Below are positions 1-64,000 of a DNA stretch of 64,000 nt, piece by piece (the first letter of the stretch is position 1; each line of letters begins with the position of its first letter). The DNA lies in contig NZ_JQMJ01000004.1 of the NCBI RefSeq assembly GCF_000744655.1, forward strand, positions 4,898,001 to 4,962,000, written 5' to 3'. The notes beneath the pieces are model-generated. The model ran no database searches. It was not told where the DNA came from and saw only the letters and a program-made list of their open reading frames with translations. The DNA is from Streptacidiphilus rugosus AM-16. GTDB lineage: Bacteria > Actinomycetota > Actinomycetes > Streptomycetales > Streptomycetaceae. The translations under genes and the position numbers were made by a program.

Positions 1-603
1 GGCCTGGGCCGGGTCCCAGCACTCGCGCTCCGGTGAGGCCGGCCGTGCCGTGATCGCGTGACGCGCCGGGTTGTAGGGGAGCCGCCGGGAGCGCACCGCG
101 TGGCTCAGGGCGCTGCTGAGGGTGGCGCTGATCCGGTAGACCGTCACCTGCCCGCGCCCCTTGAGCCGCTCGCCGGTCGCCCACTCCTCGATATGGCGCC
201 CGCGCAGGTCGATCAGCCGCATCCTGCCGAACGCCGGAATCAAGTCATCGTGGACGTAAGCCCGGTAGTTCGCGATTGTGGACGACTTCAGCGTGTGCTC
301 CTTCAGCGCGAGCCACTCCCGCAAGAACCCGGCCACCGTCACCCGCGGATCCTCCAGCACCCCCGTCCGCTCCGCTGCCAAGAACACCCGCAGTGCATCC
401 CACGCATCCGCCTCGCCGAGATAGCCGCCGCGACGCCGCGTGTGACGCCTCCCGTCCCGCGACGGAACATCCACCGCATACGTCCACACGCCATGCGCGT
501 CATCAGCGGCCAGTCGCGGACACGATGCCCCCAACTGCCCGCCGTCCCCACCTCGGCACCCGCAACGCCGGTACACCCGCCCACGAGCCCCACCGCCGGT
601 CAT
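1..603 (-). CDS. Tyrosine recombinase (phage-type integrase), N-terminal part, runs off the window
   Basis: Reading the minus strand from the ATG at 603 gives an open frame of about 200 codons to the window edge. It begins MTGGGARGRVYRRCGC, and an Arg/Cys-rich N-terminal segment is followed by the SAM-like core-binding domain (NYRAYVHDDLIPAFG, then VYRISATLSSALSHAVR). The same layout and many of the same residues occur in the complete recombinase at 25606-27072, so the two are paralogues. The catalytic Arg, His-x-x-Arg and Tyr lie beyond the window, so activity cannot be judged. No excisionase or relaxase gene is visible to its right. By family it would catalyse site-specific integration of a mobile element. 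Confidence 0.82.
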   Translation of the reverse strand, partial: MTGGGARGRVYRRCGCRGGDGGQLGASCPRLAADDAHGVWTYAVDVPSRDGRRHTRRRGGYLGEADAWDALRVFLAAERTGVLEDPRVTVAGFLREWLALKEHTLKSSTIANYRAYVHDDLIPAFGRMRLIDLRGRHIEEWATGERLKGRGQVTVYRISATLSSALSHAVRSRRLPYNPARHAITARPASPERECWDPAQA

Positions 604-855
604 GAAGACAACTCCCCTCGAAGTGATCACAAAGGGACAAGTGCCCGGCAAGCCACCATACGATCACCCAGCCCGGCCCGGCGCGCGAAGCTCTCACCAG
701 CGCAAACACCAATGCGACCGCGCGTCGGAGCACCCCTGGCCCTTTTTCGGTTCGGCTGGGCCTCGGCCGGGACGCCCGCCGGTGTAACGACGGTCAGGCG
801 AGGTCACCGGCACGTGACTGAAGGCGCGTGATCTGGATTTGGGGATCAGGCGGGT

Positions 856-1408
856 GCAGCACTCAACGAGTTCAACCTGACCACCGTCCCCCAACGGCGC
901 CATCGACGCCCTCGACGTCGACCAGGCCGTCGCGACCTTGTCGGCGATCCGTCCGAAGGCCGCCGAGATCCTCGAACTGTACGGAGTGAACCAGCCCGGG
1001 ACCACGGCCGGGCAAGCCTTGACCCAGGCGCAAACGGACCTGACGTTCCGCTTGCCCGCACGGCGGGTGGCCGCCGCCCACCAGGGCCGCACCCACTTCT
1101 ACGAGTTCGGCTGGCGATCTCCTGCCCTCGGCGGAAGGCTCGGCGCCTGCCACAGCCTCATCCTGCCGTTCATGTTCAACACCTTGTCCCTCGACACCGG
1201 CCCGGACCGCATGGCGGGCCCGAACCCGCCGCAAGAGCTTGCCGAGCGTGTTCACCGGGCCTGGATCGACTTCGCCACCACAAGGGACCCGGGCTGGCCC
1301 GAATACGGCCCCGACCGCCAGTTGATGTGGCTGGACACCCCCAGCACCACTCGCCCCGACGACGTGCCGTGGGCCAACGTCGAGCGCTTCGAACCCACCC
1401 GGGCATAG
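856..1408 (+). pseudogene. Carboxylesterase type B, C-terminal remnant with frameshift
   Basis: The frame from 881 to 1408 reads as the last third of a type-B carboxylesterase (p-nitrobenzyl esterase family): AVATLSAIRPKAAEILELY, FYEFGWRSPALGGRLGACHS (the His of the catalytic triad lies in this block), and RVHRAWIDFATTRDPGWP. Just upstream, in another frame (856-891), the family segment ALNEFNLTTVP can be read, so a one-base shift lies near 880-892. The Ser-containing N-terminal two thirds are absent. I therefore call it a decayed fragment, not a functional gene. Confidence 0.72.
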
Positions 1409-1687
1409 AGTTCCGTCTGGACGTCGGGCTCAACTACCGCTGCCCGTCCACGAATCGCCAACGGGCAAGTGTCGTCTCGAAGGGCTCCCAAAACCCGGAA
1501 TACGGCGAGGATGCCCAGCCTGACCCGATGGTACGTGGGGCATCCGGGCAACCCGGTCGGTCAACGCCGTCACGGCCGACGGGCCGAACGCACCACACCG
1601 CAGAGATCAATCTCCCAGAAGGCCTCACTCGCGTGAACACGGTGGGTGAACGCCACGCACCGGCACCTTCGGGCAGTCCGCCCTGCC

Positions 1688-2251
1688 TCAGAACCCGGGC
1701 ATCTGGAAGTCGTTGAAGAACCACAGCGCGCTCGTGTACCAGATGACGACGACCGCGACCACCAGGAGACCGCCGGCGAGCGGCAGAAGCCATCCGACCC
1801 GCAGCCGGGAGCGAACGAACACCACCTTGGCCGCGAACGCGCCGTAGAAGAAGCAGGCGGAGAGGGAATGGACGGCCGCTCGCACAGGAGTGAGTTCGAC
1901 ACCATAGGTCTGAACGCAGTGGACGGTGATGGGGATCGTGCCGAGGAACACGAGGGCACCGACCACCCGGTGTGCGCGCGGAACGGCCTTCGGTACCGTC
2001 CTGACGCGCGGAAGCCGCCGGTACATCCACAGCGCCAGCAGGAGCTGGACCATCGCCAGCCCGAGGATGGCCGTGGCCAGTCTGGCCTTGAGCCGCACCG
2101 CGTCGGTCAGATGCTGCCCGAAGAGGCCGCTGGCGTAGTCGGGTGTGATGGTGCGGCCGACCAGGAAAAGCGCCAGTGCCACAGCAAGGGCCAGTGCCGA
2201 AGCCGAGCCCACCACGATGCCCGTCCTGCGTCGGTGCGCATCCGCGTCCAC
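1688..2251 (-). CDS. DUF6529-type integral membrane protein
   Basis: About 187 aa with four to five hydrophobic segments: an N-terminal helix, the block LATAILGLAMVQLLLALWMY, a helix around GALVFLGTIPITVHCVQTYG, FFYGAFAAKVVFV, and a C-terminal helix ending WYTSALWFFNDF. His residues in HRVVG, TVHCV and AAVHS are spaced like haem ligands in small b-type membrane cytochromes, but that is inference. GTG at 2251 is chosen because GGAGGA sits 6 nt upstream. It lies 131 bp downstream of the secreted propeller gene on the same strand, so the two may be co-transcribed. I recall this family as DUF6529; its function is not known to me. Confidence 0.7.
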   Translation of the reverse strand: MDADAHRRRTGIVVGSASALALAVALALFLVGRTITPDYASGLFGQHLTDAVRLKARLATAILGLAMVQLLLALWMYRRLPRVRTVPKAVPRAHRVVGALVFLGTIPITVHCVQTYGVELTPVRAAVHSLSACFFYGAFAAKVVFVRSRLRVGWLLPLAGGLLVVAVVVIWYTSALWFFNDFQMPGF

Positions 2252-2382
2252 CGCCCATCCTCCGTCCAAAGAGCCGGTGCGAGGGAGCGAACCACTCGAC
2301 CGACAGCCCCCTTACGGAGGTCTGCCCAGGTCAGCGGTCCGCACCGAGTGCCACGCGAGACGCGGCGTTAATGGCGGTCCGG

Positions 2383-3513
2383 TTAGCGGAGCTTGTCGAG
2401 CTGGTTGGTGGCGTCGTCCACGAAGTAGACGGCGTTCTGGTTCAGGCTCACGGCCAGGCCGAAGAGGGCGCCCGCGCCGGGCGGGGTGCCGCTGGAGTCC
2501 AGTTGGCGCCAGGCGATCTGGTCACCGTGCGGCGTGGTCTCGACGATGTTGCCATCGTCGGCGTTCACGGTGAGTACGTCCTCGCGGGGTGAGATGGCCA
2601 GTCCCAGGGGGCCGTTGAGGTGGCCGCCCTTGCTGATGACCCGTCCGATGCCGGCGCTTCGGTCACGGTGAAGGGAGTCGGGGATGACGGTGATCCGGTT
2701 GGCGGCGGTGTCGGCAACGTAGAGCGTGCCGTGTCGGCCCAGTCCGACGCCGGTGGGCCCAACGACAAGCGCGGCGGGATCGGTCCGTTCCGGGAAGCCT
2801 GATCCGATGACGCGGGTGTCGACCCAGGTCGGCGGATCGTCGCCGCACCGGTTCAGGGTGATCCGCAGGACGGTGCCGCGGTGGACCGTCCTGCCGCCGG
2901 CGGCCACGGTGCCGTTCAGGACGTTGGTGACGAAAAGGTCCGTGGTGTCCCCGAAGCTGGCCGCAGTCATGTCCCAGGGGCCGTTGATGCCGTGGCCGGC
3001 CAGCGTCTCACGGACGTGTCCGCGGCTGTCCAGGACCAGCAGGCATCCGGCCTTCGCCGTGGCGGGGGTGCCGTCGGTCGTGGGCAGGCTGCCCACGACG
3101 ACCCAGCCGCCCGGCAGGACCGCCAGCGCGGTGGTGGGCCCGATTCCACCGGGACAGCTCCCAGGCAGATGGTTGGCGTCGATGCGGGCGAACGGTCGGA
3201 CCCGGCCGCCGGGGGCGACCTCGACGATCGTGGTACCGGTGCCCTGGAGGTTTTTGACGTTGTTGAAGTTGCTCACCAACACGTCGCCACGGTGCAGACG
3301 GCCCACAGACGATTCGACCACGGCGGTGCCGTACGGGTTCACGTCCCCGTTGCCCGGAACGGTGGACGCCACCGTGGAGATGCGGTGGAGCCCTCCCAGG
3401 AACGATCCCGCGGCTCCGGCCGGGGACGCTCCAGTCACCGTCAGAGCTCCTGCGGCCAGTCCGGCGGCCAGCATCGGCGCCACCAGCGACCTGCAGCGGA
3501 TTCCGAGTCTCAC
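2383..3513 (-). CDS. Secreted NHL/SMP-30-like beta-propeller protein
   Basis: 376 aa. A Sec signal peptide spans roughly residues 1-34 (hydrophobic core APMLAAGLAAGALTV, cleavage near SPAGAAG). The rest is made of propeller-like blades with repeated patterns such as GGWVVVGSLP, GPWDMTAASFGDTTDLFVTNV, GRHGTLYVADTAANRITVI, LNGPLGLAISPREDVLTVNADDG and LFGLAVSLNQNAVYFVDDATN. GTG 3513 has GGAGG six bases upstream, better than the TTG at 3525. Such exported propellers often bind ligands or act on lactones; no catalytic residues can be named here. It is followed by the DUF6529-type gene. Confidence 0.75.
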   Translation of the reverse strand: MRLGIRCRSLVAPMLAAGLAAGALTVTGASPAGAAGSFLGGLHRISTVASTVPGNGDVNPYGTAVVESSVGRLHRGDVLVSNFNNVKNLQGTGTTIVEVAPGGRVRPFARIDANHLPGSCPGGIGPTTALAVLPGGWVVVGSLPTTDGTPATAKAGCLLVLDSRGHVRETLAGHGINGPWDMTAASFGDTTDLFVTNVLNGTVAAGGRTVHRGTVLRITLNRCGDDPPTWVDTRVIGSGFPERTDPAALVVGPTGVGLGRHGTLYVADTAANRITVIPDSLHRDRSAGIGRVISKGGHLNGPLGLAISPREDVLTVNADDGNIVETTPHGDQIAWRQLDSSGTPPGAGALFGLAVSLNQNAVYFVDDATNQLDKLR

Positions 3514-4136
3514 GCCCACCTCCAACAGGGGACGGCCACCCTCACCGTCTCGTCACACACGGTCGCGATCCATCACAGCACGCGCACGGTCGGGCCGGCA
3601 CACGACACGCACACCGGTCCGGCCTCGGCCTCGCCCGCCCCCGACAACGGACGTTCGCCGGCCGAGCAGCGGCACCCGACAGCAGTGGCTTCGCGGTCGC
3701 GAACGCGTGGCGCCACAAGCCGCTACAACACTCCCGGCTTCCTGCGGCCGGCTCCTGACACGCCCCCAGCGAGAGAGCACACGCTCAAGCGTCGTGGCCA
3801 CCGCCGAGTGGAACCGCGCCGAGGCCGTCGAGAGGCGCCGCAAGGAGCTGCCCGCGCCACCGAGAGCCGGCGCACGCCGAGGAGGTGCTCCGTTTGATCG
3901 GGTGCACAGCGTCGTCCTCCCCGGGGCACCGGTCGGCCGATACCCGACGGGTCCATCCCCGGTTACGGCAGTCGGACGCCACTGCGGACTCTTGGTCACC
4001 CGCACGCGTGAAGGTCGGGCGTGGGGCTGATCGCCCCGGGCAGCGGGGCGGCATTCGTGCGTAGCGTGGTTCCGCGACTCGCCGTCGGCGGGTCGGTGGC
4101 CGGCGCCACCGCTTCCCCAGGGCCAAGAGGTCTGTC
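3514..4136. other. Intergenic stretch of about 620 bp with no supported gene
   Basis: All six frames are open for long distances, as expected at this GC content, but none gives a recognisable domain or a convincing start with a ribosome site. The last 40 bp should carry the promoter and an AAGAGG ribosome site for the lipoprotein gene at 4137. Confidence 0.5.
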
Positions 4137-4724
4137 ATGAATCGTGCCATCACACTTGCGGTCGGGATGGTCGCCGTCGCGGCCTGTTCTTCCGGATGCA
4201 GCAGTTCCGGTACCACGGCTTCCTCGACCTCGCCCGCCGGCACCAGTGCCTCGACGACCACCACCGGCTCGGCCGTGCCCAGTGGCAGTGCGGCCACCCC
4301 GACCGGAGGCGCCGCCACGGTGAAGACGGCGAGTTCGCCGCTCGGCCAGATCCTGGTCGACGGCTCGGGCAGGACGTTGTACCTGTTCAAGGCCGATACC
4401 GGGACGACCTCGACCTGCAACGGATCCTGTGCCCAGGCATGGCCGCCGCAGACCACGACGGGGAAGCCCAGCAGCAGCGGAGTGACCGCATCCCAGGTCG
4501 GAACGACCACCCGAACCGACCACTCCACCCAGGTGACCTACCACGGCCACCCGCTCTACTACTTCGCCGAGGACACCAAGCCCGGCCAAACCAACGGCCA
4601 GGGCGTCAACGCCTTCGGCGCCTCCTGGTACGTGGTCAGCCCCAGCGGCACCCCGGTCACCAGCGCCGCCTCGGCGTCTGCGTCGGCATCTGCCGGCTCC
4701 ACGAGCGGCGGGGGCGGGTACTGA
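4137..4724 (+). CDS. Lipoprotein with COG4315-type secreted repeats
   Basis: 195 aa. A short signal peptide ends in a lipobox-like VAVAAC (Cys17), followed by a Ser/Thr/Gly-rich linker to about residue 60. Two copies of the small domain known from COG4315 (lipoprotein with Yx(FWY)xxD motif) follow: the first around LGQILVDGSGRTLYLFKAD with STCNGSCAQAWPP, the second around VTYHGHPLYYFAEDT. The C terminus is low complexity (AS repeats, SGGGGY). It is probably anchored to the outer face of the membrane. The biochemical role of the family is unknown. It appears monocistronic. Confidence 0.82.
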   Translation: MNRAITLAVGMVAVAACSSGCSSSGTTASSTSPAGTSASTTTTGSAVPSGSAATPTGGAATVKTASSPLGQILVDGSGRTLYLFKADTGTTSTCNGSCAQAWPPQTTTGKPSSSGVTASQVGTTTRTDHSTQVTYHGHPLYYFAEDTKPGQTNGQGVNAFGASWYVVSPSGTPVTSAASASASASAGSTSGGGGY

Positions 4725-4832
4725 GACCCCTACCTCACTTCCGTCCCCTCGACGACGAGCAACGGCGGAGTGTCGCCCGGCGGGTGCCACTCCGCCTCGG
4801 ACGATCGTCAGATCTGACACTTCGGAGGAGAG

Positions 4833-5477
4833 TTGGCCAGGGCGACGGGCACTGACTTCGTCCGGACCAGGCGGAGCCTGCACGGACTCGCCGAGTTGCT
4901 GATGGCTGGGCCCCAGTTCCGCCGCAGCGGGACGATCCGGCTTCGGGTGATCCCAGGCGGATTCGCCACCACCAAGGAACCGGACATCAGGGTGCAGGAC
5001 CTGCGCCTGATCGCGGGCGGACACACACTCTCCCTGGCAGGCAGCTACGCGGACCTGGCCCGCACCGCCGGGATCACCCCCGGAGCCCCGGTGGACCTCT
5101 ACCCCCAAGGAAGCGACATCGCCACCGAGGACACCATCGAGGTCGATCCGCAGTCCGCTGGGCGGATCTCCGACGTCCTCGCACTCGGCCTTCAGGCGCT
5201 GGGCCACTTCGCCCCGCACGAGACCGCCGTGCTGTGGCCCGAACACTTCGACCTCAGCGTTACCTGGGACGAGGTCAACTTCGGCATCTCCCTCGGCGAC
5301 GCATTCGCGGACGAGCCCTACGCGTACGTCGGGCCGTGGACCCCGCCGCAGTCGGACGCGTTCTGGAACGCGCCCTTCGGCGCCGCACGTCCCCTGAGCG
5401 GACTCTCCGACGCCCCCGCACTCGAAGCCTTCTACGCAGAAGGCCGTCGCCTGGCCCACCAGGCCCGTTCGGCCTGA
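4833..5477 (+). CDS. Conserved hypothetical protein, 214 aa
   Basis: The TTG start at 4833 is supported by GGAGGAGAG a few bases upstream. The product is acidic, with no signal peptide or membrane segment. It has a run of well-formed sequence (GSYADLARTAGITPG, ETAVLWPEHFDLSVTWDEVNFG, EPYAYVGPWTPPQSDAFWNAPFG) rich in Trp, Tyr and Phe, suggesting a folded globular protein. I do not recognise a named domain. It stands alone on this strand after the lipoprotein. Confidence 0.72.
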   Translation: MARATGTDFVRTRRSLHGLAELLMAGPQFRRSGTIRLRVIPGGFATTKEPDIRVQDLRLIAGGHTLSLAGSYADLARTAGITPGAPVDLYPQGSDIATEDTIEVDPQSAGRISDVLALGLQALGHFAPHETAVLWPEHFDLSVTWDEVNFGISLGDAFADEPYAYVGPWTPPQSDAFWNAPFGAARPLSGLSDAPALEAFYAEGRRLAHQARSA

Positions 5478-5523
5478 TGACACTGCGCCTGCCGACAACC
5501 TCATCCGTGCCAGTTCAGTCGCC

Positions 5524-5622
5524 ATGTTGGTACGCGTGGATGGCGCCGACAAGCCGGTCCCTCCGGCGTATGTCGAGGTGGGCAAGCTGCCCGAGTTCGA
5601 GCGGTTCAGGCACCGGACGTAG
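5524..5622 (+). other. 32-codon open frame, possible C-terminal gene fragment
   Basis: An ATG frame reads MLVRVDGADKPVPPAYVEVG and continues KLPEFERFRHRT before TAG. It reads like real protein rather than random GC-rich sequence but has no ribosome site and no detectable partner. It may be the tail of a deleted gene. Confidence is low. Confidence 0.25.
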
Positions 5623-5712
5623 TGGCGCCGCCGGGTCCGCCCTCAACTACGTGGGATGATCGGGCACTTGTTCGAGCAATCCGGGCAGTATCAGGCCCGA
5701 CCGAATCAGCCG

Positions 5713-5879
5713 TACAGTCTGTGGTGGAATACCTGCTCCTTGGTTGGTGTGAGCGTGCGAATCCGTGTGCGTGGGTGACTGCTCGGCCTGACCGATCGAC
5801 AGGGTCCGCTTCGGCGGCGATTGTTCCAGCTGCCCCAGCCCCCGGCGGCGTCCCACAGGAGACGGCCGAGGAGACCTGG
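5713..5879 (+). promoter_or_regulatory. STAS leader copy A
   Basis: First of four related sequences (also 7625-7794, 8391-8550, 13171-13331). Each begins with TANAGT (here TACAGT, possibly a -10 box), runs about 160-170 nt, and ends in a conserved block from CCAGCTGCCCCAG to GGCCGAGGAG just before the start codon. The block contains a short hairpin (GTC with GAC flanks) immediately 5' of the ribosome site. The same stretch is also open in frame with the downstream gene, so it could instead encode an N-terminal extension. Confidence 0.5.
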
Positions 5880-6377
5880 ATGGGCGCGCGCGACATCAAT
5901 GCCCGATCGACGGCTGACCGCCAACACCTGCGCCGGTGCGGGATCGGGAGCTCGGCCGCACTCGCGGTTGAGCGTCACGACGGGCAGGGCAGGACGACGA
6001 TCAGGTTGACCGGCGAGCTGGGCCGGGACTCGGGCCGCTCCTGCGCCGGGAGTCGGCCGGTTGTCTGGCCGGTGGCGTGCACGGCATCCCGGTGGCTCGC
6101 CATGGTCGCCCTCGACGACTGCAGCGGCCTGATCGCACTCCTGCAGGCCCACCGGCGCGAGGCCGTGGTCGGGGCGGCGTTGCGACTGCACGACCCCAGG
6201 CCCGTCGCGAGCATATGCAGATCGCGGCGCGAGGCGTTGCGGCTGCGAGAGGATCTGTCCTCGTGCGCTTCATCGACCGGCTCTCCCCGAGTAACCAGCG
6301 GAAACTCGGGCGGTCGGGCAGCAGCGCCGTCCGTCACGGCGGTGGCGACCGGGACGAGCCGGGGCTGTCTCAGGTGA
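5880..6377 (+). pseudogene. Decayed STAS-domain anti-anti-sigma factor (copy A)
   Basis: The N terminus (ALAVERHDGQGRTTIRLTGEL) and the later DDCSGLIALLQAHRREAV and LRLHDPRPVA segments match the intact STAS proteins at 7795 and 13332. The middle is scrambled: the sequence corresponding to RxxLxxCLADGVHAIEVDL is readable only in another frame (CLAGGVHGIPVA), and the frame runs on into unrelated residues after about position 120. At least two frameshifts explain this. A functional protein would bind an anti-sigma factor through the phosphorylatable Ser of DxSGL; this copy is unlikely to. Confidence 0.68.
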
Positions 6378-6391
6378 AGTCGGAGACGGAC

Positions 6392-6583
6392 ATGACGAGG
6401 CTGACTGTCTCCCAGGTGATCGCCTGCCTGGTGCGGGCCGTCCGGTGCGGCGACGCGCGGATGGCCCAGGAACTTCTGTCCCGGTTCAGCACGCTGGCCG
6501 AGTTGGAGGACCTGATGGAATTGCGGGCTGCACTGGAGGCGGACCTGCGCAGCGGACCGGACCGCCCCTCGTTCAGGCCGTGA
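6392..6583 (+). CDS. Small hypothetical helical protein, 63 aa
   Basis: ATG 6392 is preceded by GGAGA at a good distance. The product is predicted to be all helix (VSQVIACLVRAVRCGDARMAQ, then LLSRFSTLAELEDLMELRAALEAD), acidic at the C terminus, with no known motif. It sits between the decayed STAS gene and an IS30 remnant. It could be a small regulatory or partner protein, or a remnant; no function is assigned. Confidence 0.45.
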   Translation: MTRLTVSQVIACLVRAVRCGDARMAQELLSRFSTLAELEDLMELRAALEADLRSGPDRPSFRP

Positions 6584-6695
6584 GTAGTTTCGATGCAGGA
6601 CACCCACTTTGGTCGGTCGGGATCTGCCCGTTTTGGCGTCGCCAGCGCTCGTGTTCAGTTGGCGGATTCGCATGATCGTCGCAACATTGCTGGTC

Positions 6696-7095
6696 TCATG
6701 CTGTCAGAGCGGCGGCGAAGGCGTGGGCAGGACTTCGCCATCCCAGGGTCTTCCGGGGCCGGTCGTTGAGCCGTTCCTCGCTTGCGCGTATTTCATCGGC
6801 GGTGCGGACGGACAGGGCCGTGCCCTTGGGGAGGCATTGCCGCAGCGGGCCGTTGATGTTCTCGTTCATGCCGCACTGCCAGGGGCTGGCTGGGCAGGCG
6901 AAGAGGACACCATCCTGGAAAAGCGGCGCCAGTTCGTCGCGGCGGGCCGTGTCGATGCCCTGGTCCTACATCAGCGTCATCCTCGCGGTTTCGGGAGGGC
7001 CGCCGTCGCGGCCGTGACGGCGTCGCGAACGTTCGCGGAGTCGTGCCCGTCGGGCAGCGGGATGAGTCGCAGCGGAGCGTGTGCGGCGGTCGACG
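6696..7095 (-). pseudogene. IS30-family transposase, C-terminal remnant
   Basis: On the minus strand the end of an IS30 transposase can be read: PWQCGMNENINGPLRQCLPK, then RTADEIRASEERLNDRPRKT and LGWRSP before TGA at 6696. The conserved Trp of the LTWDQG block is replaced by a stop (LM-stop-DQGIDTARRDELAP near 6968). Upstream, PLPDGHDSANVRDAVTAA is in another frame. The N-terminal half, the left terminal repeat and the first catalytic Asp region are missing. It marks past insertion and decay in this patch. Confidence 0.8.
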
Positions 7096-7209
7096 CGTGG
7101 CGGCCGATCCGACAGGTCGCCCTCTCCTTGTGCCGAGTACGGCGCTGGGCTCCGGCCCGAGCCAACGCACGGAGAGGCGGCCGGGACGACCCCGGCCTAC
7201 GGTGGACGT

Positions 7210-7458
7210 GTGGACGGCGAGATCACTGCGCAGGACCTCAAGAACGTGCTGCGGGCGCTGGCCGAGCTGTTCGAGGAACTGCGGCGCTTCCCCACCGACC
7301 GGGACGTCGTGCAGCGCACCGGCATGCCGGTGGACGACGTGGGGCGAACACTGAGGACCCTGGCCGAGAACGAGATGATCACCGAGCGGAGCGAGGGCGG
7401 CCACCGTGTGGTGACCCGGGTGACCCGGGTCGGCGTGGCGTTCGCGAGTGAGACCTGA
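7210..7458 (+). CDS. Small winged-helix-like protein, 82 aa
   Basis: The GTG start gives VDGEITAQDLKNVLRALAEL and then TDRDVVQRTGMPVDDVGRTL followed by AENEMITERSEGG. The pattern of helix, helix-turn-helix and beta-wing resembles a compact winged-helix DNA-binding domain (MarR/ArsR-like fold). Without a database match the assignment is inference. The ribosome site is weak, and the open frame continues upstream to 7081. No partner gene is adjacent except the STAS gene that follows. Confidence 0.5.
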   Translation: MDGEITAQDLKNVLRALAELFEELRRFPTDRDVVQRTGMPVDDVGRTLRTLAENEMITERSEGGHRVVTRVTRVGVAFASET

Positions 7459-7624
7459 ACGGTATGCAGCCGGCCACCAGGGGCGGCGTGGCGGACGAGA
7501 TCTTCGAGCCCATCCGGCCTAGGGCGCGGACTTCGACTCCCCGTGGACCTGGCTCGAGAGGAACACGGCCTCGGCGGAACTCAGGTGTCCATGCGGCCCA
7601 GTACCGGTCTGCTCCGGCAAGCCG

Positions 7625-7794
7625 TACAGTCCGTGGTGAACAGTGGACTATCTGTTCTCGGCTGGTGTGAGCATTCGAGCGTCCTGCGTCGAGGTGCCTC
7701 CGGCCGACCGACTGAGCTGACCGCTTCGGCGGTGATCGTTCCAGCTGCCCCAGACCCCGGCGGCGTCCCAGAGGAGACGGCCGAGGAGATCTGG
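7625..7794 (+). promoter_or_regulatory. STAS leader copy B
   Basis: Same layout as copy A: TACAGT at 7625-7630, 170 nt to the ATG, and the terminal block CCAGCTGCCCCAGACCCCGG to GACGGCCGAGGAG with GAGGAG six bases before ATG 7795. In the hairpin a CGTC arm pairs with GACG. In copy C the corresponding bases are TGTC and GACA, so the pairing is kept by a double change. Confidence 0.52.
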
Positions 7795-8205
7795 ATGCCC
7801 ACGAACCACATCACCGGCCGATCGAAGGGGGCCCGCCGTCGCCCGCCACCCCGGTGCGGGGCCGCGGTGCCGACGGAGACACTCACCGTCGAACGGCACG
7901 ACCGGCACGGCAGGGCCGAGATCACACTGGCCGGCGAGATCGACATGGCCTCCGCGCCAATCGTGCGCCACGCACTGTCGCGCTGCCTGGCCGACGGCGT
8001 GCACGCCATCGAGGTCGACCTCGCCCAGGTCGGCTTCTGCGACTGCAGCGGGCTGAGCGCGTTGCTGCAGGCCTACCAGCGAGCCACTGCAGCCGGAGTG
8101 TCCTTGCGGCTGCGCGACCCGAGACCTGTCGTGGCCCGGCTGATCGCGCTGGCCTGTACCGACACCCCCCTGCTGCACCTGGGAGGCGCAGGAGGGGACT
8201 GCTGA
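7795..8205 (+). CDS. STAS-domain anti-sigma factor antagonist (copy B, intact)
   Basis: 136 aa. A basic N-terminal tail (about 28 residues) is followed by a full STAS domain: LTVERHDRHGRAEITLAGEI, then VRHALSRCLADGVHAIEVDL, AQVGFCDCSGLSALLQAYQR and LRLRDPRPVVARLIAL. The Ser of DCSGL is the residue phosphorylated in SpoIIAA/RsbV-type antagonists. By family it binds an RsbW/SpoIIAB-like anti-sigma kinase when unphosphorylated and so frees a sigma factor. No kinase or sigma gene is adjacent, so the partner must be elsewhere. The nearest paralogue is 13332-13730. Confidence 0.88.
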   Translation: MPTNHITGRSKGARRRPPPRCGAAVPTETLTVERHDRHGRAEITLAGEIDMASAPIVRHALSRCLADGVHAIEVDLAQVGFCDCSGLSALLQAYQRATAAGVSLRLRDPRPVVARLIALACTDTPLLHLGGAGGDC

Positions 8206-8390
8206 CAGCACTCGTCCCGACGGATGCCGACGCTGCGTGCGGCAGGCCCCCTGCCCCGCCCCCCGTCTCGTCGTGCGCGGCTCCGACGACGGCACGGTGG
8301 ACCGAGTGGCGACCCCTCCGGCCTGGCAGACCGTTGCTTCGGCTGCTCCCCCGGCCGCTCTGTGCGGTACCAGGCTGCTGCGGCACAGCG

Positions 8391-8550
8391 TAGAGTCGAT
8401 GGCGGAAGTGCGTTGTCGGCGGGTTCGGACGCCCGAAGCCCTGTTCTCCGGCGTCTCGGGCAGACCGACTGAGCCGGCCGCTTCAGCGGCGAGCGCTCCA
8501 GCTGCCCAAGACCCCGGTGGTGTCCCAGACGAGACAGCCGAGGAGTCCGG
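8391..8550 (+). promoter_or_regulatory. STAS leader copy C
   Basis: TAGAGT at 8391-8396; 160 nt to a GTG at 8551. The end block reads CCAGCTGCCCAAGACCCC to GACAGCCGAGGAG. Compared with copy D, one base has been lost between the ribosome site and the start codon. Otherwise the C and D leaders have the same length. Confidence 0.48.
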
Positions 8551-8720
8551 GTGTCCGCGAACAGCATCACCCGCGCGATCAAGGACGAACGCGGACCGCT
8601 CACCCGCCGGATGGGCGTTGTCGGCGACGAGGGCGGATGTGGTCAGGTGGCGTCGAAACCCTCGGGGGCCTGCAGATCGTGCAGGCGACGACGCTGCCCG
8701 AACGCACCCGGTTGCGGCTG
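8551..8720 (+). pseudogene. Degenerate reading frame behind STAS leader C
   Basis: From GTG 8551 the frame starts VSANSITRAIKDERGPLTRR, similar in its first residues to copy D (MSAESVVTRRL). It then loses all STAS similarity and meets a stop within about 60 codons. Part of the following DNA may be STAS-derived but I cannot read a domain. I take it as a truncated STAS paralogue. The gap from 8206 to 8825 holds nothing else I can support. Confidence 0.4.
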
Positions 8721-8825
8721 ATCTCAGGAATCTCGGCCGGGCTGGTTCGATTCGCTGCCGACCTGTTGTCGGCGCGTGTTGTCGGCGCCTGGTGTCGAAG
8801 AACCGGAACGCGGGAGGCGCACACG

Positions 8826-9152
8826 ATGCTTTCCCAGCACGAGCGACGCGCATTGTCCGACATCGAGGAACACCTGCGCGCGAGCGAACCCGAGCTGGTG
8901 CGCCTGCTGGAATGCTTCCATGCCTGGGCTCCGCCGCAACACCGCCGCCGCGGTGTCCGCCGCGTGGTCGGGCCGGCCGGGCTGGCACTGGGCGCCTTCC
9001 TGCTCGCCGTGGCGTTCACCGTGCGCAGCGCGGACGTGCTGCTGCTGGCTGTCACGATCCTGTTGGCGGACGCGGCCTGGTGGACCCTCCTCGCCGTGAC
9101 GGCACTGGCCAGACAACGGATACTCAACAACCGCGAGTCTCATCGCCGGTGA
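8826..9152 (+). CDS. DUF3040-family small membrane protein
   Basis: 108 aa starting MLSQHERRALSDIEEHLRAS, the typical DUF3040 opening (LSxxExxxLxxIExxL). Two adjacent transmembrane helices follow (VVGPAGLALGAFLLAVAFTV and VLLLAVTILLADAAWWTLLA), then a short basic tail. These small actinobacterial membrane proteins are widespread; their role is unknown. It lies 35 bp upstream of the universal stress protein gene on the same strand and is probably co-transcribed with it. Confidence 0.82.
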   Translation: MLSQHERRALSDIEEHLRASEPELVRLLECFHAWAPPQHRRRGVRRVVGPAGLALGAFLLAVAFTVRSADVLLLAVTILLADAAWWTLLAVTALARQRILNNRESHRR

Positions 9153-9187
9153 CTGCGGGCCAGGTGAAGTGAGGGCGGTGATCGACT

Positions 9188-9763
9188 GTGTGGGAGCGGC
9201 ACATCGGGCGTGTCGTCGTCGGTGTGGACGACTCGCTCGCCGGGCTGCGGGCACTGCGCGAGGCCGTGGAGATGGCACGTCTGCGCGGCATGGAGGTGTG
9301 CGCGGTCCGCACGTATCCTCCCCCTCCGGAACCAGGAAGCGGAGGGTGGAACACCGGGACGGACGGGATGGATCCGCAATTCTTCGCAACGCAGGACCCC
9401 CGGTCGGCGCTCGAGAGAAACGCCCTGGCAGCGGCTCGGCATGCCTTCGACCAGGCGATGGGCGGTGTGCCACGTGACGTCGTGGTGTCCATCGAGACCG
9501 AGAGCGTTCCCCTCCACCAGGCGCTGGTGGCGGTCGCGTGCCGGGACGAGGACGTGCTCGTCGTCGCCGGACCGCGTCGACGTCACTCGTGGTGGCCGCC
9601 CCGACGGTCCGTTGCCCTGCGTTGCGTCACCCGGGCAGGGTGCCCGGTCCTGATCGTCCCCGCGCCACGTGGAGCACGCGAACCCGGCAGCCACTGGCAG
9701 CCCTGGCGCCGGTGGCAACGCCGACGGGAGTTGGACGCTCTCCTCGACGAACTCACCGCTTAG
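9188..9763 (+). CDS. Universal stress protein (UspA family)
   Basis: 191 aa from GTG 9188. The N terminus VVVGVDDSLAGLRALREAVE is the first strand and helix of a Usp domain with the ATP-contacting Asp. ALVAVACRDEDVLVVAGPRR and CVTRAGCPVLIVPAP form the C-terminal part; the usual GSRGxG nucleotide loop is altered to GPRRRH, so nucleotide binding is uncertain. A basic Trp-rich tail follows. The protein is cytoplasmic and probably part of a stress regulon, as the neighbours (DUF3040, STAS, DUF5994) suggest. Confidence 0.85.
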   Translation: MWERHIGRVVVGVDDSLAGLRALREAVEMARLRGMEVCAVRTYPPPPEPGSGGWNTGTDGMDPQFFATQDPRSALERNALAAARHAFDQAMGGVPRDVVVSIETESVPLHQALVAVACRDEDVLVVAGPRRRHSWWPPRRSVALRCVTRAGCPVLIVPAPRGAREPGSHWQPWRRWQRRRELDALLDELTA

Positions 9764-9889
9764 GGCCCCTGGCCACGGGCATGCCCACTGCCCCTGTTCG
9801 GGCGCTGTAGACCGTGAGGTCCGGAGGTCCGCACCGCTCGGTCTCAGGAAGAGCCGCGCCTCGACGAGGACGAGGCTGCTCCTCGGTGA

Positions 9890-10309
9890 TCACACCGGGG
9901 GCGGAGCAGTCAGGTCCGCGTCGGCACCGCGCGGCTCGCACGTCACCAGTGCCTCGTCGACGGCCCCGCGCAGGCGGGCCGCTTGCTCCTGCGGATCGGC
10001 AACGGAGAGGGCGACGCGGGCGAACTCGGCCGGCGGCCGCAGCTCGACCATCAGGACAGGACCACGCCATGGACGTACCGCGATCCAGTCACGCCCGGCC
10101 GGGTGCCGCCACACTCCCAGCCACGCCCTGTCGGGGATCGACAGTCCGCTCTCTCTGCTGCCGCGCAGGCAACGCCATGGCTCGGCGAGCACCTCGACGC
10201 GCGCCACGGCGGCGAGCGGTGCCCGCACGAGCCCGTGCCGCATCACTGCTCGTTCCCGCCAGGAGGGCCGGACCACCAGGTCACCGCCGTGAATCGTCAC
10301 CCGCGCCAT
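9890..10309 (-). CDS. Hypothetical protein, 139 aa, PH-like beta-rich
   Basis: ATG 10309 has GGAGG five bases upstream. The sequence alternates short strands (VTIHGGDLVVRP, VARVEVLAEPW, RDWIAVRPWRGPVLMVELRP) and ends with a helix (EQAARLRGAVDEAL). This resembles bacterial PH-like domains. No signal peptide or membrane segment is seen. The function is unknown. The gene downstream on this strand is the USP gene in opposite orientation, so the two converge. Confidence 0.6.
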   Translation of the reverse strand: MARVTIHGGDLVVRPSWRERAVMRHGLVRAPLAAVARVEVLAEPWRCLRGSRESGLSIPDRAWLGVWRHPAGRDWIAVRPWRGPVLMVELRPPAEFARVALSVADPQEQAARLRGAVDEALVTCEPRGADADLTAPPPV

Positions 10310-10396
10310 GGCTGCCTCCGGTCCGGTCCGGGCCCCGGTCCCGTCGCTCCTGTTCCGCGAGGCGCCGTCGCAGGACGTCCGGGTCCGTCGTCACGG

Positions 10397-10672
10397 CTAC
10401 GCCCCGCGCCCCCGCTGGACCGTCTTCACCGCTGCCTGGTGCAGGCTCCGCGCGGTCTCCTCGTCGCCCGCCGGAAGCGGACTGCCCTGCAGCGTGTACC
10501 AGTCCTCGGCCCCCACGTACTGCACCGTGATGCTGGCCTGCCCGCCGCTCCAGGTGGTGTGCACGGTCACCTCGCCCTGGAGGACGTCCCCCTCCTCCGT
10601 CTGCACTCCACCGTGCCCGGAGAAGATGCCCTCGGTGGTCCAGGTCGCCCATGTGTTCGCGCGGGTATTCAC
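10397..10672 (-). CDS. Hypothetical protein, 91 aa
   Basis: GTG 10672 begins VNTRANTWATWTTEGIFSGH. The rest is a compact beta-rich protein (LQGEVTVHTTWSGGQASITV, QYVGAEDWYTLQGSP) with a C-terminal helix (TARSLHQAAVKTVQRG). No known domain. It precedes 9890-10309 by 87 bp on the same strand, so the two may form a small operon. The start codon overlaps the stop of a doubtful frame at 10669-10968 (GTGA). Confidence 0.55.
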   Translation of the reverse strand: MNTRANTWATWTTEGIFSGHGGVQTEEGDVLQGEVTVHTTWSGGQASITVQYVGAEDWYTLQGSPLPAGDEETARSLHQAAVKTVQRGRGA

Positions 10673-10968
10673 CAGTGGGCTCCTTCGTCCTCGGCCCTCA
10701 GCGGGCCTGCGGCACGATACGTGGGGCGGTCTGATGAGACCCCTGCATACGGTCCCGGGCGCCCGGGGAAGCCTCGACTGCCCAGGAACATCTTCTGGCA
10801 TCCGCGCCCGGCTGTCCTGGCGGACTGCGTGGACAGCCCAGTCGGCCGTCCCGGCGTGCCGCCCTGCATCCGGCTCAGGGCTGCGCTGCGCGCCGCGCCG
10901 CACCGGCCGATCCCGAGACAGGACAGGGCAGCGGCGAAGGCGACGAACAGGACGACCGTGACGGCCAC
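10669..10968 (-). CDS. Doubtful small membrane-anchored ORF
   Basis: The frame starts with a hydrophobic stretch (VTVVLFVAFAAALSCLGIG) and then becomes low-complexity and Arg/Gly-rich, not obviously protein-like. Its stop overlaps the downstream GTG start by four bases, which is the only argument for it. I see no ribosome site. The rest of the 10673-11156 gap holds the dispersed repeat at 11060. Confidence 0.22.
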   Translation of the reverse strand: MAVTVVLFVAFAAALSCLGIGRCGAARSAALSRMQGGTPGRPTGLSTQSARTAGRGCQKMFLGSRGFPGRPGPYAGVSSDRPTYRAAGPLRAEDEGAHW

Positions 10969-11059
10969 CGGCGGCCCGACCTGGTACGGCCTGAGTGGCC
11001 TGGGCCGGATCGGGCGCCTCGCATCGGTTCACATCGCTGCCGCAGGGTAGAACAAAGGT

Positions 11060-11131
11060 ACCGAGGGTTTTCCGCACACCGGCTGCAGTGCCCCTGTCGT
11101 TCTCGGCGAACGCCGACGCCGGGCCTGCGCG
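11060..11131 (+). repeat. Dispersed 72-bp repeat, copy 1
   Basis: ACCGAGGGT...GGGCCTGC matches 24359-24430 with six mismatches in 72 positions. It contains the self-complementary TCGGCGAACGCCGA, which can form a six-base-pair hairpin. This copy lies just upstream of a DUF5994 gene; the other lies near the second DUF5994 gene. Confidence 0.7.
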
Positions 11132-11156
11132 CGGGTCCGGGGACAGGACGCGCATC

Positions 11157-11774
11157 ATGTCCGTGTCACTCATGCGACCACCTTCGGTCGCCCTTCCCCC
11201 GCCCCGCACGGAATCCCCCGTGCTGCGCCTCGCCCTGCGGCCCGCCGCCGGAGGCGGCGGCCTCCCCGTCGGCGCCCTGGACGGCGCCTGGTGGCCGCAC
11301 TCCGACGACCTCCTTCGCGAACTGCCCTCACTCATCCCCACGTTGGACCGGGTGTGGGGGCGGATCACCAGGGTCAACGTGAACCCTCGCCACTGGGAGT
11401 CGCTGCCCCGCGAGGTTCCGGTCCGGGGACATGTGGTCAAGGTCGGCTGGTTCACCACCGAGCAGGACCCGCACAAGCTCCTGCTCCTGTCCTACCGCAC
11501 GGGCCGTTGGGACCTGCTCGTCATCCCACCGCAAACCAGCCAGGCGGCCGCCGCCCGGCTGATGGCCGCCGCGGGCGACCCGGCCGGCTCGTCCGCTGCG
11601 AGCGCCCTGCTCGCCGCCGAACGCGACCGCAGCGTCAACGACGCGACCAACGCGGCCGACGCCCCGGCCCGTGACATCGGCGCGGAAGCCGCATGGGAAT
11701 CCGAGGGCGGCGCGGCACGGTCCGTTCCGCTGATCATGCCCATCGGCCGCATCAGCGTGTCCTCAGGCAGGTGA
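11157..11774 (+). CDS. DUF5994 family protein
   Basis: 205 aa. The family core is LRLALRPAAGGGGLPVGALD followed by GAWWPHSDDLLRELPSLIP and INPRH-like RVNVNPRHWESLP, then VKVGWFTTEQDPHKLLLLSY and DLLVIPPQTS. The C-terminal third is Ala-rich and variable. ATG 11157 is used; ATG 11172 is possible. No enzymatic residues are known for this actinobacterial family. A paralogue lies at 23245-23727. A small membrane ORF follows after 5 bp. Confidence 0.75.
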   Translation: MSVSLMRPPSVALPPPRTESPVLRLALRPAAGGGGLPVGALDGAWWPHSDDLLRELPSLIPTLDRVWGRITRVNVNPRHWESLPREVPVRGHVVKVGWFTTEQDPHKLLLLSYRTGRWDLLVIPPQTSQAAAARLMAAAGDPAGSSAASALLAAERDRSVNDATNAADAPARDIGAEAAWESEGGAARSVPLIMPIGRISVSSGR

Positions 11775-11779
11775 GAACG

Positions 11780-11950
11780 GTGACGACGCTCCTCACCCTG
11801 CTCGTGATCGCCGCCATGATCGGCGCCGGCGTGCTGCTGATCCAGCTGGCCAACGCCCGCCACGCCATGTCGCCGACGGCAGCCCAGCCGCACCATTGGC
11901 GCCTCCACCGACGAAGCCCCGCGGCCCGGCCGACACTTCACCGTCCCTGA
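11780..11950 (+). CDS. Small single-span membrane protein, 56 aa
   Basis: GTG 11780 begins five bases after the DUF5994 stop, suggesting translational coupling. The first 25 residues form one hydrophobic helix (LLTLLVIAAMIGAGVLLIQL); the rest is basic and Pro/His-rich. There is no family I recognise. It ends just before the large inverted repeat at 11982. Confidence 0.42.
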   Translation: MTTLLTLLVIAAMIGAGVLLIQLANARHAMSPTAAQPHHWRLHRRSPAARPTLHRP

Positions 11951-11981
11951 CGGCGACGCGCCGGACGCTGCTCCTGAACCT

Positions 11982-12036
11982 GCTTCGCCGCGCGGACGGG
12001 TGTCCCAGCTGGCGACACCCGTCCGCGCGGCGAAGC
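11982..12036. terminator. 23-bp perfect inverted repeat (terminator or attenuator)
   Basis: Arms 11982-12004 and 12014-12036 are perfectly complementary over 23 bp (left arm starts GCTTCGCCGCGCGGAC), with a 9-nt loop that itself contains CCAGCTGG. The hairpin follows the DUF5994/small-ORF unit and overlaps the longest possible start (GTG 12000) of the slipin gene. It may terminate upstream transcription or control entry into the slipin gene. Confidence 0.8.
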
Positions 12037-12056
12037 GTGACGAACCATCGAAGGAT

Positions 12057-13067
12057 GTGAACATCGTGATCATCCTGATCACTGTCGCGGTACTCCTCGC
12101 GATCGCCGCCCTCGTCCTGGTCTCGCTCAGCCTGCGCACCGTCCAGCAGTACGAGAAGGGTGTCGTCTTCCGGTTCGGCCGGCTCCTGCCGGGCATGCGC
12201 GATCCGGGCTTGCGGCTGATCCGCCCGATCGGCGACCGGATGCGGAAGGTCTCGGTCCAGACCGAGGTCCTCGGCGTCGCCACCCAGGGAGCCATCACCG
12301 CCGACAACGTCACGGTCACCGTCGACGCCGTCGTCTACTTCCGCGTCATCGACCCCGTCAAAGCCCTGGTCAACGTCAACAACTACCCCCACGCCGTCTC
12401 CCAGATCGCCCAGACCTCGCTCCGCTCCGTCATCGGCCGCGCCGACCTGGACACCCTGCTGTCCGACCGCGACCAGATCAACGCCGAACTCAAAGAGGTC
12501 ATGGACGCCCCAACCGAGGAACCCTGGGGACTGCGCATCGAACGCGTCGAGATCAAGGACATCGCCCTGCCCGACCAGATGATGCGCTCCATGTCCAAGC
12601 AGGCCGAGGCGGAGCGTGAACGCCGCGCCCGCGTGATCGCCGCCGACGGCGAGTTCCAGGCCTCCCAGAAACTCTCCGAGGCGGCCGCCGTAATGGCCGA
12701 CACTCCCGGCGCACTCCAACTCCGGCTGCTGCAGACCGTCGTGGACGTCTCTGCGGAGAAGAACAGCACCCTGGTGATGCCTTTCCCCGTCGAGATGCTG
12801 CGCTTCTTCGACACCCAGTCCCGCCCGGTGCCCGCCCCGGCCGAGACCCGCCGCGAGCTCGCCCCCTCGGACGCCGAGCTCCTGCAAGCCCTGCTCCACC
12901 CCGTCCCCGTCCAGCAGGGCTTCGACTCCGCGCCGGCGATGCTGCCCTCACAGGCCCCGCCGTTCGGCGAACTGGGCAAGGCCCGCCTGCGCGCCGACGT
13001 CGCCCGTACTCGCGCCGCTTCATGGCCCACTGCCTTCAGCCCCGACGAACCGCTCACCCGGATCTGA
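12057..13067 (+). CDS. Slipin / stomatin-like SPFH (band 7) protein
   Basis: A single N-terminal membrane helix (VIILITVAVLLAIAALVLVS) is followed by RTVQQYEKGVVFRFGRL, the start of the SPFH/band-7 domain, and the diagnostic blocks TADNVTVTVDAVVYFRV, SQIAQTSLRSVIGRADLD and LRIERVEIKDIALP. A coiled-coil helix (SKQAEAERERRARVIAADGE) and a Pro-rich tail follow. By family it scaffolds membrane microdomains. GTG 12000 lies inside a hairpin, so I prefer GTG 12057 or GTG 12066 (AAGGA ten bases upstream). No NfeD partner gene is adjacent. Confidence 0.87.
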   Translation: MNIVIILITVAVLLAIAALVLVSLSLRTVQQYEKGVVFRFGRLLPGMRDPGLRLIRPIGDRMRKVSVQTEVLGVATQGAITADNVTVTVDAVVYFRVIDPVKALVNVNNYPHAVSQIAQTSLRSVIGRADLDTLLSDRDQINAELKEVMDAPTEEPWGLRIERVEIKDIALPDQMMRSMSKQAEAERERRARVIAADGEFQASQKLSEAAAVMADTPGALQLRLLQTVVDVSAEKNSTLVMPFPVEMLRFFDTQSRPVPAPAETRRELAPSDAELLQALLHPVPVQQGFDSAPAMLPSQAPPFGELGKARLRADVARTRAASWPTAFSPDEPLTRI

Positions 13068-13170
13068 CCCTGCCCGGCCCGGGCCGACCGCGGGAGGAGT
13101 GGGACGCGCTGCGACGAGGCTCCGGGGTCCGTGACTGGTCCGCGTGACAGCAGACGGCCTCGGCACGTCG

Positions 13171-13331
13171 TAGAGTTCCCAGCAGAACACCTGTTTGCCT
13201 GGTCGGCGCGCACGGTCGAGGCCGGTACGACGCGGCTCCCCCGACGCCCGGCCTCAGGTCGCAACTGCGGCCTTGCTCCGGCTGCCCCAGCCCCCGGCGG
13301 TCTCACGGACGAGACAGCCGAGGAGATCTGG
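13171..13331 (+). promoter_or_regulatory. STAS leader copy D
   Basis: TAGAGT at 13171-13176, 161 nt before ATG 13332. The terminal block reads CCGGCTGCCCCAGCCCC to GACAGCCGAGGAG. Here GTCTC can pair with GAGAC around the six-base loop ACGGAC, with A at position 1 and G at position 4, as in loops bound by ANTAR proteins. Only one such hairpin is seen, whereas ANTAR targets are usually tandem. Confidence 0.5.
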
Positions 13332-13730
13332 ATGTCCGCGGAAAGCGTCGTCACTCGACGCCTGATGGTCAGCCACAGCCTTCCCCAGCCCCGAGCGGGG
13401 GCGGCGACGTTGGCAGTCGAGCGGCACGATCGCGGGAGCAGTGCGGAGATCACCCTGATCGGCGACATCGATCTGGATTCCGTCTCACTGGTCCGCCGAG
13501 CCCTGACGCGGTGCCTGCTCGATGGCGCGCGCACGATCGATGTCGAGCTCACCCACGTCGGCTTCTGCGACTGCAGCGGCCTGAGCGCGTTCCTGGACGC
13601 CTACCACCGCGCCGCGGCCATCGGAGCATCCGTGCGACTGCACCACCCGGCACCGCCGGTTGCGCGATTGCTCGCCCTGACCGACACCGAGAGCCTCCTG
13701 CTCGCGCCGCAGCCCGCGCGCACGGCGTAG
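13332..13730 (+). CDS. STAS-domain anti-sigma factor antagonist (copy D, intact)
   Basis: 132 aa: LAVERHDRGSSAEITLIGDI, then VRRALTRCLLDGARTIDVEL and THVGFCDCSGLSAFLDAYHR, ending with the LxHPxPPVARLLAL helix. The Ser in DCSGL is the expected phosphorylation site. About half of the STAS core is identical to 7795-8205, while the N-terminal tails differ. GAGGAG lies six bases before ATG 13332. By family it competes with a sigma factor for an anti-sigma kinase. The two GAF-ANTAR genes downstream suggest a signalling cluster. Confidence 0.88.
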   Translation: MSAESVVTRRLMVSHSLPQPRAGAATLAVERHDRGSSAEITLIGDIDLDSVSLVRRALTRCLLDGARTIDVELTHVGFCDCSGLSAFLDAYHRAAAIGASVRLHHPAPPVARLLALTDTESLLLAPQPARTA

Positions 13731-13854
13731 AGCCGCCCAGCCTCCGTCGCCTCCGTCGCGGGCAGGGCCGGTGGCGCAGATCCCCGACTACTGTGTTGCC
13801 ATAAGTTCTCTGTGTTGCACGGGGAGACCCGCTCGACGCAGCGAGGAGGTCGCG

Positions 13855-14094
13855 ATGGGCCGCACCAGCGAGACCCGCGCCCTGCTCCCCTCGGCGTCGT
13901 CGCCGTTGCGGAAGCTCGCCTCGTCGCCTGGGCACCGGTGCGACGGAGAGCGCGGTACGGTGGTCGCACTGGTCGGGAGTCGTAGGGATACGGGGGCACG
14001 CGCTATCGCCGTCAACTCGGCAGCCCCTTCGTTGTCGGGTGGCGATCTGCAACGTCCCAGGTCCTTCCGGAACAGGACAACCGGTGATCAGTGA
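13855..14094 (+). CDS. Possible 79-aa protein overlapping the first GAF-ANTAR gene
   Basis: ATG 13855 has an excellent ribosome site (GAGGAGGT, five-base spacing). The product is basic, Ser/Arg-rich and without a domain (MGRTSETRALLPSASSPLRK at the start). Its end overlaps the GTG start at 14084. The strong ribosome site argues for translation, the composition argues against a folded protein; it may be a coupling leader ORF. Confidence 0.35.
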   Translation: MGRTSETRALLPSASSPLRKLASSPGHRCDGERGTVVALVGSRRDTGARAIAVNSAAPSLSGGDLQRPRSFRNRTTGDQ

Positions 14095-14821
14095 CGGCAT
14101 GGCCGAGGTTCTGCGGCTGCTTCAGCGCGAGGAAGGGTTCGACGCCGCAGCGGACGTCGCCGTGCTGGCCGCGGTGACCCTGGGCGTGACCGGGCTGACG
14201 GTCTCCCTGGCGACCGGGGGTGACCGGGCGGAGCTGATGTGGTGCACCGACGATGCCGCCGGCAGCTTCGAGGACCTGCAGTTCACTCTCGGCGAGGGCC
14301 CCGGCCCCGAGGCCGTGCGCGGCGACGCGATGGTGCTGGTGCCCGACCTCGCGCTGGTGCGGCCCGAACGCTGGCCGGCTCTGAGCGTGGAGGCAGCCGG
14401 CCTGGCGGCGCGCGCGGTGTTCTGCTTCCCGATGGGCATCGGGGCGATCCGCGTCGGTGTGCTGACCCTGGTACGCCGGACGGCCGGGCCGCTGACCGAC
14501 GGGCAGGTCGGTGACGCGCAGGTCCTGGCGCATGCCCTGGCCGGGCGCGCGCTCGGCAGCGTCGTGCCGGGCCCGAACGGGGCCGCTCCGGCCGATTCCG
14601 CCGATACGCTGCTGCACGCCGTCGTGCACCAGGCCACCGGCATGGTCAGCGTCCAGCTCGACGTGTCCCTGCCCCAGGCTCTGGTGCGGCTGCGCGCGCA
14701 CGCCTACAGCAGCGGCCGGCCGCTCACCGACGTCTCCCGGGACGTGGTCGCGCGGCGGCTGCGCCTGGACCTCAACGGCAACGGCGACGGAAATCCGTTG
14801 CCCGTCTCAGACAAGGACTGA
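14084..14821 (+). CDS. GAF and ANTAR domain transcription antiterminator
   Basis: GTG 14084 (AGGA eight bases upstream) gives 245 aa. A GAF domain spans about residues 5-150 (TVSLATGGDRAELMWCTDDA, FTLGEGPGPEAVRGD, FCFPMGIGAIRVGVLTLVRR). A C-terminal ANTAR helix bundle follows (LLHAVVHQATGMVSVQLDVS, QALVRLRAHAYSSGRPLTDV). ANTAR domains bind tandem RNA hairpins and prevent termination; the GAF domain senses a ligand. The next gene, a second GAF-ANTAR protein, starts 5 bp later, so they form an operon and may work as a pair. Confidence 0.87.
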   Translation: MISDGMAEVLRLLQREEGFDAAADVAVLAAVTLGVTGLTVSLATGGDRAELMWCTDDAAGSFEDLQFTLGEGPGPEAVRGDAMVLVPDLALVRPERWPALSVEAAGLAARAVFCFPMGIGAIRVGVLTLVRRTAGPLTDGQVGDAQVLAHALAGRALGSVVPGPNGAAPADSADTLLHAVVHQATGMVSVQLDVSLPQALVRLRAHAYSSGRPLTDVSRDVVARRLRLDLNGNGDGNPLPVSDKD

Positions 14822-14826
14822 TCGCC

Positions 14827-15567
14827 ATGGCCCGCGAGCAGCAACTGACCAAGGTCTTCGTGGAGGCCGCCGACTCCCTGATCGATGACTTCGACCTGAT
14901 CGACTTTCTCCAGCGGTTGTCCGAGCGCTGCGTGGAACTGCTGGACGTCGCGGCGTGCGGGGTGCTGCTGGCCGACGAGCACGACGTGCTGCAGGTGCTG
15001 GCCGCTTCGGACGAGAACACCCGGCTGCTGGAACTCTTCGCCCTGCAGCACGACCAGGGTCCCTGTGTGGAGTGCTACCGCAGCGGCCGGCCGCGCACCA
15101 ACATCGACCTCGCGGACCCGAACGCCTCGCAGGCGTGGCCGCAGTTCACCCCGGCCGCCCTGCAGTCCGGCTTCCTGTCCACCAACGCGATCCCGATGCG
15201 GCTGCGCGGGCGCGTCATCGGCGCGCTCGGCCTGTTCCAGACCAGGGGCAGTGCCCTGAGCGACGCGGACACCGCCCTGGCCCAGGCGCTGGCGGACGTG
15301 GCCACCATCGCCATCCTGCAGCAGCGCACCCTGGCCCACAGCGAGACCGAGCGCGGACAGCTCCAGTACGCACTCACCAGCCGGATCGTCCTGGAACAGG
15401 TCAAGGGCATCCTGGCCGAGCGCTGGCAGGTCACCCCGGACCAGGCGTTCGCAGCGTTCCGCGCCTACGCCCGCTCCCACCACCACCAGCTCTCGCACCT
15501 GGCCCGGCTGATCGCCGACGGCGAGTTCGACACCGACCAGATCCCCCGATCACCGCGGCATCGCTGA
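14827..15567 (+). CDS. GAF and ANTAR domain transcription antiterminator
   Basis: 246 aa. The GAF domain (about residues 20-165) has CVELLDVAACGVLLADEHDV, then LQHDQGPCVECYRSGRP and IPMRLRGRVIGALGLFQ. The ANTAR domain (about 175-235) contains LTSRIVLEQVKGILAERWQV, a near-canonical version of the family signature, and FAAFRAYARSHHHQLSHLAR. It is the second gene of a two-gene operon. RNA targets should carry two stem-loops with six-base loops; no clear tandem target was found in the window. Confidence 0.9.
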   Translation: MAREQQLTKVFVEAADSLIDDFDLIDFLQRLSERCVELLDVAACGVLLADEHDVLQVLAASDENTRLLELFALQHDQGPCVECYRSGRPRTNIDLADPNASQAWPQFTPAALQSGFLSTNAIPMRLRGRVIGALGLFQTRGSALSDADTALAQALADVATIAILQQRTLAHSETERGQLQYALTSRIVLEQVKGILAERWQVTPDQAFAAFRAYARSHHHQLSHLARLIADGEFDTDQIPRSPRHR

Positions 15568-15774
15568 CCTCACCAACTCCGGGACCCGGAGCGGCCTACC
15601 GCAGCGTTACCAGCGGTACCAATGGCTGCGGCTGCCCGCGGTGCTGCCCTGGCCTCGGAAGACGAAGCCGAGCAGCCGCAGGGCGCGCAGGGCGAATCCG
15701 GCGCCGCCCAGGTCCAGTGGACGTAGGCGGCTTTGCCGATTCGGCTGCCGGGGGCGGTTGTGTGGCACTCCAGG

Positions 15775-15948
15775 TCAGGGCCTGAGCGCGTCCTTGACCT
15801 TCGCGCCGGCCTGCTTGGTGTTGCCCTTGACCTGGTCGGTGCGGCCTTCGGCCTCCAGGGCGCGGTCACCGGTGGCGCGGCCTGCGGCCTTCTTCGCGCC
15901 GCCCTTGACCGCTTCGGCCTTGTGGGCGAGCTTCTTGGCGACACTCAT
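15775..15948 (-). CDS. CsbD-like stress protein, 57 aa
   Basis: The minus-strand ORF starts MSVAKKLAHKAEAVKGGAKK and continues AAGRATGDRALEAEGRTDQV then KGNTKQAGAKVKDALRP, the hydrophilic, Lys/Ala/Gly-rich, Cys-free pattern of CsbD proteins. In Bacillus csbD is part of the sigma-B regulon; here the neighbours are also stress genes. It is short and intrinsically soluble. It lies 42 bp downstream of the membrane protein gene 15991-16530 and is probably in the same transcript. Confidence 0.87.
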   Translation of the reverse strand: MSVAKKLAHKAEAVKGGAKKAAGRATGDRALEAEGRTDQVKGNTKQAGAKVKDALRP

Positions 15949-15990
15949 GCCCGAGTTCCTTTCGCGAGGGATTCGCCGTTCGGCGGGGGC

Positions 15991-16530
15991 CTAGCGGCGC
16001 GTGAGGTGGTACCCGAAGAGATGCAGACCGCGGGTGCCTCCGCCCGACGGCGCGGGAGCGCCATCCGATGCCGCGATCGCGCGCGTACCCGACGATCCGG
16101 AAGGAACGCGTTTACGCTGGTCGAGTTCGCGCTGGTCGATCAGGTCGTCACGCTGTTCCGCGAGGTCGTCGCGTTCCTGCGCGACGGCTGCCGTCCTTGC
16201 GCGGGCGGTGTCACGCTGCCCGGCCAGAATCTCGCGGTCCTTGTCCGCGGCGACGGTCTCGCGGCGGGATTGCCGCAGGTCCCTGCGCGCGTTCAGGCCG
16301 CGGCGTGAGGTGCGGCGCGCGCCGGTCAGGAGCAGGCCCAGCCCGAGCATGGCCGCTGCGCCGACGATGATGCCGAAGAGGAAGAGCGTTCCCGTGGAGC
16401 CGGTCATGTGGTGGCCGAACACCGAGAACGCGCCGTTGACGGCGTGGGTGCTGCCGGTGTTGCCGAAGATTCCCGCCACGGCCATGACGGCCGCGACGAC
16501 GAGGATGAGGAGTCCGAGAACAATGATCAT
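15991..16530 (-). CDS. Two-span membrane protein with cytoplasmic coiled coil
   Basis: ATG 16530 has GGGAGG about seven bases upstream. 179 aa: helix 1 MIIVLGLLILVVAAVMAVAG, a short loop, helix 2 TLFLFGIIVGAAAMLGLGLL, then a charged coiled coil of heptads (ARTAAVAQERDDLAEQRDDL) and a Gly/Ser tail ending HLFGYHLTRR. Similar Streptomyces proteins are annotated only as membrane proteins. It is divergent from the TetR gene at 16701 and shares an operator-like region with it, so it is the probable target of that repressor. Confidence 0.75.
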   Translation of the reverse strand: MIIVLGLLILVVAAVMAVAGIFGNTGSTHAVNGAFSVFGHHMTGSTGTLFLFGIIVGAAAMLGLGLLLTGARRTSRRGLNARRDLRQSRRETVAADKDREILAGQRDTARARTAAVAQERDDLAEQRDDLIDQRELDQRKRVPSGSSGTRAIAASDGAPAPSGGGTRGLHLFGYHLTRR

Positions 16531-16560
16531 GACGTTTCCTCCCATTATGGGATATACGCC

Positions 16561-16639
16561 GTAGACCTACAGTTAACTCCCGATCTACACCGCTGTCTAC
16601 AGTGTAGATCTACGAGTTCATGTGAGATCGTAGGTCTAC
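16561..16639. promoter_or_regulatory. Nested inverted repeats, probable TetR operator region
   Basis: GTAGACCTAC at 16561-16570 is the reverse complement of GTAGGTCTAC at 16630-16639. Inside them GATCTACAC (16582-16590) pairs with GTGTAGATC (16602-16610). All share a GTAGA/TCTAC core. The region is AT-richer than its surroundings and lies between divergent genes for a membrane protein and a TetR regulator. Confidence 0.72.
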
Positions 16640-16700
16640 AGGGCCTCGGAGCCTTCTCGCACGGCGACGAAGCCCGCCCCCGGCGGAGGAGGGTGACGGC

Positions 16701-17405
16701 ATGGACACGTCCTCAATCGGTGCTGCACTTCGGGAACCCGAGGCACATCCGGACGGCAAGCTCACCCGCGAGCGAATGCTGGCCTGCGCGCTGGAGATCG
16801 TCGACCGCGACGGCATCGAGAAGCTGTCCATGCGCGGGCTGGCCCGCGCGCTCGGCCGCGACCCGATGAGCCTGTACCGCCATGCGGAGAACAAGGCCGC
16901 GTTGCTCGACGGCGTCGCCGAGACGGTCCTCGCCGAGCTCACGGTGGACCCCGCAGACCCCGACTGGACCGCCCAACTCCGCAGTGTGGCACACCAGTTC
17001 CGCCGAATCGCGCTGACCCACCCTCACGTGGTGCCCCTGCTGGTCACCCGTCCGCTGGCCACACCACTGGCACTGCGCCCCCGCGGCACTCTTCGCCCGC
17101 TCGAGGACGTCCTAGACCTGCTGACCCGCGCCGGCTTCAGCGGAGCCGACGCCCTGCACATCTACCGCGCCCTCTTCGGCTTCCTGCACGGACACGTCCT
17201 CAACGAACTCCAGGAGCTCGTCGAGAACCCCGACGAGACCGACGACCTGCTAAGGCTGGGCCTGCACCGCCTGCCGATCCACGAGTTCCCCCTGCTCCGC
17301 AGCCTCGCCTCGGTCCTGGCCTCCTACGACGGCGCCGCGGAACTCGAACGCGGTCTCGACATCCTCCTCAGCGGGCTCAGGTCATCCATGACTACCGCGA
17401 TGTGA
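16701..17405 (+). CDS. TetR family regulator with TetR_C-type ligand domain
   Basis: 234 aa. The DNA-binding domain (about residues 20-70) reads LTRERMLACALEIVDRDGIE, then LSMRGLARALGRDPMSLYRH with the helix-turn-helix. The C-terminal domain (HQFRRIALTHPHVVPLLVTR, DVLDLLTRAGFSGADALHIY) is the TetR/TetR_C_1-like dimerisation and ligand domain. The nested inverted repeats upstream are likely its binding sites, so it should control itself and the divergent membrane protein/CsbD unit. The ligand is unknown. Confidence 0.87.
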   Translation: MDTSSIGAALREPEAHPDGKLTRERMLACALEIVDRDGIEKLSMRGLARALGRDPMSLYRHAENKAALLDGVAETVLAELTVDPADPDWTAQLRSVAHQFRRIALTHPHVVPLLVTRPLATPLALRPRGTLRPLEDVLDLLTRAGFSGADALHIYRALFGFLHGHVLNELQELVENPDETDDLLRLGLHRLPIHEFPLLRSLASVLASYDGAAELERGLDILLSGLRSSMTTAM

Positions 17406-17484
17406 CGGCAGTACCCATCGCGGGAGCCATGATGTGGCGACGGCGGCGGACCGCCCGCGCGAACCGGAGTTCGTACGGCGCCGG

Positions 17485-18009
17485 TCAGCTGTGCGTCGGG
17501 GTCGCCCCGGACTCGTGCTCCCGCGAGGGGCCGGTAGCCGGCCTGGCTCGTGCCGAGGTGATCTCCTCTTCGGCCGCCGACCGGCCGAGCCAGGAGGCGC
17601 CGTCGAAGGACTTGCCGGGTTCCAGGTCCTTGTAGACCTCGAAGAAGTGCTGGATCTCCCGGAGGTCATGGGGGAACACGTCGTCGAGCTCGTGCAGGTG
17701 GTTCATACGGGGGTCGGTGGCTGGGACGCACAGCACCTTGTCGTCCTCGCCCCGCTGGTCGTTCATGCGGAACATCCCCAGCGCACGGCAGCGGATCAGG
17801 ACCCCCGGGAAGGTGGGTTCGCCGCCCAGGACGAGTGCGTCCAGCGGTTCACCGTCCAGTCCGAGAGTGCCCTCGACGTAGCCGTAGTCGGCCGGGTAGC
17901 GGGTGGAGGTGAAGAGCATCCGGTCCAACCGGATGCGCCCGAGAGCGTGGTCCATCTCGTACTTGTTGCGGCTCCCCTGGGGGATTTCGACGACGACAAC
18001 GAAGTCCAT
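17485..18009 (-). CDS. ppa: Inorganic pyrophosphatase
   Basis: 174 aa, the usual length for family I bacterial pyrophosphatases. EIPQGSRNKYEMD, YPADYGYVEGTLG and the signature DGEPLDALVL (Asp metal ligands) are all present, as are VPATDPR and HFFEVYKDLEPGK near the end. It hydrolyses PPi to two phosphates in the cytoplasm and pulls biosynthetic reactions forward. A good AGGAG site precedes ATG 18009. The PRPP synthetase-like gene at 18918 lies nearby on the other strand; both touch PPi metabolism but are not in one operon. Confidence 0.95.
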   Translation of the reverse strand: MDFVVVVEIPQGSRNKYEMDHALGRIRLDRMLFTSTRYPADYGYVEGTLGLDGEPLDALVLGGEPTFPGVLIRCRALGMFRMNDQRGEDDKVLCVPATDPRMNHLHELDDVFPHDLREIQHFFEVYKDLEPGKSFDGASWLGRSAAEEEITSARARPATGPSREHESGATPTHS

Positions 18010-18460
18010 GTCCCGCTCCTGCCGACGGCACGGATCAACGGGCGAGCCTGAGCCGCCCTCGACGCCTCACCGCGCAGCCGCGGAACACCGGCGCACCATG
18101 ACGGCCGACTCCAGGCTACGGCCGGGGCTCGCCTGCCGACGGGGCGACACCGCGCGGAACGGAAGAGCCGGCCCGGTCGGCAGCCGGGTATCGCCGATCG
18201 GCCCCCTCCGGCCAGGACAGCGCCCAGGGTTAGCATGGACTCGAGGGGATGACGCACACGACGGCAGACGCGGTGCGTCGTCTGCCCCACCCGTCGGCAC
18301 ATCAGGACGCGCCACCGCCCACCCTGCCTGATCCCTCCGCCCAGGCGTCGAATCCGCCCAGTCCCCGACCTGGGCCCCGGCCTCGAGCCCGGCCTCCCTG
18401 GCCAGGACACCCCGAGCGTCTCGAAGCCGGGAGCGACCCCGAGCACCAAGGGAGACCCCG
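18010..18460. other. Intergenic 450 bp, no supported gene
   Basis: Divergent promoter region between the pyrophosphatase and CBS genes. Long open frames are GC artefacts; none has a domain. I see no clear hairpin or operator. Confidence 0.5.
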
Positions 18461-18856
18461 ATGGCGTCCACCCTCGACAAGTCCCCGGACCGTACCCACG
18501 CCGCCGACGTCATGGTCCCCGCCGACCTGCAGGTCAGCGACCACACCGCCGTCGACAAGGCCCTGGACATCCTGCACAGCGCCCACGTGGAGCACCTGCT
18601 CGTCCGAGGCGACGACGGCCACTGCGTCGGCCTCGTCACCAAGGACGACCTCAGCGGCTACCTGTCCCAGCCCTGGTACAGCCAGCACGCCCGGCTGCGC
18701 GACCTCGTCCGCCCGCTCGAACCCTTCGCGCACCCCGACACCCCGATCGACGCCGTCGCCAGCGCCATGCGCGAACACGACGCACACGTCTGGCCCGTCG
18801 TCGACGCCGACGGCTTCGCGCTGGGCGTCATCACCGCCGAGCAGCTCAGCAGCTGA
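18461..18856 (+). CDS. CBS-domain pair protein
   Basis: 131 aa, essentially two CBS motifs: VMVPADLQVSDHTAVDKALD then LLVRGDDGHCVGLVTKDDLS, and LEPFAHPDTPIDAVASAMRE then VWPVVDADGFALGVITAEQL. Stand-alone CBS pairs bind adenosyl nucleotides and act as energy sensors. GGGAG precedes the ATG. It is followed after 61 bp by the PRPP synthetase-like gene on the same strand, so nucleotide sensing and PRPP supply may be linked; that is inference. Confidence 0.87.
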   Translation: MASTLDKSPDRTHAADVMVPADLQVSDHTAVDKALDILHSAHVEHLLVRGDDGHCVGLVTKDDLSGYLSQPWYSQHARLRDLVRPLEPFAHPDTPIDAVASAMREHDAHVWPVVDADGFALGVITAEQLSS

Positions 18857-18897
18857 CCGACTGGCCGCCCGGGGGCGGGTCGCGGAGAGGAGTCGTC

Positions 18898-18921
18898 GTG
18901 GCACACGCGGATCGGCGATGA
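18898..18921 (+). promoter_or_regulatory. Seven-codon upstream ORF overlapping the PRPP synthetase start
   Basis: A GTG at 18898, preceded by GGAGAGGAG at good spacing, opens VAHADRR and stops at TGA 18919-18921, which overlaps ATG 18918 (ATGA). The main ATG itself lacks a good ribosome site. Translation of the large gene may depend on re-initiation from this mini-ORF. Confidence 0.45.
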
Positions 18922-19883
18922 GGCCTCGGATCGTCGCGGGGACAGGCCACCGAGCCCTGGCGCAGGCCGTCGCGGCAACGCTCGGTACCGAACCGGTGGC
19001 CTGCGAGACCGAACGTTTCCCCGACGGCGAACTGCGGCCCGTGGTGGGCGACGTGCAGGGCGCGGACCTGTACCTGGTCCAGCCCACGGGGCCGCCGGTG
19101 AACGACAACCTCGTGGAGCTGCTGCTCCTGCTCGACGCGTGCCACCGGGGAGGCGCGCGCAGACTCACCGCGCTCGTACCGTACTTCGGCTACGCCCGGC
19201 AGGACCGGCGCACCACCGCCGGGCAGCCGGTGGGCGCCCGCGTCGCCGCCGACCTGCTGGTGGCCGCAGGCGCCGACCGGCGGGTCGTCATCGATCCGCA
19301 CACCGCCGCGCTCGAGGCGATGTGCGGCGTCCCGGTCGAAGTGCTCACCGCCGTGCCGCTGCTCGCGGACGCGCTGGGCCAGGAACTGTCCCGGGCCGCC
19401 GTGCTGGTCGCACCCGACCTCGGCGCGGTCAAGCTCGTCGAGCACTACGGCCGCCTGCTGCGCCTCCCCGTGGCCGTGGTCCGCAAGACACGTGTGTCCG
19501 GCACGCAGGTGCTGGCCGAGGAACTGGTCGGACGCGTCGCGGAGCGACCTGCGGTGATCATCGACGACATGATCAGCACCGCAGGCACAGTCGAGACGGC
19601 CGTGAAGGTCCTGCTCGCCCACGGCGCCGTCGCCGACATCACCGTGGCCACGACCCACGCCCTGCTCGTCGGCGGCGCCCGGGACCGGCTCCGACGGCTT
19701 CCGATCCGCCGTCTGGTCGTCACCGACACCCTTCCCGTGGAGCCTGCCGGAGGGTTGCCGCTCCAGGTGTGCTCCGTGGCTCCGCTGCTCGCCGATGCCG
19801 TCGACCTGCTGCACGGCGACGAGCCCGCCGTGGCGTCCCCGGTCCAGGGTGGGGTGGGCGGCATCCGGGCGTACCCGGGGTGA
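18918..19883 (+). CDS. prs: Ribose-phosphate pyrophosphokinase (PRPP synthetase)
   Basis: 321 aa, typical length. RFPDGELRP, VPYFGYARQDRRT (flexible loop; the usual PYARQDRK is varied), DLLVAAGADRRVVIDPHTAA, VAPDLGAVKLVEHYG and the PRPP loop VIIDDMISTAGTVETAV are present. It makes PRPP from ribose 5-phosphate and ATP. Some core residues differ from housekeeping Prs, so this may be a second paralogue rather than the essential copy. Translation may be coupled to the mini-ORF at 18898. Confidence 0.9.
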   Translation: MRPRIVAGTGHRALAQAVAATLGTEPVACETERFPDGELRPVVGDVQGADLYLVQPTGPPVNDNLVELLLLLDACHRGGARRLTALVPYFGYARQDRRTTAGQPVGARVAADLLVAAGADRRVVIDPHTAALEAMCGVPVEVLTAVPLLADALGQELSRAAVLVAPDLGAVKLVEHYGRLLRLPVAVVRKTRVSGTQVLAEELVGRVAERPAVIIDDMISTAGTVETAVKVLLAHGAVADITVATTHALLVGGARDRLRRLPIRRLVVTDTLPVEPAGGLPLQVCSVAPLLADAVDLLHGDEPAVASPVQGGVGGIRAYPG

Positions 19884-19934
19884 CCTGGGGTGGGTCGTCT
19901 CGCACATCCGCCGCGAGCCGCGCAGGCTGGGTGC

Positions 19935-20207
19935 ATGACGATGGACATCGACCTGGAGGCCCTGACCGACCGGATCATGGACGACGCCCGCAGGGGCGAC
20001 CGGGCAGCCGTGGAGCAGGCCCTCGCCGCCTGGGGTATGAAGGGCATGGCGGCGGGATTCCTGGTCGCGCAGCAGCAGGACGTCCGGCTTCTCCTCGACG
20101 GCCAGGTCGAGCGGCTGCTCGACTACGCGAGGGCGAACGGGGCCACGCCGGAAGCGCTGAAGTGGCTCCAGGAACAACTGGACGGGGCACAGCCCCCGGC
20201 CGGCTAG
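19935..20207 (+). CDS. Small hypothetical helical protein, 90 aa
   Basis: MTMDIDLEALTDRIMDDARR opens an all-helical acidic protein (AVEQALAAWGMKGMAAGFLV, LLDGQVERLLDYARANG). No membrane segment and no known domain. It lies 51 bp after the prs-like gene on the same strand. The ribosome site is weak. A GCCCGC/GCGGGC hairpin just downstream separates it from the convergent gene. Confidence 0.6.
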   Translation: MTMDIDLEALTDRIMDDARRGDRAAVEQALAAWGMKGMAAGFLVAQQQDVRLLLDGQVERLLDYARANGATPEALKWLQEQLDGAQPPAG

Positions 20208-20218
20208 CACAGCCGCGC

Positions 20219-20246
20219 TGCCCGCTCCCGGCGCCCGGCGCGGGCG
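20219..20246. terminator. Putative bidirectional terminator hairpin
   Basis: GCCCGC near 20219 can pair with GCGGGC near 20240 around a GC-rich loop. It lies between the convergent genes ending at 20207 and 20247. Confidence 0.4.
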
Positions 20247-20414
20247 TCAGCGCTGGGCCTGGCGCCCCGATCGCCTCCAGCGCCAGCCCAGGTAGATCAG
20301 ATCGGCCACCAGGAGCACCGCTCCGATGACCAGGAGGTACAGCAGGCCCTTGGCGACGGCGCCGACGATCCCGAGCACGATCGCCACGATGATCACGAAC
20401 AGGAACAGAGCCAT
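20247..20414 (-). CDS. Small hydrophobic membrane protein, 55 aa
   Basis: ATG 20414 opens MALFLFVIIVAIVLGIVGAV, then AKGLLYLLVIGAVLLVADLI and a basic tail YLGWRWRRSGRQAQR. Two transmembrane helices fill nearly the whole protein. Proteins of this type are common in Streptomyces beside PRC-barrel and stress genes and are called hydrophobic protein. The function is unknown. Confidence 0.78.
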   Translation of the reverse strand: MALFLFVIIVAIVLGIVGAVAKGLLYLLVIGAVLLVADLIYLGWRWRRSGRQAQR

Positions 20415-20445
20415 CACGCCCACCCTTCCGTGCGGGGCATGTCGG

Positions 20446-20805
20446 TCAGCGCCGTGCGAGTTGCCGCTCGCCCGCCGCGCCGGGCTGGTAGGACAGGCCG
20501 TAGTGCCGGAAGATCGCTTCCTCCTCCGTCGCGGGCAGGACGTCGTCCACCCCGATCGCCGGGCACCCCTTCACTTGCGACTTCGCGTAGTTGACCCGGA
20601 CGTACCCGGGGCCGACGACCGCTCCGTCCAGGGGAACGAAGACGAGCCGGTGACGGGTGGGCAGGCCGACCTGCACCGTGGCCATGGCCGGCGCGTCGGT
20701 GGTGGTGTCCACATAGACCGCCTCCATCACGCCGATCTTGTGGCCGCCCGGGTCCACGACGTCCCGGGTGCGCCATTCACGGATGTCCGCAGCCTCGATC
20801 ACCAT
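20446..20805 (-). CDS. PRC-barrel domain protein
   Basis: 119 aa from ATG 20805, with GGAAGGGGG upstream. ADIREWRTRDVVDPGGHKIG and VMEAVYVDTTTDAPAMATVQ form the PRC-barrel; VGLPTRHRLVFVPLDGAVVG and VRVNYAKSQVKGCPAI follow. The C-terminal EEAIFRHYGLSYQPG is typical of the actinobacterial stress-associated version. Probably a cytoplasmic adaptor. It is followed by the small hydrophobic gene after 31 bp, likely one transcript. Confidence 0.85.
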   Translation of the reverse strand: MVIEAADIREWRTRDVVDPGGHKIGVMEAVYVDTTTDAPAMATVQVGLPTRHRLVFVPLDGAVVGPGYVRVNYAKSQVKGCPAIGVDDVLPATEEEAIFRHYGLSYQPGAAGERQLARR

Positions 20806-20855
20806 GTGGCCCCCTTCCTCGGGATGTCCCCATTCAGCTTGCCCCCCGACTCCGG

Positions 20856-21836
20856 TCAGAGCCAGTCCTTGCGTTTGAAGGCGACGTACAGCAGCACCGA
20901 GAGGACGACGATGACGAGACTGGAGACGAGGAATCCCGACTCGTTCCCGAAGCCGGGGTAGGGCAGGTTCTGCCCGTAGAAGCCGGTGATCGCGGTCGGG
21001 ACGGCGATGATCGCCGCCCAGCTGGTCACCTTCTTCATGATCATGTTCATGCGGTTGGCCTGGACCGAGAGGTTGGTCTCCACCAGGGAGGTGAGCATGT
21101 CCCGCAGCGACTCGGTCCACTCGGTGACGCGCAGGACGTGGTCGTAGACGTCGCGGTAGTACGGCATCAGCGGCTCCGGCACCACCCCCAGGTCCGGGCG
21201 CATCAACGAGTTGACGACCTCCCGCATGGGAAGCACCACCCGGCGCAGGCGGACCAGCGACTTGCGCAGCTCGTACGAGCGCCGCTGCACCTCCTGGATC
21301 TGCTTGCGTTCCTCGCCGAAGAGCAGGTCGTCGAGCTCTTCGATGCGGTCGTCGAAATGCTGTACGGCAGCGAAGTGCCCGTCCACCAGGTAGTCGAGCA
21401 GGCCGTACAGCAGCAGGCCCACGCCGGGCGCCGGGGAAGCGGCGGCGGGCGCCCGGTCCCAGCGGGCCACCACCTCGTCGATCGGCAGACCGGTGTCCTT
21501 GCGGACGGTGATCAGCGCGTTCGCGGTGATCAGTACGGCGATCTCACTGGTCACCAGGCTCACGCCGTCGGGCGCGACGGAGACCGCGTAGGCGCTGAGG
21601 AACTGGTGTGACCGGTAGCTGTCCAGTTTCGGGCGCTGTCCGGTGTGCACGGCGTCCTCGAGCGCGAGCTCGTGCAGCCCCAGCTCCTCGCCCACCGCCG
21701 CGAAGTCGGCCGGCTCCGGTCGACACAGGTCCAGCCACACGACGGCGTCCGGCTCCGCCAGGTACCGCGAGACGTCGCTCACCGGGAAGCCCTCGCGGGC
21801 GAGGACGCCGCTTCGGTAGAGCCGGGTACGGGCCAT
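20856..21836 (-). CDS. corA: CorA-family divalent cation transporter
   Basis: 326 aa from ATG 21836. The long N-terminal cytoplasmic domain (VVWLDLCRPEPADFAAVGEE, LGLHELALEDAVHTGQRPKL) and the stalk helix (ERKQIQEVQRRSYELRKSLV) lead into two C-terminal membrane helices. At the pore the usual YGMN is YGQN (ITGFYGQNLPYPGFG), a GxN variant seen in other actinobacterial CorA proteins as I recall. It would conduct Mg2+ or a related ion into the cell. The substrate is not certain because of the variant loop. Confidence 0.9.
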   Translation of the reverse strand: MARTRLYRSGVLAREGFPVSDVSRYLAEPDAVVWLDLCRPEPADFAAVGEELGLHELALEDAVHTGQRPKLDSYRSHQFLSAYAVSVAPDGVSLVTSEIAVLITANALITVRKDTGLPIDEVVARWDRAPAAASPAPGVGLLLYGLLDYLVDGHFAAVQHFDDRIEELDDLLFGEERKQIQEVQRRSYELRKSLVRLRRVVLPMREVVNSLMRPDLGVVPEPLMPYYRDVYDHVLRVTEWTESLRDMLTSLVETNLSVQANRMNMIMKKVTSWAAIIAVPTAITGFYGQNLPYPGFGNESGFLVSSLVIVVLSVLLYVAFKRKDWL

Positions 21837-21918
21837 GCTCCGACCATAACCGCGACACTTCGGCAGGGCCGGACGCGGCCGACGCCTGCGGAGTGTCACC
21901 CCCCTGCGCCGCGAGTCC

Positions 21919-23241
21919 TCAGGTCCGGCCGTACCGGGTCGCGTCGTCGGCGAACTCCCGGGCCATCTCCTCGGTCACCGTCGCCCGGGTGCTGCCGATG
22001 GCGTCCAGGTAGTCCGCAGTGGTGGGACGTGCCCGTTCGCCGGTGTCGAGAGTGCGCTCGAAGACCGTCTGGGCGACCCCCCGGGCGACCTGCTTGATGT
22101 CGGCGGGAGTGAATCCGTCGCTGGCGTCCGCCAGGGCTTCCGTGTCGGCGTCCGTGCCCGTCTTGGCGATGTACCCGGTCCACAACGCGATGCGGGCCTC
22201 CCGGTCCGGCGGCCCGACCGGCAGGACGTAGTCGAAGCGGCCATGCCGCAGGAAAGCCGGGTCCAAGGCGGAGACCGCGTTGGTGGCGCACACCAGCAGC
22301 CTGCCGTCACGCTCACGGAAGCTCACGATCGACTTGAGGAGCTCGTTGACCACGCCGACCGACGCCGGGTCCGCGAGGTTGCGCGTACTGGCGACCTCTT
22401 CGACCTCGTCGATGAAGACCAGCACCCGGTCGAGCTCCGCGATCTGCCCGAAACGATGCCCGAGGCCCGTGGCGAGCCCACCCTCCAACGCCAGCCGTGA
22501 GGGAAAGAGCTCGACGAACGGCCACCCGAGCCGGCCGGCCACCGCTCGGGCGAACGTGCTCTTCCCCGTTCCGGGTGGCCCGAACAGCACCACCGCCCGG
22601 GGAGGTTCCACGCCGTGCTCGTCCGCGACCTCGGGATTGGCCAGCGGGAGCACCAGACGCCGTTCGATGAGCCGCTTCTCGTCGGTCATGCCTCTCAGCT
22701 GCCCCCAGAGACCGGCATCGGGCACCGATCCCCCCAGCGACGCCAGAACCGCTGAGCCCTGTGCGCTCACCACGGCGACCTTCTCGAAGTACGTCAGGCC
22801 CTGGTGGGGGGAGAAGCCCGAGTTGCCCAACGCCGTGGCACCGGTCGCCTCCGCCGAGAGAACGGCGGCGACGATCCTGGCTCCGGCCGCCTGGAGACGA
22901 TGCTCCAGTGCCGAGACCAGCGCCGTGCCGAGGCCCAGGTTGCGCCAGGCCGGATGCAGGGCGACGCGCAGCACCCAGGCCCGGTCCCCGTCCACCCGGC
23001 CCACCGCCGCACCCACGAGATGTCCCTCGGCCACCGCGACCACGCTCGGATTCCCGGCCTGCAGCGCGGCCACGACCTCCGAGAGACGGAAGACAGCGGG
23101 CGGGTCCGCGCCGGCGTTCTCGCCGTCCAGCCGCACCACTGCCTCGAGATCGTCCGGCGTGGAGTCACGGACATGCCACACGGCCACAGCCGGATCTCGG
23201 GGATCGTAGTCCCCAGGCTTCCCTGTCGTCCGGCGGTCCAC
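21919..23241 (-). CDS. GNAT acetyltransferase fused to an AAA+ ATPase
   Basis: 440 aa. Residues about 20-160 form a GNAT domain (VVRLDGENAGADPP, acetyl-CoA loop LHPAWRNLGLGTALVSALEH, ending GLTYFEKVAVV). Residues about 185-440 form an AAA+ module: Walker A GPPGTGKST, Walker B VLVFIDEVEEV, sensor CATNAVSALDPAFLRHGRFD (Arg finger region), and a lid helix bundle. The ATPase resembles cell-division protein 48/FtsH-type remodelers. The fusion suggests acetylation and remodelling of the same target; no partner is identified. It lies 3 bp after the DUF5994 gene, so they form an operon. Confidence 0.87.
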   Translation of the reverse strand: MDRRTTGKPGDYDPRDPAVAVWHVRDSTPDDLEAVVRLDGENAGADPPAVFRLSEVVAALQAGNPSVVAVAEGHLVGAAVGRVDGDRAWVLRVALHPAWRNLGLGTALVSALEHRLQAAGARIVAAVLSAEATGATALGNSGFSPHQGLTYFEKVAVVSAQGSAVLASLGGSVPDAGLWGQLRGMTDEKRLIERRLVLPLANPEVADEHGVEPPRAVVLFGPPGTGKSTFARAVAGRLGWPFVELFPSRLALEGGLATGLGHRFGQIAELDRVLVFIDEVEEVASTRNLADPASVGVVNELLKSIVSFRERDGRLLVCATNAVSALDPAFLRHGRFDYVLPVGPPDREARIALWTGYIAKTGTDADTEALADASDGFTPADIKQVARGVAQTVFERTLDTGERARPTTADYLDAIGSTRATVTEEMAREFADDATRYGRT

Positions 23242-23244
23242 GGG

Positions 23245-23727
23245 TCACACCGCAGGTGCGATGCCGGTCTTGACGAAGATCTGCCGGGCCGAGTCCGAGG
23301 CGCCGGCCAGCACCGCCGCGGCCATGGCGGCCTGGGCGGCCGCAGGGTCCATGTCGGGCGGCACGACCAGGAGCACGAAGTGGTCGTGGGCGCCGCGGGT
23401 GAGGATCACCGTGTCGTCGCCGACCGGGAACCAGTCGATATGGACGACCCGGTCGTCGACGGTCATCCGTCCCGGCACCTCGTCCCACGCGACGGCGTCC
23501 AGGCCCACCCGTTCGATCGGTCCCACGGACTCCGTCACCGCCGTGATGAGTGCCGGAAGCTCCGCAGCCAGGTCGCGTGAGCGCGGCCACCAGGCCCCGT
23601 CGTGCGCCCCGAGCCGCGACGCGGTCGTCTCCAGCCGCAGGACCACCGCACCGGGCGCCCGCGGCCAGTCGTTCCCGTCCGGCAGCAGCCTTCCCGCTGA
23701 CGGCGTGATGGAAGGATCGACACTCAT
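23245..23727 (-). CDS. DUF5994 family protein (second copy)
   Basis: 160 aa: VVLRLETTASRLGAHDGAWW, then PRSRDLAAELPALITAVTES and VGLDAVAWDEVPGRM, VVHIDWFPVGDDTVILTRGA, FVLLVVPPDMDPAAAQAAMA. Same layout as 11157-11774 but shorter at both ends. The conserved GAWWPxSxDLxxELPxLI block marks the family. Function unknown. Immediately followed by the GNAT-AAA gene. Confidence 0.78.
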   Translation of the reverse strand: MSVDPSITPSAGRLLPDGNDWPRAPGAVVLRLETTASRLGAHDGAWWPRSRDLAAELPALITAVTESVGPIERVGLDAVAWDEVPGRMTVDDRVVHIDWFPVGDDTVILTRGAHDHFVLLVVPPDMDPAAAQAAMAAAVLAGASDSARQIFVKTGIAPAV

Positions 23728-24013
23728 GGGACACCGCCTGTCCGCAACGGACCACCCCGCCCGACGGCTGACGTCGCTCCGCCAGGCAGAGGCCGACGCG
23801 CCGAGCCGCTTCCGGGGCCGATTCCACGCTACTCCGGTGGGGCCGGAGTAGCGTGAAGGCCGTCGGGCGCGCCAAGCCCTGCCCCTGGCTGCCGTGGCTC
23901 CCGGCGGTCGCAGGGTCGACGATCCACGGTGGGGCGGACCCCGGAAGCCCGGCCGGCGGTCGGCCACCGACCGGCCCACACCATGTCACCTGTCCCTGGG
24001 GAGTGGAGGACCT

Positions 24014-24271
24014 GTGCAGGACGAGCCGTTGCCGCCGCTCGGGCACGCCGACGTCCGCGTCATCGCAGCCACGCCAGACGCCGCGCGCCAGGTCGCGCTT
24101 GTGCTGCGCAGCACGTTCGTGAGCACCGAACAGCGCAGCTATCCGGCGGGGCCGGACGGGACCGGTACGAGACTGCACCTCACAGTGGACACCACACGCG
24201 CCCCCGAAGCGCCCGGTCCGCTCCCCGACCGTTCGTCCGGCGGCGACCACCCACACCCGGGCGAGGTCTGA
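24014..24271 (+). CDS. Small hypothetical protein, 85 aa
   Basis: GTG 24014 has GGAGG four to five bases upstream. VQDEPLPPLGHADVRVIAAT, then DAARQVALVLRSTFVSTEQR and TRLHLTVDTTRAPE fit an alpha/beta fold of one repeat (strand-helix-strand), followed by a disordered Pro/Ser/Gly tail. Not recognised. It is divergent from DUF5994 copy 2, with a 286-bp gap that holds no other gene. Confidence 0.55.
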   Translation: MQDEPLPPLGHADVRVIAATPDAARQVALVLRSTFVSTEQRSYPAGPDGTGTRLHLTVDTTRAPEAPGPLPDRSSGGDHPHPGEV

Positions 24272-24358
24272 TCCCGGAGCGAACTGTCCCCGTGCCATGC
24301 TGATGATCAGGGACCTGGGGCCGGTCCTCTCCGGCCCGGCGCGGAGTGGGCTGAAAGC

Positions 24359-24430
24359 ACCGAGGGTCTTCCGAACACCGGCTGCGGTGCCCCTGCCGTT
24401 CTCGGCGAACGCCGACACCGGGCCTGCCCG
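24359..24430 (+). repeat. Dispersed 72-bp repeat, copy 2
   Basis: Same sequence as 11060-11131 with six mismatches; the hairpin core TCGGCGAACGCCGA is unchanged. Here it lies between two unrelated small genes, with no ORF of its own, which favours a non-coding element. Confidence 0.7.
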
Positions 24431-24440
24431 AGGCAAGGTC

Positions 24441-24662
24441 TCAGCTCTGGTCATCGGTCTCTCTGGGAGCCCGCGCCAGGGCGGTACGGCAGCGCAGACA
24501 CAGCTGACTGACTTCGATGTCTTCGCAGTCAGCATCGGTCATCGGGCGCACCTCTGCGATAGATGACAACAGTCTGTGGCAGAGGGCGGCGCCGTTGGCG
24601 TCGGGGACGATGTGCCACAGTACGGCGGTCGCGACTCCGTACTCGGCCCTCAGCGTGGTCAT
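24441..24662 (-). CDS. Small Cys/His-rich protein, 73 aa
   Basis: ATG 24662 overlaps the stop of the preceding gene (ATGA), so the two are coupled. The sequence has WHIVPDANGAALCHRLLSSI, DADCEDIEV and LCLRCRTALARAP: one His and four or five Cys including a CLRC pair. This is like the small zinc-ribbon-type proteins found beside integrases in Streptomyces elements. Function unknown; metal binding is inference. Confidence 0.6.
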   Translation of the reverse strand: MTTLRAEYGVATAVLWHIVPDANGAALCHRLLSSIAEVRPMTDADCEDIEVSQLCLRCRTALARAPRETDDQS

Positions 24663-25057
24663 GGCCGTTGACCTGCTTCCCCTCTTTCTTGGCGCACTCC
24701 GGCGTGGACGGAGCGGATGAGTCGCTGCTGGGGTTCGCTCAGTCCGCACAGGCCGGTCATGGTGTCACCGGGGATGTCATGGGTGCCGCAGATGGCCAGG
24801 GCGCCGTGGATCGGCGGATCGGGGCTGCCGAAGGCGGCCATGAGCGCCTGGCCGACCGGGTTGGGTTGCCGGCCGGAGGCACGGAGGCCGTCCTCTGTGT
24901 AGCCGCACAGCCCTTGGGCTCTGCCCTGGGCGCGCAGGATGGTGAAGGCGATGGTGCTCGCCTGCGCGGCGTTGGGGTCGTTGAGCATCGCGCGGGTGTC
25001 GCCGTCACGGAAATGGAGCCGTCCGTCGGGATCGATGAGGGCATAGATACCAGGCAT
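24659..25057 (-). CDS. Hypothetical protein, 132 aa, probably element-borne
   Basis: ATG 25057 has GGAGGA nine bases upstream. MPGIYALIDPDGRLHFRDGD, then SPDPPIHGALAICGTHDIPG and MTGLCGLSEPQQRLI read as a conserved small alpha/beta protein. It is not recognised by name. In-frame coding-like sequence continues upstream of the ATG for about 55 codons to a TGA, which may be the tail of a fused or lost gene. Upstream of this pair lies the attachment core and recombinase. Confidence 0.6.
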   Translation of the reverse strand: MPGIYALIDPDGRLHFRDGDTRAMLNDPNAAQASTIAFTILRAQGRAQGLCGYTEDGLRASGRQPNPVGQALMAAFGSPDPPIHGALAICGTHDIPGDTMTGLCGLSEPQQRLIRSVHAGVRQERGEAGQRP

Positions 25058-25593
25058 GGCGAACTGTCCTCCTGTTCCAGGAGGTTTGGGCGCCAGTTCC
25101 AGGCGCGGCGACGTGCCCTCCCGTTCGCTGACCTCGACGTCGGTGTCGTCGGCTTTGGTCCAGGGCAGCTCGGCCTCGACGAGGGAGGCGTATCCGGTCT
25201 CGTGCGTCTCGGTCGCGGTCGGCCAGACTCAGCGGAGATCTGGGTCCAGGATCCACTCGAAGAGGTCGTCGAACTCGGCAGCGATCGGCTGGCCTCAGCC
25301 TACCCCTCAAGTCCACGACAGCCACGCCGGACGCCAGGTGATCAACCTGGCGGCATGTGCACGGACAAGGCCACGTAACGGTCAGTAGCACTCGCCGCCT
25401 TCAACAGCACCGGCCAAGAGGCAGCCTCGTCTCAGCTTCCGAGACACCATCGTCGCGGACACGCCCGCCGCCCCTGGGGACCAATTGGGGACCACACACT
25501 CCGCACGCCCGCGCACGATCTACCCAAACCCAACCCTGACACCCGTGATCGACGTGCACAACCTGGACAACGAGGTGTTTTGTGAGGCTCTCG
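25058..25593. other. Gap of about 535 bp between the element genes and the attachment core
   Basis: No gene is supported. Two short coding-like scraps are on the minus strand: one in frame with 24659-25057 (ELPWTKADDTDVEVSEREGT), and AEFDDLFEWILDPDLR ending at a stop near 25230, which looks like the C terminus of a lost gene. Confidence 0.4.
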
Positions 25594-25643
25594 CTGGACT
25601 GGGGGTCAAGGGGTCGCAGGTTCAAATCCTGTCGTCCCGACCA
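25594..25643 (+). other. tRNA-Pro(GGG) 3' fragment, probable attachment (att) core
   Basis: The sequence matches the 3' part of a bacterial tRNA-Pro: anticodon arm CTGGA-CTGGGGG-TCAAG (one stem mismatch, anticodon GGG), variable loop, T arm with GGTTCAAATCC, 3' acceptor strand CGTCCCG, discriminator A and CCA. The 5' half (acceptor, D arm) is absent to the left. Recombinase-linked elements commonly carry such 3' halves. The adjacent recombinase gene ends inside this core at 25606. Confidence 0.8.
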
Positions 25644-27072
25644 GCGTTTTCGCAGGTCGGAGGCCGTTTCCACCGAGAGGCGGGGACGGCCTTTTCGTTG
25701 TGTGCGTACCTGGTGGTCGCAGTGTGGTCGCGGCCCGCGGCGGCCACGTTGACCGACTCTCGCAATTCGCCTGGCCTGGAATCGGTTTGAGCTCGATCAG
25801 CTGGTTCCGGCACCCGGCCGCGTGATCGTCCTGTGGTCGCAACACCGCTCGGAGCACCACAGCAGGCGCCAGGATGGCGCGGTCGGCGCGGTCCAGCGTG
25901 TCGTCGATGGTGTCGACGGCCTGGCGGGCGGCCTGGGCGGTGAGGTGGGCGTAGATGTTCGCGGTCGTCGAGAGCGTGGCGTGGCGCAGGGTCTTGGAGA
26001 CCACGGTGAGCGGCACGCCGTTGGTGATGGAGATCGTGGCGGCGAGGTGCCGCAGGTCGTGGATGGCGCAGCGGGGCACGTCGGCCTTGTCGCAGAGCCA
26101 GTAGAAGCGCCGCAGTACGTAGGCCGGGTGAAGCGGCCGACCGTCGGCGCGACTGAAGACAAATCCTCCGTGGTCCTCTCCCCCGTTGCCGACCAAGTCG
26201 CACAGGGAGGCGCGGTCTTCGAGGGCGCGGGCGACGCGGTCGGAGAGCGCAACCCAGGTCTTACTGCTGCGAGTCTTCGGACTGGTGAGGACCAGTCGGT
26301 TGTTGTCCACCGCCGAAAGGGTGCAGCGGACGAAGAGGATTTGCTCCCTCAAGTGGACATCTTCCCAGTGCAGTCCGAGTGCTTCGCCCTTGCGCAGGCC
26401 GGTCCCGATGATGACTTCGACGAGGTCGGCGAAGAGCGGGTCGAGCATGTGGCAGCAGCGCAGGAACCGGGCCGCCTCGTCCGGGGTCCAGATGCGGCGT
26501 TCCGCGGCGGCCGGCCTGGGGATGACGGTGGGGCGGGCAGGGTTGCGGGCGAGACGGTGGTGGCGGACGGCGTCGCCGAGCGCGCTAGAGAGGGTGGCCA
26601 GGATCTGGTGGACGGTGACCTTCCCGCGTCCGCGTTCGAGCTGGGTGTGGACGTAGCCAGCCAGGTGGGCGTAGCCGAGGTCGTCATGGAGCACGTCGCC
26701 CAACGCGGGGATGAGGTCGTTCCTGATGTAGTCGCGGTAGCGCGCCAAGGTCGTCGGCTTGAGCCGGAGCTGCTTGGCTTCCAGCCAGGCGGTGAGATAG
26801 TCGGCGAGCGTCTGGTTGGGGTCGGCGTTGAAGCCGACGGCCGTCCCCTCCAGCAGCCGGCGCAGGGCGGCACGGGCGGCCGGCTCGGTGGGGAAGCCGC
26901 CTCGACGGACCGTGGTGCGGCGGTCGGTTCCGGGCAGGTCCACGGCGAAGGTCCAGGTGCCGTGGCGCGGGTCCGAGAGAAGCGTCGGGCAGCGGGCGCC
27001 GAGCTGGCGGTGCTGGGGATCCCGGCATCCACAGCGACGGTAGACACGTCCACGACCTGCGATCGCACGCAT
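25606..27072 (-). CDS. int: Site-specific tyrosine recombinase (integrase)
   Basis: 488 aa from ATG 27072 (GGGAGG seven bases upstream). It has an N-terminal Cys-rich arm (RVYRRCGCRDPQ), a core-binding domain (LKPTTLARYRDYIRNDLIPA), and a catalytic domain with Arg in GTGLRKGEALGLHWED, HDLRHLAATISI, LRHATLSTTANIYAHL (His and nucleophile Tyr). All catalytic residues are present. The last residues (VGTTGFEPATP) are read from the tRNA-Pro core, so the gene overlaps its own attachment site. It is the pSAM2/AICE-type arrangement. No xis, rep or tra gene was recognised. Confidence 0.92.
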   Translation of the reverse strand: MRAIAGRGRVYRRCGCRDPQHRQLGARCPTLLSDPRHGTWTFAVDLPGTDRRTTVRRGGFPTEPAARAALRRLLEGTAVGFNADPNQTLADYLTAWLEAKQLRLKPTTLARYRDYIRNDLIPALGDVLHDDLGYAHLAGYVHTQLERGRGKVTVHQILATLSSALGDAVRHHRLARNPARPTVIPRPAAAERRIWTPDEAARFLRCCHMLDPLFADLVEVIIGTGLRKGEALGLHWEDVHLREQILFVRCTLSAVDNNRLVLTSPKTRSSKTWVALSDRVARALEDRASLCDLVGNGGEDHGGFVFSRADGRPLHPAYVLRRFYWLCDKADVPRCAIHDLRHLAATISITNGVPLTVVSKTLRHATLSTTANIYAHLTAQAARQAVDTIDDTLDRADRAILAPAVVLRAVLRPQDDHAAGCRNQLIELKPIPGQANCESRSTWPPRAATTLRPPGTHTTKRPSPPLGGNGLRPAKTLVGTTGFEPATP

Positions 27073-27287
27073 GGTGATCGCCTCCCAAGCAGCGCTGACG
27101 GAGGGACTCCATTCTCGATCCCCTGATCCCGGGTGCGACCACCGAGCGACCACTCTGCCGCTCGCAGGCCAGCTGGCCTGCGCCGATCAGCTATCGAGGC
27201 GTTCCTTCACGGCGTTCGGGACCAGGCCCGAGCCACCGCAAGACCCGGATAGGTGCCGCGTGCAACGTGCGTCCCCTACCCGGCGGC

Positions 27288-27485
27288 TCAGCGGAGCGCA
27301 GACCAGTCGTTGAGAACTGCGGCCGTGTCGGCGAGAGCCGTGTCTACCAGTGTCGACAGATCACCGGAGTCAGCGCATGAGGAGAAGTAGACCGGCGCCA
27401 GCCCAACAGCGAGTCTGCCAGGTCGAGTGCGTCGGCCGGGATACGCATGTCGAGGCCGTAGTGCATCAAGGTGTTGCGGAACGGC
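27288..27485 (-). pseudogene. Truncated hypothetical gene with frameshift
   Basis: Two minus-strand frames join into one sensible C terminus: EPFRNTLMHYGLDMRIPADA plus LDLADSLLG in one, then LAPVYFSSCADSGDLSTLVD and TALADTAAVLNDWSALR to the stop in another, with a one-base shift near 27410. The 5' part is cut off where ISKra4-like sequence begins. The family is not recognised. Confidence 0.45.
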
Positions 27486-27494
27486 TCCGGCGAT

Positions 27495-27866
27495 GCGGCC
27501 CGCGTGGCCGCGGAGATGACCGCCCAGGCTGAGCGGGAACAGCTGACAATCTCCCGGCGCAAGGCCGTCGACGCCTGCCATCGCTATCTGACCGGCCACC
27601 TCGACCACTGCACGACAACACCGCGCTCAACAACGGGTGGCCCATCGCGACCGGCGCGGTCGAGGGCGCCTGCCGCCGCTTGATCGCCGACCGCCTCGAC
27701 ATCACCGGCGCCCGCTGGGGTCTGCACGGAGCGGAAGCCGTCCTCCGACTGCGCGCCTTCGTCTCCAACGGCCATCTGGACCACCTCTGGCGCTTCCGCG
27801 CCTCCCGTGAGCACGAACGCCTCTACCCCGCCCCCGACCAGCGGAAAGTACGCCCTGCCTGCTTGA
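27495..27866 (+). pseudogene. ISKra4-family transposase, C-terminal remnant
   Basis: AEREQLTISRRKAVDACHRY then, after a one-base shift near 27608, NTALNNGWPIATGAVEGACR, RLIADRLDITGARWGLHGAE and RAFVSNGHLDHLWRF are the last quarter of an ISKra4 transposase. A second shift (an extra A near 27847) separates it from its expected KYALPA stop. No terminal inverted repeat was found. It has interrupted the gene on the opposite strand. Confidence 0.75.
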
Positions 27867-27938
27867 TCGCGACCGGCGCTCGAGACGAACGGAACCCGGC
27901 TCAGTGCGCAGCTGGCATGAACCAACCAGGCCGCCTCA

Positions 27939-29195
27939 CTACACCCGACCATCGGGATTCGAGGCTGCTGCGATGTAGGCACGCAGGTCATCCGCGCTGG
28001 TCGGTACTGTCCAGTGCTCCAGGGCATGCCTGCCGGAGTTCGACCAAGTCTTGCCCTGGTCCGCGATGTAGCGCAGAACTTGCTGCTGCGCCGGGTTCAA
28101 CTCCTCGAAGGCAACTCGCGGTTCGACAGGATCAGCCGGCCACGGCGACTCGTCCTCGGCGGAAGCGCCTGGGAACACGCGCGGGATCAGTGACGTCTCC
28201 GTGTAGTGCGTGTCCTCCGACCACTGGCTGCCGACACAGGTGGCCAGGCCGGTCAACACAGCACCGACCCCACGCGGCGTCGTGGCTTCGGAGGTGTCGG
28301 CCAGAGCCATCGTCGTCAGACCCAAGTAGGAACCGGATAGGAACGACATTGTCCTGGTCTTCTCCGGCGGGCAAGCGGCCGCGTGGAGAAGGACGTCGAC
28401 CACGGCCGGCTCATCCATCCCGAACCTTGTCAACGCGAAAGCGGCGGCCCAACGCAGCTCGGCGACCGCGCTCTCCAGGTAGCCCTGGAGGAAGGACACG
28501 ACGGCCGGATCACCCAGCAGCCCCAGGGCGACCAGCCCCGTCGCGGCCGCGCCGGGCACGACCTCATCGACTATGAACGCCTTCAACAGCGGGATCGTCA
28601 CCGGAGCAGACTCCGGGAACCAGGCCAGGAGATTCGCTGTCTCTGCCCGCAGCTCCGGGCTGTCAGCCCGGAGGAGAACCGCGAGAGAGGGAAGTGCCTC
28701 CTTCACCGCATCGTAGGAACGCACCGCGGCCTCAGCCTGGCCGAGCAACTGCCGGCAAGACTCCTGACGCTGCTTGCGTATGTCGGCGTCAGGCGCCTCT
28801 GCGATCCACTGGGCCCACTCGTCGGCCTGGCTGCGCAGGTTCTCCCGGTCTGACACGTCCTCGCGTGGGTCGTAACCGCTCGGCAGGTGGTCGTCTTCAA
28901 GCCCGATCGCGATCGAGCACAGCAGCCCGACAATTTGGTCCCGGTGCGTCTGTCCTGCATCCAATGCCATGCGCACGAGGAACGGAATGGTGTGCACCGC
29001 AGCCTGATACCGCGTCCCCTGATGCACGATGTGGTTCGCGAGCTGAGCGATGGGCGGGTACCTGCCCTCCCAGTCTCCCGCCTGCATCGCTCGCAACTGA
29101 TCGGGGACATCGACGGCAAGTCCATAGGCGTGCCAGAGTTCAGCCCACGGCACATCGTCCAGGCCCGCGAGGGACCCGTGATCCATTCCTGCCAT
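27939..29195 (-). CDS. HEAT-like repeat protein
   Basis: 418 aa, ATG 29195 with GGAGGA upstream. All helical, with HEAT-like hairpins: HTIPFLVRMALDAGQTHRDQ, LPSLAVLLRADSPELRAETA, APVTIPLLKAFIVDEVVPGA, AVVSFLQGYLESAVAELRWA, and AAAFALTRFGMDEPAVVDVL. The N-terminal region (WHAYGLAVDVPDQLRAMQ, HQGTRYQAAVHTIPFLV) matches the broken gene at 30771, so this is a local family. Such proteins appear near toxins and immunity genes, but the role here is unknown. Confidence 0.78.
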   Translation of the reverse strand: MAGMDHGSLAGLDDVPWAELWHAYGLAVDVPDQLRAMQAGDWEGRYPPIAQLANHIVHQGTRYQAAVHTIPFLVRMALDAGQTHRDQIVGLLCSIAIGLEDDHLPSGYDPREDVSDRENLRSQADEWAQWIAEAPDADIRKQRQESCRQLLGQAEAAVRSYDAVKEALPSLAVLLRADSPELRAETANLLAWFPESAPVTIPLLKAFIVDEVVPGAAATGLVALGLLGDPAVVSFLQGYLESAVAELRWAAAFALTRFGMDEPAVVDVLLHAAACPPEKTRTMSFLSGSYLGLTTMALADTSEATTPRGVGAVLTGLATCVGSQWSEDTHYTETSLIPRVFPGASAEDESPWPADPVEPRVAFEELNPAQQQVLRYIADQGKTWSNSGRHALEHWTVPTSADDLRAYIAAASNPDGRV

Positions 29196-29390
29196 GCCGT
29201 CCTCCTGCAGGGGTGTCGCCGGGCGTGGAGCCGACGCGTGGATGCTAGCGACTTCACCTGAAGAGCCGTCGCCTCACGCGCCCCATTCGAGCCAGGCAAT
29301 GTCCTCGCACGCTTCCGCCTGCTCGAAGAACGAGGCCATCCCGCCCACCCGCCGCAACCGGCAGGAGCCATCCTCAGAACAGCCCGCTCA

Positions 29391-29740
29391 GCCGTCCCCC
29401 AGCACGCAACCCGGCTCCGGAACCATGGGCTCGTAGTTCGCGACCTGAGCCAAGTTACGAGCGCGAGCTTCGAAGTGCCGAGCGAGCGAGGTCGAGCGGC
29501 GCAGGCGATGGACATCACGGCCCTTCGCCGACAGGAGTACTGGACCGCGTAGGCATCGCCCGTCACCGCACTGGGTGCAGCTCCCATGCGGGGCAGTCGA
29601 ACTCGGGCGGGCTGATGCCGCCGTGCCCACCGCAGGGTGCAGGGCGGGAGCTCGTGGCCGGTGGTGCCGGGCTCGTGGCCCCAGCCGGCGCAGTGCGCGC
29701 AGAGATCGTGTTCGGGCGGCGGGCAGGTGCAGCTGGTCAT
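29391..29740 (-). pseudogene. Degenerate Cys-rich gene remnant
   Basis: The first frame from ATG 29740 has a zinc-ribbon-like start (CTCPPPEHDLCAHCAGWGHE). A coherent C terminus (SLARHFEARARNLAQVANYE) is in a different frame and ends at 29391. Several frameshifts would be needed to join them. The rest of 29196-30013 holds only a 33-codon frame at 29840-29941 that looks like a bare signal peptide. Confidence 0.35.
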
Positions 29741-30013
29741 GCCAGACGAGCGGCCGACGGTCCGGTTGCAGAGTGCTCCACCTGCGTGGCATCACGCCAT
29801 CCGGCACAACCCGCGGCCGGGGTGATCGTTGGGCCGGTCGTGATCAAACTTCCACTCCGCCGAGCTGCCCTCGCCGCCGCTGCCATCGCCCTGTGCAGCG
29901 GCGCCACCGCCTACACGCCCGGCGCAGCATCCTGCCGTTGACCCTGGGGAGTTCCGCGGAAGGCTGATGGGTCGGCGAAGAAACCCACCGCCACACCTGA
30001 GATCATCCAAGCC

Positions 30014-30598
30014 ATGTTCAAAGCGAAGCGCAGACAACAGGCCATCGCGGGCGTCGAGTCACACGTGCGCGGCTTCTTTGCAGGTCACGACCAGGTTCAA
30101 GCCCACGACTACGACCTCGGGCCCGGGCGTCGAGAAGCCGTCCCTGGGCTGCGCATCATCGCGGCCAGCCCGGGCCCCCGCTGCAACGTCTGGACGTACG
30201 TCACTGCCGGCTGCTGGTCCGCGGTCGAGAAGCAAGGCCACGGAATTGAGTTCGTCCTGACCTCTCCGGCTGGCGACGTGAGCTTCGTCGACCTGCTCGC
30301 CAAGATCGCCTACTACCATGCAGCCCACCACCTCGATCTTGAACACAGTATGCCCATCGGTGAGCCGTGGATGCCTGGTTCGTCTTGCGACCATCTGCTC
30401 CTCAGCCTGCCCTACCTCCACGACCCGGACCTGGAGCACTGCCCGCTCCCGAACGGACACGCCCGCATCCTCTGGGCCCTTCCGGTGACGGCGGCTGAAC
30501 TCGGGTATCGCCGTGAGCACGGCCATGAAGCGCTGGAGCGGCTCTTCGAGGAGCACGAGATCGAGCCCACGGATCCCTATCGCGCCTCCGTGGTGTGA
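30014..30598 (+). CDS. Suppressor-of-fused (SUFU) domain protein
   Basis: 194 aa. GLRIIAASPGPRCNVWTYVT, then AGCWSAVEKQGHGIEFVLTS, LDLEHSMPIGEPWMPGSSCD and HLLLSLPYLHDPDLEHCPL, ARILWALPVTAAELGYR are the ordered motifs of bacterial SUFU proteins. In bacteria this family is best known as immunity proteins against secreted or contact-dependent toxins. No toxin gene is adjacent; the surrounding genes are broken or repeat proteins. It starts at ATG 30014 without a strong ribosome site. Confidence 0.85.
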   Translation: MFKAKRRQQAIAGVESHVRGFFAGHDQVQAHDYDLGPGRREAVPGLRIIAASPGPRCNVWTYVTAGCWSAVEKQGHGIEFVLTSPAGDVSFVDLLAKIAYYHAAHHLDLEHSMPIGEPWMPGSSCDHLLLSLPYLHDPDLEHCPLPNGHARILWALPVTAAELGYRREHGHEALERLFEEHEIEPTDPYRASVV

Positions 30599-30770
30599 GA
30601 GGACATTCTGAACCGGTATGCCCGATTCTGGCGCCGACTTCAGGATGAGGAGCTGTTCAGGCGATCGTGTGGTCCCTTTGGCGCCTGGGAAAGGGGCCAG
30701 AGCCATCGGTCGACGAACGCCAGCCAGGTGAAGGCTTCGCTGCCTTCGGTCGTCTGCTTAGATCACCGGC

Positions 30771-31233
30771 ATGACGGACTGGCTCCATCTCCAGCATGCC
30801 TACGGCACGGCGGAAGACATCCCCGACCTCCTCGATCGAGCGGCCCGAGACCCAGGGGCCCCGGAATGGGATGATCTCTGGTCCCGACTGTGCCATCAGG
30901 GCACTGTCTACTCGGCGAGCTACGCGGCCGTGCCTGCGTTGACGCAGATGGCACGTCAGTGGTCGCCCGCAGACCGTCAAATGCCACTCGTCCTGGCCGG
31001 GCGCCATCGTCGCGAGCTCGGATCGTCCGCGTGGGGATGAAGATCCTTACGAGAGGCACGCGGGTGACGTCGCCGCGCTGCGGGAACTCGCCGAGGAGGC
31101 CCTGGGCGATCCCTCGCTGGCTGATGATGCCAACGCGTACGTTTATCTTCTCCAGGCCCTTCTTGGTTTCGAGGGCGTGGACGTGTGGGCTGAGCAACTC
31201 GATGGACTTAGAGGGCATCTGATGAGCTTTTAG
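30771..31233 (+). pseudogene. Frameshifted paralogue of the HEAT-like gene
   Basis: The first frame MTDWLHLQHAYGTAEDIPDL then RLCHQGTVYSASYAAVPALT resembles the N terminus of 27939-29195. Near 31001 one base shifts the frame; the other frame continues IVASSDRPRGDEDPYERHAG, DVAALRELAEEALGDPSLAD and AYVYLLQALLGFEGVDVWAE to a stop near 31233. Without the shift it would make about 150 aa. It could also be a sequencing error. Confidence 0.6.
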
Positions 31234-31250
31234 GTCAATCTGCCCGTTTC

Positions 31251-31590
31251 TTGGGGCGGAGTGCGCCAGGTTTGGGTGGTTTCTCGGCCGGCAGGTGCGT
31301 GCGTGGCTCTGCCGCAGGAGATCACGGCGCGACCGCAGCAACGCGTCTGGGCGAACCAGCAGCCGCAGCCGACGCAGGAATTCCCGAGGCAGCGGCACCA
31401 GCAGAGCAGCGAGGAACGCGCGATCCTCCGGACCGAACTGCAACCTGTCCCCACCGAGCCGCCGCTCCAGGACTGCGATCTGATGACGCAGGATAAGGAT
31501 CTCCACGTCCTTCTCCCGGTCACTCATCGGCAGCAACCGCACCGCGGCGAAGGCATGGGAGACAGCCAGATAGGCATGGCGCAGCAACAC
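31251..31590 (-). pseudogene. Integrase-core (IS3/IS481-like) transposase, N-terminal remnant
   Basis: GTG 31590 opens HAYLAVSHAFAAVRLLPMSD, REKDVEILILRHQIAVLERR and RAFLAALLVPLPREFLRRLR, the usual N terminus of streptomycete transposases with an rve core. The frame ends after about 115 codons and the catalytic DDE domain is missing. Insertion-sequence debris bordering the HEAT-family pseudogene. Confidence 0.72.
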
Positions 31591-31970
31591 AGGTGATCAT
31601 CTTGCCGCAACCCCTACCAGCCTTTGAGCTGCGCGGATGACATTCTCGGCAGGCGCACCCAGAGTCCGGCGACCAGTGCTCGCAGCGGGACGCCGGCTGC
31701 CGATTCGACTCGGGCAACCCCGAACACCGCTGATCCGGCAGAGCGCCGACACCCGGTCGACCCGACCGGAGCCCGTCACCGGCAGACCGTCCGTCGCTCC
31801 GGCAGGGAGCGAGCCCTGGGCTCCCTGACCGAAGCCAGTGCACGGTGGGCAGATCCCGCCCACCGTGCACACGCACCAGGAAGACCAGGAAAACCAGCGA
31901 CTGTCGGCGTCCTCTCTTTGGCTGATCGCGGCTGGTCCCCCAGGATCCGGCGGCGACCAGGCCCCAGGGA
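31591..31970. other. Gap of 380 bp, no gene recognised
   Basis: Between transposase debris and the end of the propeller gene. No domain is readable in any frame and no clear terminator hairpin was seen. Confidence 0.45.
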
Positions 31971-33128
31971 TCAGGAGGCAGCGATACCCTCGCTGCCCGC
32001 GCCGCCGGGGATGGCCGCGGTGCCGAACTGGGTCAGGGTGCCGTCGTGGTTGACGGTGAACTCGTCGATGATGCCGTTGACTCCGGTCTGGACGTAGAGG
32101 AAGCGTCCGTTGGACGACGCCGCCGCGTCGATGGTGCCCGGATCCGTGCCGGTGTTGCCAAGGGCGGCGAGGTGGCGACCGCCGTCGGAAGCACGGAAGC
32201 CGCTGATGGTGGCACTGCCTGCGTTGGACGTGTAGAGCAGGTCACCGATCGCCACCACCCAGCATGTAGCCGCCTGGCCGGTGGCGGCGAAGGCCACCTG
32301 CCGCGCCGACCCGTCGCGGTGGATGTCGAAGGTCGCCAGCGCGTTGGGGCCGGCCTCGGTCAGGAAGATCCCGCGGCGGTCGTTGGGGACGAACCCGAAA
32401 GGGACCGCGCCGGGCAGGTTGGTGACCACCGGGGAGTCGGACGGAGCGCCCCGGTGGTCGATCGCGAACACGTCGAGGTTGTTGCCGTTGGCCTTGGTCG
32501 TCACCACCAGCTGCGAGCCACCGCGGACGAAGCCGACCTGGCCGGGGGTGTTGGTGAACTGCGGGGTGGCATTCGGGTCGAGCCCGAGGCAGCGGTACCA
32601 GTCGTCCTTCTTCTCCAGGTGGTCGCCGTCCAGCTCGTATCCCTGGATGGAGCCGCCGTCCAGGGCGTTGAGCACATAGACGACGTGATCGTGAACGGCG
32701 ACGCTCACCGGGAAACGGCCACCGGAGCCGACGACCTGGCGCAGCCTCAGTCGGTCACCGTCGACCCTGAAGACCGAGACGGTGTTGCTGCCGGCATTCA
32801 CTGCGAAGAGAAGGCCGTGTTCCGCGTCGTAGGTCAGCGAGCCCTGCGAGGCCAGGTGGTCGGCGACCGAACCCGTCAGCTGACCGCCCCGTCCACCGGT
32901 GTCGTAGGTGCCGGCCTGGGTGAGCCGCCCTTGCCGGTCGCGGTGGTAGGCGATGATCTGATTGCCCGACAGGTCATTGGTCTGGGCGAAGACCGCGTGC
33001 CCGGCGTCGGCGTTGCGCGTTGCCGCGCCGACGGCGGCGGGAGCGCTGGGGGCGGACAGGGCAACGATGGCAGCCGCGGCCGCAGCCGTTGCGATGGTCG
33101 TACCGAGGCGTCGAGGGACAACGGGCAT
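31971..33128 (-). CDS. Secreted lactonase-type beta-propeller protein
   Basis: 385 aa from ATG 33128, with ACGGAGG eight bases upstream. A signal peptide spans about residues 1-32 (TTIATAAAAAAIVALSAPSA). The propeller blades follow the 6-phosphogluconolactonase/YncE-type pattern: GSLTYDAEHGLLFAVNAGSN, TVSVFRVDGDRLRLRQVVGS, FPVSVAVHDHVVYVLNALDG, NLDVFAIDHRGAPSDSPVVT, NALATFDIHRDGSARQVAF, NGRFLYVQTGVNGIIDEFTV. Exported; substrate unknown. The long upstream gap suggests its own regulated promoter. Confidence 0.82.
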   Translation of the reverse strand: MPVVPRRLGTTIATAAAAAAIVALSAPSAPAAVGAATRNADAGHAVFAQTNDLSGNQIIAYHRDRQGRLTQAGTYDTGGRGGQLTGSVADHLASQGSLTYDAEHGLLFAVNAGSNTVSVFRVDGDRLRLRQVVGSGGRFPVSVAVHDHVVYVLNALDGGSIQGYELDGDHLEKKDDWYRCLGLDPNATPQFTNTPGQVGFVRGGSQLVVTTKANGNNLDVFAIDHRGAPSDSPVVTNLPGAVPFGFVPNDRRGIFLTEAGPNALATFDIHRDGSARQVAFAATGQAATCWVVAIGDLLYTSNAGSATISGFRASDGGRHLAALGNTGTDPGTIDAAASSNGRFLYVQTGVNGIIDEFTVNHDGTLTQFGTAAIPGGAGSEGIAAS

Positions 33129-33281
33129 GCTGAGGGCCTCCGTGGCGTGTTGAGGTGGAGGGTCCTCGTGGACGCATGTTCCCGGTTGGTATGGCGTCAT
33201 GGCGCGAGGACCTGGACTGTTGCGATCGCGGATGATCCGGTGGCGCCACCGGCTCCGGCTTGGCATGTCGGCGTACGATCA

Positions 33282-33296
33282 GTGACGATACGTCAC
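33282..33296. promoter_or_regulatory. Palindromic operator-like site
   Basis: GTGACGATACGTCAC is an interrupted palindrome lying 154 bp upstream of the propeller gene start. The rest of 33129-33623 holds no supported gene. Confidence 0.35.
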
Positions 33297-33623
33297 AAAA
33301 TGCCAATATTCGGACAGCGACCCGACAATGCGCCCCCACGGGTCGCTGCCCGCGTGACCGCGACGGAGGTGCGGGGTGTCCGATTCGGGGATTCCTGCGG
33401 TGGCGGCCGATGTCGGCCACCGTACGGCGCGGTCGCAGGGGCTGCCGCGAAGCCGTTGCGGCGCTGCTCCCGGATCCTTGCTGGCGATACAACGCAATGG
33501 CGAGGTTTCTTGATCACATCCGTTGCTGCGTTGTCCGCTTCGTACAGACGGGCGCGACCCGCGACCTGTAGGCGTCGGCTCGGGTGACGTGCCGTCATCC
33601 CGAGAGGGACGATCACACTGGCA

Positions 33624-34238
33624 CTACGAGCCCGATGCCGAGCCGGCGTCCCGCGCCGCGGCGAGGGCTGCGGCGGCGGCATGGTCGGCGGTGTGCCGGT
33701 CGACGGATTCGCCGGTGATCAGGACTCGGAAGTAGACCGGTGCTGCCAGGTTCTTGATGAGTTCGGCTGCGTCCGTGTCCGGCGGCAGCTCGCCGCGGGC
33801 GACAGCGCGGTCGACGACAGGGCGGGCCCGCTCGATGCGGTCATGGAAGATACGGCGGCGGCTTTCTGCCAGCTCGGGGACGCGAACGGCAGCGTCGGAC
33901 ACCATGATCGCGAGCACCGCGCGGCCGATGGGGCTGCTGATCCAGGCGACCAGGCCGCGGGCCAGCAGTCGCAGATCCTCCGCGACGGAACCGGTGTCAG
34001 GGATGGGGATGTCGGCGGCGATGTGCTCAGTGAGTGCGTCGACGATCAGCGCGTCCAGGTCGGCCCAGCGCCGGTAGACGGTCGTCTTGTGCACGCCCGC
34101 TCGCTGCGCGATCTGGTCCACCGTCAGTGTGGTGTAGCCGCGCTCCACCAGTTCGTCGATCGTGGCGGCGAGGACAGCCGTCCGCACCTTGGCGCCGCGG
34201 CCGATCGTTGCTCGGCGCGCCGAGGCGGGTTGCTGCAT
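33624..34238 (-). CDS. TetR family regulator
   Basis: 204 aa from ATG 34238 (AGGAG with five-base spacing, preferred to ATG 34256). The DNA-binding part VRTAVLAATIDELVERGYTT then LTVDQIAQRAGVHKTTVYRR is clear, and the C-terminal domain (LLARGLVAWISSPIGRAVLA, DAAELIKNLAAPVYFRVLIT) is the TetR_C_16/AcrR-like ligand domain. It is divergent from the CMD gene at 34339, with GTTGC/GCAAC palindromes between them, and is likely the repressor of that operon. Confidence 0.88.
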   Translation of the reverse strand: MQQPASARRATIGRGAKVRTAVLAATIDELVERGYTTLTVDQIAQRAGVHKTTVYRRWADLDALIVDALTEHIAADIPIPDTGSVAEDLRLLARGLVAWISSPIGRAVLAIMVSDAAVRVPELAESRRRIFHDRIERARPVVDRAVARGELPPDTDAAELIKNLAAPVYFRVLITGESVDRHTADHAAAAALAAARDAGSASGS

Positions 34239-34305
34239 CGCAACTCCTAGTTGCATTGAGGGCGGGGGCGTGGCACGCTCAAATTATCGCAACTGCGAGT
34301 CGCAA
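34229..34305. promoter_or_regulatory. Cluster of GTTGC/GCAAC inverted repeats, TetR operators
   Basis: GTTGC (34229) pairs with GCAAC (34240), which also pairs with GTTGC (34250) in GCAACTCCTAGTTGC; a third element TCGCAACTGCGAGTCGCAAT lies at 34286-34305. They cover the start region of the TetR gene and the gap to the CMD operon, as expected for autoregulated divergent repression. Confidence 0.65.
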
Positions 34306-34338
34306 TGTGGCTTCCAGCCGCAGGAAACGGGGACTTCC

Positions 34339-35379
34339 ATGCCTGCGCCCTATCGTTTCGCCCCCGCGGTCCCGAAGTCCTTGGCAACAGGACAGGTCGC
34401 CGAGGTGTATGCCCGGATGCGCGCGGAGTTCCTGCTCGCCGACGGCCCCCTGATGAGTCTGTCGCCCGCCCCAGAACTCCTGACTGCCACCTGGGCACTG
34501 CTGCGCGAGGCCGAGCTCGCCGGGCGGGCCTCGCGCGCCGCCAAGGAGGCTGCCGCCGGGGCGGTCGCGCGCGCCAATCGGTGCCCGTTCTGCGTTGAGG
34601 CACATGCCCTGCTCGTCCACGGAGCCGGGGAGCACGACCTCGCCGAGGCCACGCGGAGCGGGGCAGTGCCGTCGGACGGCACGGGTGCGGCAGTCGTCGC
34701 CTGGGCGGGGGCCACCCGGACGCCCGGCGACCCGGCCCTGGCCGCTCCGCCCTTCCCGGCCGAGCACGCGGCCGAGTTCCTCGGCACTGTCCTGGTCAGC
34801 CACTTCGTCAACCGGATGGTCACCTCGCTGCTGGACGAGGACGCGTTGATTCCACAGCCGCTGCGCAGCTCGGGTCTGCTGCGTCGCCTCGCCGGCCTGA
34901 CCGTCCGACGCACCGCGCGCCGGCCCCTGCAGCCGGGCCCCGGTCTGAAGCTGCTCGCCGGCCTGCCGACGTCCGTGCCACCCGCCTGGGCAGGCGGCTC
35001 CCCCGTCGGCGTGGCGTATGCAACGCTGCGCGCTGTCGCGGCAGGTGGTGCCGCACTGCTCGGGCCGGAGGCGCAAGCACGCGTCGGCGCGACCGTCGCG
35101 GCCTGGGACGGAGCCCATGCGCCCCTTGGCGCGGGCTGGCTGGACACGCCGTTGGCCGGCCTGCCGGCCGCGGACCGCCCCGCCGCACGGCTCGCGCTGC
35201 TCGCCGCGCTCGCCCCCTACCGACTGACCGAGGCGGACGTGGCGTCCTGGCGCGCGAGCGCGCAGGAGCAGGGCACGGACGCGAACCTGGTCCGGGTGCT
35301 CGCCTTCGGCGCGATCACGGCCGTCGAGCGCATCGAGAGCTGGATCGCACCGGTCACCGCAGAGAGGACCCCGGCATGA
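34339..35379 (+). CDS. Carboxymuconolactone decarboxylase / AhpD-like protein
   Basis: 346 aa. The AhpD-type core is at about residues 40-110: LLTATWALLREAELAGRASR, then EAAAGAVARANRCPFCVEAH with the redox CxxC and following His. A second helical region (FLGTVLVSHFVNRMVTSLLD) and a C-terminal helical domain follow. AhpD-like proteins reduce peroxiredoxin partners or act as alkylhydroperoxidases. It forms an operon with an NTF2-like gene (ATGA overlap) under the divergent TetR. Confidence 0.85.
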   Translation: MPAPYRFAPAVPKSLATGQVAEVYARMRAEFLLADGPLMSLSPAPELLTATWALLREAELAGRASRAAKEAAAGAVARANRCPFCVEAHALLVHGAGEHDLAEATRSGAVPSDGTGAAVVAWAGATRTPGDPALAAPPFPAEHAAEFLGTVLVSHFVNRMVTSLLDEDALIPQPLRSSGLLRRLAGLTVRRTARRPLQPGPGLKLLAGLPTSVPPAWAGGSPVGVAYATLRAVAAGGAALLGPEAQARVGATVAAWDGAHAPLGAGWLDTPLAGLPAADRPAARLALLAALAPYRLTEADVASWRASAQEQGTDANLVRVLAFGAITAVERIESWIAPVTAERTPA

Positions 35380-35816
35380 ACCCGGCACCCATCTCTCCCG
35401 CGCAGGACCTCCGTGGCTACCTGCACACCTACCTCACCGGGGCGGTCTTCGGCGACGAACCGCCCGACGTCCTGTTCGACCGCTTCCACACTCCGGACTT
35501 CGAGCAACTGCACGACGGGGCGCTACTCGATCGCGACAAGCTGGTCGCGCACACCCGTCCGGCCCGCAGGAACGTGACGGCCTTGCACCTGAACGTCCAC
35601 GACGCCCTCGTCGACGGCGACCGCGTCGCCGCCCACTACACGCTACGCACCACCATGCGCCGCGGCCCCGAACTTGTCTCCGAGGTATGGCTGTTCGGCA
35701 ACCTCGCGCCCGACGGGCGACTCCACCGAATCGTCTCGACGAGCCGCACCGACCCCGTTCGAACCTCCGCCGCAGACCAAGCGGCGACCGACCGCGCCAC
35801 CCCCTCCCCCGACTGA
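35376..35816 (+). CDS. SnoaL/NTF2-like protein
   Basis: 146 aa. LRGYLHTYLTGAVFGDEPPD, FHTPDFEQLHDGALLDRDKL, then ALHLNVHDALVDGDRVAAHY and GPELVSEVWLFGNLAPDGRL form the cone-shaped alpha+beta fold of SnoaL-like/NTF2-like proteins. A Pro/Ala tail follows. The start overlaps the CMD stop by four bases. No catalytic residues can be assigned; it may bind a small hydrophobic substrate that the CMD protein also handles. Confidence 0.78.
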   Translation: MNPAPISPAQDLRGYLHTYLTGAVFGDEPPDVLFDRFHTPDFEQLHDGALLDRDKLVAHTRPARRNVTALHLNVHDALVDGDRVAAHYTLRTTMRRGPELVSEVWLFGNLAPDGRLHRIVSTSRTDPVRTSAADQAATDRATPSPD

Positions 35817-35901
35817 CCGCCGCACGCCACCAGCCGCCGAACAGGATGACAGCTTCGCGGGCTCGCGCGCGGCACGTGGGCATCACCGGTCGCGCGCCGG
35901 G

Positions 35902-36534
35902 TCAGTCCGGGTTCCAGTCGGCTCGGCGGACCGTTTCGGCGAACTGCTCGGCGTCGACGGTTGCGTCGCGGAGTTCCTCGGGCCACTGTGCGACGACGTC
36001 GGCGGCCCAGCCGGCCCATTCGGCGACGAGCCGGTAGTAGTCGGTGAGGAAGCGTCCGACGAGGAGGAGTTGGGCAGCGCGCTCGGGGAAGGGCCCGGCG
36101 CCCGACTGGTAGTCGCGGGCCGCTGCGAGGTTGCCCTGGTTGCGTTCGACGGCCCAGGCACGTGCCGCGCGCAGGGTGGCCAGGGTGGCGGCCGGCGAGG
36201 CGGATTCGGCGAAGAACACCTGCAGCAGCTGTTCGCACTCCAGCACCGGGCCCTCGCCCGGCTCGTGCAACCAGGCCACGAGCCTTTCCCGGCCCTCCTC
36301 GGTGATGGCGTAGACCGTCCTCGGCCGGCGACCCACCAGCTGCCGCTCGGCCCGTGCCAGCCCGAGACGGACGAGCTTCTTGGGCTCTTCGTAGATCTTG
36401 CTCCTCGCCCGGGGCCAAATCCGTCCCAGGCTGCGATCCATCTGTTGCGCGAGCTCGTAGGTGCTCCACGCGCGCACCGAGAGCAGACCGAGGATCGCGT
36501 AGGACGTGGTGGTGAGTGCCGGGTCGCTTGACAT
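35902..36534 (-). CDS. PadR family transcriptional regulator
   Basis: 210 aa. The N-terminal winged helix (TTTSYAILGLLSVRAWSTYE, KIYEEPKKLVRLGLARAERQ, RPRTVYAITEEGRERLVAWL) is the PadR domain; the C-terminal half is a Vir-type dimerisation helix bundle (LQVFFAESASPAATLATLRA). It is divergent from the methyltransferase gene at 36597, 62 bp away, and probably represses it and itself. Confidence 0.9.
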   Translation of the reverse strand: MSSDPALTTTSYAILGLLSVRAWSTYELAQQMDRSLGRIWPRARSKIYEEPKKLVRLGLARAERQLVGRRPRTVYAITEEGRERLVAWLHEPGEGPVLECEQLLQVFFAESASPAATLATLRAARAWAVERNQGNLAAARDYQSGAGPFPERAAQLLLVGRFLTDYYRLVAEWAGWAADVVAQWPEELRDATVDAEQFAETVRRADWNPD

Positions 36535-36554
36535 CGCCGCCTCCGAGGCGTAAT

Positions 36555-36587
36555 CCAGACTTTAGTCCCAAAGGGAGTATAAGGGAG
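36555..36587. promoter_or_regulatory. PadR/methyltransferase divergent promoter, TCCCAAAGGGA palindrome
   Basis: Between the divergent starts lies an AT-richer stretch with ACTTTAG, the palindrome TCCCAAAGGGA and AGTATAAGG. It is the only place for an operator in this short gap. Confidence 0.45.
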
Positions 36588-36596
36588 ATGGTCGTA

Positions 36597-37448
36597 ATGA
36601 CCGGGACGCTCCAGATCGACCCATCCAACGCGGATCAAGCCCGCGCCTGGGACGGCCAGGAGGGTGACTACTGGGCGCAGGAGGCCGACCAGTTCGACCG
36701 CGCCCTGCGCGGATACCAGGCCCGCTTCCTCGACGCCGCCGCGATCGTCCCCACAGACCAGGTCCTGGACATCGGCTGCGGTACAGGTGAAACCACCCGT
36801 GACGCAGCACGGCGCGCCACTGCCGGCCACGCCCTGGGCCTGGACCTGTCCGGCGAGATGCTCCGCGTCGCGCGGCAGCGCGGAGCGGCAGAACAACTGC
36901 CCAACGTGACGTTCGAGCAGGCCGACGCCCAGGTGCGCCAGTTCCCCCGGGGCGAGTTCGACGTGGCGATCAGCCGGACCGGCACCATGTTCTTCGCCGA
37001 CACGCTCACGGCTTTCCGCAACATCGCCCGATCCCTGCGCCCCGGCGGCCGACTCGTCCAGCTGGTCTGGCAGCCCCCACAGCGCAACGAATGGTTCACG
37101 GCCTTCACCACCGCGCTCGCCGCCGGCCGGGGCCTCCCCGTCCAGCCGCCGAATGCGCCCGGGCCGTTCGCTCTGGCCGACGCCGACCGCGTGAGCGGAC
37201 TGCTCACCGACGCAGGCTTCCACGCGCCGCACATCGAGGAGCTCACCGCGCCGATGCACTTCGGCGCCGATCCCGACACCGCGCAGCGGTTCGTCACCGG
37301 CCTGCTCGGCTGGCTACTCAACGGCCTCGACCACGCCGGCCGGACCCGTGCCCTGGCCGATCTGCGCGCGAGCATCGAGGCCCATCGCACGCCCGAGGGC
37401 GTCCTGTACCCGTCAGCCACCCGGCTGATCATCACTGCCCGCGCCTGA
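36597..37448 (+). CDS. Class I SAM-dependent methyltransferase
   Basis: 283 aa from ATG 36597 (GGGAG nine bases upstream; ATG 36588 is too close to it). Motif I VLDIGCGTGETTRDAAR, motif II GLDLSGEMLRVAR, then FDVAISRTGTMFFADTLTAF and IARSLRPGGRLVQLVWQ are all present. The C-terminal cap is typical of small-molecule methyltransferases (UbiE/Methyltransf_25 type). Substrate unknown. A YciI gene follows after 50 bp, and a PadR regulator is divergent. Confidence 0.9.
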   Translation: MTGTLQIDPSNADQARAWDGQEGDYWAQEADQFDRALRGYQARFLDAAAIVPTDQVLDIGCGTGETTRDAARRATAGHALGLDLSGEMLRVARQRGAAEQLPNVTFEQADAQVRQFPRGEFDVAISRTGTMFFADTLTAFRNIARSLRPGGRLVQLVWQPPQRNEWFTAFTTALAAGRGLPVQPPNAPGPFALADADRVSGLLTDAGFHAPHIEELTAPMHFGADPDTAQRFVTGLLGWLLNGLDHAGRTRALADLRASIEAHRTPEGVLYPSATRLIITARA

Positions 37449-37498
37449 GCTGGCCACACGCCGCCCGAGCGCACCGAACCCCCAGGGAGATGGCCACC

Positions 37499-37840
37499 AT
37501 GGGCTACTTCGCCGTCACCCGCGAAGCGGGACCCGCCTGGACCGATGGCCAGGGCATCACCGCACAACCGCGGCTCGAGCAGCACGCCGCCTTCATGGAC
37601 ACCCTCGCCGGAACAGGCTTCGTCCTGTTCGCAGGTCCGCTGTCCGGCACCGAGAAGGGCCGCCTACGCGCGCTGCTGATCGTCGATGCGGACAACGAGA
37701 CGGAGATCCGGCAACGACTCGCCGACGACCCCTGGGCCCTCAGCGGTCACCTCCGAACCGCCGGCATCGAGCCGTGGAACCTCTTCGTCGGCGCCGAGCG
37801 GATCAACACGCTGTCCGGACAAGCCCCGGCACGTCACTGA
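37499..37840 (+). CDS. YciI-like (YCII-related) protein
   Basis: 113 aa from ATG 37499 (GGGAG well spaced). MGYFAVTREAGPAWTDGQGI, RLEQHAAFMDTLAGTGFVLF, AGPLSGTEKGRLRALLIVDA and IRQRLADDPWALSGHL follow the YCII dimeric ferredoxin-like fold, with the conserved His and Asp/Asp-Pro. Possibly a small enzyme acting on the same compound as the methyltransferase. Its last seven bases overlap the convergent gene 37834-38136. Confidence 0.82.
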   Translation: MGYFAVTREAGPAWTDGQGITAQPRLEQHAAFMDTLAGTGFVLFAGPLSGTEKGRLRALLIVDADNETEIRQRLADDPWALSGHLRTAGIEPWNLFVGAERINTLSGQAPARH

Positions 37841-38136
37841 GGGCCGTCAGGTTCTGCCTTCGCCAAGACCTCGAAGCGTGCGGCATCCGGTAGGTACTCG
37901 ATGCAGCCCAGGATGGCCAGGCGTCCGAAGGACACCTCGATGCTCGCCTCGACCACATGGTCGAATGCGTGACGAGCGTCGCTCGGTGAGCGGTCCGGAA
38001 GCTCGACCGTCACGTCGACGTACATGTTGACTTCGGTCCCGATGCCGAGCGTCTGCTCCGATACCGCGAGGCCGTCCGACACCGCTTCGTCGGTCCGGGC
38101 GTCACTCAGATCATCTTCGGCGTTCTCGTCCATCAC
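37834..38136 (-). CDS. Hypothetical protein, 100 aa; true start probably lost or upstream
   Basis: TLGIGTEVNMYVDVTVELPD and AFDHVVEASIEVSFGRLAIL are beta-rich and well formed. In frame upstream of ATG 38136 the sequence reads EQLRLFADYFQIHV, which looks like a normal N terminus, but there is no start codon in that frame; ATG at about 38187 is two bases out of frame. A small insertion may have broken the 5' end. The family is unknown to me. Confidence 0.55.
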   Translation of the reverse strand: MMDENAEDDLSDARTDEAVSDGLAVSEQTLGIGTEVNMYVDVTVELPDRSPSDARHAFDHVVEASIEVSFGRLAILGCIEYLPDAARFEVLAKAEPDGPQ

Positions 38137-38238
38137 ATGGATCTGGAAGTAGTCCGCGAAGAGCCGCAGCTGCTCGTCTCCATCAGGTCCCTCGTGTCCT
38201 CTGTCGACTCTTGCCGGGCCACGCGTCGTGTGGTTTGT

Positions 38239-38772
38239 TCAGCTGTCCGCCGCGAGACGCCGCGAGGCATCGGGCCAGGGCACGGGTTCCTGCGCGTCCT
38301 CGGCCATCATGACCTCCTCCCACCAGCCCGTCCCGTCCAGCCAGGAGCTCAGCCACTGCGCCAGGGACGGCGAGTCGAGAAACCATGCGTCGGCCCAGTC
38401 CTCGGGGCCGGCGTTCGGCTCGAAGAGCAGAACCGGCGCAGCCGGATCGAGGCAGTCCACGGCGGCATACATGCCGCAGCCCCAGTCCAGGATCGGCAGG
38501 ACGCCGCGCGGCCAGTACTCGGAGGCCGCAGTGCTGCGGGGCGGCCCGTACTCGGACACAGCCGTTCGTCCGGGTCCGATGAGCGGCAGCAGGGTGTACT
38601 CCGGGCCGAAGCCCCCGTTGGCCACTTGCCGGTACAGCAGGCTCAGCAGCGTGAATCCGAGTTCACGCTCGGCTGCCGCGATGTCCTTCTCGGTAACGCA
38701 GGCCGGCAGGACTTCCGCCTGTTGGAGCACGCGTTCACGGACGCGCAGTACGAGATCCGAAAGGTCGCTCAT
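38239..38772 (-). CDS. SMI1/KNR4 (SUKH) family protein
   Basis: 177 aa. VTEKDIAAAERELGFTLLSL, LYRQVANGGFGPEYTLLPLI, and ILDWGCGMYAAVDCLDP, FLDSPSLAQWLSSWLDGTGW are the SUKH signature order (the G-F-G-P-x-Y-x-L block is diagnostic). Bacterial SUKH proteins are mostly immunity proteins against polymorphic toxins. Its ATG overlaps the stop of 38769-39305, so they are translated as a pair. Confidence 0.85.
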   Translation of the reverse strand: MSDLSDLVLRVRERVLQQAEVLPACVTEKDIAAAERELGFTLLSLLYRQVANGGFGPEYTLLPLIGPGRTAVSEYGPPRSTAASEYWPRGVLPILDWGCGMYAAVDCLDPAAPVLLFEPNAGPEDWADAWFLDSPSLAQWLSSWLDGTGWWEEVMMAEDAQEPVPWPDASRRLAADS

Positions 38773-39305
38773 GCCCCCGGCTCCTGACGGCCGAGGTGTC
38801 GGTCGAGAATGTCCGCGGAACTCGGAGCAAGCCGGTAGATGCCCTGCAGGCTGAGCGCGCGCAGGAGCCGCCCGTCCTCGACATACTTGAGCTTCCGCTC
38901 GCCTCGGCGCGAGGTGAAGGTGAGTTGTTCCAGGCAGTCCCCTGGCAAAGGCGCGTCGAACCGGATAGCGGTCCCCGGCGAGCCGAGCACGACCTCGGAG
39001 ATGCAGCCGCTCTTCAACGGGCGCCAGTGGGTCAGCGCGGGGTAGTCCTCGTCGGCCAGCTCCACGCCCGCCTGGTCGTAGTCGACGATCTGGCGAACCT
39101 CCATCGCGCAAACCGTGTGGAGCGCGGCCTGCCAGGCACGGACGGCGAACACGCGGTCACCAGGTACGACTCCCGCCCGCCGGAAGCTCGGGCGGGACTG
39201 GTGGGGGCCGCCGAACAGCACGGTCGGACGCTGTCCGGTGAAGCCGCCGCGTATCAACTCGCGACACAGGTCATTGGTCCACAGCACGGTGTAGGAGTTC
39301 GCCAC
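38769..39305 (-). CDS. Hypothetical partner of the SUKH protein, PUA/ASCH-like
   Basis: 178 aa from GTG 39305. TNDLCRELIRGGFTGQRPTV, then VVPGDRVFAVRAWQAALHTV, CAMEVRQIVDYDQAG and LTFTSRRGERKLKYVEDGRL. The pattern of basic strand, GDRVFAVR and following strands resembles PUA/ASCH RNA-binding folds; this is inference. Coupled by ATGA to the SUKH gene. If SUKH is the immunity partner, this could be a toxin or second immunity protein, but no nuclease motif is clear. Confidence 0.55.
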   Translation of the reverse strand: MANSYTVLWTNDLCRELIRGGFTGQRPTVLFGGPHQSRPSFRRAGVVPGDRVFAVRAWQAALHTVCAMEVRQIVDYDQAGVELADEDYPALTHWRPLKSGCISEVVLGSPGTAIRFDAPLPGDCLEQLTFTSRRGERKLKYVEDGRLLRALSLQGIYRLAPSSADILDRHLGRQEPGA

Positions 39306-39536
39306 GCACGAAACGTAGCGGCCACCACCGACACGGCCGCAGGCTGTCCGGTGAGGATGGTCCCAACCCCGCACAGAGCAGATCCGCATTTCTCGCCACC
39401 CGCACGGGTCGCGGGCGCCCGCGAGACGCTCTCGTCGTCGTTGAGTCCTGGTGGCTGCGGCCCGAGCCCACACCAAACCGAGGCACGCAGCCGCGCCACC
39501 CGCCGCTGTACCTGGGTAGGTGCTTGCGCGCGACCG

Positions 39537-41723
39537 TCAGGTCGGCGGGCGGAGGGCGACGATGGAGCTGCGGCCGGTGGTGGTCAGGATCAGGCCGCCG
39601 TCCAGGGAGAGCAGGGCGTCCGACCGGAGGTCCGGTCCTGATGGACTCTGGCGGGGGGTGCTGGACCACAGGAGGCGTCCGTCGGTGAGGGAGAGGCAGG
39701 TGATCCTCGCGAGCCGGTCGCGGAGGTAGACGCGGTCGCCGGAGACGAGGGTCGAGGCGACGTCGTCGTTCAGTGTCTGTGTCCAGCCGGGTCGGCCGGT
39801 GGCCAGACTCGCCACCGCGACGTGCCCGTCACCCCGCACCGCCACGAGGATGTCTGTGCCGAAGTAGGCGGTACCGTCCAGGGGACGGGACAGGGGGCGC
39901 GAGGTCGTGGCCCCGGTGGTGAGGTTGACGGTGGTGTAGGCCGTCACGCGGGACAGTTCCGGTCCGGACTCGGGGAGCACGAGGGCGCCGCCACTGGACG
40001 GGAGAGGGCTCGGCAGGTTCAGCGAGGCGTGGGCGGGTATGACACGCCGCCACTGGATCTTCCCGGTTCCGAGGTCGAAGCGGATCAGCGCGGTTCTGGA
40101 CGAACGCTCGACGGCGACGTCCGGAGCGCCCTGCACGGCGTAGGTGAGCCCGCCCTGGGGATAGGGGCGGGACCACAGGATCCGGGCGGTGGGCCCGGTG
40201 GTGTCCAGTGCCAGGTAGTGGTCGCCCAGCAGCAGGACGGTGTGGCCGGCGTCCACGGCATCAGGGGTGGCGGTCATGTCGTTGCGCATGGAAAGGGCGG
40301 GGGAGCGCCACAGCACGGCGCCCGTGGTCGTGGACAGGCCGACCGCGGTGAGCTGACCTGGCAGGCCGGTGATGTTGGACAGGGCCAGGACGACCACCAC
40401 GCGAGCGTCGGCACTGACCTCCGACGCGCCCCAGTGACCGCCTCCGGGAGCGGTGGCATGCCACAGGGCCTGGCCGGTCCTGGGGTCTACGGCCACCAAG
40501 CGCGTGTCCGCGACGCAGACCAGTACCGGCTCGGCCGACCGGCAGCCCACGCGAAGCGACGCGCTGGGGCCGTCGGCGGGCAGGTTCAGTGCGGACCAGC
40601 TCCGCTCCCAGACGGCCCAGCCGCGCGGTCGCGGTGCGTCCGCCGGCTCCGTGACCGTCGGGGGCGTCCGGGAGCTGTTCGCGACCGGACTCCCGGTGGA
40701 TGAGGAGACGGTCGGCCCCGCGGAGGAGCGTGCCTGGCCGGTGCTCGAGTTCCACAGCAGTGAGCCGAGCACGGTCACGACCGCGAGGGCGACCGCGCCC
40801 AGGGACATCAGCAGGGCCGGGCGCCGCCGTTTCGGGACGGGCGAGGCTGCGGGGCCCGGCGCGGTGGCCGGGGCAGCCGTCGGGGACGGCACGGTCCCCA
40901 GGGCCGGCAGGGTCCGGGCGTCGGGTGAGCGGAGGAACTCCAGGACCTCGTCCGGACCCGGCCGGTCCTCCGGGTTTTTCTGCAGGCACCAGGTGATCAG
41001 CGCCCGGAGGTCGTCCGGGAGGTCACCGAGGGCCGGCTCCTTGAAGACGACGTTGAAGGCGGCGGCGTACATCTCCTCCGCGTCGAACGGCCCCCGGCCG
41101 ATGGCGGCGTAGGTGAGTACGGAGCCGAGGGCGAAGAGGTCGGCGGCCGGGCCGGTGGCGGCGGGGTCCTGGATCTGCTCCGGCGCCATGAAGGGCGGGG
41201 TGCCGATGAGGCGTCCGGTCGTGGTGAGAGTGGAGCCGTCGTGGGACCGCGAGATCCCGAAGTCGATGACGCGCGGACCGTTCTCCGCCAGCAGCACGTT
41301 CGCGGGCTTGAGGTCCCGGTGCACGACACCGGCGCGGTGGATGTCGCGCAGCGCCTCGGCGAGGCCGTAGGCCAGTTGCCAGACCTCCGCGGCGGCCAGT
41401 GGACCGCGCTGTCTCACCCGTGCCGCGAGCGTCGGCGCGTCCACGAACTCCGTGGCCAGCCACGGGCGTTCCGCGTCGACGTCGGCGTCGAGAACCGACG
41501 CGGTGTAGGCGCCGCTGACCGCCCGGGCGGCGGTGACCTCCCGGGCGAAGCGGGTACGGAAGTCGGGGTCGGCGGCGTACTCGGCGCGGATCACCTTCAC
41601 GGCCACCCGGCGCCCCGTGGGCGACAGCGCGAGATGGACCACGCCCATCCCACCCGCGCCCAGCTGCCGTTCCACCCGGAACGGACCTATCGCCGCCGCT
41701 TCTCCAAGATCTTCAGCACCCAC
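39537..41723 (-). CDS. Ser/Thr protein kinase with PQQ-type propeller
   Basis: 728 aa. Kinase domain about residues 13-275: Gly loop LGAGGMGVVHLA, catalytic Lys in VAVKVI, VHRDLKPANVLL, DFGIS, and GTPPFMAPEQ. A Pro/Ala linker leads to one membrane helix (LLMSLGAVALAVVTVLGSLL, about 305-325). The extracytoplasmic part (about 375-728) has PQQ-like blades (VAVDPRTGQALWHATAPGGG, GLSTTTGAVLWRSPALS, ATGRPGWTQTL, LTDGRLLWSSTP). It probably senses an external ligand and phosphorylates cytoplasmic targets. No phosphatase gene is adjacent. Confidence 0.93.
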   Translation of the reverse strand: MGAEDLGEAAAIGPFRVERQLGAGGMGVVHLALSPTGRRVAVKVIRAEYAADPDFRTRFAREVTAARAVSGAYTASVLDADVDAERPWLATEFVDAPTLAARVRQRGPLAAAEVWQLAYGLAEALRDIHRAGVVHRDLKPANVLLAENGPRVIDFGISRSHDGSTLTTTGRLIGTPPFMAPEQIQDPAATGPAADLFALGSVLTYAAIGRGPFDAEEMYAAAFNVVFKEPALGDLPDDLRALITWCLQKNPEDRPGPDEVLEFLRSPDARTLPALGTVPSPTAAPATAPGPAASPVPKRRRPALLMSLGAVALAVVTVLGSLLWNSSTGQARSSAGPTVSSSTGSPVANSSRTPPTVTEPADAPRPRGWAVWERSWSALNLPADGPSASLRVGCRSAEPVLVCVADTRLVAVDPRTGQALWHATAPGGGHWGASEVSADARVVVVLALSNITGLPGQLTAVGLSTTTGAVLWRSPALSMRNDMTATPDAVDAGHTVLLLGDHYLALDTTGPTARILWSRPYPQGGLTYAVQGAPDVAVERSSRTALIRFDLGTGKIQWRRVIPAHASLNLPSPLPSSGGALVLPESGPELSRVTAYTTVNLTTGATTSRPLSRPLDGTAYFGTDILVAVRGDGHVAVASLATGRPGWTQTLNDDVASTLVSGDRVYLRDRLARITCLSLTDGRLLWSSTPRQSPSGPDLRSDALLSLDGGLILTTTGRSSIVALRPPT

Positions 41724-41842
41724 GGGCCCACTGTAGGCCCTGGACGCCGCAGCGCGGCCCGACGATCACTGCATTGATCCGGCCGCGGATGATGTGCCGT
41801 CACCAACGGAGGTCAGTCATCTCGGAAAGCGGCGGTCGGGAC

Positions 41843-41974
41843 CTACGGCCGCGGCGGCAGGGTCGTGAAGGCGGTGCACCCGGCCGACGTGCTCGGGCCG
41901 GGGTTGACCGTGCAGACGGTCTCGGCAGCGACATTGGAGGGGTTGAGCACGACGACGTGCAGGGTGTTGCCCAT
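41843..41974 (-). pseudogene. Fragment of a secreted hypothetical protein
   Basis: A minus-strand frame reads GNTLHVVVLNPSNVAAETVC, TVNPGPSTSAGCTAFTTLPP and RP then stop. It looks like the C terminus of a Cys-containing exported protein. In-frame sequence upstream (ALTAVSTSV) is cut by a TAG at about 42008. No signal peptide remains. Confidence 0.38.
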
Positions 41975-42020
41975 CACCGACGTCGAGACGGCGGTGAGGG
42001 CGGGATGCTAGAAAGCCCTG

Positions 42021-42608
42021 GTGACCGATCATGCCCAGCATTCCCCGACCGTGCGGCTGTTCGTTGCGCTGGCCCCACCGGACGATGCCAAGGACGAGCT
42101 GGCGGATGCCCTGCAGGACGCCTACGCGAAGTACTCCCACCTGCGGTGGAATCGGATCGAGGACTGGCACATCACGTTGGCGTTTCTCGGTGAGCTCCCG
42201 GTCACGGTCGTCCCGCTCCTAAGGCCCGCTCTCGCCCGGCTGGCGGCGGGTCGTTCGTCCCTGGGCCTGGACCTGAACGGCGGCGGCCACTTCGACGAGC
42301 GGCTGCTGTGGAGCGGGGTCGAGGGGGAGCTCGACCGACTGCACGACCTCGCAGATGACGTCCGGGACTCGGTGCGGGCCTGCGGCATCGCGTTCCAGGA
42401 GCGCCCGCTGCGCCCCCACCTGACGTTGGCCCGGGGACGGCGTGGTCAGCAGTCCGACATCCTGTCGGCGGCCGCGAGCCTCAGCGAATTCGCCGGCCGC
42501 ACCTGGCAGGCCGAGCGCCTCCACCTGGTCGGCAGCAACATCGGCCGCGGCCCGGGAGTGATCCGCTACCGCGACATCGAGTCCTGGCGGCTCGCCGGCA
42601 GAACCTGA
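42021..42608 (+). CDS. thpR: RNA 2',3'-cyclic phosphodiesterase (LigT family)
   Basis: 195 aa. The two catalytic HxTx motifs are present: HITLAF (about residue 49) and HLTLARG (about 133), within the 2H phosphoesterase fold (VRLFVALAPPDDAKDELADA, LHLVGSNIGRGPGVIRYRDI). It opens 2',3'-cyclic phosphates on RNA ends. GTG 42021 follows a GAAAG site. Apparently monocistronic. Confidence 0.92.
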   Translation: MTDHAQHSPTVRLFVALAPPDDAKDELADALQDAYAKYSHLRWNRIEDWHITLAFLGELPVTVVPLLRPALARLAAGRSSLGLDLNGGGHFDERLLWSGVEGELDRLHDLADDVRDSVRACGIAFQERPLRPHLTLARGRRGQQSDILSAAASLSEFAGRTWQAERLHLVGSNIGRGPGVIRYRDIESWRLAGRT

Positions 42609-42788
42609 CCGTCGGGGTGCGCCGTCCCCCACGGTCAGTCGTCCGGCCCCTCCGCCATCGCGGGCAGAGTCCTGCGGAGAGGCGGGCGGCGAAATCGGAC
42701 TCCGCCGTCATCAAGTCGCTGCAGGTCGCTGAGGGGCCGAGGACCGGTGGCGCCTGGGGACTGCGCAGCCCGCGAACTGACACCAGAT

Positions 42789-42818
42789 CCAAAAAATAGT
42801 GATGTGTGACTATTTTGG
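42789..42818. promoter_or_regulatory. AT-rich inverted repeat upstream of the small secreted protein
   Basis: CCAAAAAATAGT and ACTATTTTGG are complementary except for two extra A residues, with an 8-nt spacer. The AT content is far above the surroundings. On the minus strand the stem is followed by T residues, so it could also act as a terminator. The 42609-42935 gap holds nothing else. Confidence 0.5.
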
Positions 42819-42935
42819 TTTGATTGAGGTTCTCTGAGAGTTTCATCATGGGGCGGTGTTTCGCGCAATTCGCGGCGCCATGTGCTGGATTGTCGTTGGT
42901 GTCCGGCCGAAAGGTGCCGGCGCTGAGGAAAGGCG

Positions 42936-43193
42936 ATGCTCATGATGGGTGTGCGGTTCACGAGGGTTGTGGCGGCGGTCGCGCTTGCAGGCGGTGCGCT
43001 GGTGGCTTCGGTGGGGACGGCGTCGGCGGCGCCGAGCCACCACGAGCCGGGGCACCACCACCAGCGCTGCCAGGTGGTGCAGGGGCACTTCGAGCGGACC
43101 TGGCACCCGGCCACCCGCGACCGGCACGGCAAGCGGCACCCCGGCTACTGGACCCGCACCTGGGTCCCCACCCACCAGGTCTGCGAACGCTGA
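42936..43193 (+). CDS. Small secreted His-rich protein, 85 aa
   Basis: A signal peptide (VVAAVALAGGALVASVGTAS, cleavage near ASAAPS) precedes a 50-residue mature chain with HHEPGHHHQRCQVVQGHFER then HGKRHPGYWTRTWVPTHQVC. It has about 11 His, two Cys and several Trp. Metal binding or surface adhesion is possible; it is inference. GAGGA lies before the ATG at 42936. Two hairpins follow the stop. Confidence 0.75.
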   Translation: MLMMGVRFTRVVAAVALAGGALVASVGTASAAPSHHEPGHHHQRCQVVQGHFERTWHPATRDRHGKRHPGYWTRTWVPTHQVCER

Positions 43194-43210
43194 CCCCGAC
43201 CAGGCCGATT

Positions 43211-43233
43211 GACGGGCGGGCCCACCCGCCGTC
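43211..43233 (+). terminator. Hairpin GACGGGCGGG/CCCGCCGTC
   Basis: A near-perfect GC hairpin with one bulge lies 17 bp after the stop of the small secreted protein; a rho-independent-like terminator without a clear T run. Confidence 0.5.
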
Positions 43234-43246
43234 CTAAGCCACGCAT

Positions 43247-43298
43247 GCGCCGTAGGGCGGTTGGAGTCCCGTGCGGGACTCCAACCGCCCTACGGCGC
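43247..43298. terminator. 24-bp perfect inverted repeat between convergent genes
   Basis: Arms 43247-43270 and 43275-43298 pair over 24 bases around a GTGC loop (left arm starts GCGCCGTAGGGCGG). It lies between the secreted protein gene and the convergent S9 peptidase gene and would end transcription from both sides. Confidence 0.85.
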
Positions 43299-43421
43299 GT
43301 GGACGGATCCGAGCCGCACGCGGACGGCGATCCGGCGCCGGACGGGAGTCGACGCTGCATCTCGGCCGTCGGATGCCGCCGAGCGACTTCCCGGGGTCGG
43401 ACGGCCGCTCGCCTCCGCGCG

Positions 43422-45326
43422 CTACGCGGGGCCGAGCCAGCGATCGAACCATGCCCGGGTGCGGTGCAGCAGGTCGAGTCGGTGACCGCGCCCCAAGATT
43501 GCATGTCCTTCGCCCGGGTAGAGGGCGAGTTCGTGCTCGACCCCGAAACGGCGCAGGGCACGGTGCAGGAAGACGGCCTGGGCCACCGGGACGTTGGTGT
43601 CCTCCTCTCCGTGCAGGATGAGCACCGGGGTCTGGATGCGTGATGCGTAGGAGACGGGGCTGACCCGGTCGTGCGGGTGCGGGCCCGGACCCTCCCAGCC
43701 GTAGCTGCCGCTGAGGGCGGCCTCCCGGGTGGCGCCCTGGTCGCCCGCCGCTGTCTGCAGACCCCAGTCGGTGATCCCGGCGCCCACCACGGCCGCTTTG
43801 AACCGGTCCGTGTGGGCGACCGCCCAGGCGGCCATGAAACCGCCGTGGCTCCATCCGCCGATCCCCAGCCGGCCGGGGTCGGCGACTCCGCTCTCGACGA
43901 GCATGTCGATGCCATCGGTGATGTCGCTCCACTCGGCGCCGCCGACAGCGCCCGCGACTGCGGCGGCGAAGGCGTGCCCGCGGCCCTGGCTTCCCCTCGG
44001 GTTGGGCAGGAATACCGCGTAGCCCGCGAGCGCCAGCCACTGAGCGGGCGGCAGCTCGATGTGGAACTGGAACTCGTCGGCGAACCGCCCGTAGGGCCCG
44101 CCGTGCACCAGAGTGATCAAAGGGAGTGGGCCGTCCTGACGGCTCCTGCCGGGAGGCAGGAGCAGCAGCCCCTCCAGTTCCAGCCCGTCGGCAGCCCGGT
44201 AGGTCAGGCGCTCCTGGCTCCCCCAGCGCACCGTACGCAGCTCGGGTCGCGTGTCACTGACCTGGACCAGCGTGCCGCCGACCGTCCCGGCACGGACGTT
44301 CTTCGGCTCGTTGCCCGCGCCCGCGAGCACGGCGATGCTCGCTCCGTCATGGCTCGCGCTGAGCGCGTGGGCCATGCCCCGCCAGCCGCTCAGCCCGCGC
44401 AGGCCCGTCTCGTCGGGGATCAGCCGGTACAGGGCCGTGTCCAGCCCGTCCGCGACGAGCACCAACGGCGGGCCGTCGGCGACCTGGACGAGCTCCGTCG
44501 GGCACATGCCCATCCCGGCGGTCAGGTTGCGGTGCTCTCCCACCGGGCCGGCCTCCGGCACGGTGAGGTCGAAGACCGCCGTGCCACCCACCAGATCGGG
44601 CGGTGTGACGGCCAGATAGCTCACGTGCCATGCATCGCCGGACCGCCACCACCTCGGTGCGCAGGTGTCCGCACCGACCGGTCCCAGGTCCCGCACCTTG
44701 CCTGTGGCCACGTCGACCAGGTGCAGCTCGGGGGCGAGGGCGCCGGTGTCCTCGTCCGAATCGGCCCAGGTGAGCACGGCCAACGGGCCGCCGTCCGGCC
44801 GCTGCACCACTTCGGCGACATGCCGGTCTCCCAGCCCTGCCACCAGGCGCGTTTCGCCGCTGTCGAGATCGAGGAACCACAACCGCGCGGGGCGGCTGCG
44901 CCCGTCCCAGACGAACACGTCGCCCACATCGGTGCCGTCACCGGCTTCGTCGAAGGCGGTCAGGGCGAGAGTCCGGCCGTCGACGAGCGGCGCGAAGCCG
45001 GCGATACCCCCCTGCCGGACCGTCACGGCCTCGGCCGGGGCGTCATCAAGCCCCAGGCGGTGCACCTGACCAGCCGTGAGGACGTACAGGGATGCCGAGT
45101 CCGGGGCCCACCGGGGCGCGCCGACCCAGCTCGAACCGTCGGTCAACCGCCGGGCCGCGCGACCGTCGACGTCCGCCACCCACAGCGCGTTCACCACGCG
45201 CTCTCCGGCGTCCAGGCTCTTCACCACGTAGGCGACCGCGCGGCCGTCCGGCGAGATCGCGGGGTACATCGGCACCGCGCTGTCCACGACGGTCTCGGCC
45301 AGCTCCTGCATCGACAGTTCCGTCAC
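43422..45326 (-). CDS. S9 family prolyl oligopeptidase / acylaminoacyl-peptidase
   Basis: 634 aa from GTG 45326 (GGAGGGG upstream). An N-terminal WD-like/DPP-IV propeller spans about residues 10-370. The alpha/beta hydrolase domain then has VHGGPYGRF (oxyanion), the nucleophile elbow GGWSHGG, EEDTNVP (Asp) and GEGHAI (His). No signal peptide, so a cytoplasmic peptidase cleaving small peptides. Monocistronic. Confidence 0.93.
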   Translation of the reverse strand: MTELSMQELAETVVDSAVPMYPAISPDGRAVAYVVKSLDAGERVVNALWVADVDGRAARRLTDGSSWVGAPRWAPDSASLYVLTAGQVHRLGLDDAPAEAVTVRQGGIAGFAPLVDGRTLALTAFDEAGDGTDVGDVFVWDGRSRPARLWFLDLDSGETRLVAGLGDRHVAEVVQRPDGGPLAVLTWADSDEDTGALAPELHLVDVATGKVRDLGPVGADTCAPRWWRSGDAWHVSYLAVTPPDLVGGTAVFDLTVPEAGPVGEHRNLTAGMGMCPTELVQVADGPPLVLVADGLDTALYRLIPDETGLRGLSGWRGMAHALSASHDGASIAVLAGAGNEPKNVRAGTVGGTLVQVSDTRPELRTVRWGSQERLTYRAADGLELEGLLLLPPGRSRQDGPLPLITLVHGGPYGRFADEFQFHIELPPAQWLALAGYAVFLPNPRGSQGRGHAFAAAVAGAVGGAEWSDITDGIDMLVESGVADPGRLGIGGWSHGGFMAAWAVAHTDRFKAAVVGAGITDWGLQTAAGDQGATREAALSGSYGWEGPGPHPHDRVSPVSYASRIQTPVLILHGEEDTNVPVAQAVFLHRALRRFGVEHELALYPGEGHAILGRGHRLDLLHRTRAWFDRWLGPA

Positions 45327-45670
45327 TTGACGCCCCTCCGCAACTTCGTGTCCGCACATCCTGCCGCACGACGCAGAGGCTCGAACAAGATCCGCGGCAA
45401 TGGCATCGGACATCCGGGGCGCATCTCGGAGGCCACGGCGCCGGCCGGCTCTCCGGCTGTTTCGCCACGAGGGCGGTGACACTGCGGAGGGGCCATCGGG
45501 CCGGCCTGCCCTGCTGCGACAGGTCTGCGCCTGGGCCCTGGTGGCTTTCTCGGTCGGCTGACCGCTCCCGAGGACCAGGCACGTTGACGCCCGGACACCG
45601 ACCTGGGGCCACGGCCCTGCCAGGGTGGCTGTCGCCGGTGCGGTCACCCTGCGCGTCTAGGGTGGTGGCC
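45327..45670. other. Divergent intergenic region, 344 bp, no gene
   Basis: Holds the promoters of the S9 peptidase and the MmcQ-like gene. No operator or repeat is obvious. Confidence 0.5.
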
Positions 45671-46018
45671 ATGGTAGATGCCGATGATGTCCGCCGCATC
45701 GCGTTGTCCCTCCCGGAGACCGTGGAGAAGGAGGCGTGGAGCATGCCCACGTTCCGGGTCGCCGGGAAGATGTTCGTCACGGTTCCCGACGACCAGACGT
45801 CATTCGCCGTGCGGTGTCCCAAGCATGATCGGGCAGAGTTGATCGCTGCGGAGCCGCGGAAGTTCTGGGTGCCGCCGCACGAGGCGTCCTCCGCCTGGGT
45901 CCGTGTGCGCCTCGGCGCTCTGGAGGGCAGTGCCGAGCTGTACGAGATCCTGGTGGACTCCTGGAAGCAGGCCGCACCCGAACGGCTCGTGGAGGGCTTC
46001 CACCCGGAAAGCCGGTGA
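45671..46018 (+). CDS. MmcQ/YjbR family protein
   Basis: 115 aa. VRRIALSLPETVEKEAWSMP, TFRVAGKMFVTVPDDQTSFA, then ELIAAEPRKFWVPPHEASSA and LYEILVDSWKQAAPERLV are typical of this CyaY-like fold. The family is annotated as DNA-binding, without firm biochemistry. Stand-alone gene. Confidence 0.87.
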   Translation: MVDADDVRRIALSLPETVEKEAWSMPTFRVAGKMFVTVPDDQTSFAVRCPKHDRAELIAAEPRKFWVPPHEASSAWVRVRLGALEGSAELYEILVDSWKQAAPERLVEGFHPESR

Positions 46019-46134
46019 GTGGAGGCCGAACGGATAGCTGCGCATCCGCCCGCACGATCAGCCGGCTTCGCCCTGCCGCGAGCGCGCCGGAGCGGCGCTC
46101 GCGGCAGTTCCGCCGTCCCGACGCGGCGCGGGGA

Positions 46135-46437
46135 TCAGCCGGCCTCGCCGGTTCCGGCCGGGTCGTTGGGGTGCGACTGGACGGGGGTGACCGTCGAGGT
46201 CATCCACGGCCACAGGGGAAGTGTGCCGAGCACCTTCTCGTACAGCTCGGCCTCGTCGGCGGCCCGCCAGAGGCCGATGCTGCGCAGCTCCCCTACAGGG
46301 CGCCACAGTCTGACCAGGTGACCGGCCCGGGCCAGTTCAGCGGCCCGGACGGCTTCGGCCGCGCGCCGGCGCTCGACTTCGGCCGGGTCGGTGCCCTCGG
46401 GCACGGTGGTCGTGAGTTCGACGAGGAATTCGTTCAC
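46135..46437 (-). CDS. Muconolactone Delta-isomerase family protein
   Basis: 100 aa. MNEFLVELTTTVPEGTDPAE and HLVRLWRPVGELRSIGLWRA, ELYEKVLGTLPLWPWMTSTV match the small dimeric CatC/muconolactone isomerase fold, including the conserved Glu/Arg/Leu-Pro-Leu-Trp-Pro-W block. Stand-alone members of this family are often of unknown substrate. Upstream on the same strand is a broken WrbA-like fragment. Confidence 0.85.
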   Translation of the reverse strand: MNEFLVELTTTVPEGTDPAEVERRRAAEAVRAAELARAGHLVRLWRPVGELRSIGLWRAADEAELYEKVLGTLPLWPWMTSTVTPVQSHPNDPAGTGEAG

Positions 46438-46470
46438 GGCTTCTCCTTCTGATGCTGTGGCGACGATCGG

Positions 46471-46641
46471 TCAGGCGTCGGCCCACTCGATGTCCTCGGC
46501 ACTCGCCTCGGGGATGGCCCGGGTCGCGGCGTGGTTGGCGGCCCAGGCCGGGTTGGACTCGATGGCGCCGGGCTCGGCGAGTTCGGCGGCCTTCAACAGG
46601 CGAACCTGGGCGCCGGCCTTGACGCCGGCGTGGTGGAGTTC
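46471..46641 (-). pseudogene. WrbA-like NAD(P)H-quinone oxidoreductase fragment
   Basis: The frame reads AGVKAGAQVRLLKAAELAEP, GAIESNPAWAANHAATRAIP and EDIEWADA then stop. This is the second strand-helix of a WrbA-type flavodoxin fold just before the YVFGTPT loop, which is lost. A TAG lies directly upstream. No start. A relic next to the isomerase gene. Confidence 0.6.
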
Positions 46642-46737
46642 CTAGGCGGGTCCGTTATGGCGCCTATGGAGGAGCCCCAGGAACGTCCACCAGATGAACC
46701 ACGCGGGGCCCTTGGCGGATGTCCCGTCGGAACCGCC

Positions 46738-47562
46738 CTACCGGACGGTGGAAATGATGGCCTCGCCAAAGGATTCCGCACCTGCCATCACCGCAGCTTC
46801 GCGAATTTGATCATCATTCAGACCCCGAGCCAAGTCCAGCGCGCTCGACATCCCGTCGCCTCTGCCGACGGACAGCATTCCCAGGAACCAGCGGAGGGAC
46901 AGGACCGGGTCAACGACCCCCAGCGCCCCGTCTCGATAAGCCGTGGCCAGTACGCCCATCGCCCCGAAATGGCCGTGCTCGGCAGCACGTATGTACCAAC
47001 GAAGGGCATCGTCCAGGAACTCCGCAGCCGCGAGCAGGTCCCCGAGTCTCGCCTCTGCCTCAACGATGCCCGCCGCACTCGCGTCCTCGAGAAGGGAAAC
47101 CGTCCGCGCCAATCCGAAGTGCTGCCCTTCCTCCCGAATGTTCTGGGATGCAAGGTTGAATTTTGCTACCGGATCTCCCAGATCTGCGGCCTGAGAGAAG
47201 AGTTCATATGCCCGAACTGGATCAGGTCTCACCGCGACTCCCGTTGCGTACATGAATCCGAGGCTCCGAATCGCCTCCCGATCGGCCTCCTGAGCCGCCT
47301 GCGAGAACCAGCGCATCGCAGCGCGTCCGTCTCCCAGGATCTCCAGCGACAGTGCACCGAGCAGAGTCGAAGCCTCGGCATCTCCGCCGGCCGCCAGCGA
47401 CTCGAGCGATCCAGCAAGGGTCCTGGCCAGCTTCCGCGACGCCCTGTCCCTCGTGGGTGATTCGAGCAGTCGGCGGACATCCGCCTTCAATCCAAGTTGA
47501 GACGGCGATGAGCTCAAGGCAGCCTCCGGCCAGGTCGTCCGATGGTCATCTTCGCGGCACAA
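46738..47562 (-). CDS. Sel1/TPR-like repeat protein
   Basis: 274 aa. Sel1-like hairpins: AAMRWFSQAAQEADREAIRS, LGFMYATGVAVRPDPVRAYE, LFSQAADLGDPVAKFNLASQ, LEDASAAGIVEAEARLGDLL, ALRWYIRAAEHGHFGAMGVL. The N-terminal 60 residues are helical and less regular. Such proteins mediate protein-protein contacts. The start is uncertain: TTG 47562 as given, or TTG at about 47520. No signal peptide. Confidence 0.72.
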   Translation of the reverse strand: MCREDDHRTTWPEAALSSSPSQLGLKADVRRLLESPTRDRASRKLARTLAGSLESLAAGGDAEASTLLGALSLEILGDGRAAMRWFSQAAQEADREAIRSLGFMYATGVAVRPDPVRAYELFSQAADLGDPVAKFNLASQNIREEGQHFGLARTVSLLEDASAAGIVEAEARLGDLLAAAEFLDDALRWYIRAAEHGHFGAMGVLATAYRDGALGVVDPVLSLRWFLGMLSVGRGDGMSSALDLARGLNDDQIREAAVMAGAESFGEAIISTVR

Positions 47563-47777
47563 GGCTACCCAGCCTGGTGACAGCGCTGGAGTCGCTGCCG
47601 GAGCCCCCTCGGCGCAGGGCCCGCCTCGGGCCGGCCCTGCGCCCGGGTTTCCGGCCTGCGCGGCATTCGGGGCGGGCGCGGGATTGCTCTGTTCGGCCGG
47701 ACACCACGCGCACCCCGGTCAGCCCGGACCTAGCTTGGAACCCGTCGGGGGACCCTGACCAGGAAGGACGCCGACCC

Positions 47778-48041
47778 ATGGCGCGCATCACCCGGACACG
47801 CACCGAAGACATCTCCATCGAGGCGTTCCGTCTCGACCTCGACGAGGGCGAGCGGAAGGCCCTTCGCGCGGATCCCGGCGGCTACCTGCGCAAACTGATG
47901 GAGAACGAGGGCTACACCGTCAACGGCATCTTCGTCGACGCGAAGTTCGGCAGCCAGGACTGCGAAGACTGGGAGGTGGTCCACTTCCTCAGCGGTGTTC
48001 AGGCGTCGCACTGCGGCGTGATGTGCATCCAGGTGATGTGA
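47778..48041 (+). CDS. Small Cys-tail protein, RiPP-precursor-like, 87 aa
   Basis: ATG 47778 is preceded by AGGAAGGA. SIEAFRLDLDEGERKALRAD then PGGYLRKLMENEGYTVNGIF resembles the leader of nitrile-hydratase-type (NHLP) precursors, and the last 30 residues have three Cys and several His/Trp (DCEDWEVVHFLSGV, ASHCGVMCIQVM). No modification enzyme or transporter is nearby. It may be a RiPP precursor with remote enzymes or a small metal-binding protein. Confidence 0.6.
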   Translation: MARITRTRTEDISIEAFRLDLDEGERKALRADPGGYLRKLMENEGYTVNGIFVDAKFGSQDCEDWEVVHFLSGVQASHCGVMCIQVM

Positions 48042-48260
48042 GCGGACGCGGAGGGTGGCGGCCGGGCCGGTCAGCTCCCGTGTGGTGGAGCAGGCCGGCC
48101 CGTCGGCCGCCCCCGCCCGAGTGAACACCGCGCCCGCCGGCACCTCGGTCGAGTGGATGTGTACGGCTTTTCGGCCGGGTGCGGCGCGCCCTGGCCCGCC
48201 ATGGCCCGGGTTCGTTGACAGCGTTCCCTTCTGGGGGCTCTCACGAACCGAAGGGCAGGC

Positions 48261-49502
48261 GTGCTGGTGAAACTGGTCCAAGCTCCACGACGGGCGCGTC
48301 TTCGCGGCCTGCTGGCGGCGGTCTGCGCGGCCGCCGCGGTCGTCCCGCTCGCGACCGCTCCCGCCGGCGCGTCCGCTCCCGAGGGGGCGATCGCGGCGCG
48401 TGCGGCGCTCGCCCTTGCGGGCGCCGACGCGGGCGACAACGGCGACGGCCACGAGCTCTCCCCGGCGCTGGAACGTCAGCTGGACCGCACGGTCCGGACC
48501 GCGATGCGCACCTACGCCATTCCCGGTGCGGTCGTCGGGATCTGGCTCCCGGGGCGGGGGCGCTTCGTGCGCGCGTTCGGCGTCGCGGACAAGAAGACCG
48601 GGGCCCCGATGCGGACCGACATGAACACCCGCATCGGCAGCGTCACCAAGACGTTCACGGTCACGGCCCTGCTGGAGCTGGTCGACCAGGGCCGGGTGCA
48701 CCTGGACGACCCGATCTCGAGGTACGTCGCCGGTGTGCCCGACGGTGGCAGGATCACGCTGCGGGACCTCGCCGACATGCGCAGCGGCCTGTACCCGTAC
48801 ACCGCGGACAACGGGTTCCTGAAGGACTTCCTGTCCCACCCCAAGCGGTCGTTCACCCCGAAGCAACTGCTCTCCTACGGGTTCCGGCACCCGAACCTGT
48901 TCGCGCCCGGCAGCGCGTACCTCTACTCGAACTCCAACACCGTGCTGCTGGGCCTGGTCATCGAGAAGGTAACCCACACCTCGCTGAGCGACTACGTATG
49001 TCGGCACGTGATCGCGCCCAGCGACCTGGACCGCAGTGTGATGACCCCGACGACCTACCTGCCCCGGCCCCGGCCGCACGGCTACACCGCGCAGACCCTG
49101 AACGGCACGGTCGCGGACGCCACCGGCTGGAGCACCAGCTGGGGCTGGGCCGACGCCGACATGGTCTCCGACCTGCAGGATCTGCACGCCTGGGCGTACG
49201 ACCTCTATCGCGGCCGGCTGTTGTCGCGGCACACCCAGGCCGAGCGGCTGGCGTTCATCCCCACCGGCTCCCCCGGCCTGGCCTACGGCCTGGGAGTGGC
49301 CGACTTCAACGGCTGGATCGGACACAACGGCGAGGTGCCCGGCTACGAGACCGTCGACGTCTACCTGCCGTCCGAGCGCGCCACCCTGGTGGTCATGGTG
49401 AACACGGACGTCCCCTACCGGAACAACCCGGCCGACGCCCCCGGCGACCTGCTCGCCACGGCGCTGACCTCAGTGATCACCCCGAAGAACGTCTTCCCCT
49501 GA
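48261..49502 (+). CDS. Secreted serine hydrolase (class C beta-lactamase/DD-peptidase family)
   Basis: 413 aa. A signal peptide spans about residues 1-38 (LLAAVCAAAAVVPLATAPAG). SxxK is in IGSVTKTFTVTALLELVDQG, the Tyr motif in AYLYSNSNTVLLGLVIEKV, and HNGEVPGYE is the third (KTG-like) element. It is of the D-Ala-D-Ala carboxypeptidase/esterase type rather than a classical beta-lactamase. Exported; likely acts on peptidoglycan or small esters. Confidence 0.9.
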   Translation: MLVKLVQAPRRARLRGLLAAVCAAAAVVPLATAPAGASAPEGAIAARAALALAGADAGDNGDGHELSPALERQLDRTVRTAMRTYAIPGAVVGIWLPGRGRFVRAFGVADKKTGAPMRTDMNTRIGSVTKTFTVTALLELVDQGRVHLDDPISRYVAGVPDGGRITLRDLADMRSGLYPYTADNGFLKDFLSHPKRSFTPKQLLSYGFRHPNLFAPGSAYLYSNSNTVLLGLVIEKVTHTSLSDYVCRHVIAPSDLDRSVMTPTTYLPRPRPHGYTAQTLNGTVADATGWSTSWGWADADMVSDLQDLHAWAYDLYRGRLLSRHTQAERLAFIPTGSPGLAYGLGVADFNGWIGHNGEVPGYETVDVYLPSERATLVVMVNTDVPYRNNPADAPGDLLATALTSVITPKNVFP

Positions 49503-49509
49503 CGCACCG

Positions 49510-49535
49510 TCGCGCGAACCGGCCACCTGGTCCGG
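49510..49535. terminator. Hairpin ACCGG..CCGGT between convergent genes
   Basis: ACCGGCC and GGTCCGGT can pair around a short loop in the 33-bp gap between the serine hydrolase and the LuxR-type gene. Confidence 0.4.
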
Positions 49536-50510
49536 TCAGAGCCAGCCGTTGTGCGCGGCCTTGATGCCGGCCTCGAAGCGGCTGGCGGCGCCCAGGCGTT
49601 CCATGATGGAGGACATGTGGCGGCTGACGGTGCGGGAGGACAGCCCGAGGCGTTGGCCTGCGGTCTCGTCGGTGAGGCCGGAACCGAGGAGGCGGAGGAG
49701 TTCGCGTTCGGCCACGCTCAGGCCGGTGGCCGGGTCCTCGGTGCGGACGGCGCCGAGGGGGATGGCGGTCGCCCAGGCCTGTTCGAAGAGGTCGACCAGG
49801 GCGGAGACGATGCCGGGTTCGGTGACGTGGAGCGCGCCCTTGCGAGTGTGGGCGGGGTCGATGGGGACCAGGGCCTGGGTGCGGTCGATGATGACCAGAC
49901 GCTGGGGCAGGACCGGTGCGGTGCGGACCTCGCTGCCCAGGCTGAGCAGCCACTGGGCGTAGGCGGTGGTGTGGGGGTCGTTGCGGGTGGCGTCCTGGTA
50001 GAGGGACTTGACGGTGACGCCGCGGGCGATGGCTGCGGCGTTGCCTTCGCGGCCGGCGGCCAGGTCCTCGGGGCGCTGGCTCGCGCCGGGGTGCACGCCG
50101 ACGCACTCCGTGCGGACCTCGCGCATCAGCACCTCCAGGCGGTTCTGGATGGCGTCCATGCCGATCAGGCGTTCGCCGTGCCCGGGCCGGGTCTCGGCGC
50201 GGTCGGCGACCATGCGGGTCACAGCGGCGCGGGAGGCGGCGAGTTGGGCCTGACGGGCGGCCAGGTCGGCTTCCTCGCGGGCGAGCATGTCGGCCAGACC
50301 GACCTCCGGGGTGACCGCGCGCATCTGTCCGGGGTGCTCGCTGGACGCGCGGACCAGCATCAGGTGGGTGAGTTCGTTCAGGCAGTCGTGGACCTGGCCG
50401 GGCGTCAGGCCGGTGAGGTCGGCTAGCTGGCTCACGCCGTAGCCGGGGTGGTCGAGCATGGCCCGGTAGACGTCTGCGGCGGTGGTGGTCAGGCCCAGTG
50501 CTTCCAGCAT
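49536..50510 (-). CDS. TrmB-like/LuxR-type transcriptional regulator
   Basis: 324 aa. An N-terminal TrmB-like winged helix is at about residues 5-60 (TAADVYRAMLDHPGYGVSQL, ADLTGLTPGQVHDCLNEL). A central effector domain follows (GERLIGMDAIQNRLEVLMRE, LVPIDPAHTRKGALHVTEPG). A C-terminal LuxR HTH closes it (LSVAERELLRLLGSGLTDET, LSSRTVSRHMSSIMERLGAA). Such regulators are numerous in Streptomyces. It is divergent from the peptide cassette beginning at 50608 and is its most obvious candidate controller. Confidence 0.88.
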   Translation of the reverse strand: MLEALGLTTTAADVYRAMLDHPGYGVSQLADLTGLTPGQVHDCLNELTHLMLVRASSEHPGQMRAVTPEVGLADMLAREEADLAARQAQLAASRAAVTRMVADRAETRPGHGERLIGMDAIQNRLEVLMREVRTECVGVHPGASQRPEDLAAGREGNAAAIARGVTVKSLYQDATRNDPHTTAYAQWLLSLGSEVRTAPVLPQRLVIIDRTQALVPIDPAHTRKGALHVTEPGIVSALVDLFEQAWATAIPLGAVRTEDPATGLSVAERELLRLLGSGLTDETAGQRLGLSSRTVSRHMSSIMERLGAASRFEAGIKAAHNGWL

Positions 50511-50678
50511 GGTGACGGGTCCTCATGACGGTGGCGCGGCCCCCCGCTCGCGCCTGGCAGGGTCATGCTCGCAGCCGACCGGGCTCCGATCAAGAAGGGC
50601 TATGGGCGCTTCGTCGCAGGTCAAGCCGGTATGCGGGATTTCTTCCGCGCGACTCAGGGCTGTCGCGCCCCAGCTTTT

Positions 50679-50692
50679 GACGCGTACGCGTC
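50679..50692. promoter_or_regulatory. 14-bp palindrome GACGCGTACGCGTC, copy 1
   Basis: Perfect palindrome, present again at 56519-56532, about 190 bp upstream of each peptide gene. Probably the operator of the cassette. The gap 50511-50884 holds this and no other gene. Confidence 0.68.
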
Positions 50693-50884
50693 ATGATGTC
50701 TGCTTCCCGACAGGCGTGTTGACGACACCCGGAACTCCTTCCCCGGGGGACTGACCACGACGAAGCTGGTCATCGCCAGCAGGAAGCACGAACAACCCGC
50801 AGAACCACCGGACCGAGCGTCACCGCGGGACGCCAGAACCGGAACCGCAAACAGCTGCCCCTTCACCCGAAAAGGACCACCACC

Positions 50885-51055
50885 ATGCTCCGCACCCGAC
50901 TCGCCAAGGCCACCGCGGTCACCACCCTTGCCCTCGCCACCGTCCTCCTCCTCCCCACCGCCGCCAACGCCGCACCCACCACCACAACCACCACCATCAC
51001 CACCCAAGCCACGGCCACCCCCACCACCGCCCCGGACAACGGCACCTGGGGCTGA
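50885..51055 (+). CDS. Secreted Thr-rich peptide ending DNGTWG, copy 1
   Basis: 56 aa: MLRTRLAKATAVTTLALATV, then LLLPTAANAAPTTTTTTITT and QATATPTTAPDNGTWG. A classical signal peptide cleaved near ANA-APT leaves about 27 residues, mostly Thr, Ala and Pro, with a fixed acidic-aromatic end DNGTWG. AAAAGGA lies before the ATG. The identical copy at 56725 shows recent duplication or gene conversion. Function unknown; peptide signal, leader or wall-associated peptide are options. Confidence 0.72.
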   Translation: MLRTRLAKATAVTTLALATVLLLPTAANAAPTTTTTTITTQATATPTTAPDNGTWG

Positions 51056-51061
51056 ACCCGG

Positions 51062-51388
51062 ATGGACGTCGTCTACACCTTCCTGACCCGCCGCGCACCC
51101 GTGGCGGACCAGACCGCCGAAGTCAGCGAAGCGGTGGACGTCCTGTGGGCCCACGCCGAGCCCGACGACCGCCTCGAACACGCGGGCGGTCGTGCCGAAG
51201 CCGATCGGCTCGACCTCCTCCTCTTCTTTCTCCCGGCCGACGGCACGGAGCCCGATCACAGCGCCGAACAACGCGCCGTCGCACTGATGCGCCGCGCCCA
51301 CCGTGCCTCACCGCTGCTGCGGGGCCGCTACCTGACGCCGCCCGAGCCCGGGACCCAGCAGCCGGACACCCACCGCGCGAGCTCCTGA
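51062..51388 (+). CDS. Hypothetical protein, 108 aa, coupled to the peptide gene
   Basis: ATG 51062 lies six bases after the peptide stop. MDVVYTFLTRRAPVADQTAE, VSEAVDVLWAHAEPDDRLEH, RAEADRLDLLLFFLPADGTE and DHSAEQRAVALMRRAHRASP read as a small alpha/beta cytoplasmic protein with a disordered tail. In copy 2 of the cassette the same start is kept but the gene is reduced to MDVVTLPT by a deletion. Not recognised; it could be an effector or immunity-like partner of the peptide. Confidence 0.55.
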   Translation: MDVVYTFLTRRAPVADQTAEVSEAVDVLWAHAEPDDRLEHAGGRAEADRLDLLLFFLPADGTEPDHSAEQRAVALMRRAHRASPLLRGRYLTPPEPGTQQPDTHRASS

Positions 51389-51512
51389 ACCGGCAGGTCC
51401 CCTTCACTCGGCCGCGCCCGGAGTGACGTTCCACCCCGGTGACCGCTGTTCCTGCAGGACAGCCGTCCGACCGCCGTCCCCTGCCCCACGCAACCGCCGG
51501 CCCGGCGGTCCG

Positions 51513-51554
51513 CGCTGCCCGCTGCCCGCTGCCCGCTGCCCGCTGCCCGCTGCC
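51513..51554 (+). repeat. Heptanucleotide tandem repeat (CGCTGCC)6
   Basis: Six perfect 7-bp units lie in the leader of the first CHAP gene, 120 bp before its ATG. Such tracts change length by slippage and can alter promoter spacing or leader structure. Confidence 0.85.
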
Positions 51555-51673
51555 CACCTTCCTGCCTGCCTGTGGCGTGTCCGCGCCCTGTTCCGGCAGT
51601 CCCCGGCGGCGGCTGCACACCGGTGCCTCCTCGTCACGTCACCGCTTTCCTCTTCACGCCACCTGGAGAAGTC

Positions 51674-53383
51674 ATGTCTTCGACGACCAACCGCACCAAG
51701 CTCCGCGCCCTTGCCGGCCTCACCGCCGCCGCCGTGGGCGGCATCGCCGCCCTGGGCCTGGGCGCCACTCCCGCGTCCGCCGCCACCGGCACCCAGATCG
51801 TGAACATCGCCGACGCGAACCTGGGCAAGCACTACTGCGACACGAACAGCGCAGGAGGCACCGGCTTCGACAGCAGTTGCAGCGCCAACGGCGGCACGGG
51901 CGAGTACTGGTGCGGGGACTTCGTCTCCTGGGTGTGGCAGCAGGCCGGCATCACCGTCCCCGCGAGCAACCCGGCGTCGGTTCCCTCCTGGATGAGCACC
52001 TCCGCGTACCACGCCCTCGGCAGCGGCTACACCCCCCAGCCCGGCGACGCCGTCGTCTTCGGCGACAACCAGTACCCCACCCAGGGCTCCCACATCGCCC
52101 TGGTCACCAACTACAGCAACGGCATGCTGTCCGACATCGGCGGCGACGAAGGCGGGGGTGGAAGCCCCTGGTGGTCCACCAGCAGCGTCCAGGTCGACGA
52201 GGGCAACGGCGCCCCCTGGAATCCGAACACCCACCTCTTCGCCGGACAGAGCTACGAGATGTGGGTCCTGGGCTACGTCAGCTCCGGCGCCTCCAGCTCC
52301 GGCGGCGGAGGCGGACCTGTCTCCACCGCCCTGCAGGGCGGCTCCAGCCTCACCCCACTGACCAACAACGGGTTCGACGTCGCCTGGCAGGGCCGCGACG
52401 CCAACAACAGCCTCTGGGTCGGCACCGGGAGCGGCACCTCGCTCTCGTCCTACGGCGACCCGAAACTGCTCGGGGTCGCGGCGGGGACGAAACCGTCGAT
52501 CACGACCCTCGCAGACGGCACCTGGGTCGCCGCCTGGCAGGGCCGGGACGCCAACAACAGCCTGTGGGTCGCCACCGGCAGCGGCAACACCATCACCTCC
52601 GTCGCCGACCCCTACGCTCTGGGCGTCGCCCCGAACACCAGCCCCTCCATCGTCGCGCTCCCCAACAACCAGTGGGAGGTGGCCTGGCAGGGCCGGGACG
52701 CCAACAACAGCCTCTGGCTCGCCACCGGCAGCGGCACCAGCATCACCGCGAAGAACGACCCGATGGCACTCGGCGTGGCCGCCGGCACCAGCCCCTCCCT
52801 GGTCCCGCTCGCCGGCGGCGGATTCGAGGTCGCCTGGCAGGGCCGGGACAGCAACAACAGCCTCTGGCTCGCCACCGGGAACGGCACCTCGCTGACCGCC
52901 GACGGCGACCCCTGGCTGCTCGGCGTCGCCGCGAACACCAGCCCGTCGCTGGCCCCCCTGCCAAACGGCGGATTCGAGGTGGCCTGGCAGGGCCGCGACG
53001 CCAACAACAGCCTCTGGCTGGCCACGGGCAGTGGCATCAGCATCACCGCGAAGGGCGACCCGAACCTCCTCGGTGTGGCCGCCGGCACCAGCCCCTCGGT
53101 CGCCGCGACGGCCGGCGGCGGATTCGAGGTGGCCTGGCAGGGCCGCGACGCCAACAACAGCCTCTGGCTGGCCACCGGCACCGGCGCCGGCATCACCGCC
53201 GACGGCGCCCCCTTCGCGCTCGGCGTCGCCGCCGGCACCAGCCCCTCCCTGGTCACCCTCCCCAACGGCACCTTCGAGGCCGAGTGGAAGGGCCGCGACA
53301 CTAACGGCAGCCTGTGGCTGGCCACCGGCACCGGCAGCACCATCACCGCCGACGGCGCCCCGTTCGCCCTCGGCGTCGCCTGA
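51674..53383 (+). CDS. Secreted CHAP-domain protein with seven-bladed propeller repeats
   Basis: 569 aa from ATG 51674 (GGAGAA upstream). A signal peptide spans about residues 1-37. The CHAP/NlpC-like domain (about 40-205) has catalytic Cys80 in EYWCGDFVSWVWQQAG and His140 in QGSHIALVTNYS. After a Ser/Gly linker come seven repeats of about 50 aa with the core AWQGRDANNSLWLATGSG and LGVAAGT, closely similar to one another: a PLL/tectonin-like lectin propeller. It should cleave peptide bonds in peptidoglycan while bound to surface glycans. A GCGGCCGCAGG hairpin follows. Confidence 0.88.
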   Translation: MSSTTNRTKLRALAGLTAAAVGGIAALGLGATPASAATGTQIVNIADANLGKHYCDTNSAGGTGFDSSCSANGGTGEYWCGDFVSWVWQQAGITVPASNPASVPSWMSTSAYHALGSGYTPQPGDAVVFGDNQYPTQGSHIALVTNYSNGMLSDIGGDEGGGGSPWWSTSSVQVDEGNGAPWNPNTHLFAGQSYEMWVLGYVSSGASSSGGGGGPVSTALQGGSSLTPLTNNGFDVAWQGRDANNSLWVGTGSGTSLSSYGDPKLLGVAAGTKPSITTLADGTWVAAWQGRDANNSLWVATGSGNTITSVADPYALGVAPNTSPSIVALPNNQWEVAWQGRDANNSLWLATGSGTSITAKNDPMALGVAAGTSPSLVPLAGGGFEVAWQGRDSNNSLWLATGNGTSLTADGDPWLLGVAANTSPSLAPLPNGGFEVAWQGRDANNSLWLATGSGISITAKGDPNLLGVAAGTSPSVAATAGGGFEVAWQGRDANNSLWLATGTGAGITADGAPFALGVAAGTSPSLVTLPNGTFEAEWKGRDTNGSLWLATGTGSTITADGAPFALGVA

Positions 53384-53419
53384 CGCCACGCCGGCTCCCG
53401 CGAAGCATCCACGGCGCGC

Positions 53420-53446
53420 GCGGCCGCAGGCCGGACCTGCGGCCGC
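53420..53446 (+). terminator. Hairpin after the first CHAP gene
   Basis: GCGGCCGCAGG and CCTGCGGCCGC pair over 11 bases around CCGGA, 37 bp after the stop. The remaining gap to 53729 has no gene but carries the GAGGAGA ribosome site of the next one. Confidence 0.72.
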
Positions 53447-53728
53447 CGTGCCCCACCCGCAGGGGGAACCCGGTCCGGGCACCGCGCAGACGACGCCCGG
53501 ACCGAGGCGGCGGCAGGCAGCGGACATCCGCACCCGGCAGATCCCGGACCACCGCACCGTCGAGCGACCCCCGCTGCATCACCGGCGTGGACGGACCCCG
53601 CGGGATTTCGGGGTCATCGCCGGCCGCGGGAGCACCCCGTCGTTCCCCCCCCGTCCCCGGCTCGCACAGCCGACCGGTTGCAACAGCACTGACACAGACC
53701 CTTCCTGACTCCGACTGAGGAGACGTCC

Positions 53729-56305
53729 ATGCCTCGCGCTTCCCGCAGCCTGTCCGCGATCGTCCTCGCTGCAGCCCTGGCCGCTCCGATGGGGGCGATG
53801 TCCGCCGCACACGCCGCGGATCCCACCGGCGCGGCGGCGGCCGCCACCGCAGAGGCCGCGACCTCGCGCCACGCCATGACCGTCGACGGTGTCGCGCTCA
53901 CCGTCACCAATCCCGACATGCCGGTCGGTGCGTCGTTCGCCGCCAAGCCCGGGGACTCCGTGCAGAGCGCCTCGGTCGAGGCGCCCGCTCCGTTCCGGTT
54001 CTTCTCGGTCACCGCGGTGCCCTTCGGTGAGCAGTTGCCGAAGTCCGACTTCCCCGTCGCCGCATCAGGTGGCGCCGCCGCCTGGCGGTCGGTCGGCGGC
54101 CCCTCGACCCGCGGTCCGGTCGCCACGTTGTTCGGCCAGAAGGTCGTCGGGCAGGTGAGGCACGAGACCGACGGCACCAGCAAACTCCTGACCGTGCAGT
54201 GGATCGTCGAGGCGGGCAAGAGGGTCTGGGTGGTGCGCGCCGAACACGCCGAGCCGAACGTCCCGGCGCGGTTCGGCGCCGGCATCACCGTGACCTCCGG
54301 GCACCTGACGACGCCGACCACCGTCGACGTCACCGCCGCCAACACCGGCTCCCACCCCCACGGCCATCCCATGGCCACCACGACGACCGGGGACCCGGCC
54401 ATCTCCTTCGGCGGAGCGCTGCCCGCGCCTCCGTCCAGCTACTGGAACCACGGCAACGGCACTTGCGACGGCGGCTTCGACAGCCTGCTCAACCAGAAGA
54501 TCGCCGGCCTGCAGGTCTGCGGGTACAGCAACGGCAACGACCGCGCCACCGGCTGGGGCAGCAACGAATGGGAATGCGCCGAGCTCCCGATGCGCTACGC
54601 CATCCAGCGCTGGGGCCTGACCGGCAACGACGGCGGCAACGGCAAGGACCAGGCCGACAACCTCACCACCGCCCTCAACAAGATCCACCCCGGTCGCTTC
54701 GTGCTGCGCGGCAACTCCCTGTCCGACCACACCGCCCCCCAGCCGGGCGACGTGATCGCCTACTACGACAGCGGGGCCGGCCATACCGGCGTCGTCATCG
54801 CCAGCCACGTCGACGCCAACGGCAACGGCACGATCGACATGGTCCACCAGAACTGGAACGCGGTCGCCTCCACCCCCGGGGAGTGGGACGGCATCACCGT
54901 CAGCAACGGCATGGTGGAGAACGTCCTGGGCGGCTCCGGCGACGTGCACTGGATGCACGACACCTCCTGGACCCCGATCCCGGCCGGCTTCAACGTCAAC
55001 CTGTGGGGCTTCAACAGCGGCCAGACGCTGTCGGGGACTGTCAACCTGACGGCTCACCCGACCCAGGAGGGCGTGATCAACTCCCTCACCTATCAGATCA
55101 CCGGCCCCAACGGCTACAACTCGGGTCCCTTGAGCCCCAGCGCCGGAGGCGCGTCGTACTACCCCCTGGCATTCGACACGATCCCGCTGGCACCGGGTAC
55201 CTACACCGTGTCGATGACCGCCAACGAGATCGACGGGCAGAACCACACCTACGTCGGCGGCTCGTTCACGCTGCAGGAACCGCAGGGCACCAACGTGCTG
55301 CGCGCCGCCAACGGCACGATCGCGGTGTACAACGTCGGTACCGACGGCAACGTCTACGGCACCAACCAGAACACCGTCGGCGGTCCGTTCAACAGTTGGG
55401 CCCAGTTGTCTTCGGGCATCCAGTTCACGGGCAAGGTCGCGGCGATCCAGGACTCCAGTGGTGCCATCTCGCTGTATGCCCGCAGTGCCGACGGCTTCGT
55501 CTGGGGCACCACTCAGTTCAGCGCAGGCGGTGCCTTCGGCAACTGGAACATCGTCGGCGGCAACGGCGGTGTGGCCAGCGACCCGGCGGTGCTGCTGACC
55601 CGGAACGGCACCGTGGCGATCTACGTGACCAACGGCGTCGGCGACGTCTCAGGAACCAGCCAGGCCACCGTGGGCGGCACCTTCTCCAACTGGGCGTCCC
55701 TCGGCGCACCCGCCGGCATGACCGGCCGACCCTCGGTGATCCAGGACTCCACCGGCCGCATCACGGTGTACGCCCGCAACACCAACGGGTGGCTGTACGG
55801 CACCACACAGCTGAGCGCAGGCGGTGCCTTCGGCAACTGGAACGGCGTCGGCGGCAGTTCCGGCGTAGTCAGCGACCCGGCGGTGCTGCTGACCCGGAAC
55901 GGCACCGTGGCGATCTACGTGACCAACGGCGTCGGCGACGTCTCAGGAACCAGCCAGGCCACCGTCGGCGGCACCTTCTCCAACTGGGCGTCCCTCGGCG
56001 CACCCGCCGGCATGACCGGCCGACCCTCGGTGATCCAGGACGCCGCCGGCCGCATCACGGTGTACGCACACAACACCAACGGCTGGCTGTACGGCACCAC
56101 CCAGTTCAGCGCCGGTGGCACCTTCGGCAACTGGAACGGCGTCGGCAACAGCAACCCTGTGGCTGCCGGCACCGTCGGCGACCCGACTGCCCTGTTCGCC
56201 GCCGACGAGACGGTCGCGGTCTACAGCAAGGACGGCGTCGGAGACGTCCTGGGAGTCAGCCAGTTCAGCGTGGGCGGGGCCTTCGGCAACTGGCAGATGA
56301 TGTAA
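53729..56305 (+). CDS. Large secreted CHAP-domain protein with Ig-like and lectin-like repeats
   Basis: 858 aa. A signal peptide (about 1-29) is followed by a poorly defined domain (about 45-215). The CHAP-like domain (about 235-405) has Cys283 in WECAELPMRYAIQRW and His352 in GAGHTGVVIASHVD. An Ig-like domain (about 418-520) ends in MTANEIDGQNHTYVGGSF. About seven lectin-like repeats then run to the end (VIQDSTGRITVYARNTNGWL, YGTTQLSAGGAFGNWNGVGG), two of them almost identical in DNA. Possibly a peptidoglycan-acting exoprotein with a sugar-binding propeller. Confidence 0.87.
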   Translation: MPRASRSLSAIVLAAALAAPMGAMSAAHAADPTGAAAAATAEAATSRHAMTVDGVALTVTNPDMPVGASFAAKPGDSVQSASVEAPAPFRFFSVTAVPFGEQLPKSDFPVAASGGAAAWRSVGGPSTRGPVATLFGQKVVGQVRHETDGTSKLLTVQWIVEAGKRVWVVRAEHAEPNVPARFGAGITVTSGHLTTPTTVDVTAANTGSHPHGHPMATTTTGDPAISFGGALPAPPSSYWNHGNGTCDGGFDSLLNQKIAGLQVCGYSNGNDRATGWGSNEWECAELPMRYAIQRWGLTGNDGGNGKDQADNLTTALNKIHPGRFVLRGNSLSDHTAPQPGDVIAYYDSGAGHTGVVIASHVDANGNGTIDMVHQNWNAVASTPGEWDGITVSNGMVENVLGGSGDVHWMHDTSWTPIPAGFNVNLWGFNSGQTLSGTVNLTAHPTQEGVINSLTYQITGPNGYNSGPLSPSAGGASYYPLAFDTIPLAPGTYTVSMTANEIDGQNHTYVGGSFTLQEPQGTNVLRAANGTIAVYNVGTDGNVYGTNQNTVGGPFNSWAQLSSGIQFTGKVAAIQDSSGAISLYARSADGFVWGTTQFSAGGAFGNWNIVGGNGGVASDPAVLLTRNGTVAIYVTNGVGDVSGTSQATVGGTFSNWASLGAPAGMTGRPSVIQDSTGRITVYARNTNGWLYGTTQLSAGGAFGNWNGVGGSSGVVSDPAVLLTRNGTVAIYVTNGVGDVSGTSQATVGGTFSNWASLGAPAGMTGRPSVIQDAAGRITVYAHNTNGWLYGTTQFSAGGTFGNWNGVGNSNPVAAGTVGDPTALFAADETVAVYSKDGVGDVLGVSQFSVGGAFGNWQMM

Positions 56306-56319
56306 GCCGGTCGGCCCTT

Positions 56320-56358
56320 CGCATCCCGCGGCTCCGAACCATGGAGCCGCGGGATGCG
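56320..56358 (+). terminator. 16-bp perfect hairpin after the large CHAP gene
   Basis: CGCATCCCGCGGCTCC (56320-56335) pairs fully with 56343-56358 around GAACCAT, 14 bp after the stop codon. Confidence 0.82.
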
Positions 56359-56518
56359 GCGTTTGCAAGGTGGGTTGCGACGGATCATGCCGGCCCGCAT
56401 CAGTGGGAGGCGACGAGGACCTCGCCAAGGATGCGGACGCCGGGCAACGTCTCGCCCAAATGGCTTCGTCGCAGGTCAGACCGGTATGCGGACTCCCTTC
56501 CACACGACTCACAAGCTT

Positions 56519-56532
56519 GACGCGTACGCGTC
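56519..56532. promoter_or_regulatory. 14-bp palindrome GACGCGTACGCGTC, copy 2
   Basis: Identical to 50679-50692 and at the same distance from the peptide start. Confidence 0.68.
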
Positions 56533-56724
56533 ATGATGTCTGCTTCCCGACAGGCGTGTTGACGACACCCGGAACTCCTTCCCCGGACGACCGACCACGA
56601 CGAAGCTGGTCATCGCCAGCAGGAAACACGAACAACCCGCAGAACCACCGGACCGAGCGTCACCGCGGGACGCCAGAACCGGAACCGCAAACAGCTGCCC
56701 CTTCACCCGAAAAGGACCACCACC

Positions 56725-56895
56725 ATGCTCCGCACCCGACTCGCCAAGGCCACCGCGGTCACCACCCTTGCCCTCGCCACCGTCCTCCTCCTCCCCACCG
56801 CCGCCAACGCCGCACCCACCACCACAACCACCACCATCACCACCCAAGCCACGGCCACCCCCACCACCGCCCCGGACAACGGCACCTGGGGCTGA
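56725..56895 (+). CDS. Secreted Thr-rich peptide ending DNGTWG, copy 2
   Basis: 56 aa, identical in DNA and protein to 50885-51055: signal peptide plus a Thr/Ala/Pro-rich mature chain with the fixed DNGTWG end. The lack of any synonymous change, while flanking bases differ, points to recent conversion or purifying selection. The coding partner that follows copy 1 is deleted here, so the peptide alone may be what is kept. Confidence 0.72.
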   Translation: MLRTRLAKATAVTTLALATVLLLPTAANAAPTTTTTTITTQATATPTTAPDNGTWG

Positions 56896-57264
56896 ACCCG
56901 GATGGACGTCGTCACCCTGCCGACGTGACACGCCGCGCCCACCGCGCCACACCGCTGCTGCAGGACCGCCGCCTCACGCCGCGCGGGCCCGGGACCCAGC
57001 AGTCGGACACCCACGGCACAACCCCCTGAACCAGCGGGCCCCCGTCACCCGACCACGCCCGGAGTGACGTTCCACCCCGGTGACCGCTGTTCCTGCAGGA
57101 CAGCCGTCTCGAGCGACCCGCGCCTCACCTGCACCGAATTCGCCGCGCCCGTTGACCGGGTCCGTCGGCCCGCGCCGCTGAGCGCCCGCCCCACTGCATC
57201 GGCCGTGACCGGCCTGGTTCGTCACGCCCGCCCGACTTCTCACCTCGACCCGAAGGACTCCCCC

Positions 57265-58998
57265 ATGCGCAGCAACATCGCCCGTCGCACCGGTATCCGC
57301 ACCGCGACCCTGGCCGCCATCGCGGTCGCCGCCGGGCTGCTCGTCTCCGGCCCCGCCCACGCCGACACCGGCACCTACGTCAACAACGGGAACGCGACGC
57401 CCACCTCCACCGGCACGCTCGGCACCGGCGTCGGACAGAAGCTGACCGGCGCGCAGATGGTGCAGCGGGCCCTGGACTGGGTCAGCCACAACGTCAGCTA
57501 CAACCAGGGGCAGTCCTTCTCCGACGCCGAGGTCGGCGGGCCCTACCGCACCGACTGCGGCGGGCTCGTGGACATGGCCTGGCAGCTCACCAGCAGCCCC
57601 GTCGTCACCACCCCCTCCCCCGGCATCGACTCCTCCACCTACAGCACCAAGCTCACCAGCTGGTCCCAACTCCAGCCCGGCGACGCCCTCGCCGTCGCCG
57701 GCGAGCACATCAACCTCTTCGCCGGCTGGATCAACCAGTCCGCCGGCACCTTCCACTACATCGCCGAGGACAACCCCTCCGTCACCACCGGCGAGTACTC
57801 CGCCAGCACCAGCGACACCTCCATCGACGGCTACCCCAAGAGCTCCTTCGAACTCCTGCGCTCCAACAACCTCGCCCCCGCCATCCCCGCCGGATTCAGC
57901 GTCACCGCCAACGCCCAGCAGGACGGCAGCACGGTGAACCTGACCTCCACGGTCACCGCCAACGGCTACATCAACTACGTCAACTACGTCATCACCGGAC
58001 CGGGAGGCTACAACCAGACCTTCCGCGCCGGCGGCGGGCCGGCCAGCCCCAACACGACCGGCTACGCCTACACCTGGAACACCAACGGCCTGACCGCAGG
58101 CACCTACTCCGTCCAGCCCGTCGCCAACGAGATCGACGGGGCCGACCACAGCTACGCCGCGACGGGCGTCACGGTGGCTCCCTCGGGCGGTAACCGCCTG
58201 TACGGGCTCTCCAGCGACAAGAGCGCGGTGTCCGTGTGGAACGGCACCGGCAGCGGCCCCGGAGCCTGGACAGTCATCGGCGGGGCCGCAACCCAGATCT
58301 ACGCCGGAGGCTTCGGCCTCTTCGCCACCAACCCCAACGACGGCAGCATCAGCAAGTACAACGGCACACCCGGATCCTGGACCGTCGTCGGCGGCCCCGG
58401 CGCCACCTACGCCGTCAGCAACGACCACCTCTACGGGCTCTCCAGCGACAAGAGCGCCGTGTCCGTGTGGAACGGCACCGGCAGCGGCCCCGGAGCCTGG
58501 ACCGCCATCGGCGGAGCCGCAACCCAGATCTACGCCGGAGGCTTCGGCCTCTTCGCCACCAACCCCAACGACGGCAGCATCAGCAAGTACAACGGCACAC
58601 CCGGATCCTGGACCGTCGTCGGCGGCCCCGGCGCCACCTACGCCGTCAGCAACGACCACCTCTACGGGCTCTCCAGCGACAAGAGCGCCGTGTCCGTGTG
58701 GAACGGCACCGGCAGCGGCCCCGGAGCCTGGACCGCCATCGGCGGAGCCGCAACCCAGATCTACGCCGGAGGCTTCGGCCTCTTCGCCACCAACCCCAAC
58801 GACGGCAGCATCAGCAAGTACAACGGCACACCCGGATCCTGGACCGTCGTCGGCGGCCCCGGCGCCACCTACGCCGTCGGAGCCAGCAGCCTGTACGGCA
58901 TCTCCAGCGACTTCTCGGCCGTCTCCACCTGGACCGGTAGCGGGACCAGCTGGACCGCCGTCGGTGACTCCGCAAGCGAGATCGCCGTCGGCAGTTGA
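57265..58998 (+). CDS. Secreted NlpC/P60-like protein with Ig-like and tectonin-like repeats
   Basis: 577 aa from ATG 57265. A signal peptide spans about residues 1-33 (LAAIAVAAGLLVSGPAHA). The NlpC/P60-like domain (about 60-200) has Cys98 in YRTDCGGLVDMAWQL and His148 in AGEHINLFAGW. An Ig-like domain (about 210-305) ends in VANEIDGADHSYAATGV, matching the one in 53729-56305. Three almost identical 77-aa repeats and a fourth degenerate one follow (LYGLSSDKSAVSVWNGTGSG, IYAGGFGLFATNPNDGSISK): tectonin-like beta repeats. Likely a cell-wall hydrolase of the same system. Confidence 0.87.
   Translation: MRSNIARRTGIRTATLAAIAVAAGLLVSGPAHADTGTYVNNGNATPTSTGTLGTGVGQKLTGAQMVQRALDWVSHNVSYNQGQSFSDAEVGGPYRTDCGGLVDMAWQLTSSPVVTTPSPGIDSSTYSTKLTSWSQLQPGDALAVAGEHINLFAGWINQSAGTFHYIAEDNPSVTTGEYSASTSDTSIDGYPKSSFELLRSNNLAPAIPAGFSVTANAQQDGSTVNLTSTVTANGYINYVNYVITGPGGYNQTFRAGGGPASPNTTGYAYTWNTNGLTAGTYSVQPVANEIDGADHSYAATGVTVAPSGGNRLYGLSSDKSAVSVWNGTGSGPGAWTVIGGAATQIYAGGFGLFATNPNDGSISKYNGTPGSWTVVGGPGATYAVSNDHLYGLSSDKSAVSVWNGTGSGPGAWTAIGGAATQIYAGGFGLFATNPNDGSISKYNGTPGSWTVVGGPGATYAVSNDHLYGLSSDKSAVSVWNGTGSGPGAWTAIGGAATQIYAGGFGLFATNPNDGSISKYNGTPGSWTVVGGPGATYAVGASSLYGISSDFSAVSTWTGSGTSWTAVGDSASEIAVGS
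58201..58893 (+). repeat. Three tandem 231-bp repeats inside the NlpC/P60-like gene
   Basis: Units start at 58201, 58432 and 58663 and differ at only a few bases (the first has GTC for GCC in AWTxIGG and two synonymous changes). The near identity shows recent amplification; the number of blades can change by recombination. Confidence 0.92.
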
Positions 58999-59016
58999 CC
59001 CTGCCGCGCACCGTTG

Positions 59017-59060
59017 ACGGGTGAGGGGCCAGCCGCCGCTGCGGCTGGCCCCTCACCCGT
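59017..59060 (+). terminator. 19-bp perfect terminator hairpin
   Basis: ACGGGTGAGGGGCCAGCCG (59017-59035) pairs with 59042-59060 around CCGCTG, just after the NlpC/P60-like gene and before the convergent hydrolase gene. Confidence 0.85.
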
Positions 59061-59217
59061 TCGCCGTTTCGCCCGGATCGGCGAGGCTCCCGGCCCCGGG
59101 CCTGCTGATCCCCTTGGGATGGGCAGGCCCGGGGCCATCCGCGTGGACGCGCGTCGAGGCCCGGCCGACCTGCCTTGCCGTCAACCCGGTGTGGGCGAAC
59201 GATCCCCTCCCGGCAGC

Positions 59218-60111
59218 TCAGCCGGCGCTCAGGAAACTCACCAGGTGCCCTGCCACCGCCTCCGGTGCCTCAACCTGCGGGTAATGGCCGACGGCTGGGG
59301 GCTCCGACAGTTCGTCGATCGCCGCGTGCGGCATGCGCTCGCGGATGCGTGCCAGCACATGGGCCCCGCTGATCGGGTCGGCCGGGCCCCAGACGAAGGC
59401 GACGGGACCGGGGTACGTTTCCAGCGCGTGGACCCACCTGGCCTGATGGGTACGCCGGTCGTCGATGTAGCGGAGCAGCCGGTGCGCCAGGAGGTGGCCG
59501 TTGGCGGCCGAGATGGCGGTCCACATGGTGTCCAGGTCGGCATCGGCCACGGGGCGGCCGAGGACGCGGCGCATCGAGGAGCGGAAGCCACGCCGGGTCA
59601 CGGCTCTGGAGAGAAGGGGGCCGAGCGGGCCGTGGAGGAGCCGCTGGACGAGGAGGGGCCGGTGCAGGTCGGCGTACAGGCCGCCGTTGAGCCAGGCCAT
59701 TCGCGTGATCCGTTCGGGGCGGCGGGCCAGAAGCTCCTGGGCGACGCTGACACCGTAGTCGTGCGCGACAAGTGCCGTGCGGTCGATGCCGAGTTCGTCC
59801 CAGAGGCTCTCGACCAGATCCGCCTGCTCCGTGATCGAGTAGACGTGGCGCCGGGGCTTGTCGCTGTTGCCGAAGCCGAGCAGATCGAGCGTGGTGACCC
59901 GGAATCCCGCGGCGGCGAGCTGCGGGACGACGGGAGCCCAGTCGTGCGAGGAGGTCGGAAAGCCGTGGACGAGCGTGACGGGGAGGCCGTCCACCGGGCC
60001 GTCCTGCCTGGTGAAGATCATGTGCGGGCCGACGCGTCCCCTCAGGGCGATCGTCCTTCCGTCGGCGTGCCAGCGCGACAGCGGCGGCATGGTGTGGTCC
60101 GGCTCAGTCAC
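59218..60111 (-). CDS. Alpha/beta hydrolase (epoxide hydrolase/dehalogenase type)
   Basis: 297 aa from GTG 60111, overlapping the TetR stop (GTGA). HGFPTSSHDWAPVVPQLAAA gives the HGFP oxyanion region; the nucleophile elbow is VAHDYGVSVAQELL with Asp, as in epoxide hydrolases and haloalkane dehalogenases; WGPADPIS provides the acid and VGHYPQVEAPEAV the His. Cytoplasmic. It is the third gene of the aldolase-TetR-hydrolase operon. Confidence 0.88.
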   Translation of the reverse strand: MTEPDHTMPPLSRWHADGRTIALRGRVGPHMIFTRQDGPVDGLPVTLVHGFPTSSHDWAPVVPQLAAAGFRVTTLDLLGFGNSDKPRRHVYSITEQADLVESLWDELGIDRTALVAHDYGVSVAQELLARRPERITRMAWLNGGLYADLHRPLLVQRLLHGPLGPLLSRAVTRRGFRSSMRRVLGRPVADADLDTMWTAISAANGHLLAHRLLRYIDDRRTHQARWVHALETYPGPVAFVWGPADPISGAHVLARIRERMPHAAIDELSEPPAVGHYPQVEAPEAVAGHLVSFLSAG

Positions 60112-60892
60112 GGCAGGTCCCACGTCCGGGCGATGCCGTCGAGCAGGCAGCGCAGGCCGAAATCGAATTCCTCGTCACCGTCCGGCGCGCCCAGCAGTGC
60201 GGCGTGCGCGCTGAGCGTCGGCAGCCGCCCGGACGGCAGGGAGGCGAACAGGTCGCTCATGGCGGCTCGCTGCTCCGTGGTGCGGGCAGCGCCGCTGGTC
60301 TCCCAGATGGCCGTGCCCACGACGAAGTGCGTGACGGTGAGATAGATCTGCACCGCCCGGCGTGGCGGCCAGCCCGCGAGGCTCAGAACGGAAAGCCCCT
60401 GCTCGCGTGCCCGCAGCGCGTTGGGGCCCAGCAGTTGGCCCGTCGTCATCAGAGGTACCACGGCGGGGTGTTCGTGCAAGACCCGGCGGTACTCGTGGGC
60501 GCCCGCCTCGGTGCCGGCACGCCACCCCGGGTCCGGCTGCGGCAGACGCACTTCGCCGAGCATGTGGTCGACCATCTCGACCAGGAGTTCCTCCCGGCTG
60601 GCGACATGGCGGTACAGGCTGGTGTGCCGAACGTCGAGGCTGTCGGCGAGCCGCCGCATCGTCAGAGCGTCCAACCCCTCGCGGTCGGTGATCTGGAGAG
60701 CGGCTCCGGTGATGGCGGCGAGGGTCAGCCCGCCCGGGCGGGGGCGCTGACGCGAGCGGACGAGGTAGCGCTGCTTCCACCAGCCGGCCGAGCCGGGGAT
60801 CGGCGCGGCGGTGGCCGACACGGCAGTGGAGGCCGCGGCGGTGGTCGGCTCGTGGGCGTTTCCGGTGTCCGCGGGCGGACGGGCCGTCCCGG

Positions 60893-60896
<4 letters not shown>
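60108..60896 (-). CDS. TetR family regulator
   Basis: 262 aa from ATG 60896, which overlaps the aldolase stop (ATGA). The DNA-binding part is LTLAAITGAALQITDREGLD, then LTMRRLADSLDVRHTSLYRH; the C-terminal part (GAHEYRRVLHEHPAVVPLMT, AVQIYLTVTHFVVGTAIWET) is a TetR_C domain. A disordered N-terminal tail of about 55 residues precedes it. The two palindromes upstream of the aldolase gene are its likely targets, so the operon would be autoregulated. Confidence 0.87.
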
Positions 60897-61690
<794 letters not shown>

Positions 61691-61734
61691 GGTGGCACTG
61701 CCCCTCCGGCCGCGGTTGCCGATCCGACGCGCTG

Positions 61735-61773
61735 TGCGTCCATTGGACGCATGTTATGCGTCCAATGGACGCA
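61735..61773. promoter_or_regulatory. Two 17-bp palindromic operators
   Basis: TGCGTCCATTGGACGCA (61735-61751) and TGCGTCCAATGGACGCA (61757-61773) are each perfect palindromes apart from the central base, with 5 nt between, centred about 65 bp upstream of the aldolase ATG. Ideal TetR-dimer sites. Confidence 0.87.
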
Positions 61774-62048
61774 CAACAAGAGCCTCCACACCCAGGCACT
61801 GCCGCGCCGACCCCCTGAGCCGAGGGCCGGGGCCGCCCGGCGACCCACGCGGCGGCGACTCCGGATGTTCGAGCCGATGACGTCTGGAGGATGACTCCCG
61901 GCCGACTCCGCGACGCCGCCCATCGGCTGACGCATGCTCGGCGCTCTGTCACAGTTCTGCGACAGCACCGCCCGGAGATCGATTTGAACCTGTTCAATTC
62001 GACTGCCGGGCCGCTAGTGTCGGCCGCCCCGACAGCCCGAGGGGGGCC
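61774..62048. other. Divergent gap with the promoter of the DUF4173-type gene
   Basis: No gene. GATTTGAACC and TTCAATTCG-like AT-richer bases near 61981-62003 may belong to a promoter; a GGGGGG ribosome site precedes ATG 62049. Confidence 0.4.
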
Positions 62049-63665
62049 ATGCCCGACACGCCTGCCACCACGCCCGCCAACACACCGGCAGCCACGCCTG
62101 CAGCCACACCCGCAGTCACGCCTGCGTCCGCGGGTGTGCAGCCACTCCTGCTCAAGCCGCCCGCTCCGCCCGCGTCGGCGCGCCCGGTCGACCGGGCCAC
62201 CCTGTCCCGCCCGGCCGCTCCGCCGAGCGTCGGCGTCCTGGCCTCCGCCGCGCTCACCGGCCTGGCGGCCGCTGTCACTCTGCGCAGCGGGATCGGCGCC
62301 AACCTGCTCGTCTGCGCGGCCGTCCTGGCCGGCGGCGCGGGCGTGACGGCGCACCGGACCGGCCGCAGGATCCGGCCCTGGACGGTCCTGTGGACGGTCG
62401 CCGTGCTGGCGCTGCTCGCGGTGCCCGTCGTCTCCGCGTCCGCCTGGCCCACGCTCCTGGCGGTCTGCGCCGCGCTCGGCATCGGTTCGCTGGCCCTGCA
62501 CGGCGGACGCCGCTGGGCCGGGGTCGGGCTCGGCCTGCTCGGCCTGTGGGCGCACCTCGGACCCGCCGTCGGCTGGGCCGCGGCCGCTCTGCGCGCCCTG
62601 CGCTACCCGGGCCGGACCAAGCTCGCGGTGGCCGTCAGGACGGCGGCTGTCACCGCTGTGCTGCTGATCGTCTTCGGGCTGCTCTTCGGCACCGCCGACT
62701 CCCAGGTCGGCTCGATCCTCGGCTCGATGCTGCCCACCGTCAGCGTCGGCGACACGCCCCTGCGGGTGCTGCTCTTCGCCCTCGGCACCTTGCTGGCCCT
62801 GACCGCCGCCCACACCGCGGCGGCGCCCAGACGCTGGGACAGGACGCGGATCCCCGCAGGCAGGCAGCGCAGCCGCCTGGAGTGGGCGCTGCCCCTGGGC
62901 CTGCTCAACCTGCTGTTCGGCGTCTTCGTGGGAGTCCAGCTGGCGGTGCTGTTCCGCAGCGGCTCGATCTACCGCCGCACCGGCCTCTTCCCGGCCGAGT
63001 ACGCCCGGCAGGGCTTCTGGCAGTTGCTGTGGGTGCTGGTGCTGACCCTCCTGGTGGTGGCGCTCGCCACGTACTGGGCTCCCCGCTCCACTGCGGGGGA
63101 TCGGCGGTTGGTGAAGTCCATGCTGGGCCTGTTGTGCACGCTCACCCTGGTGGTCGTGGTCTCGGCGCTCTACCGGATGAAGCTGTACGTCGACGCCTTC
63201 GGGCTGAGCAGGCTCCGGCTCTCCGTCGCGGGCGTGGAGATCTGGCTGGGCGTCGTCTTCGTTCTGCTGATCGCGGGCGGGATCCTCAGCAGCCGGGCCT
63301 GGCTGCCGCGTGCCGTCGTCCTCAGCGCGGCGGTGGGCCTGGCGGTGTACGGGCTGATCCGGCCGGACGCGCTGATCGCCGAACAGAACGTGGCCCGCTA
63401 CCGGCAGACCGGCCAGATCGACATCGGCTACCTGCGCGACCTGTCCGCGGACGCCGCCCCCGCGCTGGACGGCCTCCCCGATGACATGCGCGCCTGCGCG
63501 TTGCAGGGCATCAGCGACAACGCGGTCGCCCCGGACGCCCCGTGGTACGCCATCAGCCTCTCCGACGCCCGGACCCGCGCCATCCTCCGAGCCCGCCCGG
63601 TGACCTCACCCGACGACGCCTGTGCGCGCATCGGCGTCCCGCTCTACAACCCCCTGGGTGAGTAG
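62049..63665 (+). CDS. DUF4173/DUF4153-type multi-spanning membrane protein
   Basis: 538 aa. A low-complexity Thr/Pro/Ala N-terminal region (about 60 residues) is followed by about 12 hydrophobic helices (GVLASAALTGLAAAVTLRSG, LAVAVRTAAVTAVLLIVFGL, LEWALPLGLLNLLFGVFVGV). The family block YAREGFWQLLWVLVLTLLVV and YRMKLYVDAFGLSRLRL is DUF4173-like. A soluble C terminus ends in short helices. Function unknown. Monocistronic. Confidence 0.82.
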   Translation: MPDTPATTPANTPAATPAATPAVTPASAGVQPLLLKPPAPPASARPVDRATLSRPAAPPSVGVLASAALTGLAAAVTLRSGIGANLLVCAAVLAGGAGVTAHRTGRRIRPWTVLWTVAVLALLAVPVVSASAWPTLLAVCAALGIGSLALHGGRRWAGVGLGLLGLWAHLGPAVGWAAAALRALRYPGRTKLAVAVRTAAVTAVLLIVFGLLFGTADSQVGSILGSMLPTVSVGDTPLRVLLFALGTLLALTAAHTAAAPRRWDRTRIPAGRQRSRLEWALPLGLLNLLFGVFVGVQLAVLFRSGSIYRRTGLFPAEYARQGFWQLLWVLVLTLLVVALATYWAPRSTAGDRRLVKSMLGLLCTLTLVVVVSALYRMKLYVDAFGLSRLRLSVAGVEIWLGVVFVLLIAGGILSSRAWLPRAVVLSAAVGLAVYGLIRPDALIAEQNVARYRQTGQIDIGYLRDLSADAAPALDGLPDDMRACALQGISDNAVAPDAPWYAISLSDARTRAILRARPVTSPDDACARIGVPLYNPLGE

Positions 63666-63895
63666 GTCTGTTCGGCGGGGGCGCTGAACACACCCGTCCC
63701 GCCCTCGTCACGACCGGAGTTCCTTGACGGCCGTCGGTCCACGTCGACCGTCATGGCCTGCGGCTGCCGTGCCCACCACCCACCGGGCATGGCAGCCCTG
63801 AGGTCCCACGAGGCCTCTGATGCCGAGAGACCGTCAAGCCCGAACCACACGGCGCTGCCACCGCTCCCAGCGGCGCAGCCGTCGGATCACGACAG

Positions 63896-63923
63896 TTGAC
63901 ATCCGGGCCTCACCTCCTACGAT
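63896..63923 (+). promoter_or_regulatory. HrdB-type promoter with TTGACA and TACGAT
   Basis: TTGACA at 63896-63901, 16-nt spacer, TACGAT at 63918-63923. The expected transcription start (about 7 nt after the -10 box) coincides with the GTG at 63930, so the transcript would be leaderless. Confidence 0.72.
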
Positions 63924-63929
63924 CCTCGC

Positions 63930-64000
63930 GTGGAAGAGATCAGACTCGGCTTCGGCCCACGTGAGAAGCGCAGAGTGTGGGTCCGGCTGGCAGTCCTCGT
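63930..64000 (+). CDS. N terminus of an unknown protein, runs off the window
   Basis: GTG 63930 opens VEEIRLGFGPREKRRVWVRL then AVLV. Basic residues before a hydrophobic start suggest an N-terminal membrane anchor or signal. There is no ribosome site, in line with the leaderless promoter. Not enough sequence for a function. The gap 63666-63929 has no other gene. Confidence 0.55.
   Translation, partial: MEEIRLGFGPREKRRVWVRLAVL

What the first reader, a model, noticed from the sequence alone, without database searches (positions are those of the whole stretch)
50608..57107. Duplicated cassette: palindrome plus identical secreted peptide gene, 5.84 kb apart
Two blocks carry the same 14-bp palindrome and a base-for-base identical 56-aa secreted peptide, while flanking bases and the downstream 108-aa gene differ (deleted in copy 2). 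Identity confined to the peptide gene and its control region suggests selection or gene conversion on the peptide. The mature Thr-rich chain with a fixed DNGTWG end looks like a peptide signal. This is the best candidate for an undescribed system in the window.
Basis: partly seen in the sequence, partly recalled or inferred. Interest (0 to 1): 0.85.

Follow-up and report, generated by a model that had tools for sequence, protein, structure and literature searches.

The report
Tryptophan-tailed peptide signals in Streptacidiphilus
Two identical genes for a tiny secreted peptide, next to a gene switch, belong to a family of gene cassettes found in many relatives of Streptomyces in which the last few letters of the peptide change in step with one part of the switch, so they look like an undescribed peptide language that controls secreted cell-wall-cutting enzymes.

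Summary
Two copies of an identical 56-aa secreted-type peptide gene (50885-51055, 56725-56895) lie 5,840 bp apart behind the same palindrome; the following 108-aa gene is decayed in copy 2. It is not a local oddity: the window's genome (genus Streptacidiphilus, inferred) holds four such cassettes, and 77 of 249 genomes drawn from the family match a model of the leader before the peptide. The usual order is: divergent TrmB-LuxR-type regulator, dyad, ~140-nt leader unknown to Rfam, peptide ending in a short Trp core (DNGTWG, SLGWGG, DNLTWG, NDMIWG, NTIWD, TTAWE), ~105-aa protein, inverted-repeat element, secreted hydrolases. Some precursors carry two or three core copies. The core co-varies with the regulator's predicted sensor domain (r 0.70; partial 0.63; 0/1000 permutations), much less with either DNA-binding domain, the 105-aa protein or the signal peptide (r 0.12-0.32). 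Best explanation: a gene-encoded peptide pheromone read by a TrmB/PLD-fold LuxR-type regulator that controls secreted muralytic enzymes. It works like Firmicute RRNPP systems but is not a member (no TPR found). Processing, import, binding and regulation are inferred. Nine searches of an open-access library found no description.

The parts
49536..50510 (-). Regulator, 324 aa: N-terminal TrmB-like winged HTH (about 1-65), helix (66-107), TrmB/PLD-like sensor domain (about 108-255), C-terminal LuxR-type HTH (262-320)
   Evidence: Pfam GerE 38.7 bits (cut-off 23.5) and TrmB 24.6 bits (just under its 25.6 cut-off); AF2 model mean pLDDT 74.7, pTM 0.54; Foldseek best match archaeal TrmBL2 5bpd E 1.3e-11 (rmsd 16 A over the whole chain, so the domain arrangement is not matched), also TrmB and single-domain PLD-fold proteins such as Nuc 1byr E 2.3e-5
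50678..50693 (.).
   Evidence: other leader sites hold TGNCATGNNCATGNCA at this place (40 of 66, reversed control 0 of 66); the window's copy has 4 of 12 mismatches to that consensus
50695..50837 (+). Conserved leader copy 1, candidate structured RNA
   Evidence: 111.7 bits with model R1 (this sequence was in the training set); helix counts; no Rfam match up to E 1
50885..51055 (+). Peptide precursor copy 1, 56 aa, Sec-type N-terminus (by eye and a crude rule, no dedicated predictor), ends DNGTWG
   Evidence: relatives
51035..51052 (+). Putative mature core DNGTWG, preceded by Pro
   Evidence: Among 59 distinct tails picked for having Trp near the end (one, L141, spurious): Gly after Trp in 52, Pro at -5 from Trp in 23
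51062..51388 (+). 108-aa protein, no Pfam family, ferredoxin-like (beta-alpha-beta-beta-alpha) model
   Evidence: AF2 pLDDT 87; no Foldseek match under E 0.001
51446..51464 (+). 3' inverted-repeat element copy 1, CTGTTCCTGCAGGACAGCC; candidate operator or RNA hairpin
   Evidence: element within 1.5 kb after 37 of 72 leaders, 1 of 72 for the reversed pattern, 1 of 52 background regions
51674..53383 (+). Secreted CHAP-domain protein with C-terminal repeats
   Evidence: Pfam CHAP 32.9 bits (cut-off 26); repeats
53729..56305 (+). Second secreted-looking protein with repeat C-terminus; no Pfam match
56518..56533 (.). Dyad copy 2
56535..56677 (+). Leader copy 2
   Evidence: 109.3 bits with R1; not in the training set, but 139 of 143 bases identical to copy 1, which was
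56725..56895 (+). Peptide precursor copy 2, identical to copy 1
56902..57029 (+). Decayed remnant of the 108-aa gene
   Evidence: only model positions 62-111 still match
57087..57105 (+). 3' inverted-repeat element copy 2
57265..58998 (+). Third secreted-looking protein, with C-terminal repeats; no Pfam match; a closely similar N-terminus follows the cassette in L066

Best explanation
A gene-encoded peptide-pheromone system. The precursor is exported through Sec and cut so that its last 5-7 residues (here DNGTWG) are released; the short peptide is taken up again, probably by an oligopeptide permease; inside the cell it binds the TrmB/PLD-like middle domain of the 324-aa regulator encoded next door; the regulator, through its two DNA-binding ends, then controls the divergent peptide operon (dyad and leader) and the secreted muralytic enzymes downstream (3' element). 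The 105-aa protein is an accessory factor, perhaps acting on the N-terminal HTH. In the window one regulator would serve two peptide cassettes that make the same signal. Shown by sequence: recurring gene order, Trp core, multi-copy cores, co-variation of core and sensor domain, conserved DNA/RNA elements. Inferred: processing, import, binding, direction of regulation, role of the leader.
For: (1) Conservation: 88 of 249 family genomes have a match to the 108-aa profile at E<=0.01, the weaker ones doubtful; 77 of 249 have the leader. ORFs were chosen after each leader without asking for Trp; 60 of 72 sites (three near-duplicate loci dropped beforehand) then have Trp among the last nine residues, one of them (L141) a spurious ORF. 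(2) Precursor logic: only the end is conserved; three precursors have three core copies (SLGWG in L062, NTIWD in L149, TTAWE head to tail in L154) and six have two; L099 repeats SIGWGG three times. (3) Receptor logic: over 36 type I cassettes the distance between cores (residues Trp-3 to Trp+1) correlates with sensor distance r 0.70 (residues 108-181: 0.72), against 0.12 N-HTH, 0.22 helix, 0.32 LuxR-HTH, 0.32 105-aa protein, 0.24 signal peptide; partial r 0.63, 0/1000 permutations; the same partial test gives 0.003 for the 105-aa protein. It holds inside subgroups (residues 108-181, controlling for the other regulator parts): 19 non-xGWG cores 0.37, 18 xGWG cores 0.64, 11 type II 0.67, each 0/1000. 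The nearest neighbour by residues 108-181 differs at 0.81 of 5 core residues, against 1.19-1.58 for parts outside the sensor and 2.00 for random pairs. (4) Output: of 69 proteins downstream, CHAP in 16, Rpf-type transglycosylase in 6, NlpC/P60 in 3; in two loci an NRPS instead, so the sensing module is separable from its output.
Against: No transcript, mature peptide, binding or phenotype is known. No dedicated protease or permease was seen in the window's cassette. Distance-matrix permutations do not remove phylogenetic dependence; the contrast with other domains of the same protein is the real control. Twelve of 72 sites have no peptide with a Trp end: no or broken ORF, a long ORF directly, a lost Trp (L091) or a core not at the end (L099). 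Nineteen of 72 sites have no regulator match upstream and three more only a partial one (L064, L069, L155). The leader of the window does not fold better than shuffles.
Confidence: 0.65

Rival explanations
1. The peptide is a monitor of secretion or extracellular proteolysis rather than a density signal: the same export, cleavage, re-import and regulator binding, but read as a self-sensing device for wall or secretion state.
For: Outputs include secreted wall hydrolases; one cell could read its own peptide; the parts evidence is the same as for a pheromone.
Against: Different cores in one genome (DNGTWG, DVINWG, DSLGWQ) and lineage-specific cores look like separate channels, which a plain monitor would not need.
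Confidence: 0.15
2. A regulatory nascent chain (SecM/MifM-like arrest peptide, recalled): the C-terminal core stalls the ribosome and couples translation or secretion to the gene just downstream.
For: Signal-type N-terminus, short conserved motif at the stop codon, 4-16 nt to the 105-aa gene in type I.
Against: Arrest motifs act on the ribosome, so co-variation with a regulator's sensor domain and head-to-tail core repeats (TTAWE x3) are unexpected; in type II cassettes the next gene is a secreted protein roughly 120-540 nt away.
Confidence: 0.08
3. The peptide is a secreted effector (antimicrobial, RiPP or wall-binding peptide) co-regulated with the hydrolases.
For: Exported-type precursor beside secreted wall enzymes; exactly one Trp in 49 of 59 distinct precursors.
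Against: No maturation enzyme seen in the window's cassette; NCBIfam gives only a sub-threshold WGxxGxxG hit (16.4 bits against 35); core diversity follows the regulator's sensor and not the accessory protein. Effector sequences were not tested against the core.
Confidence: 0.08
4. The leader is not a structured RNA but a run of protein-binding DNA dyads; its paired changes reflect symmetric DNA sites. (This concerns the leader only and is compatible with the pheromone reading.)
For: The leaders of the window (z +0.59, +0.73), L009 and L153 fold no better than shuffles; RNAalifold on 45 leaders returned only seven pairs; paired changes in a dyad also arise in DNA sites.
Against: Helix 5 keeps a loop between its arms, is 96.7% paired and has 12 U-A to C-G changes; over the five hand-set helices all five measures exceed all 500 shuffles and all slides; some leaders fold well (z -4.89, -2.75, -2.55).
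Confidence: 0.3

Closest known systems
RRNPP peptide-receptor pairs of Firmicutes (Rgg-SHP, PlcR-PapR, Rap-Phr; members recalled)
   Same: Short secreted propeptide gene beside a cytoplasmic regulator; short core at the end of the precursor; core and receptor vary together
   Different: No TPR found in the regulator, which has a TrmB/PLD-like sensor between two HTHs; family Streptomycetaceae; conserved leader; 105-aa partner; multi-copy cores
TrmB / TrmBL archaeal regulators
   Same: Predicted fold of N-terminal HTH and sensor
   Different: Extra C-terminal LuxR-type HTH; proposed ligand is a peptide
LuxR-type quorum regulators
   Same: GerE DNA-binding domain
   Different: No autoinducer-binding domain found
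BldK-imported 655-Da peptide of S. coelicolor
   Same: Import of a peptide signal is on record in this family (passages of PMC9640686 and PMC11303876)
   Different: No cassette was tied to it here; none of the eight core masses computed equals 655
SecM/MifM-type arrest peptides (recalled)
   Same: Signal sequence plus short motif at the stop codon
   Different: Here the core co-varies with a regulator and is sometimes repeated

Membership tests
RRNPP quorum-sensing systems | Receptor with C-terminal TPR peptide-binding domain | tested here: not met
   Pfam scan of the regulator shows HTHs and a sub-threshold DUF7436 middle domain, no TPR; AF2/Foldseek give TrmB/PLD fold
RRNPP quorum-sensing systems | Adjacent gene for a short exported propeptide | tested here: met
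   export signal judged by a crude rule only
RRNPP quorum-sensing systems | Mature peptide re-imported and bound by the receptor | not testable with these tools
   only indirect: core-sensor co-variation
LuxR/AHL systems | Autoinducer-binding domain in the regulator | tested here: not met
   no such match in the regulator
LuxR/AHL systems | LuxI-type synthase | not tested
   not searched for
LuxR-type HTH proteins | GerE domain | tested here: met
   38.7 bits against 23.5; PDB profile matches to DevR and NarL DNA-binding domains
TrmB family | TrmB-type HTH plus TrmB/PLD-like sensor | tested here: inconclusive
   Pfam TrmB 24.6 bits, just under 25.6; fold match to TrmBL2 E 1.3e-11 on a pLDDT 75 model
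Known RNA families (Rfam 15) | Leader matches a curated family | tested here: not met
   no match up to E 1 in window 50500-57300 or in 20 of the 30 short loci L010-L039
Arrest peptides | Ribosome stalling at the C-terminal motif | not testable with these tools
   indirect evidence against

The most novel reading that the evidence does not exclude
A new family of peptide quorum sensing in Streptomycetaceae: a Trp-core pheromone encoded as such in the genome (in some lineages as two or three copies in one precursor), a receptor built on the TrmB/PLD fold with two DNA-binding ends, and an undescribed leader shared by peptide and some hydrolase genes, with several private channels in one genome.
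Probability: 0.55. Interest if true: 0.92.

Novelty: new variant of a known kind. Interest (0 to 1): 0.86.

Why it matters
For Streptomyces and Kitasatospora a review lists butyrolactone-type and other small-molecule signals (passages of PMC4748050); [quoted passage not shown] Another paper assigns genetically encoded oligopeptides to Firmicutes and small molecules to Actinomycetota (passage of PMC10075063). A gene-encoded alphabet of linear peptides with matching receptors would let the signals be synthesised and tested directly, would name an inducer for secreted muralytic enzymes (CHAP, Rpf-type) and, in two loci, for an NRPS, and makes the question of which peptides streptomycetes import a testable one.

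Tried and rejected
Rfam as an identity for the leader: nothing up to E 1. Families for the peptide and the 108-aa protein: Pfam nothing for either window protein; one of 19 relatives of the 108-aa protein touched TetR_C_6 at E 2.4e-4, judged chance; NCBIfam nothing above cut-off; PADLOC nothing for these two. Foldseek for the 108-aa model: no match under E 0.001. RNAalifold on 45 leaders returned seven pairs, of which the helix-5 pairs are convincing; the other helices were set by hand from pairing frequencies, so their counts lean towards the structure. A wider regulon of the 3' element: four sites with at most one mismatch exist in the window's genome, all inside the cassettes; at up to two mismatches 16 sites stand against 14 for the reversed control, so none is claimed. 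The idea that the BldK factor is one of these cores: no computed mass equals 655. The first peptide count, 49 of 52 loci, is partly circular because the filter asked for Trp near the end, and one of the 49 (L097) is an antisense artefact; the count is used instead. Pattern TGTNCCTGCAGGNACA found nothing in 39 loci, as the site is not a perfect palindrome. Paper searches gave no description among the listed titles; I saw listings only, plus passages of four papers. One search matched 1,303 papers of which 10 were listed, all through 'ttawe' inside unrelated words, so that core was in effect not searchable.
Full report
Observation. The two blocks exist as described. The peptide ORFs 50885-51055 and 56725-56895 are identical in 171 of 171 bases, 5,840 bp apart. 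The tract 50677-51072 differs at 4 of 396 positions, all in the leader; on either side the copies are less alike: 41 of 54 aligned bases upstream, 90 of 107 in the 3' part of the 108-aa gene, 72 of 79 around the 3' element. That uneven divergence is best explained by a cassette duplication followed by gene conversion of the centre, or by decay around a kept centre; selection on synonymous sites is possible but not needed. The 108-aa gene is broken in copy 2.

Not a local oddity. The window lies in a 9.0-Mb genome. Its genus is inferred to be Streptacidiphilus: G042 is 'same genus', and its contig of 29,024 bases has the contig length and the peptide of Streptacidiphilus jiangxiensis NZ_FOAZ01000044.1. 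The genome holds two further cassettes: C4:6977571 (regulator, peptide ending DVINWG, 111-aa gene 58% identical) and C3:546189 (regulator, 125-aa gene, leader, peptide ending DSLGWQ, a secreted protein that looks CHAP-like by eye). A profile of the 108-aa protein from two own cassettes matched 88 of 249 family genomes at E<=0.01 (the weaker hits are doubtful). A model of the leader matched 77 of 249, and 26 of 245 in an order-wide draw at E<=1e-4, 25 of them in the same family. The model was built from 36 leaders out of at most 33 genomes, so at least 44 of the 77 are new to it. Ten named loci were found (of 36 stretches that matched a pattern): Streptacidiphilus jiangxiensis, Kitasatospora humi, K. 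phosalacinea (two), Streptomyces roseicoloratus and five Streptomyces strains without species names.

Anatomy. In type I cassettes (the window's kind) the usual order is regulator (divergent), dyad, leader, peptide, ~105-aa gene 4-16 nt behind the peptide, 3' element, secreted proteins. In type II a small gene, a probable distant homologue of the 105-aa gene (hhalign probability 54, E 1.3e-4 over 61 columns), lies before the leader. Of 72 leader sites examined (three near-duplicate loci dropped), 53 have a regulator match upstream on the other strand, three of these partial (L064, L069, L155); 49 have a match to the 105-aa profile, 48 of them downstream. Leaders also stand directly before a secreted protein with no peptide: L137, the second site of L147, and probably the second site of L145. 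Nineteen of 72 sites have no regulator match upstream; copy 2 in the window is one of them.

Peptide. The ORF after each leader was chosen by start codon, ribosome site, signal-like N-terminus and length, not by Trp. Sixty of 72 sites then had Trp among the last nine residues, one of them (L141) a spurious ORF; the other twelve have no, a broken, a long or a Trp-less ORF, or (L099) a core that is not at the end. Among the 59 distinct tails (L141 included), Gly follows Trp in 52, Glu in 4, Gln in 2, Asp in 1; Pro stands at -5 in 23; Leu at -2 in 33. The middle of the precursor is variable. Three precursors hold the core three times (L062 SLGWG, L149 NTIWD, L154 TTAWE head to tail) and six twice; L099 has SIGWGG three times. 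Repeats of a short core in an exported precursor are what one expects if the core is the product.

Regulator. It has a LuxR-type GerE domain, a TrmB-like N-terminus just under the Pfam cut-off, and a middle domain whose AF2 model (whole chain: mean pLDDT 74.7, pTM 0.54, nine sequences) resembles TrmBL2/TrmB and the PLD fold (whole-chain superposition is poor, the match is by domain). Pfam shows no TPR and no autoinducer domain.

Core and sensor co-vary. A tree of 49 regulators largely groups rows by core type, with exceptions such as L056 and L079. Over 36 type I cassettes with regulator, peptide and 105-aa gene, core distance (five residues, Trp-3 to Trp+1) correlates with sensor distance r 0.70; with residues 108-181 0.72; with the N-HTH 0.12, helix 0.22, LuxR-HTH 0.32, 105-aa protein 0.32, signal peptide 0.24, leader 0.35. 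Controlling for the other protein parts leaves 0.63 (0/1000 permutations), while the same partial test gives 0.003 for the 105-aa protein, -0.02 for the LuxR-HTH and -0.13 for the N-HTH. For residues 108-181 it persists inside 19 non-xGWG (0.37), 18 xGWG (0.64) and 11 type II (0.67) rows, each 0/1000. Rows left out: cassettes without a regulator match spanning 260 positions, L071 (no peptide) and, L155 (no 105-aa match) and all type II rows. Permutation does not remove phylogenetic dependence, but other domains of the same protein share that history and show the effect far less. A side result: the N-HTH correlates best with the 105-aa protein (0.54) and at most 0.32 with any other part, which hints that they touch.

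Leader and DNA elements. The leader is conserved over about 140 nt and has no Rfam match. Helix 5 (GCGUC/GACGC around a conserved loop) is 96.7% paired with 12 U-A to C-G changes; over the five hand-set helices every measure exceeds all 500 shuffles and all slides. Against a folded RNA: RNAalifold gave only seven pairs; z-scores of 16 single leaders run from -4.89 to +0.59, three of them above zero including the window's (the longer window stretch +0.73). The dyad before the leader matches TGNCATGNNCATGNCA with at most 3 of 12 mismatches in 40 of 66 sites, 0 of 66 in the reversed control; the window's differs at four positions. The 3' element GCTGTTCCTGCAGGACAGC occurs (at most 4 of 19 mismatches, within 1.5 kb) after 37 of 72 leaders, against 1 of 72 and 1 of 52 in two controls; 13 of the 47 listed sites share a symmetric T..A to C..G change. 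In the window's genome no site with at most one mismatch lies outside the cassettes.

Outputs. Of 69 proteins scanned (those of at least 150 aa that begin within 1.7 kb of a leader, without L150, plus the window's second secreted protein), 16 match CHAP, 15 FG-GAP_3, 6 the Rpf-type transglycosylase, 3 NlpC/P60 and 2 NRPS domains; a few are plainly unrelated neighbours such as a transporter or a transposase. The NRPS cases (L059, L060) show that the sensing part can be joined to another output.

Reading. Together these favour an exported peptide pheromone with a short Trp core, read inside the cell by the TrmB/PLD-like domain of the neighbouring regulator, controlling secreted wall enzymes. Cleavage, uptake, binding and sign of control are inferred. 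It works like RRNPP systems but fails their receptor test. Nine paper searches in an open-access library listed no description; subscription papers were not searched. Import of a 655-Da signal peptide by BldK is on record in this family (passage), but nothing here links it to a cassette.

Noticed in passing
L059:3908-7132 and L060:9420-12644: The cassette sits directly before an NRPS gene (two of the 69 scanned proteins carry Condensation and AMP-binding domains) instead of wall hydrolases, in Streptomyces sp. D2-8 and S. roseicoloratus.
   Followed up: partly
window 49536-51388: Regulator N-terminal HTH distances correlate best with the 105-aa protein (r 0.54) and weakly with the other parts (at most 0.32): possible physical partners.
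   Followed up: no
L138, L139, L144, L146: Different secreted proteins of one cluster (CHAP/NlpC-like, Rpf-like, GDSL-like by eye) end in the same or nearly the same C-terminal tail, so they seem to share a C-terminal domain that is homogenised within a genome.
   Followed up: no
L064 upstream of 9000: The regulator frame of this second Kitasatospora phosalacinea cassette looks interrupted, and its 105-aa gene matches in two pieces.
   Followed up: no
L101:4815-4958: The helix-5 stem is kept (GTGTC/GACAC) around a different loop (AATCAACC instead of AACCGCGG), which argues for a real stem.
   Followed up: no
window 48261-49502: Secreted-looking serine hydrolase of the beta-lactamase/D-aminopeptidase fold (PF00144) next to the regulator.
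   Followed up: no
window 51506-51555: Short array of 7-bp GCTGCCC-type units between the 3' element and the CHAP gene.
   Followed up: no
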